Positions 1 through 26,470 of a DNA stretch of 26,470 nt are shown piece by piece; within the stretch, counting starts at the first letter, position 1; each line of letters starts with the position of its first letter. Where the stretch lies: the IMG/VR virus record IMGVR_UViG_3300042502_000899, positions 1 through 26,470 of that record. One strand, 5' to 3'. Position numbers and translations under genes: made by a program. This DNA comes from a virus. The notes beneath the pieces are model-generated. The model ran no database searches and was not told the origin of the DNA. It saw nothing but the letters and a program-made list of their open reading frames with translations.

Positions 1-60
1 TTTTCCGCTGTTCGCAACCTCTACAAAGCTACATTAGGCTTCGGCCTTGGACTCCCATGA
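1..60 (+). CDS. C-terminal end of an upstream gene (partial)
   Basis: Frame 1 is open from the first base and ends in TGA at 58-60, giving 19 C-terminal residues that include RNLYKATLGFGLGLP. The TGA overlaps the ATG of the next gene as ATGA, the same coupling used throughout this operon, which is the main reason to believe the frame is coding. The fragment is too short to assign a product. Confidence 0.6.
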   Translation, partial: FSAVRNLYKATLGFGLGLP

Positions 61-404
61 GTTACGAACTAACAGAACGCACTATTGCCGTAGCTCCCGA
101 AGCCATAGCAACGCTTTTCCCGCAACTCCTCGCCCAATACGGTGAAGCCCTCCCAGACGGAGCAGAGAGCGTCACCACTATTGGAGGGCACTGGGATGAC
201 AGCGCACAGACACGCATTCGTGCAGCATCGTTACACAACGGAACAATTACAGGCCAATCCCTTACCAATGGCAAATTAGCCTTCCGCTGTCTCTGGCAAT
301 CCGACTTGGCAAAAGATTTTGAAGATGGTAAAATTGATAATGTGGAAGAGCTTACACAAGAGCAATTGACCGAATTAACCCCGCAACCCGAAGAAGTGCC
401 ATGA
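57..404 (+). CDS. Hypothetical phage protein, 115 aa
   Basis: The product is a soluble, acidic 115-residue protein with no signal peptide, membrane segment or recognised motif. The C-terminal third is rich in Glu, Gln and Leu (EELTQEQLTELTPQPEE). The start is the ATG that overlaps the upstream TGA, and its own TGA overlaps the next ATG as ATGA (401-404), so it is translationally coupled on both sides. It sits directly ahead of a lysis cluster, but nothing in it points to a lysis role. I do not recognise the family. The 220-residue open frame on the opposite strand over this region has poor composition and is a shadow. Confidence 0.75.
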   Translation: MSYELTERTIAVAPEAIATLFPQLLAQYGEALPDGAESVTTIGGHWDDSAQTRIRAASLHNGTITGQSLTNGKLAFRCLWQSDLAKDFEDGKIDNVEELTQEQLTELTPQPEEVP

Positions 405-673
405 GCATCGAAGAAGTAAGGAACGAGAGGGGCGTAAAGCTCACCATGAGTGAGTTGATTGCGGGGATTGGGCTCCTCATTGCCGTATTGGCCGCACTCA
501 ATGGATGGATTGTCCTCCCCGAACAAGTAAGAGCGGTGCAAAACAATGACGCCAAGCAGGATGCCCGTATTGAGCTTATTCAAAAGGAGGCCGTTGTCCG
601 CAATGAAACCCTTGCTCGCATCGATGAGCGTACCAAAAGAATCGAAGATTACTTGCAATCCAAGGGGTTCTAG
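401..673 (+). CDS. Single-pass membrane protein with coiled-coil tail; possible lysis accessory protein
   Basis: The 90-residue product has one hydrophobic segment at about residues 17-39 (ELIAGIGLLIAVLAALNGWI). A charged helical C-terminal half follows, with heptad-like spacing through residues 45-88 (RAVQNNDAKQDARIELIQKE and onward). One N-terminal anchor plus a coiled coil is the architecture of inner-membrane spanins and of haemolysin XhlA-like phage proteins, which fits the adjacent holin-like and amidase genes. No outer-membrane spanin lipobox protein is visible nearby, so the spanin reading is inference only. It overlaps the previous gene by 4 nt and is followed after 16 nt by the next gene. 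Confidence 0.75.
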   Translation: MSIEEVRNERGVKLTMSELIAGIGLLIAVLAALNGWIVLPEQVRAVQNNDAKQDARIELIQKEAVVRNETLARIDERTKRIEDYLQSKGF

Positions 674-689
674 TTTAGCTTTATAACCA

Positions 690-977
690 ATGAAATCACT
701 ACTCGCAAAAATCTGGGGGATCACCTCCTCCGTCTTTAACTTCTATCTTCCTATCCTCAAGGAGATCGCCTCTTCTTCTGTTGCGGCGTTGCTCCCCATT
801 GCCTTGGAAATCGTCCAGTCCTTGGCCGAAACCAAAAAGACCGGATCTGAAAAGCGTGAGTTGGCAGTCAAGAGGTTGACCTCCGAAGCAAAGAAGCTGG
901 GCTTTTCCGCCTCCGAGTCCCTTATCCGCTTCACTGTCGAGTCCGCTGTCCAACGCACCAAAATCGAATCCCAATGA
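690..977 (+). CDS. Holin-like protein, LLH/superfamily-6 type
   Basis: The 95-residue protein has a hydrophobic N-terminal half (residues about 8-45, including SSSVAALLPIALEIVQSL) and a basic amphipathic C-terminal half. Residues 54-89 (EKRELAVKRLTSEAKKLGF, then an ESAVQ element) resemble the tail of LLH-type phage holins (Holin_LLH family), where a lysine-rich helix ends in an I/V-E-x-A-V element. Holins permeabilise the inner membrane to time lysis. The gene lies between a membrane-anchored coiled-coil protein and a second holin-like protein, two genes before the amidase, and overlaps the next start as ATGA (974-977). The membrane segment is weaker than in classic holins, so the family call is tentative. 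Confidence 0.7.
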   Translation: MKSLLAKIWGITSSVFNFYLPILKEIASSSVAALLPIALEIVQSLAETKKTGSEKRELAVKRLTSEAKKLGFSASESLIRFTVESAVQRTKIESQ

Positions 978-1306
978 AAGACCGTATCCTAGCCTTTCTA
1001 GTTAGCAAGTTGGGTGGGGTAATGACCCCAGTCATCGCCGTTGTTGTTGGTGCTGCTATCGCCCAACTCGCCATGGTGGACCCCAAGCTGGCCGAGTCCG
1101 TGGATCAGGTTAGTCTTACGGGGTTCTTGGTTGCCCTCATCCTTTCTTTGGTCAACTACTTCACCAACAAGGTAAACGTCAGTGGGATCAAGAAGATCCA
1201 AGCCTTGGTCAATACCGATGTTGATGGGGTTGCGGGGCCTTTGACCTACACTGAGGTTCGCCGTGCCGTTACTATTAAGAAGCCAGTACGCCGTAAAAGC
1301 AAGTGA
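974..1306 (+). CDS. Holin-like membrane protein with C-terminal peptidoglycan-binding-like motif
   Basis: The product has 110 residues. Two hydrophobic segments are visible, at about residues 15-34 (GVMTPVIAVVVGAAIAQLAM) and 47-64 (LTGFLVALILSLVNYF), giving a hairpin with a short cytoplasmic or periplasmic tail. Residues 71-98 contain IKKIQALVNTDVDGVAGPLT, which matches the PG_binding_1 pattern in which an xxLQ helix is followed by a VDGxxGPxT turn. The tail is very basic (RRKSK). A pore-forming hairpin linked to a wall-binding motif fits a holin or a holin-endolysin adaptor. Its TGA overlaps a downstream GTG, so the following 57-codon frame is coupled to it. Confidence 0.75.
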   Translation: MKDRILAFLVSKLGGVMTPVIAVVVGAAIAQLAMVDPKLAESVDQVSLTGFLVALILSLVNYFTNKVNVSGIKKIQALVNTDVDGVAGPLTYTEVRRAVTIKKPVRRKSK

Positions 1307-1476
1307 GACTTTCCCATGAACTACTCAAAGCCATCCTCGTCCAAACCCCGCCTGAAGAAGATCGCAGAAATTTCTTTGTACGCCTCCTTGCCTCCCTCAA
1401 ATTCGGGGTCAAGCTATCCTACAAAAAAGGAAAGGTTGCCAGACTCTTCCGAATCGGAGGTGGAGCGGATTTTTAG
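1303..1476 (+). CDS. Small basic hypothetical protein, 57 aa, GTG start
   Basis: A 57-codon frame starts with GTG at 1303, inside the upstream stop (GTGA overlap), and ends in TAG at 1474-1476. The product begins MRLSHELLKAILVQTPPEED and continues as a basic amphipathic helix ending RLFRIGGGADF. I prefer it to the competing ATG frame at 1316-1516, because it reads as an ordinary protein with the codon preferences of the neighbours (CTC, GCC, ATC, GTC), whereas 1316-1516 is a Ser/Pro-rich low-quality translation. Its function is unknown; position suggests a lysis or host-takeover accessory. A TTG start of the next frame lies 11 nt after its stop, with AGGA inside the stop region. Confidence 0.6.
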   Translation: MRLSHELLKAILVQTPPEEDRRNFFVRLLASLKFGVKLSYKKGKVARLFRIGGGADF

Positions 1477-1487
1477 GAACTGGGACA

Positions 1488-1775
1488 TTGGAAAACGAGT
1501 TCGTCGCTATTGGTAGCTGCCCAAATGTGGCAATGGATCTCAAATCTTTTCGCAAGGAGATCAAGCAATGGCCAAGTGCCACCCTTGCCGAGTACTTCGT
1601 CGCCCTCCAGCGAGAACTCAAAACCCGAGTCATCCAGCAGGATAATCTATCCAGAAGTGAGGTTCGCAACCCCGAACAAAAGCCAAAGGAAGATAAGACC
1701 AGAGGCCATCGTCCTCCACCACAGCGGAGGAAGCTACAACGGCGGGGTAAGCTGGATTCGCAACCCCGAAAGTAA
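1488..1775 (+). CDS. Overlapping frame ahead of the amidase: separate small protein or N-terminus of a frameshifted amidase
   Basis: A frame opens with TTG at 1488 (or ATG at 1533) and runs to 1775. Up to about nt 1690 its codons look native to this phage (GCC, ACC, GAG, TAC, TTC, GTC, CTC, CAG). The translation is well-behaved, MDLKSFRKEIKQWPSATLAE then an RNPEQKPKED segment, with the same Asn-Pro-Glu encoding as other genes here. Beyond nt 1690 it becomes Pro/Arg-rich junk lying over the real amidase frame. In the amidase frame the reverse holds: the first about 50 residues are Ser/Pro-rich and poor. The plausible readings are a short upstream gene that overlaps the amidase start, or one protein with a +1 shift near 1685-1710 (programmed, mutational or assembly error). 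Confidence 0.4.
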   Translation: MENEFVAIGSCPNVAMDLKSFRKEIKQWPSATLAEYFVALQRELKTRVIQQDNLSRSEVRNPEQKPKEDKTRGHRPPPQRRKLQRRGKLDSQPRK

Positions 1776-2139
1776 GGTCTCCTACCATTGCCTGATTGCC
1801 CGAGACGGAAGAAGGGCGGTCTTTGGGGAAGACACTGACAGGACATGGCATGCCGGAATAAGCAAGTGGAAGGGGCGGAGTGACCTCAATAGCTGGTCTA
1901 TCGGGGTAAGCTGGGAAGGGGACACCTACACTTATCCCTTGGGTGATGCCGCCATTGAGTCTGCCTTGGACTACATCGTGCCCCGCATGAAGAAGTGGGG
2001 TATTCCGGTCTCTATGGTTCTGGACCACCGCATGGTGAGCGGACCCCGAAAGAATGATATTGCACCAATCCAGTATGGAGTGTTTATTGAGAGACTCATA
2101 AAGAGACTTAAAGACGATGAAAAAGAAGAAGGAAAGTAA
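1525..2139 (+). CDS. N-acetylmuramoyl-L-alanine amidase (endolysin), Amidase_2/T7-lysozyme type
   Basis: This zinc amidase is predicted to cut the MurNAc-L-alanine bond of peptidoglycan at lysis. Numbered from the ATG at 1525 (204 aa), the domain starts near residue 57. IVLHHSGG supplies zinc ligand His65 or His66; Tyr87 lies in VSYHCLIARDG; DRTWHAG gives His109; LDHRMVSGPRKND gives His168, Lys176 and Asp178. That spacing matches the His, Tyr, His, His-x5-Lys-x-Cys/Asp layout of T7 lysozyme, with Asp in place of Cys. There is no signal peptide, so release depends on a holin. The start is uncertain: TTG 1510, ATG 1525 and GTG 1657 are in frame, and GTG 1657 would give a minimal T7-lysozyme-sized protein of about 160 aa. 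Residues 11-50 are Ser/Pro-rich and may be non-coding in this frame. Confidence 0.85.
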   Translation: MWQWISNLFARRSSNGQVPPLPSTSSPSSENSKPESSSRIIYPEVRFATPNKSQRKIRPEAIVLHHSGGSYNGGVSWIRNPESKVSYHCLIARDGRRAVFGEDTDRTWHAGISKWKGRSDLNSWSIGVSWEGDTYTYPLGDAAIESALDYIVPRMKKWGIPVSMVLDHRMVSGPRKNDIAPIQYGVFIERLIKRLKDDEKEEGK

Positions 2140-2260
2140 AAGGCCCAAACGCCCCCTTAATGATACCTGCATCTACTGTGGGGAAAAAGAATTTGAACAT
2201 ATCCACGTTTCGCATGTCGGAGTTATTCGGATATGCAAAGAATGCAAGGAACAGCAATAG
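2117..2260 (+). CDS. 47-residue zinc-ribbon protein
   Basis: A short frame starts at ATG 2117, inside the amidase C-terminus, and ends in TAG at 2258-2260, one base before the next ATG. The protein is a Lys/Arg-rich leader (MKKKKESKRPKRPL) followed by CIYC (Cys18, Cys21) and CKEC (Cys40, Cys43). Two knuckles 18 residues apart, with His in between (EHIHVSH), form a classic zinc ribbon. Such mini-ribbons bind nucleic acid or dock onto polymerase or nuclease complexes; which applies here is unknown. The overlap with the amidase end (2117-2139) and abutment to the next gene fit coupled translation. Confidence 0.75.
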   Translation: MKKKKESKRPKRPLNDTCIYCGEKEFEHIHVSHVGVIRICKECKEQQ

Positions 2261-2261
2261 G

Positions 2262-2522
2262 ATGGCCGCTCACTCTCCAGAGATGCAGAAGGTGCTGGAC
2301 CGTCTGGCTAGGGAGCTTGTTGAGTACTTTGAATCCGGCATGGTTGTCGCTACCTTTCAGGATGGGTCCACTACCAAGAATGCCTTTGTCAAATTCGGTA
2401 ACGAATACGCAGTCGAGGGAATTGTTGCCAACATCCACGATATCCTCTACGGTCAAGAGAGCGAGGATGACGATGATGACTTGGATGACGGAGACCTTAA
2501 AAAAGTAATCAAAGATGGCTAA
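2262..2522 (+). CDS. Small acidic hypothetical protein with poly-Asp tail
   Basis: The 86-residue product starts at ATG 2262 (MAAHSPEMQKVLDRLARELV). I chose this ATG because the upstream extension to 2160 overlaps the zinc-ribbon gene and translates poorly. The N-terminal 30 residues form an amphipathic helix. The middle (VVATFQDGSTTKNAFVKFGN) looks like a small beta hairpin, and the C-terminus is strongly acidic (ESEDDDDDLDDGD) before a short basic end. Acidic tails are common on DNA mimics and on proteins that interact with SSB or polymerase, but no family is recognised. AAGGAA lies 12 nt upstream. It overlaps the next gene by 8 nt. Confidence 0.7.
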   Translation: MAAHSPEMQKVLDRLARELVEYFESGMVVATFQDGSTTKNAFVKFGNEYAVEGIVANIHDILYGQESEDDDDDLDDGDLKKVIKDG

Positions 2523-2736
2523 TGGAACCCTCTCCTTTCAACTGCCCGAAGAGCAGCCGGAATTTGACTTGGCTTGTAAAGCAGGGGATATTCTTTTTGT
2601 TCTTAACGGGTTTGCTAATCATCTTCGTTCTCATATTCGCCATTCTACTGATTCCGATTGGGATACAGCTACTGTGGAAAAGCTTTACGAACTTCTTAAT
2701 CAAATGAAGACAGAGTACTGTCTCCACTTTGAATAA
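2515..2736 (+). CDS. Conserved small phage protein (LPEEQ-type), unknown function
   Basis: The 73-residue product begins MANGTLSFQLPEEQPEFDLA. A beta-strand followed by LPEEQxEF, then a helix with a xFxNHLRSHIRH segment and a C-terminal helix ending YELLNQMKTEYCL, matches a family of short phage proteins commonly seen as x-LxFxLPEEQxEFxxA...LRxxIKY. I recall no experimentally defined role. It overlaps the acidic protein gene by 8 nt and is followed by a 16-nt gap. The alternative frame at 2522-2707 encodes a hydrophobic translation and is a shadow. Confidence 0.75.
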   Translation: MANGTLSFQLPEEQPEFDLACKAGDILFVLNGFANHLRSHIRHSTDSDWDTATVEKLYELLNQMKTEYCLHFE

Positions 2737-2752
2737 AACCAACACAACAACC

Positions 2753-3361
2753 ATGACCATATACCTGTGCGGTCCCATGACTGGGATCGAAGACCTCAAC
2801 CACCCCGCCTTCTTCAAGGCTGAAACCCATTTAATGGCTATGATGTACGATGTGATCAATCCGGCCAGAATGGACGAGGAACTGGGCTTAGACCCCCACC
2901 AAGGGGTGATGGACCCCGAATTCCTTAAAAAGGCCGCACAGCGTGATCTGGAGGCCGTAATAGCCTCTGATGGAATCGCTTTGCTTCCCGATTGGGAGAA
3001 GTCCAAGGGAGCCAAGGCAGAACTGGCAGTAGCCCAGTGGTTGGGCAAGAAGGTTTACCTCTATCCGGCTATGGTGGAGTATGGCAAGGAGTCGATCTTG
3101 GACACGGCCAAACGCCTGACCTCCAGCGACAGGCAGAAGGACTACGGCCATCCCAAGGACAACTTCAAGCGGATTGCCGATCTCTGGAATGCCTACCTGA
3201 TCAACCGCAAAAATCCCGAAACAGAAATATCCACTGAGGATGTGGCGTGGATGATGGTCTTGCTTAAAATAGCGCGAGACCTAAACAAGCCAACCTTAGA
3301 CAACCTAGTTGATAGTGTGGGGTATATCCGTACCCTCGCCATGGTTAGAAACATTGAATAA
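2753..3361 (+). CDS. DUF4406-DUF6378 fusion protein, nucleotide-metabolism type
   Basis: The 202-residue protein (ATG 2753) appears to join two domains. Residues 1-105 match DUF4406, a relative of nucleoside 2-deoxyribosyltransferases: IYLCGPMTGIEDLNHPAF at the N-terminus, EVINPAR-like INPAR at 35-39, IALLPDWEKSKGAKAELAVA at 75-94 with Glu90 at the position of the catalytic Glu, then a VYLY strand. Residues 112-200 match DUF6378 (ESILDTAKRLTSSDRQKDYG, DNFKRIADLWNAYL, ISTEDVAWMMVLLKIAR), an all-alpha domain often found beside phage nucleotide enzymes and related in form to MazG folds. Inference: it trims or salvages nucleotides, perhaps for modified-base supply. The upstream leader is A/C-rich with no Shine-Dalgarno; the TTG at 2729 is less likely. 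Confidence 0.8.
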   Translation: MTIYLCGPMTGIEDLNHPAFFKAETHLMAMMYDVINPARMDEELGLDPHQGVMDPEFLKKAAQRDLEAVIASDGIALLPDWEKSKGAKAELAVAQWLGKKVYLYPAMVEYGKESILDTAKRLTSSDRQKDYGHPKDNFKRIADLWNAYLINRKNPETEISTEDVAWMMVLLKIARDLNKPTLDNLVDSVGYIRTLAMVRNIE

Positions 3362-3365
3362 CCCT

Positions 3366-4142
3366 ATGAAGAACCCGCAACAACCCAACAAACGAAGGCT
3401 TTTCTTCGACATCGAAACCTCACCTAACGTGGTGCTGGCTTGGCGCACAGGCTTCAAGCTCTCCATTCCCCATGACAACATACTGGAGGAGAGGGCCATT
3501 ATCTGCATCTGCTACAAGTGGGAGGGCGACGAGGAGGTCCATAGCCTTACTTGGGATCGGAAGCAGTGTGACAAGAAGATGCTTCGGGATTTTAGTGGGG
3601 TGCTTAATTCCGCCGACGAAGCTATTGGGCACAACGGAGATCGCTTCGATCTGAAGTGGATCAAGACAAGGTGCCTCTACCACCGAATCCCGATGTATCC
3701 CAACTACACAACGCTGGACACCCTGAAGGTTGCCCGTAACCAATTCCTCTTTAACAGCAATAAGCTGGATTACATCGCCAAGTTCTTGGGCTTTGGGGGT
3801 AAGATGGACACCGGAGGATTTGGATTGTGGAAGGCCATCGTCCTAGACAAGTGCAGGGAGAGCCTCCAGAAGATGGTGGACTACTGCAAAATGGATGTGA
3901 TCCTACTGGAGAGGGTGTACCAAGAACTCCGCACCTACGCCCCCCACAAGTTCAACTACGCAACGGCCTACGGTGGTGAAGCCCATGACTGCCCCAACTG
4001 CGAGTCCCTTAACGTCCATGTCAGCAAGACCAAGACAACCGCTGGCGGTGTACTCAAGAAGCAGATGCAGTGCAAGGACTGCGGAACCTACTACACCATC
4101 AGCAATCGGGGCTACGAGAAGTACTTAGCCGAGAAGGGTTAA
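3366..4142 (+). CDS. DnaQ-like DEDDy 3'-5' exonuclease with C-terminal zinc ribbon
   Basis: The 258-residue product (ATG 3366) has the RNase H-like exonuclease signature. RRLFFDIETSPN carries Asp15 and Glu17, IGHNGDRFDLKWI carries Asp95, and VDYCKMDVILLERVY carries Tyr173 and Asp177, giving the complete Asp-Glu-Asp-Asp set with Tyr (DEDDy). Residues 209-239 add a second module, CPNC and CKDCG, a four-cysteine zinc ribbon (209, 212, 236, 239) probably used for nucleic-acid or partner binding. It is 4 nt downstream of the DUF4406-DUF6378 gene. It could act in proofreading, recombination or host-DNA recycling; without the polymerase in view I cannot choose. It ends 3 nt from the stop of a convergent gene, with no terminator between. 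Confidence 0.88.
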   Translation: MKNPQQPNKRRLFFDIETSPNVVLAWRTGFKLSIPHDNILEERAIICICYKWEGDEEVHSLTWDRKQCDKKMLRDFSGVLNSADEAIGHNGDRFDLKWIKTRCLYHRIPMYPNYTTLDTLKVARNQFLFNSNKLDYIAKFLGFGGKMDTGGFGLWKAIVLDKCRESLQKMVDYCKMDVILLERVYQELRTYAPHKFNYATAYGGEAHDCPNCESLNVHVSKTKTTAGGVLKKQMQCKDCGTYYTISNRGYEKYLAEKG

Positions 4143-4145
4143 AGC

Positions 4146-4583
4146 TTACCACTTGCCGATAGGGCATTTCTCGGTGGCCATACGGATCTTTGCCCAAGTA
4201 GAGCATCCGCATTTCGTACAGCGGCCAGTTCCTCCAAATCCCTTGGAGTTCCAAAATTCACACTTACCACAGGTTTCTATTCTTGTTTTCAATGTTTCTT
4301 TACTAACGTGCTGAAATCCCCTGCTTGCCCAAAGCGCGGCAGACCTTGCTGCTGACTCAATCATACCGCTCATTGTTGGAGGTGTTTCCTCCTCAAAAAC
4401 TGAAGGCGGCGGAGGAGCAAATGAATCCTCACAAAAAAAATGTTTCCACCTACCCTTTGGACAAGCGGAACATGCATCATCTTTGTTGACGCCACACTGA
4501 CAGTCCTTGCAAAGTCTTTGTCTCCGTAGAAGAACGGGTTCAGGAATGTGGGCAATTCTTTCCACTTTAATGGTATTTAACAT
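4146..4583 (-). CDS. Zinc-knuckle/zinc-ribbon protein at the end of the tail operon
   Basis: Taking ATG at 4583, which overlaps the upstream TAA by 7 nt, the protein has 145 residues. It holds two cysteine clusters: residues 25-41 (CKDCQCG then CSACPKGRW) and 105-140 (CGKC, CTKCGC, then CPIGKW). The pattern CxxCxF...CxKCGC...K...CPxGKW is one I associate with small zinc-binding proteins of T4-like and cyanophage-like tails. A Pro-rich stretch (FAPPPPS) separates the clusters. Upstream in-frame starts (4607 ATG, 4637 TTG) overlap the 394-aa gene more deeply. It could bind zinc as a structural tail or chaperone protein, or bind nucleic acid. Confidence 0.75.
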   Translation of the reverse strand: MLNTIKVERIAHIPEPVLLRRQRLCKDCQCGVNKDDACSACPKGRWKHFFCEDSFAPPPPSVFEEETPPTMSGMIESAARSAALWASRGFQHVSKETLKTRIETCGKCEFWNSKGFGGTGRCTKCGCSTWAKIRMATEKCPIGKW

Positions 4584-5761
4584 GCGGGATACCCGTCTAT
4601 TGCACATTCGTTTGGTCCACTTCTTTCTGAAGGCCAAAGCGGCTCGTATCCATTAATTATAGAATACTTCATTTCAAACAAACCGCTTACGCCAGTAGCG
4701 ACCTCTGCTGTTCTGATGTCAAAAGCCCAGTTAACATTGCCTTCAATAATATTCTCTTCGTCAAAATATGTTTTGGTTTCATCCGCGAAACATGGATTGC
4801 CACTTCCGTTCCACTCGTAAGTAAATCCAATTGCTGCCTCCTTTTGACTTTCAAGCTTGGTTATTTTTTCCGACAGTTCATCAGACACCAATTGACTCGC
4901 TGCAATCTCTTCTTCTGTTGCCCCACTATCTATAAGGTTAGTGGTGTTTAATTCGCTTGTCGCAAGCTCATTGGTGGCTGTGTCGATTTCTTCTTGTATG
5001 TCTTCGGCATCTTTGGGATCTCCGTCTATTTCAAACGGGCCATCACAGGGGCCTCTTGGAACGCCTGCTTCCGGTCCATCGATCTCTGGCGGATCTCTTG
5101 GCACAATTTTCCAATTTTGTATACGAGCCCTTACCCAAACTTTGAGATAACAACTAGCAGTTGGAGCGTGATTAATTTTTTCTAAAATTGTTTTTGATTG
5201 TTGTTTCGTGTTTCCTATGCGCGAAATATATTCTAAAGTTTCCACAGCACTTGTTTCACTGCTATAACCAAGGCCGTCTGGATCAAATAATTTATACTGG
5301 CAATCTGTTATAAGATTAGAATATTCCCAAGTAACTTTGTGTGTTGCACCCAAAAAACCCAGACAATCTCCTTCCTCTGGGCCAACGCTATCGACAGATA
5401 TACAATCTCCAGATTCATTATCCAAAGTCCTTGTTATGATTCTGTCGCAAACCCAATTTTCGTAGCTAATGCATCCCCCTTCAAAATCGGGGAATCGAAG
5501 CATGCTATAGTCATCTATTCTTCTTTCTGTGGTATAGTATTTGCATGCATCACGCACTCCACCAGATACTGTGGATGCTGGAACGGTGTAGGGGCAATCT
5601 CCATCGACAGATTCTGCTGGTGACGCCCCATCAATTACACCAAAACCACATTTATTGTCACATTCATAAAGATAGAATTTTCCCAAAAAAGTCGGCGGTG
5701 AAATACTTGGAATCTGACAACATAAAGTTCCACCTTGGTTGCAGGGTCTGAATACCTCCAT
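4577..5761 (-). CDS. Cys-rich tail/fibre-type structural protein, 394 aa
   Basis: I do not recognise a named family. The N-terminus is cysteine-rich (PCNQGGTLCCQIPS, YECDNKCGFG, GDCPY, RDACKYY, NWVCDRI), about 16 Cys in all including the last residue. The middle is beta-rich, with a charged helical segment at about residues 245-310 (DAEDIQEEIDTATNELATSE and KITKLESQKEA) likely to form a coiled coil, a typical trimeric-fibre linker. The C-terminal part (WAFDIRTAEVATGVSGLFEM) is beta-like again. It lies 9 nt downstream of the preceding minus-strand gene and overlaps the zinc-knuckle gene, so it is part of one operon. Composition is more AT-rich than the flanking plus-strand genes. Confidence 0.7.
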   Translation of the reverse strand: MEVFRPCNQGGTLCCQIPSISPPTFLGKFYLYECDNKCGFGVIDGASPAESVDGDCPYTVPASTVSGGVRDACKYYTTERRIDDYSMLRFPDFEGGCISYENWVCDRIITRTLDNESGDCISVDSVGPEEGDCLGFLGATHKVTWEYSNLITDCQYKLFDPDGLGYSSETSAVETLEYISRIGNTKQQSKTILEKINHAPTASCYLKVWVRARIQNWKIVPRDPPEIDGPEAGVPRGPCDGPFEIDGDPKDAEDIQEEIDTATNELATSELNTTNLIDSGATEEEIAASQLVSDELSEKITKLESQKEAAIGFTYEWNGSGNPCFADETKTYFDEENIIEGNVNWAFDIRTAEVATGVSGLFEMKYSIINGYEPLWPSERSGPNECAIDGYPAC

Positions 5762-5770
5762 AATGGTAAT

Positions 5771-6400
5771 TTATCTTACAAACGATACGGAAAAAAATGG
5801 TGCTGTGGCGACGAACCAATTGCGACAAATGTTGACGTTAAGAGATCCGCATCCGTAGTTGGTTATGGTTGGAACTCCATCTGTATATGAATAGTTACCA
5901 AGAGTGTAGTAGAATGATGTGTCGGTATCATTAGGCGTTGTTCCTCCGCCAGTTACTGCAACTGATACAATATCTCCCGTGGTCCCATTAATGTTTACCT
6001 CCGCCCAAACATTCCCAGAACCGCCCCCAGCTATGCTTTTTCCCTCCGCTGGGTCAAATCCCGAAGGAAGATCCCCCGCTACAGTTCCAGCACCAATCCA
6101 TACTTGGGTTGTCGCACTAACACCTGATCCGACAACCTTGGTATAAAGAGCGAGACCAACACAGCTATCCACTCCGCCTCCGCGATCAATCTGAGTAAGG
6201 TCAGCAATTGGTTCTCTTGCACGTTGAAATGTTTCGTTTTTCTGTTGATTAAATTGCTGTGGAACGAACTCCGCAATCCCGCCAGAAAGTGATGCCCCGT
6301 TAATTATTGGAGCTATTGTTCTCCCGCGAACTCCACCCCCGTCTCTTTCCCAAGATGGCGTGGTTTCTATGATTTGCTTTATTGTTTGCTCGTAATTCAT
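5771..6400 (-). CDS. Beta-rich tail/fibre-type protein, 209 aa
   Basis: The ATG at 6400 overlaps the upstream TAA as TAATG, which I preferred over the longer TTG form from 6451. The product begins MNYEQTIKQIIETTPSWERD and continues with Gly-rich beta repeats (GGGVRGRTIAPIING, GGGSGNVWAEVNING, GGGTTPNDTD). It ends in a segment with YGCGSLNVNICRNWF and a hydrophobic beta strand (APFFSVSFVR). These features suit a tail appendage or fibre-associated subunit. The WERDGGGVRG and GSLNVNICRNWF motifs look familiar from uncultured-phage tail proteins, but I cannot name a family. It sits between the 690-aa and 394-aa proteins in one transcript. Confidence 0.7.
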   Translation of the reverse strand: MNYEQTIKQIIETTPSWERDGGGVRGRTIAPIINGASLSGGIAEFVPQQFNQQKNETFQRAREPIADLTQIDRGGGVDSCVGLALYTKVVGSGVSATTQVWIGAGTVAGDLPSGFDPAEGKSIAGGGSGNVWAEVNINGTTGDIVSVAVTGGGTTPNDTDTSFYYTLGNYSYTDGVPTITNYGCGSLNVNICRNWFVATAPFFSVSFVR

Positions 6401-8472
6401 TACGGATGGAACGCCGTGTAAACTTCCTGAATCCAAATACCAAATCTCCACTTCTCTACCTTAACGGCGGCTATATGACTGTATCCACTGACAAGCGAAG
6501 ATCCTGCTGGAAAGCTTGACCCAAGCTTTAGTTGGGCTGTGGCAGTGGCGGTTGCCTGTGCAACTGTTACGGGATACGCTCCAGCGGGAACGGTTCCAGA
6601 GCTTGCTGTAAACGGACCTGAATTCGTGGTCGGGGCAGTCGCATTAGCAAGTGTTGGGGTGCTGTGACAAAATGGACCGAATTGAACGCTGTTTGCAAAG
6701 TTGTTAACATCTTCACCAAAACCACCACTACTTCCGCTTACTGTAGCTCCAAAGCCCCCAATAGATGATTTGCTGTTTAAGGATACACCCTTACCCTTGA
6801 TTGTTACCGTTCCATAAACGGGCTGAAAAAGCGTTGCCACCGGAATGTTTGTCGGCGGGGTTCTGTAGTATGTTCTTGTTACCCGTGCCCTAACGCTACC
6901 CCGATGCCCTCTGCGTATCTTTGTATAGACAGCACCAACCACACTCGCTGATGCGTTGGCGTTTGCTTGTGCTGTCCAGTTGTAATCATTGGCCTTGATT
7001 CCCGCAATGTCTAAACCATTAGACGATCCCGCTCCACCACCAACTGAAGAATCCCATTCAATCCCAATTTCTTCCAAGACATCTGGATAGCTTACATCAA
7101 TTGAAGACTCAAATGTTTCAACATCTGGTATTTCGTTAACGGATGTAATTATCTGAATTGAGTTGTATGCGTCTATTGGCGTTATTTCCGCAATCTGATT
7201 GGCGGTTGTGTTAGGTAGGGAGGTTCCGGCAGCAACCAAGGTTTTGGTGGTGGTTAGAATCACGCCAGTTTCAGCGTCTTTTTTCTTTTCCGTTAGGGCG
7301 ATTGGACTTGTTACCTCCACTTTCTCGCCAAGAAACTTATCTCCGCCTAGCGGGGTTTTCCTGTTTGAGAGTATTTTGTATCCTACCGCAATGGTTCCAT
7401 CTTCGTTGTATGTTTCGGTTACCGTTTCCTTGCCCCATTGTCCCGTCTGTTCTCCAGTTAGTACTCCATTGGGGGTTTCGTTTCTTCGTGTAACACTTAC
7501 CCTTTTAACAAATTCTGTTTGTTGTTGTTCCGATTTTGAAATTTCGTCACTGTTTAATGTTGGTGTTGCGGCCTGACCCTCTGTTGTTTCTTGTTCTGAA
7601 AATGTCGGAAGCTCTACTCTGAATTTTTGAGGAGCGGGATCTGGGCGTTCAATGGAAAATGAGCCTGCCGGAAATACCCTTGGAATATCAACAACCCGCT
7701 CAGTGACGGACTCGGCATCTTCTCGGTTAACCTCAACCGTTTTGGTTGCTGTCGGATCAGGAGGGGTGTAGTTGTCCGATCCCTTGCGCTGGGTCGTTAC
7801 AGTGGTTAGCTGTGATTCATTGTTAGTGGCAAAGCCAACAAGCTGGGGTCCGTCAACGCTATAGGTCTGAACAACCTTGAAAGAAAGGTACTCGTTGTAT
7901 GCCTCGTAGGAGGTTTGGGTAATAACCCCGTTGTTGTTTTCTAGAGTGGCAACCTCATCACCAGTTGTGGATATTAGTTGACGGCGTTCTTGGACGGCCC
8001 CGCGAGAGGGGTCATAGAAATCCCGATCCTTAATGGGGAACGGAGAGTCAAGATCAGGGTCGGTAGACCCCGCATTCCAAGTCTCCTCAAGCTCGCTAGA
8101 GACAATAGCACTCCCCTCACGGGCATCGTAGGAGACCTTCTTGTCCCGCTCTAGGCTTGCCTCTTGTCCACTATTAATAACAAACCTGCGCCTTCCCTGA
8201 ACAGGGCCAAGGTCATCATCGTATCGCGTAAACGGAACCCAAGGAGAGGGGAGGATCTCCCATGTGTGGCGTACTCGTTCGTCCCCAGAAATGGGCTGGG
8301 CCCCTGTAAAAACATGGTTGGGATAACGCTTGTCTGGGCATGCCGAAAGGTCTTCGGGAACTCGGTATCCCGCCACACGGGGATCAAGAACCTGCGCCAA
8401 TATCGGAAAAGAACGATCATTAGCGGAGTATCCAATTACATAAAATCTCGATAACGGTGGTTGTTCTGCCAT
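6400..8472 (-). CDS. Large tail/fibre structural protein, 690 aa
   Basis: This is the first gene of the minus-strand operon. The protein is Ser/Thr/Val-rich and mostly beta: N-terminus RFYVIGYSANDRSFPILAQV, then many YDAREGS-, TTTVTTQRKG- and ATKTVEVNRED-like strands. A Gly/Ser/Ala-rich region at about 480-660 (SVGGGAGSSNG, SIGGFGATVSGSSGGFGED) leads to a C-terminal strand EKWRFGIWIQEVYTAFHP. The charged Glu-rich stretch at 250-330 could be a linker. It has no enzymatic motif and no signal peptide. Length, composition and operon partners indicate a virion tail component, possibly a fibre or the adaptor that carries it. Its ATG is 89 nt from the divergent HNH gene, with no clear Shine-Dalgarno. 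Confidence 0.75.
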   Translation of the reverse strand: MAEQPPLSRFYVIGYSANDRSFPILAQVLDPRVAGYRVPEDLSACPDKRYPNHVFTGAQPISGDERVRHTWEILPSPWVPFTRYDDDLGPVQGRRRFVINSGQEASLERDKKVSYDAREGSAIVSSELEETWNAGSTDPDLDSPFPIKDRDFYDPSRGAVQERRQLISTTGDEVATLENNNGVITQTSYEAYNEYLSFKVVQTYSVDGPQLVGFATNNESQLTTVTTQRKGSDNYTPPDPTATKTVEVNREDAESVTERVVDIPRVFPAGSFSIERPDPAPQKFRVELPTFSEQETTEGQAATPTLNSDEISKSEQQQTEFVKRVSVTRRNETPNGVLTGEQTGQWGKETVTETYNEDGTIAVGYKILSNRKTPLGGDKFLGEKVEVTSPIALTEKKKDAETGVILTTTKTLVAAGTSLPNTTANQIAEITPIDAYNSIQIITSVNEIPDVETFESSIDVSYPDVLEEIGIEWDSSVGGGAGSSNGLDIAGIKANDYNWTAQANANASASVVGAVYTKIRRGHRGSVRARVTRTYYRTPPTNIPVATLFQPVYGTVTIKGKGVSLNSKSSIGGFGATVSGSSGGFGEDVNNFANSVQFGPFCHSTPTLANATAPTTNSGPFTASSGTVPAGAYPVTVAQATATATAQLKLGSSFPAGSSLVSGYSHIAAVKVEKWRFGIWIQEVYTAFHP

Positions 8473-8561
8473 ATAAAAAAGAGAATTTACTTCATAAAAT
8501 CGCTATGAGCAAGATTGTTTTTCTTGTTGAACCATCGCAAAACATATAGTATACATAACCA
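8473..8561. promoter_or_regulatory. Divergent intergenic region with candidate promoters
   Basis: This AT-rich 89-nt gap separates the minus-strand tail operon from the HNH gene. On the plus strand, TTGAAC (8527-8532), a 17-nt spacer and TATACA (8550-8555) form a sigma70-like promoter whose start point would fall within a few nt of the ATG at 8562. On the minus strand, TTGCTC (8512-8507), 17 nt and TAAATT (8489-8484) form a weaker candidate ending just before the ATG at 8472. Either would give an almost leaderless mRNA. The minus-strand call is weak. Confidence 0.4.
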
Positions 8562-9314
8562 ATGACCACAATACCAAAAGATCGATACAAACAAGGACAT
8601 GTCCGCGACTCGGACGGCAGAATTTTTTATAAGTATCAAAAAAGGAAAATGGCCGATGGGTCTATTAAGATTTATGAAAAATGGCTGTCTCCAGTTGCTT
8701 TTGAAAAGCAAAAACAAACACAGCAAATACTAAGGCTTGACCCAGAAAATAGACAAAAAAATAAAGATCGATGCAAAAAACATTATTACCAAAATCGTGA
8801 AGAAATATCCAAGAAATACAAACTTTGGCGCAAAAATCCCGAAAATAGAAAAAAAGAAAAAGCTAGAAGTGTTGAGTATTATCAAAAAAACAAAGAAACA
8901 ATAAACGCAAAGAATAGAGAGTATTACTATCGGAATTGGAAAAAACTTAGAGAATGCGTTAAAAAGCGCGACAAGGAAAGGCGACTGTCAGATCCTGAAT
9001 ACGCATTACGGGGTAAGCTTCGTGCCAGAATTCGTATAGCTATTAAAAAAACGGGATCAGAAAAATCAACAGGAACAAAAGAACTTATTGGTTGCTCATA
9101 CGCATTTCTTCGCAAGCATCTTGAAAGCTGTTTTCGCGATGGAATGGCTTGGGACAGACCCAACAGCTTTCACATAGACCACATTCGTCCTTTATCATCT
9201 TTTGATCTCACTGACCCAGAACAACTAAAAGCCGCTTGTCACTGGACAAATTTACAGCCGTTAACCCCCAAAGAAAACTGGAGAAAGGGCGCAAGTTTCC
9301 GCTTGCAAGATTGA
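8562..9314 (+). CDS. HNH homing-type endonuclease with Lys-rich DNA-binding repeats
   Basis: The 250-residue protein ends in an HNH nuclease domain: FHIDHIRPLSSFDLTDPEQL, then HWTNLQPLTPKENWRKG. Asp206-His207 form the first motif, with His227/Asn230 and Asn239 as later motif residues. This matches phage HNH proteins of the xHIDHIxPLS...NLQPLxxxxNxxKG type. Residues 1-60 include a DGRIFYKYQKRKMADGS beta element, and residues 60-140 hold Lys/Tyr/Asn-rich repeats (HYYQNREEISKKYK, EYYQKNKETINAKN, EYYYRNWKK) probably gripping DNA. Base composition is very AT-rich (16 G+C in the 60 nt 8761-8820), unlike the neighbours. With its own candidate promoter and terminator, it looks like a mobile homing cassette inserted between operons. 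Confidence 0.88.
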   Translation: MTTIPKDRYKQGHVRDSDGRIFYKYQKRKMADGSIKIYEKWLSPVAFEKQKQTQQILRLDPENRQKNKDRCKKHYYQNREEISKKYKLWRKNPENRKKEKARSVEYYQKNKETINAKNREYYYRNWKKLRECVKKRDKERRLSDPEYALRGKLRARIRIAIKKTGSEKSTGTKELIGCSYAFLRKHLESCFRDGMAWDRPNSFHIDHIRPLSSFDLTDPEQLKAACHWTNLQPLTPKENWRKGASFRLQD

Positions 9315-9373
9315 ACAAAGCTGATAGTTTGTGGTCTGAGGTTATGTCCTCATATGTTGTGTGTGTGGTTCCA

Positions 9374-9417
9374 GTCGGGGGTGGGTTAGTGGTTTTTCCT
9401 GCCCCCGACTTTTTCTT
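9374..9417 (+). terminator. Intrinsic (Rho-independent) terminator after the HNH gene
   Basis: A perfect 8-bp stem pairs GTCGGGGG (9374-9381) with CCCCCGAC (9402-9409) around a 20-nt loop, immediately followed by TTTTTCTT (9410-9417). It lies 60 nt after the HNH stop and ahead of the next promoter, so it separates the HNH transcript from the downstream operon. No U-run exists on the other side, so it acts on the plus strand only. It is the only clear intrinsic terminator I found in the window. Confidence 0.85.
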
Positions 9418-9435
9418 GAAAAGATTTTGAACGAT

Positions 9436-9464
9436 TTGACAATTGGACTGTCGAAGTTTATTCA
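9436..9464 (+). promoter_or_regulatory. Sigma70-type promoter for the 9480-onward operon
   Basis: TTGACA (9436-9441, exact consensus -35) is followed by 17 nt and TATTCA (9459-9464), or by TTTATT at 9457-9462 with a 15-nt spacer, as the -10. It lies directly after a terminator and ahead of an operon start. The predicted start point, about 9470, leaves a leader of about 10 nt before the ATG at 9480, with no room for a Shine-Dalgarno. Confidence 0.6.
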
Positions 9465-9479
9465 CAACTAATACATCCC

Positions 9480-10118
9480 ATGTCATTCCAAAATCCAAAT
9501 CAGCGAGAAAAAGACCCAATCATCAACCACTCCTCCCTCGTCAAGAGCGGACCCAAGTTGCTGACGATAGCAACCACCCCGAAGACCATCACCCGCAAGG
9601 CGGATCAAAAACGCTTTCATATGATAAGCCTTGACGTTGATGGGGTTATGCATACCTATTTCATTCCGAACAAGGAGATCGAAGAGAATCTCAAGCAGTA
9701 TGTCGGCAAGACGGTGGTGGTTATTGCTTCCGGCAACGACAAGCAAGGGACCGCTACGATGGAAATCCAAGCCGCGATGGTTAAGGCTTCTTCCTTGGAC
9801 AAGCCTGTGGTCGCCCACAAGCCCACTGCGGAGCCCATCAAGAATCCCGAACCCAAGGACCGCGAAGCCAAAGCCTTCCTCTGTCAGGCAGCAAACCTGA
9901 TGCGTCTTTGTGTCAAGAAGGCCAACGACATTGCTGTCGAGCTAGACCTTCCTAATGAGCATCGTCAGGGCATTGCTGGATCGATGTTTATTCAGGCGGA
10001 TAGGGCAGGATACACCTTTAAAATGCCTCTTCAGCCATATACACCAGAAGAACTGGGATGGGGGGCAAGCAAGGCTGATTCTCTGACAACCCCGCAACCA
10101 GAGGGGGATAATGATTAG
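9480..10118 (+). CDS. Putative ssDNA-binding (OB-fold-like) protein
   Basis: The 212-residue product has a beta-rich N-terminal part at about residues 20-95 (GPKLLTIATTPKTITRKADQ, HMISLDVDGVMHTYFIPN, VGKTVVVIASGNDKQGTATM). This compact strand pattern is compatible with an OB fold. A Lys/Pro-rich linker (KPTAEPIKNPEPKDREAK) leads to a helical C-terminal domain (FLCQAANLMRLCVKKANDIA, IAGSMFIQADRAGYTFKMPL) and a final acidic tail (QPEGDND). The helical part with ...SMFIQADRxGYxxKMP resembles a segment I associate with phage-encoded SSB-like proteins, and the acidic tail is typical of SSBs. It is first in its operon, with the SWIM gene overlapping its end by 8 nt. The alternative is an unrelated conserved phage protein. 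Confidence 0.6.
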   Translation: MSFQNPNQREKDPIINHSSLVKSGPKLLTIATTPKTITRKADQKRFHMISLDVDGVMHTYFIPNKEIEENLKQYVGKTVVVIASGNDKQGTATMEIQAAMVKASSLDKPVVAHKPTAEPIKNPEPKDREAKAFLCQAANLMRLCVKKANDIAVELDLPNEHRQGIAGSMFIQADRAGYTFKMPLQPYTPEELGWGASKADSLTTPQPEGDND

Positions 10119-10356
10119 CTCCTATGGAAAGGGCATTGAGATTCTGCCGCATGATAAGGGAACATTTCTTATCCAGTCACGCACCAACCGAGAAGACTTC
10201 CACCTCGTCGACCTCAACGAAGACCCCGTTACCTGCACTTGTCCAAGCTATCAATTCCGCAAGGAGTGCTTCCACATCCGATACATCTGTAAACTCTTGG
10301 GCGTCAAAACGCCGAAGTCAACAAACAACAACCAACTAGAAAAAGCAGCAGCATGA
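10111..10356 (+). CDS. SWIM zinc-finger protein, 81 aa
   Basis: The product contains VTCTCPSYQFRKECFHIRYI at residues 40-59, a CxCx8CxH arrangement (Cys42, Cys44, Cys53, His55) diagnostic of the SWIM zinc-binding domain. The N-terminal part (FLIQSRTNREDFHLVDLNED) supplies the short beta hairpin that usually precedes it. SWIM domains mediate DNA or protein binding and occur in recombination factors and transposase-related proteins; here the domain stands alone. It overlaps the OB-fold-like gene by 8 nt and the next small gene by 4 nt, so the three are probably co-translated and may act together on DNA. Confidence 0.85.
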   Translation: MISSYGKGIEILPHDKGTFLIQSRTNREDFHLVDLNEDPVTCTCPSYQFRKECFHIRYICKLLGVKTPKSTNNNQLEKAAA

Positions 10357-10517
10357 AGAAGAAAACTAAAGCTCAAAAGAAAATTGGAACCGTTATGCGG
10401 GAATTTTCCAAGGGAAAACTCAAAAGCAGTTCGGGCCAGAAGGTGACAAAACCAGCCCAAGCGAAGGCTATTGCCATGTCGGAAAGTGGCATGAGCAAAA
10501 AGAAGAAGGGTAAATAA
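10353..10517 (+). CDS. DUF6496-type small basic protein, 54 aa
   Basis: The frame begins at ATG 10353, overlapping the SWIM stop (ATGA), and ends at TAA 10515-10517. The product (MKKKTKAQKKIGTVMREFSK at the start, then KLKSSSGQKVTKPAQAKAIA and MSESGMSKKKKGK) fits DUF6496, whose members share VMREFKxGKLxSxxG, then xxAxAIAxSExGMSKKK. The family is common in phages and plasmids; its function is unknown, though its high basicity suggests DNA or RNA contact. It lies directly upstream of the structured-RNA candidate. Confidence 0.85.
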   Translation: MKKKTKAQKKIGTVMREFSKGKLKSSSGQKVTKPAQAKAIAMSESGMSKKKKGK

Positions 10518-10522
10518 TCCTT

Positions 10523-10600
10523 TGGCGGGGTGGCCGAAAACGGCAGATCTTACATCTAACCGTCAGGTTCAGCCAAATATGGGATCGCCCAGCCCCGCTA
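10523..10600 (+). ncRNA. Compact structured-RNA candidate, tRNA-sized, in a 125-nt gap
   Basis: The gap between two genes holds a 78-nt segment closed by an 8-bp stem: TGGCGGGG (10523-10530) with CCCCGCTA (10593-10600), including one G-U pair. Inside, four hairpins can form: GCCG-AAAA-CGGC (10533-10544), AGAT-CTTAC-ATCT (10545-10557), AACC-GTCA-GGTT (10558-10569) and TGGG-ATCG-CCCA (10580-10591). A competing nested fold pairs TGGC with GCCA and ACGG with CCGT. Size and closing stem recall a tRNA, but there is no GG-containing D loop, no TTCRA T loop, no proper anticodon loop and no encoded CCA. It could be a degenerate tRNA, a cis-regulatory leader for the 10643 gene, or a small RNA. Confidence 0.45.
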
Positions 10601-10642
10601 TCTTTCTTTGAACGAATCAACCACACACCTGTCAAAACACAC

Positions 10643-10858
10643 ATGAGCAACACACCCGAAACAAACGCGCTTTTGAAGCAAAGTAAGATTAAGGGCAGAA
10701 ACCCCGATCCTTGGAAGCTCTGTCGAAAGCTGGAATGTGAGTGTGATGAATTACGGGAGCAACTTTATATCGCAGTAGAGATGCTTTCAACACACCCTAA
10801 ATTTGAAAACAAACACCCAGAAGAAGTTTGGGAAATCGTGAAGGAGGCCGCGAAATGA
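10643..10858 (+). CDS. Small helical hypothetical protein, 71 aa
   Basis: The product starts MSNTPETNALLKQSKIKGRN and continues with KLCRKLECECDELREQLYIA, a predicted coiled coil, ending in a second amphipathic helix (EVWEIVKEAAK). Proteins with LxRKLExExDELRxQL are frequent among short accessory genes of tailed phages; I know of no function. The leader before the ATG is A/C-rich (10621-10642) and contains no Shine-Dalgarno. It follows the structured-RNA candidate by 42 nt, so that RNA could be its leader. Its TGA overlaps the next ATG as ATGA. Confidence 0.75.
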   Translation: MSNTPETNALLKQSKIKGRNPDPWKLCRKLECECDELREQLYIAVEMLSTHPKFENKHPEEVWEIVKEAAK

Positions 10859-11031
10859 GCGATATACTTAGAAACTACGAGAGTGATACGCCCGAAACCT
10901 GCGAAGCCGTCGAACGATGGCAGCAAGGGAAGATTAACATTTTCGATGAGATGGCGCGGCTGGAGCGCGAGCGCAACGAGGCGCGGGAGGCTTTGCAACA
11001 ACTAACCAACCACAAATTAGTAGAAGATTAG
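10855..11031 (+). CDS. Small acidic helical protein, 58 aa
   Basis: ATG 10855 overlaps the previous TGA and is preceded by AAGGAGG (10841-10847) with a 7-nt spacing, one of the very few good Shine-Dalgarno sequences in the window. The product (MSDILRNYESDTPETCEAVE, then KINIFDEMARLERERNEARE) ends in a coiled coil similar to the upstream protein: both carry a TPET segment and an L-E-R-E-R/C-D/N-E-x-R element, so the pair may be diverged paralogues. Its function is unknown. Confidence 0.75.
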   Translation: MSDILRNYESDTPETCEAVERWQQGKINIFDEMARLERERNEAREALQQLTNHKLVED

Positions 11032-11066
11032 TAGTTACAAAAACAGCGTCAAATTTATAACAATAT

Positions 11067-11936
11067 ATGTCTAGAATCACTAACATCTACAACCTACCCC
11101 AGCCCTTCGTAGACCTCGTTAGCGGGGATACCTACAGCAAGGGAGAGTCAGACATCACCACTACGGGGTTGGCTCAACCTCCCAAGATTGCCGAACTCGC
11201 CAGACGCCATGCTGGTGAGATCACGATGGATGCATCCGAGAAGGTGTGGACCATGATGGGTACGGCCAACCACTACGTCTTGGAACAGATCGCCCTCCGA
11301 AATCCCGAAAGATACGTTACCGAGCAACGCTTCTATTTGGATATCGACGGGGTCAAGCTGGGTGGACAAATTGACTTATTTGACCGCGAGACCGAAACCC
11401 TATGGGACTACAAGGTCTCCAGCGTCTACAAGGCCATGAGCGATGACAAGCTGGAGTGGGCCAAGCAAGCCAACGTCAACAAGCTCTTGTGTGAACACAA
11501 CGGATTCCACCCCAAGAAACTGGCCATCCTTCTGGTGATGAAAGACTGGAAGCGCAAGGAAGCGGAATTCAAGGCCGACTATCCCAAGTGCGCCATTCAA
11601 GAAATCCCCCTACCTATTTGGAGGGAGGAGGAAACTTTGGCCTACATAAAATCCCGAATCAACTTGCACAACTCAGCAAAGTTGATAGAAGAAGAGGATG
11701 CCATCCCTGTATGCACAGAAGAAGAGCGTTGGGCTAGACCCACAACGTGGGCGGTCCTCAAGGAAAAAGGAGCGAAACGTGCCGTTAATGGAGGGATCTA
11801 CGAACTTGAATCTGAAGCTATCGCTCACGCCAAGCGAATCGGTGGTGCAATTGAAAAACGGGATGGGTCAAATCCGCGCTGTGAAAACTATTGCCAAGTG
11901 CGCCAGTGGTGCAACTTTGGAAGAAACCTAAAATAA
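11067..11936 (+). CDS. PD-(D/E)XK nuclease with Cas4/AddB-like cysteine cluster
   Basis: The 289-residue product shows the PD-(D/E)XK core. GTANHYVLEQIAL at 65-77 holds a RecB-type helix with His69. GGQIDLFD follows, with Asp103 at the 'PD' position, and LWDYKVSS gives Asp114 and Lys116. Cys216 and a C-terminal set Cys272-x3-Cys276-x5-Cys282 (RCENYCQVRQWC) match the four-cysteine pattern that binds a 4Fe-4S cluster in Cas4 and AddB. It probably degrades or resects DNA, either as a recombination exonuclease or to recycle host DNA. The start ATG 11067 has only an AT-rich upstream stretch (TATAAC at 11056-11061) and no Shine-Dalgarno. The next gene begins 4 nt after it. No cas1, cas2 or CRISPR repeats are in the window. 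Confidence 0.85.
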   Translation: MSRITNIYNLPQPFVDLVSGDTYSKGESDITTTGLAQPPKIAELARRHAGEITMDASEKVWTMMGTANHYVLEQIALRNPERYVTEQRFYLDIDGVKLGGQIDLFDRETETLWDYKVSSVYKAMSDDKLEWAKQANVNKLLCEHNGFHPKKLAILLVMKDWKRKEAEFKADYPKCAIQEIPLPIWREEETLAYIKSRINLHNSAKLIEEEDAIPVCTEEERWARPTTWAVLKEKGAKRAVNGGIYELESEAIAHAKRIGGAIEKRDGSNPRCENYCQVRQWCNFGRNLK

Positions 11937-11940
11937 AACT

Positions 11941-12198
11941 ATGAGCATCGAATACAGAGGAGAAAAATTCAGTGGCTATAACAAGCCAAAAAGAACGTCT
12001 GGTGGACCCAAGAAGTTTGCGGTCCTAGCCAAGCAAGGAGACGAAGTAAGGCTGGTAAGATTTGGCGATCCGAATATGTCAATCAAGAAGGATCAGCCAG
12101 CCCGAAAGAAGAGCTATTGTGCCCGTTCTGGAGGGATCAAGGGAACAACAAACAAACTCTCTGCCAACTATTGGTCGAGAAAAAAATGGGAATGTTAA
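11941..12198 (+). CDS. Conserved basic phage protein (KPKRT...ANYW type), 85 aa
   Basis: The product contains NKPKRTSGGPKKFAVLAKQG, then EVRLVRFGDPNM, a central KKSYCARS and a C-terminal KLSANYWSRKKW. This order (KPKRTxxxPxKxxVLAKxGxxxRLxRFGD, RKSFxARH, MSAxYWxxKxxW) is that of a widespread small phage protein family of unknown function, in which the ARH-type segment is normally followed by a His-rich site; here it is CARSGGIK, so that His is missing. It is very basic and probably binds nucleic acid. It sits 4 nt after the nuclease gene and 4 nt before the next small gene. Confidence 0.82.
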   Translation: MSIEYRGEKFSGYNKPKRTSGGPKKFAVLAKQGDEVRLVRFGDPNMSIKKDQPARKKSYCARSGGIKGTTNKLSANYWSRKKWEC

Positions 12199-12202
12199 TA
12201 CT

Positions 12203-12340
12203 ATGAAGAAAAAAGGATTGTACGATAATATCAACGCAAGGAAGAAGTCTGGCACTAGCCGCCCCAAGTCTAAATCTACTATCGACCCCAAGGTCTATAA
12301 GAAGATGAAGAGCAAAAAGGGTGGGTTCAAAGAAAAATGA
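12203..12340 (+). CDS. Small very basic phage protein, 45 aa
   Basis: The ATG at 12203 opens a 45-codon frame that ends in TGA at 12338-12340. The product (MKKKGLYDNINARKKSGTSR, then PKSKSTIDPKVYKKMKSKKG) matches the KKGLYxNINAKRKxGTSRxKSKSTI pattern of tiny phage and marine-virus proteins of unknown function. About two-fifths of the residues are Lys or Arg, so nucleic-acid packaging or binding is plausible. A longer frame starting at 12062 overlaps the preceding gene and is not used. It overlaps the next gene by 4 nt. Confidence 0.8.
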   Translation: MKKKGLYDNINARKKSGTSRPKSKSTIDPKVYKKMKSKKGGFKEK

Positions 12341-12558
12341 GCCGCTACCCCGATGAACGAATCATGGCAACCAAGAGCTTCATCAATGAGTTGTCCAAGG
12401 TTCAGGATCGCTACTTCAAGAAGCTCTGTCGCAAGCTGGAGCTACCCAAGGAGACCGAAGACTATCTCTTTGACTACATCTTCAACGACAGGGGTGATGT
12501 CACATTTGGCGAGTATCTAGATACTCTGGGTCGGGGTGATCTCTGGGAAGGTCTGTGA
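12337..12558 (+). CDS. Hypothetical helical protein, 73 aa
   Basis: The product starts MSRYPDERIMATKSFINELS and is predicted all-alpha, with a charged helix (VQDRYFKKLCRKLELPKETE) followed by an acidic half (YLFDYIFNDRGDVTFGEYLD). No motif identifies a function. The ATG at 12337 overlaps the upstream TGA; an internal ATG at 12364 is an alternative. Its TGA overlaps the GTG start of the glycosyltransferase gene (GTGA), so the two are probably translated together. Confidence 0.72.
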   Translation: MSRYPDERIMATKSFINELSKVQDRYFKKLCRKLELPKETEDYLFDYIFNDRGDVTFGEYLDTLGRGDLWEGL

Positions 12559-13340
12559 CTCTAAACATATTCACGATTGTCCTTGATGGGGCTCCGTGGA
12601 TAGGGGCTCAGTTTGCCGAGTTGTGTCGGCTTCGGGATCTTGACTGGCACTGGTCGATAGTCGAGGGGGTTAGTCTGCCCAAAGCTGACACCTCTTGGAT
12701 GGGGAATCAGGGGGCCAAGGTTAGCCATGATGGGACGAACCAGTTTCTTTCGGGGTTGGTGGGCCATCCTAGAATCACGGTCAACTCCCGTCCTCAGTGG
12801 AATGGGAAGACCGAAATGATCAATGCGGCCTTAACTGGTTTTAAGGAAGATGGCATCCTGCTCCAAATGGATAGCGATGAGTTGTGGACTGGCGATCAGA
12901 TGCGGAGATTGGTTGGCCTATTCACCGCAAATCCCGAAATAAATACAGTTAAGGTCACAATGGATTACATGCTTGGACCCAACGTAATCTCCACCTCCTC
13001 CAATGGTTACGGCAACAGAAGCAATGAGTGGGTTCGGGCTTGGCGTTACCAGCGTGGGCTCTGGATGGAGTGCCATGAACCACCCCGCTTCAATGGTAAC
13101 AGGGGAAAGATTTGCGAACGAGACGAAGCGGAAACCATCCTTGGCCCGATTCTCCACATGGCATGGGTAACCCCGCAACAGGTAGGACTCAAACAGCGTA
13201 TATACAAAGGTGGATACGAAAACGCTGTAGACAACTGGACAAGTCTCCAAAACAACAAGGAGTGGCCAGTCAAGGATCTGAAATCCTTTCTTCCTTGGGT
13301 CGGCCCCAATGGTTCTGCTGATTTGTTGTTTGACTCCTAG
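12555..13340 (+). CDS. GT-A-fold glycosyltransferase (family 2-like)
   Basis: The 261-residue protein begins with a Rossmann-type strand (LNIFTIVLDGAPWIGAQFAE) and has WHWSIVEGVS as a second strand. A donor-metal motif follows, GILLQMDSDELWTGDQ, with Asp106 and Asp108, as in GT-A enzymes that use a DxD to hold Mn-nucleotide-sugar. The C-terminal half (WVRAWRYQRGLWMECHEPPR, HMAWVTPQQVGLKQRIYKGG) resembles bacterial GT2-like proteins in which a conserved His and Trp follow. It should transfer a sugar to a virion protein, a phage-modified base or a host surface glycan; the neighbours do not decide. The start is GTG at 12555, coupled to the preceding stop. It lies just before the virion block, and a second GT-like gene sits at the far end. 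Confidence 0.78.
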   Translation: MTLNIFTIVLDGAPWIGAQFAELCRLRDLDWHWSIVEGVSLPKADTSWMGNQGAKVSHDGTNQFLSGLVGHPRITVNSRPQWNGKTEMINAALTGFKEDGILLQMDSDELWTGDQMRRLVGLFTANPEINTVKVTMDYMLGPNVISTSSNGYGNRSNEWVRAWRYQRGLWMECHEPPRFNGNRGKICERDEAETILGPILHMAWVTPQQVGLKQRIYKGGYENAVDNWTSLQNNKEWPVKDLKSFLPWVGPNGSADLLFDS

Positions 13341-13368
13341 TTATAAGTGAGCTAGGATCTGGGGCAAA

Positions 13369-14343
13369 ATGTCATCACTTTCGCTTGGACTTGCCATAGA
13401 GAGACTCCCCTCTTCCGTCATTCCCGTTGCAGATCCTCCTGATCTTGCGGGGTTTGATGCTGGGGTGGAACTGCGTAACAATATCAACCGCTTTTTGGAA
13501 CGGGTGCTCAGTGAAGGGAAATGGGAAGGTACTGTGGTTCAGGCACTTATCTCAGCCTACGAAGATGTGGATGAGAACAAGTTTATCACTTTGCCCCGTC
13601 ACTTGGAAACTTGCTTGCGTGGCGGTCAACTGGGCTATAAGACCCGCGCCGTTCAGAGCGAATGGTATCAGTACCTACCCCAAGGGCGGGGCATCCGTAA
13701 AGAGGATCAAGCTTACTTTGGTCCATTACAGGACATGGGGAGCGGATTTCTTACGTTTCGGGATTTGCTTACTCCGTCAACCCTAACTGTTTCCACCGAT
13801 CAAACTGAATGTGCCGGATCTGAGATCATCATTCGCGGAAAAGATTCCAGTGGTAACAAGATCTATTCGACAGTGGACGGAGAACCGATTGAGGGAATTA
13901 GGTTTGACATGGCCAGCGGAACCCAGACCTCTGCCCAAACATTTGCAGAGATCTATGGCGTGGAGAAGACCCTGACCAAGGGTAACATCACGCTTGCTGC
14001 TGGTGCAACCACCCTCGCTAAGTACGAGGCAGGGGAGAGGGCGATAAACTATCGTCGCTATCTGGTGGACAAGAATTGGGATGCCGTCCAAGGCATTTTC
14101 AAACGCCGCCATGTGTGGGCAGTTAGCGACAACGATCCCCTCTATCCCGACAACCTAGAGGCCATCAAGCTTGGACTCATGGCCCTGAACGCCGAAGACA
14201 AGTCTGATGTGGAGCGCGGTCAATATTACATGGACAGAGCGATTCTACTTTTAAATGCCGAACTAAAAGAGTATAACGCAGGGCAAGAGGGGGTTATGCA
14301 AATCGCCCCTTGGCTAACCCGACGAATGATCAACATGCAATAA
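13369..14343 (+). CDS. Virion structural protein, tail-tube/adaptor-like, 324 aa
   Basis: Residues 33-95 contain NNINRFLERVLSEGKWEGTV, FITLPRHLETCLRGG and AVQSEWYQYLPQGRG, a pattern of helices then an LPRxxET strand and a WYxxxPxGxG segment. Residues about 130-190 hold a beta-sandwich signature (TVSTDQTECAGSEIIIRGKD, then GNKIYSTVDGEPIEGIRFDM). The C-terminus is helical (NLEAIKLGLMALNAEDKSDV). The whole is typical of a virion protein recurrent in uncultured podovirus-like genomes. Position ahead of three internal-core-like genes suggests the counterpart of the T7 tail-tube protein gp11 or a head-tail connector, but this is inference. It is followed 5 nt later by the next gene. Confidence 0.65.
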   Translation: MSSLSLGLAIERLPSSVIPVADPPDLAGFDAGVELRNNINRFLERVLSEGKWEGTVVQALISAYEDVDENKFITLPRHLETCLRGGQLGYKTRAVQSEWYQYLPQGRGIRKEDQAYFGPLQDMGSGFLTFRDLLTPSTLTVSTDQTECAGSEIIIRGKDSSGNKIYSTVDGEPIEGIRFDMASGTQTSAQTFAEIYGVEKTLTKGNITLAAGATTLAKYEAGERAINYRRYLVDKNWDAVQGIFKRRHVWAVSDNDPLYPDNLEAIKLGLMALNAEDKSDVERGQYYMDRAILLLNAELKEYNAGQEGVMQIAPWLTRRMINMQ

Positions 14344-14348
14344 TACCT

Positions 14349-15422
14349 ATGGCTATTGGAAATACATTTGATCAAAACCGAAAAATTCGCAATGCCATTG
14401 CTAGTCCAGCAAATCAACGTGCGAAAGACATGAGTGAAGCTAGAGGTGAGTTCAGGGCCGAAGGCAAGCTGTTTGCTGATTTCCCTGATCGCACTGCATA
14501 CGATCAAGCCCTATATGATCGCGCACAGGGAATTGCTGCCGGAAGAAGCGAAGCTAATCAAGCCGCTCAGGCTGGTCCAGTTAATAACGTTTTAACAGAA
14601 TCTCCAAATTTAAGGTTTCCCATGACTCAGGGTGGGCAACTTGGCATTAGTCAAGAGTCAGTCAGTGAAAAGGCAGAAGCAGAAAAAATGAGGTTGGGCG
14701 GATTACAACCATTTGGCATTACAGCGCAACCAACAAACTTTGAAAGTGCCGGAGTCAAGAAGGAATCGGGTGGCGTAATTCAGACGCCCTACGGAATTAT
14801 GTCCACTTCTGCGCCTGTTGGCCAAAAAGAATTTGAGGGTCGCATGGCACAAGTCGGTCCAGATAGATCTGAGTCTTATGCCATGACCCCGTTTGGCGGT
14901 GGGTTTGAGCGTCAATTTTCTGGGGCGGATGATCGTCAGGTGGCGTTGGCGAGAGCGTCTGAGGGGGGACTTCTAATTGGTCAAAGACTTCAAGAGCAGG
15001 GCCGCAATCGTTACTACGCCTTTAGAGAAGAGAGTGAACGTGGCAGGGCGGAAGAGGCCCTATCGACTGAGCGTGGACGAAGCCCTGACAAGGCTCTTGG
15101 GGCACAGGCCCTGATTAGGGCAGAGCGATTTCGCCAAGCCCAACAAGGACGCAGTCCCATGAGTAGGTCTCCACTTGTTTTTGGTGCTAGTGCCCCCCAA
15201 CCAGCGGCATCATTTTCGACAAGTCCATCCATGGGTGGTCCCTCAACTATGAGGGGTGGGGGTAGTCCGTTTTCTTTTACCCCGTTTTCCCAAAGGATGG
15301 AAAATCAGGCAAGCTCTTTAATGGGATTTTCTTCTGAGGTTGGCAAACCGTTGAATGTTCCAAAATCAAAAAACCTCAGACCGGATCGTCTTCCATTTAT
15401 GATGAGACCATTTGGCGGCTAA
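14349..15422 (+). CDS. Probable internal virion protein, 357 aa
   Basis: I start this gene at ATG 14349 (MAIGNTFDQNRKIRNAIASP) rather than the TTG at 14310, which lies inside the previous gene. The product is Gln-, Arg- and Gly-rich with low complexity: KEFEGRMAQVGPDRSESYAM, RFRQAQQGRSPMSRSPLVFG, and a disordered Ser/Pro/Met-rich C-terminal region ending MMRPFGG. Residues about 25-70 (NQRAKDMSEARGEFRAEGKL) are helical. I recognise no enzyme motif. Between a tail-tube-like gene and a coiled-coil protein plus giant polyvalent protein, the order mirrors T7 genes 14 to 16, so an ejected internal-core role is plausible. Composition is a little more AT-rich than the neighbours. Confidence 0.6.
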   Translation: MAIGNTFDQNRKIRNAIASPANQRAKDMSEARGEFRAEGKLFADFPDRTAYDQALYDRAQGIAAGRSEANQAAQAGPVNNVLTESPNLRFPMTQGGQLGISQESVSEKAEAEKMRLGGLQPFGITAQPTNFESAGVKKESGGVIQTPYGIMSTSAPVGQKEFEGRMAQVGPDRSESYAMTPFGGGFERQFSGADDRQVALARASEGGLLIGQRLQEQGRNRYYAFREESERGRAEEALSTERGRSPDKALGAQALIRAERFRQAQQGRSPMSRSPLVFGASAPQPAASFSTSPSMGGPSTMRGGGSPFSFTPFSQRMENQASSLMGFSSEVGKPLNVPKSKNLRPDRLPFMMRPFGG

Positions 15423-15427
15423 CTCCC

Positions 15428-16969
15428 ATGGACGAAGAAAATCAATTAACACAAGGAGTAGGCTCTCAACCCACCGGAATGGTTGGCGCAATGCAGGGAA
15501 TGCAATTCACCCCATCTTCAATGGGTCAGTATGCTCCTATTGAGGCAAACAGATCATCAATGGCTCCGAGGGAGCTTCCAGAGGATTGGGGTGGAAGGCC
15601 ATCTGGAACTAGTCGCCGCGCCATCCGCATGCAAGCCGATTGGGACAAGAAAAGGGCGGCAGAGATTGAGGAGCAACGCGACCTTCAAGCCATGGACATT
15701 CAGCGAAAGCAATTTGAGATGGGTTTACGCGATCAAAAAATGCAGGAAGACAGCTTTTACTATGATCGTGGAATACAGGAAGCAGAACAAAAACTAAAAG
15801 CACAACAACTGGAAGAAGCCAAAGATTTTACCAATGCTGCAAATTCACTTGATCCTCGCTCTCCCGATTATCGTGATCAACTTATAAGTTTAAGAAAGCA
15901 GTACCCACTTGGGGCGTTGGACCCATCCGTAAATTCAATTATCGGAGAGTATGACAAGGTTCATTCTGTCTATATGGAGATAGAAAAGGAAAAGAAATCA
16001 GAACAAAATCAGGAGCGGGACTGGAGGGTTCGACAAGAAGACACAGCTTCCGAGCTTGGCATTGATGTGGACAAATTCAAGAATGCAAAAACCGGAGAAA
16101 TTGATCGTGTCGGACTAATGCGAGAAGTTGGATCTCAGCGAAGAAAACAAACAGAAGACAAAGAAAATAAAATCAAAGAAGAAAGATTGGATCAAGAAAG
16201 CCGTGGCGCGGCAAAGACCGTTATTCGCGAAATCAACGATATAACCGACGAGCTTGAGGCGGCAGAATTTGATGCCAGCAATTCCAAAGGGCTAGTCCAA
16301 AGGGAGGCATTAGGTAAGGTAAGGCTTCTGCAATCTCGTCTTGGGCGCAGACAGGATGAACTTTCACAGATTGTGGGTGGCTCCTCAACAAATAAACCAG
16401 CCCCTCCAGCACAGTCAGCACCAACAAAAGAAGAGGTTGATGCTGCTCGCGCATTTATAAGAGAAAATCCAGATAGTCCGCAGGTTGATGGGCTGAAAGC
16501 GGTTATTGGAAGATACGAAAGCAGGGAGAGCGAACCCACCACAGCAGGGCCAGCCTCACCCGCTACTCCTGCCGCACCCGCCGCAACCCCAACGCCTCCA
16601 TCAACAACTCCCGCTTCTACACCAACAGAGGCTCCATTTTTAACAAGAGAAGAATTTGAGGCTATTCCTGAAACTCGCAGAGAGTTTGCCACTGATGAAA
16701 TGAAAGATACGCTTGATACTATTGATCAATTAAGTGCAGAGCTTAACAAGTTGTACGGGGTTAGATTTACATCTAAAGAGAACAGAGATAAATACGATGC
16801 TCTTAAAAATCAGCTTAGAGCAAAACGCAAAGAAGATACCAAACTCAGGGCAGATAGAAGCAAAGAAATTAGTGAAGAAATGGAAAGGATTGGACCATTT
16901 AGTTCTGGAGAAAGTCGCAAAAAATATGTAACACTACAAAAAGAGCTTAGACTTTTGAGTGGAGTATAG
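15428..16969 (+). CDS. Coiled-coil virion protein with Pro/Ala/Thr linker, 513 aa
   Basis: The start ATG 15428 follows the previous stop by 5 nt. Residues about 55-300 are highly charged and helical (RKQFEMGLRDQKMQEDSFYY, KEKKSEQNQERDWRVRQEDT, then REALGKVRLLQSRLGRRQDE), consistent with a long coiled coil. Residues about 318-330 and 369-402 are Pro/Ala/Thr-rich linkers (NKPAPPAQSAPTKE; PATPAAPAATPTPPSTTPAS). A small helical domain lies between, and a C-terminal charged helix region ends RKKYVTLQKELRLLSGV. No catalytic motif is seen. An elongated linker-rich protein directly upstream of the giant gene fits an internal-core or ejection-channel subunit (T7 gp15-like position), not a known enzyme. 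Confidence 0.6.
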   Translation: MDEENQLTQGVGSQPTGMVGAMQGMQFTPSSMGQYAPIEANRSSMAPRELPEDWGGRPSGTSRRAIRMQADWDKKRAAEIEEQRDLQAMDIQRKQFEMGLRDQKMQEDSFYYDRGIQEAEQKLKAQQLEEAKDFTNAANSLDPRSPDYRDQLISLRKQYPLGALDPSVNSIIGEYDKVHSVYMEIEKEKKSEQNQERDWRVRQEDTASELGIDVDKFKNAKTGEIDRVGLMREVGSQRRKQTEDKENKIKEERLDQESRGAAKTVIREINDITDELEAAEFDASNSKGLVQREALGKVRLLQSRLGRRQDELSQIVGGSSTNKPAPPAQSAPTKEEVDAARAFIRENPDSPQVDGLKAVIGRYESRESEPTTAGPASPATPAAPAATPTPPSTTPASTPTEAPFLTREEFEAIPETRREFATDEMKDTLDTIDQLSAELNKLYGVRFTSKENRDKYDALKNQLRAKRKEDTKLRADRSKEISEEMERIGPFSSGESRKKYVTLQKELRLLSGV

Positions 16970-16972
16970 AGA

Positions 16973-19900
16973 ATGATCAACTTCAACCCCGATGAATTCA
17001 TTCGGAAATATGGAGACGCACCAACCGAAGATGAGGAAGGGGCGTCATCATCTGCGACTCCGACCCTAGACACGGAGCCAAAAAAGGAAGAGACTGTTGC
17101 GGCGGCAGGGTCATTGGGTGGGTTTAACCCAGATGAATTTATAAAAAAGTACGGCGTAGAGCCAAATAAGCAAGCCGAAGGTGGCGGGGATTATCTGGCG
17201 AGGCAGGCTGAGTATTTGATGAGTCGCCAGCCACTGGATGCTGAGACTCAGCTACCTGCCACAGAAGAGCCCAGAGATAATAGCTGGGACACGCTACGGG
17301 GTCTTGAGGTTTCAATGCGCCAAGTTCCGCAATTGGCCTATGGTGTTGCGGGGTTGGTTGGTGAAACCGCCGAGCAGCTTACGGGTTATGGAGAGAGTCT
17401 TCGGGATTTTGGATTCAAGGGATACCAAGATTGGGCTCAAAGCATGGAGCCAATCTCCAAAGAAACCGATGATGTCACGGTAGCTTGGCAACGCGCCAAA
17501 GAAGGTGATGTCGGGGCATTGGTTGATTGGGCGCAATACGGTATTGGCTACGCCCTTGGGCAGCTTGGAGAGACAGCGGCGGTTGCTGTCTTGGGCGGCA
17601 TAGCTGGTGGCGCGACAGCGGCCCCCGCAGGCCCTGCTGCTGTTCCAGCGGCGGTGGGTGGTTCTGTTGTGGCGGCGGCTGGAAAACAGGGATTCAAGGA
17701 TCTTGCTAAAAATCTTGTTGAGAAAGCCATTGCCAACCAAGCAAATAAGATTGTTATAAACCAAGCCAAAAAAGAAGGCGTCGAACTAACTGCCGAGCAG
17801 GTTGCCAAACGCGCACAGCAAGAAGCCATCAAGCGTCAGGCCGGAAAAGAGATTGGTTCCAATGCTGCTGTGTTCGCCAATGCTATTGGAATGCAGCTTG
17901 GTTCCATCTATGGATCAGCCGAAGAGCAGGCGCGAGCAGAGGGGCGGGAACTTACGGGAGTTGATTTAGCTCGCATCTGGGGAACGGGTGTTGCCACAGG
18001 CGGCATTGAGGGTGTTGTTGATAAATTTGGATTGGATCTTTTGAAGGGCAAGCTTTCAGACAAGCTTCCTGCTGGTCGATTGGCTGGGGCGGCAGTGGCT
18101 GGCGGAGTCGGAACCTTGGGAGAAGCGGCAACCGAGGCAGTCCAAACAGTTGGCGAGAGATTTGGTGCAGGAAAAGACATCCTTAGTGACGAGGCTATCA
18201 ATGAATACATCAATGCTTCCGCCTTGGGAGGTCTGGGTGGCGGGGCAATTGGCGGAGTGGGTGGATTTATTTCTGGCAATCCCAAGGAAAACGCCGCAGC
18301 AAAAGCCAAGGTATCTTCTGAGGCAAATAAGGAGATTGCTCCTGCCACTGCTGAAACTGTGGCCCGACAAGCCGATGCCGTCATTGCTGAAACAGTTCAA
18401 GAAACTCCTGAACAGCGAGTAACCCGTCTTCAAGAAGAGGCTACCGCAGCAGCAGGAATAGAACTAGAAGAAGAAGCTCCTGTTTCGGGGTTGCCTCCTC
18501 AACCTGTCACACCAACAGCAGAAGCTCCCGTAACGCCTGCTGTAGCCCCTATAGAGCCAGTAGTTGAGCCAGCAGTAGCAGGGCCGCAGCCTGCCGCAGA
18601 AGTCGCGCCAGAGATTGTTCAACAGGCAGAGCAGCGAGCAATAGCGGACTTCGCAGAAGACCTCTATGGCAATGAGCCGTATGTCAACCATCTTCGTAGG
18701 GTTTCAGATCAAATGCCCAATGATAAGCTCAAGACAACGGCGTTTCTGCATGATTCGGTGGAAGATGGGAAAATGACGTTAGACGAAGTCAGATCACAGT
18801 TTGGAGATGATGTTGCGGGGTTGGTGGATATGGTTAGTAGAAAGGATGACGAAACCTACTCTCAATTCATTGACCGCATTGCCCAAAATCCTGAAGCAGC
18901 ACAAATTAAATTGGCAGACCTTCGCGAAAACATCCGCAATGTTGAAGACTTTAAACCATCTCTTCGTTCTCGCTACGAAAAAGCCATTGCCAAACTTGAA
19001 GCCGCTCAACCCGCAGTGACTCCTCCCGCCGAGGTTGCTCCCGAAGTTACCCCTGCTCCCGAAACCCCGAATCTTGAACCCCTACGCCGAGTAGCAAGAG
19101 CAGAACAGGTTCCAGAAGACGTTCCTTCCTTGGTGGATGCGGGGTTGGTCGAGGTCTATAAGGATCAACCAGTGCTTACTGAGGCAGGGATTGCCCAGTT
19201 ACCCGAAGCAGAACGCCCAAGGCTGAACCCCGAAGCCCGAAAGATCCAGATCGACACAGGATCAAACGAAGTAGTAGCCGAAGCCATCGCGAAGGGTCTT
19301 CGTATCGGGGTGGATCAGGTGGGATTCAATGTGCGTATGCCAGCGGGATGGGTGCTGGATGGAGATATCTATGTCCCGCCCACTCCTCAAGAGGTGGCCC
19401 CCGCCCCCGAAGTAAGAGAATCCCGCAGGGAACCCTCCGTCGAGATGCGTCAGCAATACGCACCAAAAACGGAAGAAGAACAAAAAGCTTTCGACAAGGC
19501 ATCAACCAATAAAATTCTAGCGCGAAGCCCTCAACTTGCAGTAGCCGCAGTCAGGATGAAGAACGGCGAGATCACTGCTGGTGAGTATGCCGACTTGGTG
19601 GATGCCATTGATCCGTTTACGGCCAAAGGCCCAGATCCTGTCGCGACTGATGACAAAATCAAACAATACATTCAGAGTGATAAAGTCGGTAAGGTTGGAT
19701 TGATTGACGAAAAAGGAAATCCCAGACTTCAAGAAGGTTCTGAATATGAGTTTAGAATAGATATTCCAACATATAACAGGTCAACAACGGCGGGAGATAC
19801 GGTATATGCAATCACGGCACATCTTCCAGTTGCTGATGATTCCAAAACGGTTGGAGAGGTTGCTGCATTTACTGGCATAGCTAAAGTTACAGATCCGAGA

Positions 19901-22900
19901 TTTATGACCCGCAATGTGCGAGAGGGCGGGGCGATAACCATTGCAGCGGGTGCTGGCAAGTTCCGACTAGCAACCGTGAAGGGTAACTACGAACCAATCA
20001 CCGATCTCCCCGCAGACATCAACGATCCTAACGTCTGGACAGAAGTCGGATACAACCCGATCCGCTCCAGTTTCTTTGTGGATACCCGTAGCAAGGATGC
20101 TGTGGTTGGTGGATCTGAAGCCATTATGGTTGGCTCCCGTGTGTTTGTTAAGGATGCAGTTTTGGAGCCTCGCCCAACTGGAGTCACGATGGGTGAGAGG
20201 TATGCCAAGATCCAGATGCCGCGCCCTGCTGGCATGGAGACCGAAGCAGTAGCGACCAAGCTGGAGTCTTTGGGGTTTGGGCGGGGCGGGATCGTATCGG
20301 TGGTCAATGAACCCGATGCCTCCTTTGAAGGCCGCACTATCATCCGAGATGGGAAGGTAGTAGCCATTGAGCTAAACGCCGCAGCCCTGAAAGACGATGC
20401 TGCTGTCGAGCGAGTCCTAAACCATGAGATTGCCGAATCCGCCAACGCCGATGGAGCATTGAATACTTTGGTTGCGGGGTTGACCCCGAAAGAAAGAAAA
20501 GAAATCAACGATGCCATCACTAGGTTGGGCTACGCAGAGAAGGCCAGAACCGCCGAGGAAGCCGCCAGAGCCGTCGAGCTACTAGCCGAAGGATGGAGGG
20601 GCAGGAAGTGGTTTGATCGTGCTGTGGCGCGTGTTGAGGCATGGGCCAACAAGCTGGGCTACAAGCTTACCCGCCGAGCCGCTGAATACATTGCGGCCAG
20701 AAACATGGCGGAAGTCAATGACGCTTTCCGTAAACGGACAATTGCCGATGCGCTGGCCAACTTGAAGGGCGCAAGGAAGGTCAACTTCAACGGACTCAGT
20801 GCCGTCTTGATTCCGCCAAGCGAGATGGAGTTTGCCTACTCTATTGCGGCATACCATGGAACTCCGCACGTTATTAAGGATGGATTCCAGTTGGCAAAGA
20901 TCGGAACTGGTGAGGGGGCACAGGCTTATGGGTGGGGACTGTATTTTGCCGAGAACATTGATGTTGCTCGCGAATATCAAGCCAAACTTTCCCGTGATCG
21001 CTTCAAAGACGAAGCCACAAAAGTATACAACGATTGGAAATCAAACAATCCGAAAGAAGCATCCATTTTTGAGGATGAGGTTATTTCCAAAGGAATACAA
21101 AATGTACGCAACGAAGACTTTGCCATTGAGCTACAGAATATACTTGATGGATTTAGATCAACAGAAGCAAACGTATCTTCCGCAGAAAAGCTTTCGTCAA
21201 GAATATCTGGAATAGGAAATCTTTATTCGGTTGATCTGAATATTGAAAATGACAAGCTTCTTGATTGGGATAGCGTTTTTGCAAAGCAAAGCGATTTTAT
21301 TAAGAACGCTCTACAACCAATCATAGGGCAAATAACTGACGCCAACCTTGGAGAGTTGGATCGCTTTACTCTTGGAGCCGTTCTTTCCGATTTCTACAGA
21401 AACCCCAAGCTGATCGGGCTGGGCAGCAAAAAAGAAGTAAGTGAATTTTTCGCACAGCAAGGAATACAAGGCATTAAGTATTTTGATAGGGCAAGCCGCT
21501 TTGCCCAGCCAAAGAGGACGGGATTCGGGTGGCTTGTGGATGACTATCGCGGATCGAATTATTTCAAAACTAAAGAAGAGGCTTTGGAGTTTGCCAAGAA
21601 AGCTGCGACTTCCAACTTTGTTGTATTTGATGAGAGTCTAATCAACGTCACTGGACTAAATGGCCAATCCGTAGACATCCGCGAATCCCGCAGAGAAGAC
21701 GCCATCCCCACCTTCTCCGAGGGGAGCCCCGAAGCATCTACTCTTTCTACTATGGCGGCATCTATGGCCAAGGTGGATACGGCATCCGAGGCCAAGCCAA
21801 ACCCCGAAAACAAACCCACCTACAAGATCAGCGAGATAGCCTCTGTCTGGATGGATCAGGGTGGAGATGTCCGTCAACTCCAAGACCTCATCTCAGAGAA
21901 TACCAATCTTACCCCAACTAATGCGGCGAAGGTGGCCAATGCCATTGCCAAGCAATACGATATCCAGCAGTCCATCGCTACGGCATTCATTGAAACCCAA
22001 ACGGGATTGTCTGTCGAAGCACTGCCAGAAGGTGTAACCCTTCCCAAGGAAGTTGACCCTGATCGCCCACGCCCCGTCATGGCCCGTCTCTTTGATGTGT
22101 TCATGGGTGTGCGGGTTCCCCCTGTCAAGATTCAGGTCAATGAAAAGACCGCGCTCAAACAGCAGATCCGACTCAAGGCCGCAGCCAACCGAGCAGCTAA
22201 AGCAGAGCAGAGGCGTACCGCTGAAGAGGTGGTTGAGATCATCAAGTCCATGGAACTCCTTGGCCCCGTGCGTCCGAAGCAGGTTCAGGCTTTAGCTAAA
22301 CGCGCAGCCCGTGTCATTTGGACAAGCGAAAAGAGTGTCGAGGCTTTCTCAGAATACGCCGCCAAGGTGGTCGAGAATACCAACTACGATGCCGATCTCC
22401 GCGAAGCCAAGGATGCACAGAAGCGAGCCAAACAACTTTCCACCCAGAAGAAGGTGGCGATGGGTCCGCAGCGCGAGGTGCTTGAAGACGTTAGCAAGAT
22501 CCCCGTTAACAAGCTGGACGATCCCCGCATGTTTGCCGAGGCCGTGAACTACTACTTGCGCGGATTCAAGGCGGTGCTGTCACCTGATTATGTGGTCATT
22601 CCCGATGCCGAGATGGAGAGCTATCTTTCTGGAGCCCAGTCCGAGACACAAAGAAACCAGCAGGATCTTGATCGCGAAGCCAATGAGCGTCTGGCCAAAA
22701 AATACGGAATAGAAGCGGATCAGGTCAACGAAATGATGGAGTCAATTGACATCATCAAGCAGATCGAAGCCCAAGAGAACAGAGAGGCACTGGAGAATCT
22801 GTTGACCGAGAAGGCTGTTGAGACCCAGCAGGGATTGCGCGAATACAATACGGACAACCTCCGAAGCGAACAGCGTCCCATTGTTTCTTCCATGCTCAAG

Positions 22901-25426
22901 GTTGATCCCAAGGCCCTTGACCCCGAGGAGCGTCAGCGTTTCATTCGCATCACAAACAATATCATTTACAACAACCAGACCAACGGGGCGGAATACTTTG
23001 TCGCTGTTGCCAAGGGCCAGCAAAGTGCCCGTGAGGCAGCACAAGACTCCGAAATGATAGCCAAGAACAGGGCTTGGATCAATTTGCTTCCTCGTTTTGT
23101 TTCGGAAAGAATGCAGCGCGGATGGGCTCTTGAGTTGCAGTCTGTTGCTGACACGTTCCGCAACGCTTTTGGCAAGGGAGCTATGGCCAAGGTCTACGAT
23201 GCCATGGGCATGCTTGATCTTAACCTTGGATTTACCAAGGCAAACAATACGGTTGATGAGATTCAGAAAAAGATAGCAGACTTCCATCGTGGAATTGAAA
23301 AGAAGTACAAGGAAACGGCTCGCAACCAAGACGGTCTCTTGGCCGAAGGAATTGTTGGATTCTTGATCCAGTCCATTCCCAAGAAAGACGAGGTCACCTC
23401 CATCAACCAACGCCGAGACCTGATTCGTCAGGACATTGCCAATCGCAGGAGATCAGCCGCGCAACCAGACCGAATTGCCATGGCGGATCGCATCGAAACT
23501 ATTCTCAATCAAATTGATGGGGACAGTGTTGAGGCAATCCTGAACAACATGAAGCGCGACTTTCCTCCTAACTACGAATCTTTGATCTGGTACAAGGACA
23601 CCCTGCTTCCTCAATACAAAGACTTCTTGAAGAACTTTGACGAGAACTTCAACGATCAGGCCAACAACTACGATAACCCCAACTATCTTACAATTGGATT
23701 TACTTCTGCTGGCCCGTCACTTGCCATCACCCCTGAAGAGCAGGGCATGTTCTATGACCAAGTGAGCCTGCGCCCGAAACAGTCTGCCTATACCATCAAG
23801 CGTGTTGATTACTCCACACTTCCCAAGGATCGCACAACGGACAGGCCAAAAGAAATTGAATTCAATCTTCGTCGCAACGTGTTCAATGGTCTCTCAGATC
23901 AGATCAACAAGGCTTATACTTCCAGCGGTTGGCAGCGCATCGCCTCCTTTATGAAGACTCCCGAGGCCGAGACGGTGTTTGGTGGTGCGGCCAACAAAGA
24001 CTTCTTTATTGAGCGACTCAATCGTTTGCGCCTCTCCCGTATGCGCCGTGGTTCCATGGGCAGTGGCGGGGCTATTGAGAAGGCCGTCGATTCACTCAGT
24101 GTTATTTCGCGCAAGCTTGGGACTGGAATTGCCCTTGGTGGTATTTATCAGTGGATCAAACAGCCCCCAGACCAGCTTATCACGGCACTTGGTAGCGGTG
24201 GGCGAGCGGATCTTCTCGCAAAGAACATTGCACCATCTACCCAGAAGTCGGCCAGAGAACTCCTTAACAAGTTCTCCATTGGTCGCCGTGGTGACGCCTC
24301 TGCTGGTTACAAATACATCAACCAGATGGAGGGCCATCAGAACAGGCTTGAGCGTTACTTTAGTGAAAGCAAGTGGGATCAGGCTAAGGAGCAGGCGGGT
24401 AATATTGCCGATGTGTGGATGGTTGCACTCAAGTCCTCCGACTTCTTGGCGGCATCCGCAGCATGGATGACCTACTACGAGGGTGAGCTTAACAAACAGG
24501 ACATCAAGATTGATGACTGGTCCAAGGAAGCAGATCTGATTGAGTCCGATCCAGCAAGGCGTCAAGCGGCGGCGTTTGCCGAACAGATGACCGACATCTA
24601 TCAGGGGTCAAGCGACCCGACTTCCATGGCTACGTTTGCCCAAAGCGGGAAGACTGGTTGGGAAAACTTTGTCAAAGCTATCTTTGTTCCGTTCAACTCC
24701 TTTGCTATTCAGCAGCGCATGAGGCTTTACTCCGATGCTGTTGACGCCATCAATGGCAGCACAGCAGGCCGCTTTGGTCTTGCCGGAACAATTGGTGGTC
24801 TAATTCTTTTCCACGCAACCAAGCGATATGTTATCCCCGCTATCTCTGGTGTTGGTATCGGGGTTCTCTACGGACTCATGGGTGTTGATATGGATGAGCC
24901 CGATGAGGAGAAGCAGAAGGAAGAAGCAAATAAGAATTGGAGACAATTCCTCGCAGATCTTACTGGCAACTTGTTGGTTGGAGGGACACCGCAGCTTGTC
25001 GAAACTCAAGTTATTGATGCTATGAATCGGGCCTCGTACCTTGTTTCTCTCCAGCTTGAGAATGATTCAATCCTTAATGATGAGGGCGAGATCATGTCCT
25101 ATGATCAGTACTCCAAAGAGCGTTCGCCATTCTATCGCTACAAGTCCTACGATAATGCCATGAGCTTTGGGATGCTGGACATTGGTATGGGGCAGGCCGA
25201 GCAAGTGGCACTCCAAACCAAGATGCTGGCATCTCCCGAAGAGATGGAGATGTACACCCCAGAAGAACAGCGTCTCCTCTACTTCTCCGCCCTGTCCGAA
25301 TGGTTGCTACTCATGCGCCTCAACGACACCGACTTTGCCAGACTGGTTGGCAAGGCTCGACGCGACATGATCAAGGCGGCAGAAGACCGCGAGAAGGCTA
25401 TCAAAGCCATCCGTAGCGGACGCTAA
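16973..25426 (+). CDS. Giant polyvalent virion protein (2817 aa): SpoT-type HD, degenerate zincin, ART-PolyVal and LPD-like C-terminus
   Basis: The frame is unbroken and starts 3 nt after the preceding stop. Residues 4-14 and 51-61 repeat FNPDEFI(R/K)KYG. After an Ala/Gly-rich hydrophobic stretch (about 180-440) and a Pro/Ala linker, residues 560-670 form an HD hydrolase of SpoT/MESH1 type: YVNH (His573), FLHDSVEDG (His593, Asp594, Glu597, Asp598) and KLADLREN (Asp649, Asn653). Residues about 860-1075 look like a large-polyvalent-protein domain with WTEVGYNPIRSSFF (Trp1022). A zincin-like helix follows at 1148-1160 (NHEIAES, His1151-Glu1152) but lacks the second His. Residues 1290-1566 match ART-PolyVal: AAYHGTPH (His1295), GTGEGAQAYGWGLYFAENID (Tyr1319), GIKYFDR, and NFVVFDESLI. 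RESRRE occurs at 815-820 and 1570-1575. Long helical regions follow, and a C-terminal block (about 2330-2650) resembles LPD38, with hydrophobic segments near 2602-2640. In family terms it is an ejected, T7 gp16-like effector carrier. Roles of the domains are inferred from motifs. Confidence 0.85.
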   Translation: MINFNPDEFIRKYGDAPTEDEEGASSSATPTLDTEPKKEETVAAAGSLGGFNPDEFIKKYGVEPNKQAEGGGDYLARQAEYLMSRQPLDAETQLPATEEPRDNSWDTLRGLEVSMRQVPQLAYGVAGLVGETAEQLTGYGESLRDFGFKGYQDWAQSMEPISKETDDVTVAWQRAKEGDVGALVDWAQYGIGYALGQLGETAAVAVLGGIAGGATAAPAGPAAVPAAVGGSVVAAAGKQGFKDLAKNLVEKAIANQANKIVINQAKKEGVELTAEQVAKRAQQEAIKRQAGKEIGSNAAVFANAIGMQLGSIYGSAEEQARAEGRELTGVDLARIWGTGVATGGIEGVVDKFGLDLLKGKLSDKLPAGRLAGAAVAGGVGTLGEAATEAVQTVGERFGAGKDILSDEAINEYINASALGGLGGGAIGGVGGFISGNPKENAAAKAKVSSEANKEIAPATAETVARQADAVIAETVQETPEQRVTRLQEEATAAAGIELEEEAPVSGLPPQPVTPTAEAPVTPAVAPIEPVVEPAVAGPQPAAEVAPEIVQQAEQRAIADFAEDLYGNEPYVNHLRRVSDQMPNDKLKTTAFLHDSVEDGKMTLDEVRSQFGDDVAGLVDMVSRKDDETYSQFIDRIAQNPEAAQIKLADLRENIRNVEDFKPSLRSRYEKAIAKLEAAQPAVTPPAEVAPEVTPAPETPNLEPLRRVARAEQVPEDVPSLVDAGLVEVYKDQPVLTEAGIAQLPEAERPRLNPEARKIQIDTGSNEVVAEAIAKGLRIGVDQVGFNVRMPAGWVLDGDIYVPPTPQEVAPAPEVRESRREPSVEMRQQYAPKTEEEQKAFDKASTNKILARSPQLAVAAVRMKNGEITAGEYADLVDAIDPFTAKGPDPVATDDKIKQYIQSDKVGKVGLIDEKGNPRLQEGSEYEFRIDIPTYNRSTTAGDTVYAITAHLPVADDSKTVGEVAAFTGIAKVTDPRFMTRNVREGGAITIAAGAGKFRLATVKGNYEPITDLPADINDPNVWTEVGYNPIRSSFFVDTRSKDAVVGGSEAIMVGSRVFVKDAVLEPRPTGVTMGERYAKIQMPRPAGMETEAVATKLESLGFGRGGIVSVVNEPDASFEGRTIIRDGKVVAIELNAAALKDDAAVERVLNHEIAESANADGALNTLVAGLTPKERKEINDAITRLGYAEKARTAEEAARAVELLAEGWRGRKWFDRAVARVEAWANKLGYKLTRRAAEYIAARNMAEVNDAFRKRTIADALANLKGARKVNFNGLSAVLIPPSEMEFAYSIAAYHGTPHVIKDGFQLAKIGTGEGAQAYGWGLYFAENIDVAREYQAKLSRDRFKDEATKVYNDWKSNNPKEASIFEDEVISKGIQNVRNEDFAIELQNILDGFRSTEANVSSAEKLSSRISGIGNLYSVDLNIENDKLLDWDSVFAKQSDFIKNALQPIIGQITDANLGELDRFTLGAVLSDFYRNPKLIGLGSKKEVSEFFAQQGIQGIKYFDRASRFAQPKRTGFGWLVDDYRGSNYFKTKEEALEFAKKAATSNFVVFDESLINVTGLNGQSVDIRESRREDAIPTFSEGSPEASTLSTMAASMAKVDTASEAKPNPENKPTYKISEIASVWMDQGGDVRQLQDLISENTNLTPTNAAKVANAIAKQYDIQQSIATAFIETQTGLSVEALPEGVTLPKEVDPDRPRPVMARLFDVFMGVRVPPVKIQVNEKTALKQQIRLKAAANRAAKAEQRRTAEEVVEIIKSMELLGPVRPKQVQALAKRAARVIWTSEKSVEAFSEYAAKVVENTNYDADLREAKDAQKRAKQLSTQKKVAMGPQREVLEDVSKIPVNKLDDPRMFAEAVNYYLRGFKAVLSPDYVVIPDAEMESYLSGAQSETQRNQQDLDREANERLAKKYGIEADQVNEMMESIDIIKQIEAQENREALENLLTEKAVETQQGLREYNTDNLRSEQRPIVSSMLKVDPKALDPEERQRFIRITNNIIYNNQTNGAEYFVAVAKGQQSAREAAQDSEMIAKNRAWINLLPRFVSERMQRGWALELQSVADTFRNAFGKGAMAKVYDAMGMLDLNLGFTKANNTVDEIQKKIADFHRGIEKKYKETARNQDGLLAEGIVGFLIQSIPKKDEVTSINQRRDLIRQDIANRRRSAAQPDRIAMADRIETILNQIDGDSVEAILNNMKRDFPPNYESLIWYKDTLLPQYKDFLKNFDENFNDQANNYDNPNYLTIGFTSAGPSLAITPEEQGMFYDQVSLRPKQSAYTIKRVDYSTLPKDRTTDRPKEIEFNLRRNVFNGLSDQINKAYTSSGWQRIASFMKTPEAETVFGGAANKDFFIERLNRLRLSRMRRGSMGSGGAIEKAVDSLSVISRKLGTGIALGGIYQWIKQPPDQLITALGSGGRADLLAKNIAPSTQKSARELLNKFSIGRRGDASAGYKYINQMEGHQNRLERYFSESKWDQAKEQAGNIADVWMVALKSSDFLAASAAWMTYYEGELNKQDIKIDDWSKEADLIESDPARRQAAAFAEQMTDIYQGSSDPTSMATFAQSGKTGWENFVKAIFVPFNSFAIQQRMRLYSDAVDAINGSTAGRFGLAGTIGGLILFHATKRYVIPAISGVGIGVLYGLMGVDMDEPDEEKQKEEANKNWRQFLADLTGNLLVGGTPQLVETQVIDAMNRASYLVSLQLENDSILNDEGEIMSYDQYSKERSPFYRYKSYDNAMSFGMLDIGMGQAEQVALQTKMLASPEEMEMYTPEEQRLLYFSALSEWLLLMRLNDTDFARLVGKARRDMIKAAEDREKAIKAIRSGR

Positions 25427-26067
25427 ATAAGTCCCCGCTTCTTAGCCTCATCCAGTTCTTCCTGCGTCCACTGCTGGGCATACCAGACTTCGGCATCCCA
25501 AGGCATGGGCCTCATGCGGTCAACCCCGAAAGAAAGGCGTCCAAACCTATCAGGGTGGTTCTCCTCCAGCTTCACAAACTTATCCTCTGGCAGCATGTCC
25601 TTGTCATGGGGCAGGAAGAGATAGCCCCGCAAGAAATCCAGAATGAAACTATGGCGGATAAGGAAGGTGGATTGGGCACAAGTCATCCAAGGTGCGGCGT
25701 CCATCTTGGCCCCAAAGACCATACCCTTGTCACCGAGGTCTTGATACATCCTATCAGGAACCCCGCCAAACCATAGGCAGTCAGCCTCCTTGTAGATAAA
25801 GTCCTTGCCACAATTGTAGGCAATCATGGCCAAGGCACATACCGAAGCAGACCACCCGCACAGTCCCTCGCGCCCCTCTTTAATCAGATCCCCAACATGG
25901 CCGATGTTGTGGTAACAGGTGACCTGATTTGAGCAGGGGACTCCGCGCTCCGTTGAGAGAACGATGTAGTTGTGGGTGTATTTTTCGGTGTTGATGCGCC
26001 AGACATCATAAAAAGACCGATCCCAATCAGATCGATAGTGGTAGCCAGATCCAACAATATAGTTCAT
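25423..26067 (-). CDS. Glycosyltransferase-like protein, 214 aa
   Basis: The ATG at 26067 overlaps the upstream TGA as ATGA, so I use it rather than the TTG at 26094. The protein starts MNYIVGSGYHYRSDWDRSFY. A segment YKEADCLWFGGVPDRMYQDL (about residues 99-118) reads like the acceptor or metal-binding strand of a GT-A-type enzyme. Later MTCAQSTFLIRHSFILDFLR, LPEDKFVKLEE and FGVDRMRPMPWDAEVWYAQQ complete a fold I associate with phage-encoded glycan-transfer proteins. Catalytic assignment is not secure. It shares an operon with the methyltransferase and ends in TAG whose bases overlap the TAA of the giant gene, so the convergent operons meet with no spacer. Confidence 0.6.
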   Translation of the reverse strand: MNYIVGSGYHYRSDWDRSFYDVWRINTEKYTHNYIVLSTERGVPCSNQVTCYHNIGHVGDLIKEGREGLCGWSASVCALAMIAYNCGKDFIYKEADCLWFGGVPDRMYQDLGDKGMVFGAKMDAAPWMTCAQSTFLIRHSFILDFLRGYLFLPHDKDMLPEDKFVKLEENHPDRFGRLSFGVDRMRPMPWDAEVWYAQQWTQEELDEAKKRGLI

Positions 26068-26470
26068 TTCTTTTTTAAGATAACTGTGGGCCAATCTTCA
26101 TCTGTAACCAGATCAATCCCCCATCCTCCAAGCCCAAGGAACCTATCAACTGCTCCCTTGACCCCGAACCCAAGATGATTGTCATCTGGAAGGTAGTCAT
26201 GGACCGCCAGTGTTGTGGTGAACTGGCTATAGAAACATAGGTCTTGGTAACACTCATCTTCCGAGTGGTTGGCATCGATGTAAATCCAGTCTGGATTGCC
26301 TCCTAAAGCTGGGGCAATTTCCTCCGACCTTGAAAGTGCGCGAACAATCGTGACCCTTGGGTCATTGGAGAATCGTTCTGTGACCCCACGGAATCTGGAT
26401 TCCTGTCCCCCCTGATCAACATTCGCTGGATCTGTATAACCGCTTTCAAAGTGGAGCCAAGCGTCCACAA
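26064..26470 (-). CDS. Class I SAM-dependent methyltransferase, Methyltransf_24-like (5'-truncated)
   Basis: The frame runs off the right edge; the first in-window codon set is VDAWLHFESGYTD and no real start is visible, so the N-terminal SAM-binding glycine loop is probably missing. What remains fits the C-terminal half of Methyltransf_24/class I enzymes: ATVV-type strand VTIVRALSRSEEIAPALG, then DWIYIDANHSEDECYQDL (the D-x-x-H acidic loop) and LAVHDYLPDD, followed by VKGAVDRFL. Such enzymes often methylate sugars in polysaccharide or capsular clusters. Its overlap with the GT-like gene (ATGA) suggests the two act on the same glycan or on a virion component. Confidence 0.75.
   Translation of the reverse strand, partial: VDAWLHFESGYTDPANVDQGGQESRFRGVTERFSNDPRVTIVRALSRSEEIAPALGGNPDWIYIDANHSEDECYQDLCFYSQFTTTLAVHDYLPDDNHLGFGVKGAVDRFLGLGGWGIDLVTDEDWPTVILKKK

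Follow-up and report, generated by a model that had tools for sequence, protein, structure and literature searches.

In the DNA of an uncultured phage, a structured RNA element (positions 10523-10600) immediately follows a stop codon; it is most likely either an intrinsic terminator or a 3'-end element, built on a new, tRNA-shaped branched stem. The DNA analysed, hereafter the window, is a virus record of 26,470 bases, given as one strand and carrying phage genes. On balance, and with modest confidence, sequence comparison leads us to favour a predicted multibranched intrinsic terminator or 3'-end element that would insulate the promoter downstream of it. Intrinsic terminators are normally simple hairpins, and a conserved, branched, tRNA-shaped fold in the terminator slot is unusual. 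Sister phages carry unrelated folds in the same slot, always with the same promoter alongside, so that nature has already run a swap experiment on the 3'-end requirements of phage transcripts.

Genomic setting of the element

The window encodes a holin and an amidase, an endonuclease VII-like protein and a PD-(D/E)XK exonuclease. The element starts 2 nt 3' of the stop codon (10517) of a small DUF6496-like gene, a family assignment that exceeds the PF20106 cut-off in 5 relatives, and the 125-nt gap between this stop and the start codon at 10643, as given in the initial annotation, was confirmed. The features of the region are listed below.

9373-9414, + strand: ordinary hairpin terminator with a T-run, preceding the second promoter copy in the same arrangement
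9427-9455, + strand: second promoter copy, TTGAAC-N17-GTCGAA, upstream of the gene at 9480
10353-10517, + strand: upstream gene, 54 aa, DUF6496-like and Lys-rich (PF20106 at 22.7 bits, below the cut-off of 24)
10520-10524, + strand: CUUUG, 5' flank of the fold, common to all alleles at this site, the unrelated type B included
10524-10531, + strand: GGCGGGGU, 5' strand of the closing stem P1
10532-10574, + strand: variable P2 arm of the three-way-junction fold (GGC/GCC, GAA/UUC, ACGG/CCGU, AGAU/AUCU)
10575-10579, + strand: linker AAAUA joining P2 and P3
10580-10591, + strand: P3 hairpin, UGGG-AUCG-CCCA, abutting P1 in the T-arm position
10592-10599, + strand: GCCCCGCU, 3' strand of P1
10600-10609, + strand: U-rich tract AUCUUUCUUU, immediately 3' of P1 and overlapping the promoter -35
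10608-10636, + strand: ECF-like promoter, TTGAAC-N17-GTCAAA, 6 nt before the ATG at 10643
10643-10858, + strand: downstream small gene, 71 aa, missing from most element-bearing relatives
11067-11936: PD-(D/E)XK exonuclease gene

Predicted fold

The minimum-energy fold of 10523-10600 (-30.1 kcal/mol) reproduces the sequence and fold first described for the element, namely a long closing stem and four hairpins with the stems GCCG/CGGC, AGAU/AUCU, AACC/GGUU and UGGG/CCCA. In single-sequence folding its excess over shuffles is only moderate (z -2.3; 3 of 200 shuffles folded equally well), and the base-pair probabilities of P1 are 0.80-0.999, mostly >0.99, in a fold of -29.8 kcal/mol. The region 10532-10574, which is read as three separate hairpins in the four-hairpin fold, forms a single P2 arm in a three-way junction, and the two structures are nearly isoenergetic (-30.9 for four hairpins against -30.4 for the junction). 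When the type A sequences described below were compared, the junction paired 92% of cells with 1 double change and the four-hairpin fold 89% with 0 double changes. The four-hairpin architecture of the initial annotation stands for the minimum-energy fold, whereas the relatives probably, if mildly and short of proof, favour the three-way junction. In the junction, P1 and P3 make up a 12-bp stack without a gap, resembling an acceptor stem with its T arm.

Inside the element, UUUGGC (10521-10526) can also pair with GCCAAA (10572-10577), which would compete with P1; the pairing is a possible antiterminator candidate that other subfamilies do not conserve.

Alleles at the junction and the adjoining promoter

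An exonuclease query supplied 24 related phage loci in which the same site could be compared, and the junction after the DUF6496-like gene was found to be highly variable among them. The 78 nt of the window (type A) recur identically in L005, L007, L010, L018, L020 and L024, of which L005 equals the window across the entire 125-nt gap, while L007, L018 and L020 come from almost the same phage. Between the window and four other phage backgrounds the element is 100% identical, where identity is 68-90% for the DUF6496 genes and 82-90% for the exonuclease genes. Type A' (L006) differs in the middle, type C is found at this site in L021, and an unrelated fold, type B, takes its place in L008, L011, L012, L014 and L016; type B shares with type A only a 5'-terminal CUUUGGC and a 3'-terminal UUUUUUGAACG. 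A plain hairpin replaces the element in L009, and L003, L004, L013, L015, L017, L019, L022, L023 and L025 have no element at the junction.

Sequence comparison confirms that the element is real, because it is unchanged between contigs with diverged flanks and has compensated variants elsewhere. The perfect identity would reflect either strong constraint or recent cassette exchange, and the latter does occur, since the alleles form a mosaic at the junction.

In the window clade the element is followed by a U-run and then by TTGAAC, 17 nt and GTC, usually with AA, and this promoter ends 6-12 nt before the next start codon. The same order, with at most 1 mismatch, holds for every structured allele found by synteny (A, A', B and C), the single mismatches being in L010 and L021. 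At the junction between the DUF6496 and exonuclease genes, all 13 loci with a structured element also have the promoter, and the 10 loci without such an element all lack it (Fisher p 9e-7, to be read as indicative since the loci are related). Where both are missing, stop and start codons overlap in a plain operon-like manner in 6 of the 10 loci. The hairpin of L009 is without a promoter, which counts against the favoured terminator reading.

The motif TTGAAC-N17-GTC occurs 41 times in the 297 kb of the window phage and five relatives, while each of the other spacings from 12 to 23 gives 0-8 copies. Most copies lie 11-18 nt upstream of an ORF start, a recurring position which, as read from the sequence, implies near-leaderless mRNAs. 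The sigma-E type promoter is GAAC-N17-GTCTAA. We take the boxes and spacing of the phage motif to resemble such ECF promoters, from which the transcript would be nearly leaderless; the motif shares the GAAC and GTC boxes at the same spacing, but its -35 starts with TT instead of GG, and no phage-encoded ECF sigma factor scored over the cut-off in the phage contigs. So strict a promoter lets the transcription units of these uncultured phages be read from sequence. It recurs as TTGAAC-N17-GTCnAA in L189-L203, and at another junction L189 has in the same slot a GCGGGGUC...CCCCGC hairpin followed by seven T.

A wider family in other phages

The pattern CTTTGGCGGGGTGN{36,66}GCCCCGC, searched in viral contigs, matched 23 stretches, about 3 of which are estimated to arise by chance. 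Besides types A, A' and C, the matches include L128/L165, from a different phage group and clearly homologous to type A; L101/L139, which is type C in an unrelated phage; and type D (L163/168/169, L164, L166 and L170), located after an endolysin gene or a small ORF. Matches L173-L175 appear to be unrelated hairpins and were set aside. All members can form the three-way junction, with P1 (GGCGGGGU/GCCCCGCN, an invariance that is partly a product of the search pattern, which required P1), a variable P2, a linker of 5-6 nt and a P3 that abuts P1.

In type C, 125 of 125 cells pair, 3 pairs are changed on both sides, and a U-U mismatch, a GU bulge and a GCAA loop are conserved. The wobble pairs of this type fit an RNA of the plus strand (125 cells paired, against 107 as minus-strand RNA), as do those of type D (93 against 87). 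A minus-strand RNA was rejected on these grounds, although the window folds well in that sense (z -4.3).

Covariance models of the subfamilies recover one another's members: the type A model finds A' and D at 28-37 bits and the type C model finds A at 25-28 bits, while the best score in 78 control contigs was 22 and the next 17. The controls were the matches listed from a first 14-mer scan, mostly chance ones, nearly all of which have only the shared 14-mer. Type C scores 20-22 bits under the type A model, within the control range, so that the link between A and C rests on L006 and on the architecture.

Most members are positioned 3' of a stop codon, and the element starts within a few bases of it in the window clade, in L101 and in type D. 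Stop-codon readthrough was considered and found unsupported, as the frame after the stop varies among carriers and ends at varied stops. The D elements are intergenic, between convergent genes. L170 carries two D-type copies in tandem (5740-5820 and 6054-6113), the second preceded by a short piece left over from the end of the endolysin gene, which suggests duplication or recombination along with flanking gene sequence.

In BLASTN searches of annotated phages and plasmids, neither the element by itself nor the element together with its relatives returned a relative of the window's own family, and the pattern was absent from 119 Planctomycetota genomes. A single genome-scan match of the type C pattern, in a Phycisphaeraceae MAG, lies inside a coding sequence and was dismissed as chance. 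The literature search found no description of the element, and the family is undescribed in Rfam and in the literature searched.

Likeness to tRNA

The initial annotation had proposed an undescribed phage ncRNA that is not a recognisable tRNA, and this is borne out by the scans and by the finding of the family in other phages. Among 4227 Rfam families the window matches nothing at gathering or relaxed thresholds, the relatives L101, L133, L147, L155, L164, L167 and L169 have no match over gathering, and ARAGORN reports no tRNA in the window element or in the 17 loci scanned. The P3 loop of the window is ATCG, and the copy has no T loop of the form TTCRANN, no D loop, no anticodon loop with T33 and no CCA end; the decayed tRNA and the aminoacylation mimic that had also been suggested find no support in it. 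Type C likewise is without T, anticodon and D loops and CCA.

Subfamily D comes closer. Its P3 has the T loop UUCAAUG (TTCAATG in the DNA of L163), and C-CCA reads after P1 in most D sequences. The L163 type also has a 7-nt anticodon-like loop, CUACAAA, and scores 29.7 bits to tRNA-Sec (RF01852); no family member reaches the gathering score of 47, and the window has no match to this family. The tRNA likeness of the wider family is thus real but weak. With bacterial tRNA-Sec and tRNA the element shares its size, an 8-bp closing stem and a T-arm-like hairpin stacked directly on that stem, but P2 replaces the D, anticodon and variable arms.

Proposed role and alternative readings

In the favoured mechanism, RNA polymerase would pass the stop codon of the DUF6496-like gene and transcribe the element. 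P2 and P3, folding as they emerge, would draw the two far-apart strands of P1, which is GC-rich and 8 bp long, into contact, and P3 would stack on P1 in the manner of a T arm on an acceptor stem. Closure of P1 would coincide with synthesis of the U-rich tract, and transcription would end. A few bases on, the next gene would be transcribed afresh from the ECF-like promoter (TTGAAC-N17-GTC), into an mRNA with almost no leader. Together, the terminator and this promoter would make up one boundary module that phages of the clade exchange, gain or lose at this junction.

On the simplest reading, 10524-10609 would be a terminator or 3'-end structure belonging to the upstream transcript. At another junction the same arrangement of stem, T-run and TTGAAC has ordinary hairpin terminators. 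Like Rho-independent terminators, the element places a stable stem, rich in GC, between the end of a gene and a promoter, with a U-rich tract immediately after the stem; T-runs longer than the window's occur in L006, L021, L133 and L172. It differs from them in that P1 encloses a conserved branched domain of about 60 nt in place of a loop of 3-8 nt, for which reason the terminator scan does not list it. Certain observations sit less well with a terminator: the U-tract of the window is interrupted, loop conservation is 100% even where the backgrounds have diverged, beyond a terminator's needs (which cassette exchange could explain), and the U-run after P1 is absent from type D and from the relatives L128/L165, which indicates that the fold is more than a terminator stem.

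The missing U-run of D and L128, the T loop of D and the tRNA-Sec score of L163 make it possible that the RNA itself has a function, as a shield for 3' ends, as a small RNA or by mimicking a tRNA. We entertain tentatively the view that the elements form a widespread new phage RNA family whose tRNA-shaped three-way-junction core, directly 3' of stop codons, would act as a 3'-end module that is processed or withstands nucleases (or as a tRNA mimic), independent of termination and cassette-swapped between unrelated phages. As the family reaches phages in which it has a T loop and no U-run, it is a candidate for a new class of phage tRNA-like RNA. Rather unlikely, in our estimate, is a stable small RNA or 3'-UTR-derived RNA that would act in trans or protect mRNA 3' ends, its compact tRNA-shaped fold resisting 3'-5' exonucleases or binding a host protein, with any U-run serving only as its terminator. 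The perfectly conserved loops amid diverged flanks, the conserved details of type C and the related folds at 3' ends without a U-run, such as the tandem L170 copies after the endolysin gene, agree with such an RNA; against it, the identity may stem from recent cassette exchange among phages, and in the window clade a plain hairpin (in L009) or the unrelated type B can stand in for the element, a sign that a function at the 3' end may suffice.

We consider it improbable that the element is a tRNA mimic, whether degenerate or specialised, which RNase P would cut or tRNA-binding enzymes would recognise and which would serve in transcript processing or as a decoy against tRNA-targeting defence. 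The gapless P1-P3 stack and the D-type T loop, anticodon-like loop and C-CCA point that way, but the window copy and type C lack these marks, ARAGORN is silent and the tRNA-Sec score stays under gathering. Phage C4-type antisense RNAs are tRNA-like transcripts cut by RNase P. The element is phage-encoded too, lies 3' of a gene and has the stacked-stem shape of a minimal substrate; the likeness is one of shape and position.

A riboswitch-like cis-acting leader for the 10643 gene, as once proposed, is very unlikely and was rejected: the element does lie 43 nt upstream of that start codon, but the promoter at 10608-10636 intervenes, most relatives with the identical element are without the gene, and carriers differ in their downstream gene, whereas the element keeps its place after the upstream stop codon. 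Least credible is a chance or purely historical fold, for instance a tRNA remnant or recombination scar; single-sequence folding only about 2.3 sd better than shuffles would allow it, but the element is identical in five backgrounds, compensated relatives occur in unrelated phages, and the covariation of type C disfavours it.

Accessory observations

Type B, GGCAACGUCA...GGCGUGACAGCNGGAGAGACNGCA, is a second structured RNA in the same slot of sister phages, found also in L153, L157 and L158 and without an Rfam match. Similar stretches (L205 701-723; L206 ~679-728; L207 ~690-725) are intergenic by the holin in Morganella phage IME1369_02, inside a tRNA array in Rhizobium phage RHph_I1_18 and next to tRNAs in Stenotrophomonas phage SOVA965. 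In the last phage, the 900 nt without annotation that precede the tRNA cluster also hold a sub-threshold match to Proteo-phage-1 RNA (L205 228-311, 34.7 bits, gathering 42).

Between promoter and exonuclease, L016, L133 and L161 carry a related gene of about 157 aa (e.g. L161:12230-12703) with no PHROGs match, and small cargo genes seem to use the junction as a landing site. Elsewhere in the window, 16973-25426 is a single ORF of 2817 aa, the sole recognised part of which is an HD phosphohydrolase-like stretch at residues about 539-677.

Follow-up and report, generated by a model that had tools for sequence, protein, structure and literature searches.

The 26,470-nucleotide stretch of viral DNA analysed here (the window; IMG/VR record IMGVR_UViG_3300042502_000899) encodes a giant protein of the polyvalent type, and what is new is the presence, in a cargo slot of this protein family, of an HD domain of the alarmone-hydrolase class. 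The open reading frame (ORF) runs uninterrupted over its full length of 2817 amino acids. Our overall reading, to which we give slightly better than even credence, is that a polyvalent giant carries in its slot a small alarmone hydrolase (SAH), nearest to Aph1, which would be injected and would cancel either toxSAS toxins or a stringent response that blocks infection. The features on which the argument draws are as follows.

13369-16969, plus strand: three upstream genes (324, 370 and 513 aa), none assigned to a family with confidence; in L032 each of them has a relative ahead of the giant
16973-25426, plus strand: giant polyvalent-type protein with the HD cassette, 2817 aa (ORF, and scaffold-related loci in IMG/VR, n=19)
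18440-18616, plus strand: left flank of the cargo slot, with conserved AAAGIELEE and a Pro/Ala-rich linker after it (common to L029, L031, L032, L034 and L038)
18617-19006, plus strand: HD alarmone-hydrolase module, aa 549-678 (independent profile, 113 bits; PHROG_990 and HD_4; predicted fold)
18659-18667, plus strand: Asp563-Leu564-Tyr565, replacing Arg-Lys of the base-binding segment (alignments)
18689-18691, plus strand: His573, predicted metal ligand in YVNH (position; aligns with His of 7smg and RSH chains)
18749-18754, plus strand: His593-Asp594, predicted metal ligands (position and alignment to solved enzymes)
18761-18766, plus strand: Glu597-Asp598, predicted catalytic pair (position and alignment to solved enzymes)
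18917-18931, plus strand: Asp649 (metal) to Asn653 (the D+4 Asn) of KLADLREN (position and alignment)
19007-19123, plus strand: Pro/Ala-rich linker, then the conserved right flank TPNLEPLRRVARAEQVPED (comparison with relatives)
19460-20290, plus strand: second conserved region, aa 830-1106, without a Pfam family (63% identity to L002; 12 loci)
20423-20437, plus strand: HEIAE motif, aa 1151-1155, of uncertain activity (motif comparison over 18 giants)
20849-21037, plus strand: ART-PolyVal-like segment, below the curated cut-off (22.8 bits against 31.2)
21890-25423, plus strand: C-terminal conserved scaffold, aa 1640-2817 (36-95% identity in relatives)

Residues 549-678 of the giant are confirmed as an HD domain of the alarmone-hydrolase type in which all of the metal-binding and catalytic residues are kept. 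The domain matches PHROG_990 (E 5e-29) and, when the stretch 18500-19120 is excised, Pfam HD_4 (E 1.1e-6, 28.9 bits against a cut-off of 27.2); the HD_4 score is 27.2 bits in the genome search and 24.3, under that cut-off, with the whole 2817-residue protein. Single-sequence phmmer against the PDB returned 7smg first (E 4e-11), and an independent profile of 24 HD sequences, from which the window and its closest relative had been left out, scored 113.2 bits on aa 549-678, whereas no score above 3.5 was reached when the protein was shuffled 1000 times. The original prediction had located the domain at residues 560-670, which do correspond to 18650-18982, and had named a set of residues, His573 (YVNH), His593-Asp594, Glu597-Asp598, Asp649 and Asn653, all of which lie at the positions it gave and align with their counterparts in solved enzymes. 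None of the metal residues is lost on alignment; indeed, the ligands (H, HD and D) and the catalytic ED are invariant over 11 aligned rows. Mn2+-dependent release of a 3'-pyrophosphate, a mark of the alarmone hydrolases, is the activity that the domain would have.

The HD fold, for which the original prediction had proposed a structural check, is borne out by a confident AlphaFold2 model of the RSH-hydrolase type (pLDDT 87.6, pTM 0.78; 11-row alignment). Foldseek returned 39 matches at E <= 0.001, headed by 7smg (E 3e-7), the (p)ppApp hydrolase of Bacteroides caccae. With VIA-align 2 the best Z score, 19.5, was again to 7smg (rmsd 2.2 over 135 residues), followed by the SAH of P. aeruginosa (17.3), MESH1 (17.1) and SpoT (15.8, rmsd 7.0 over 150), with enzymes of other classes (GlyRS, YpgQ) at 10.4 or less. 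Since 7smg lies ahead of MESH1 and SpoT both in the single-sequence search and by fold, the domain is better labelled a small alarmone hydrolase that lies closest to Aph1, with its base specificity left open. Thus, of the earlier description as a 'SpoT/MESH1-type (p)ppGpp hydrolase', the intact HD alarmone hydrolase stands on sequence and predicted fold, whereas SpoT/MESH1 as the nearest enzymes and (p)ppGpp as the implied substrate do not. It should be emphasized, however, that a mixed phage SAH profile (11 rows, nine of them solo phage SAHs) searched against the PDB places Mesh1 first and 7smg 19th of 23, and it is therefore the single sequence of the window, together with the model, that favours 7smg. 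In a tree of 26 HD domains the window and its relative L002 group together (98/97) and fall on the Aph1 side, at a fork (83/95) that is drawn open; several branches of the tree are long. A short loop between HDxxED and KLAD, and the motif E-[ST]-Y, are common to the window, 7smg and Aph1-type phage proteins, and are found also in several other solo phage and plasmid rows; aligned long RSHs have an insertion where the window and 7smg have the short loop.

The original prediction had cautioned that the Arg of the nucleotide-binding segment was not obvious, and the base-binding segment, with the local sequence EDLYGNEPYVNH, is indeed without it: the window has EDLYGNEPY as against RKSGEPY in SpoT, the RKYTNEPY form, and DKAGxxY in Aph1/7smg. 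Ungapped alignment to the RKYTNEPY form sets Asp563 opposite the Arg, which, going by the alignment, we take to correspond to the guanine-stacking Arg44 of RelSeq. The occurrence of an Asp at the same place in Aph1 is suggestive only. The Arg is absent too from the (p)ppApp hydrolase 7smg and from some solo phage members, and a related form of the segment, GEQxYG, is found in some solo phage hydrolases. A deletion of the base-binding loop had been suspected from an eight-row alignment, and was ruled out by the ungapped match with the GEQxYG solo phage members. With the Arg replaced, the segment does not point to (p)ppGpp as the main substrate, and the residues that set base specificity are described as not evident in the relevant passages of PMC7644958. 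Without settling the base, we lean towards substrates that contain adenosine, or tRNA.

The HD domain used as a tblastn query against phages matches 364 records, 50 of them among the matches listed, which are not ordered by E-value, and the whole giant matches 32 phage records. Among these 32, the lowest E-values for the HD region belong to Aggregatibacter S1249 (6e-12) and Mannheimia 1152AP2 (3e-11, or 1e-15 with the HD domain alone), followed by phage IMGVR 15682261 (1e-9), Pasteurella Pmp13 (3e-9) and Pseudomonas phage Bitten (4e-9). In S1249, 1152AP2 and Pmp13 (the Mannheimia, Aggregatibacter and Pasteurella phage loci L007, L008 and L009) the HD gene is preceded by one small ORF and, before that, by the gene of a MuF-type or minor head protein, an order that matches the apk2-iapK-aph1 arrangement (described in passages of PMC12226406), and these genes are therefore probably of the Aph1 type; those of the IMGVR 15682261 phage and Bitten are in other contexts.

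The protein that carries the domain is best explained as a phage polyvalent protein, in which a conserved scaffold (the C-terminal ~1180 aa and N-terminal parts) has slots in which effector domains can be exchanged. Proteins of this kind are defined by their mixed, unrelated domains, and are predicted to be injected with the DNA; their commonest domain is a zincin-like peptidase, with HExxH in ~36% of the set and not obligatory (main text of PMC5512222). The 'virion-type giant protein' of the original prediction gains support, as one of the polyvalent kind, from the ART-like segment in the window and from HExxH, GNAT and helicase domains in its relatives. ART-PolyVal scores above cut-off in 2 of 18 records and is found at E 0.01 in four, including the window; Pfam searches of the N-terminal parts of 11 giants revealed a GNAT domain in L030 and AAA_34 with Helicase_C in L034; and HExxH occurs in 15 of the 18 giants, the window, L029 and L034 having HEIAE only. 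The HEIAE motif at 20423-20437 of the window is common to L029, L030, L034 and L038, and could represent a zincin site that has degenerated or changed.

The neighbourhood of the giant in its relatives includes virion genes. In L002 the fourth gene upstream of the giant encodes a tail spike (phrog_4636, E 1e-80), and a terminase gene (phrog_2, E 1e-12) is nearby on the other strand; in L042 the third gene upstream encodes a tail fibre (phrog_24754, E 1e-62). For the window's own three upstream genes there was no PHROG and no Pfam match above cut-off, and the match of the second of them to L032 is weak (E 4e-7). No PHROG was found for the scaffold, whose C-terminal model (pLDDT 51) is too poor for fold comparison; the podovirus portal family PF12236 gave no match in nine relatives, a negative that carries no information as the control genomes gave none either; and no RelA_SpoT synthetase (PF04607) was detected in any of the 18 records, window included, which may be fragments. 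With virion genes seen in relatives and the window's own neighbours without a family, we infer from family type and gene order that the giant is probably packaged and injected. Elsewhere in the window are an amidase/endolysin (1510-2139, phrog_1794) and an exonuclease (11067-11936, phrog_2139), and the protein encoded at 2729-3361, with TIYLCGPMTGI near its start, resembles by eye a DUF4406-type nucleoside deoxyribosyltransferase fold.

The clearest evidence, which was missed in the original prediction, is that the HD domain is an exchangeable cassette. The C-terminal scaffold identified 17 loci in IMG/VR, or 19 with a 13-row alignment (17 of the 19 already found), and the middle region (aa 830-1106) added 8 further contigs. 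In total 28 contigs, window included, are related by scaffold or middle region; four of these have an open 5' end (L040, L041, L063 and L064), leaving 24 with a complete N-terminal part (19 scaffold contigs, that of L002 among them, with the 8 middle-region-only contigs and the window, minus the four). Extra loci on contigs already counted (L043, L011, L047, L058, L067, L070, L073 and L076) were dropped, while L044 and L045, which encode an identical giant, were counted as two contigs. The 8 middle-region contigs, of which L074 and L075 have only 33-35% identity in that region, were tested for the HD domain on the fetched stretch rather than the whole record. The domain was present in 2 of the 24 contigs, the window and IMGVR_UViG_3300010354_000003 (L002), and HD_4 was not detected in the 16 other scaffold records searched whole. 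Both L029, 95% identical in the scaffold, and L065, 98% identical in the middle region, are without it. The rarity of the HD domain among relatives points to no general need for it.

The flanks AAGIxLEE (left) and LRRVxRAEQxPED (right) enclose 203 aa in the window and, in L029, L031, L032, L034 and L038, 224-464 aa without an HD match, and Pro/Ala-rich linkers lie on both borders of the HD domain. On these comparisons aa ~500-703 constitute a cargo slot in which the HD domain is the exchangeable element. More than one such unit is apparently accommodated there, as L031 and L032 are identical over a stretch of 147 residues in its first part and diverge thereafter. By eye, the occupants in L029, L031 and L038 resemble further small enzyme domains, perhaps ART-like, and that of L032 contains HELGH; the slot sequences of these four loci received no Pfam assignment at E 0.01. 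Two further regions of the giant deserve mention. The stretch 19460-20290 (~277 aa), 63% identical to L002 and 98% identical in L065, is possibly a new polyvalent-associated domain, and a second variable region (slot aa ~1270-1550) contains the ART-PolyVal-like segment, close relatives differing or being without the segment there.

The phage HD rows examined were separate small genes, none within a giant protein, and the plasmid records with distant HD matches (248) likewise gave small genes in the three that were examined. Among 292 candidate stretches in bacterial genomes, a long RSH from Larkinella was the one relative, a weak negative as the patterns came from the linker and first helix. 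Two DNA patterns drawn from the HD motifs matched the L002 contig alone.

The window and L002 were compared over four regions of the giant. Nonsynonymous differences are fewest in the HD domain, at 7.7%; they reach 22% for the middle region, 44% for the scaffold and 55% for the N-terminal part, with synonymous differences saturated in all four regions at 76-79%. Of these regions the HD domain is thus under the tightest constraint, in line with what a functioning enzyme would show, and purifying selection on it is strong. Saturation of synonymous sites indicates that the domain is old in both lineages, which leaves both an old transfer and shared descent as explanations for its presence in the window and L002. 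A recent transfer of the module between the two lineages, suggested by the island of identity, was dropped as the HD pS of 0.76 is saturated.

How might such a cassette act? In the mechanism that we propose, the giant would be packaged in the virion and enter the cell with the DNA, where the HD domain, either tethered by its Pro/Ala-rich linkers or freed by proteolysis, would remove the 3'-pyrophosphate, in a metal-dependent manner, from (p)ppApp, possibly (p)ppGpp, or tRNA 3'-CCA ends. Acting before phage genes are expressed, it would cancel toxins of the toxSAS type (CapRel, FaRel2, Apk), or else an infection-blocking stringent response. Passages of the published work provide two precedents for the target: FaRel2 modifies tRNA, and the SAH of phage SSU5 takes this modification off again (PMC11559606), while Aph1 hydrolyses pppApp and neutralizes Apk2 toxins, mostly in part (PMC12226406). 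CapRel-SJ46 is a phage-activated defence that pyrophosphorylates tRNA (PMC9712102). A more specific form of the proposal, which we hold only tentatively, is that of a virion-delivered antitoxin, in which the injected SAH cassette of an ejection polyprotein would undo the (p)ppApp or pyrophosphorylated tRNA of toxSAS defences (CapRel, FaRel2, Apk) from the first moment, its relatives loading other counter-defences in the slot.

It could be argued that an injected, genuine hydrolase simply lowers host (p)ppGpp in the manner of SpoT or MESH1, so that transcription and translation stay permissive when the cell is starved, with no cancelling of toxins. The fold and the catalytic residues are those common to alarmone hydrolases, and the first rank of Mesh1 with the mixed phage SAH profile is in keeping with this view; the missing Arg of the base-binding segment and a (p)ppApp hydrolase as the nearest relative by single sequence and fold argue against it, as does, in the passages of PMC7644958, the uncertainty with which base specificity is read from sequence, and we consider it unlikely. 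Nor need hydrolysis of (p)ppGpp help a phage, as in a test of 67 phages nearly half infected better, and the other half less well, when the alarmone was lacking (reported in PMC12814882).

That the giant is not delivered at all, the HD domain acting in the producing cell, for example to shield it from a toxin of a prophage or of the host, or persisting as a structural leftover, is an improbable reading, although packaging is itself inferred and the Aph1 relatives are described as immunity proteins of the toxin-producing cell (passages of PMC12226406). Delivery accounts better for the fusion to a giant scaffold with tail and packaging genes close by, no cognate toxin is visible given that no RelA_SpoT synthetase was found in the 18 records, which may be fragments, and a leftover should not show the tightest constraint among the four regions. 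Very doubtful is the proposal that the domain, together with the neighbouring ART-like domain, hydrolyses another nucleotide (for example NADPH, or an ADP-ribose or cyclic-nucleotide product). NADPH hydrolysis has been reported for MESH1. The proposal draws on the ART-PolyVal-like segment within the same protein and on the occurrence of alarmone-related HD phosphatases in ADP-ribose conflict gene neighbourhoods (passages of PMC9503650), but the L002 record has the same HD domain with no ART-PolyVal match, and both motifs and fold are of the alarmone type, other structural classes remaining at Z <= 10.4.

The window's HD domain resembles the (p)ppApp hydrolases of the Aph1 type that MuF prophages encode (7smg and the Mannheimia and Pasteurella proteins) in its catalytic residues, short loop and E-[ST]-Y; these provide its best structural and single-sequence PDB match and are among its best phage matches. 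Aph1, however, is a solo protein of ~140 aa encoded beside a toxin, whereas here the domain is part of a 2817-residue protein in a record (possibly a fragment) with no synthetase found, there is no solo gene beside a MuF-Apk2 toxin and IapK, and the DKAG segment has become EDLYGN. In its very large size, its several unrelated domains, the proximity of tail and packaging genes, and the ART, HExxH, helicase and GNAT domains of its relatives, the giant is like the polyvalent proteins of Iyer et al. 2017, in the main text of which RelA/SpoT synthetase domains, in contrast with the hydrolase found here, are described (PMC5512222). Phage SAHs outside giants (PHROG_990; PaSpo of Salmonella phage SSU5) belong to the same family, and some solo members are also without the Arg, but the rows examined are separate small genes, presumably expressed after infection. 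The HD-alarmone phosphodiesterases of jumbo phages are placed in no polyvalent protein in the relevant passage of PMC7824862, which leaves their solo state unstated. With SpoT, MESH1 and other RSH hydrolases the domain has in common its fold and its metal and catalytic set; these enzymes, however, score below 7smg in the single-sequence search and by fold and carry the Arg where shown (RKSGEPY in SpoT), and, in contrast with the long RSHs (SpoT/RelA), no PF04607 synthetase domain follows the hydrolase in the window. In the literature passages covered, the main text of PMC5512222 among them, no polyvalent or virion protein was reported to contain an alarmone hydrolase domain; that main text contains none of the terms 'HD domain', 'hydrolase' and 'phosphohydrolase'.

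If the proposal is correct, an injected hydrolase cassette is the opposite move to the alarmone synthetases of some polyvalent proteins (main text of PMC5512222), and defences that operate through nucleotide or tRNA modification would be cancelled before any phage gene is read, something for which the solo phage alarmone hydrolases examined would need to be expressed first. A slot with fixed flanks and changing contents also offers a handle for finding early counter-defence domains by sequence alone, and makes what a phage needs at time zero a testable question.
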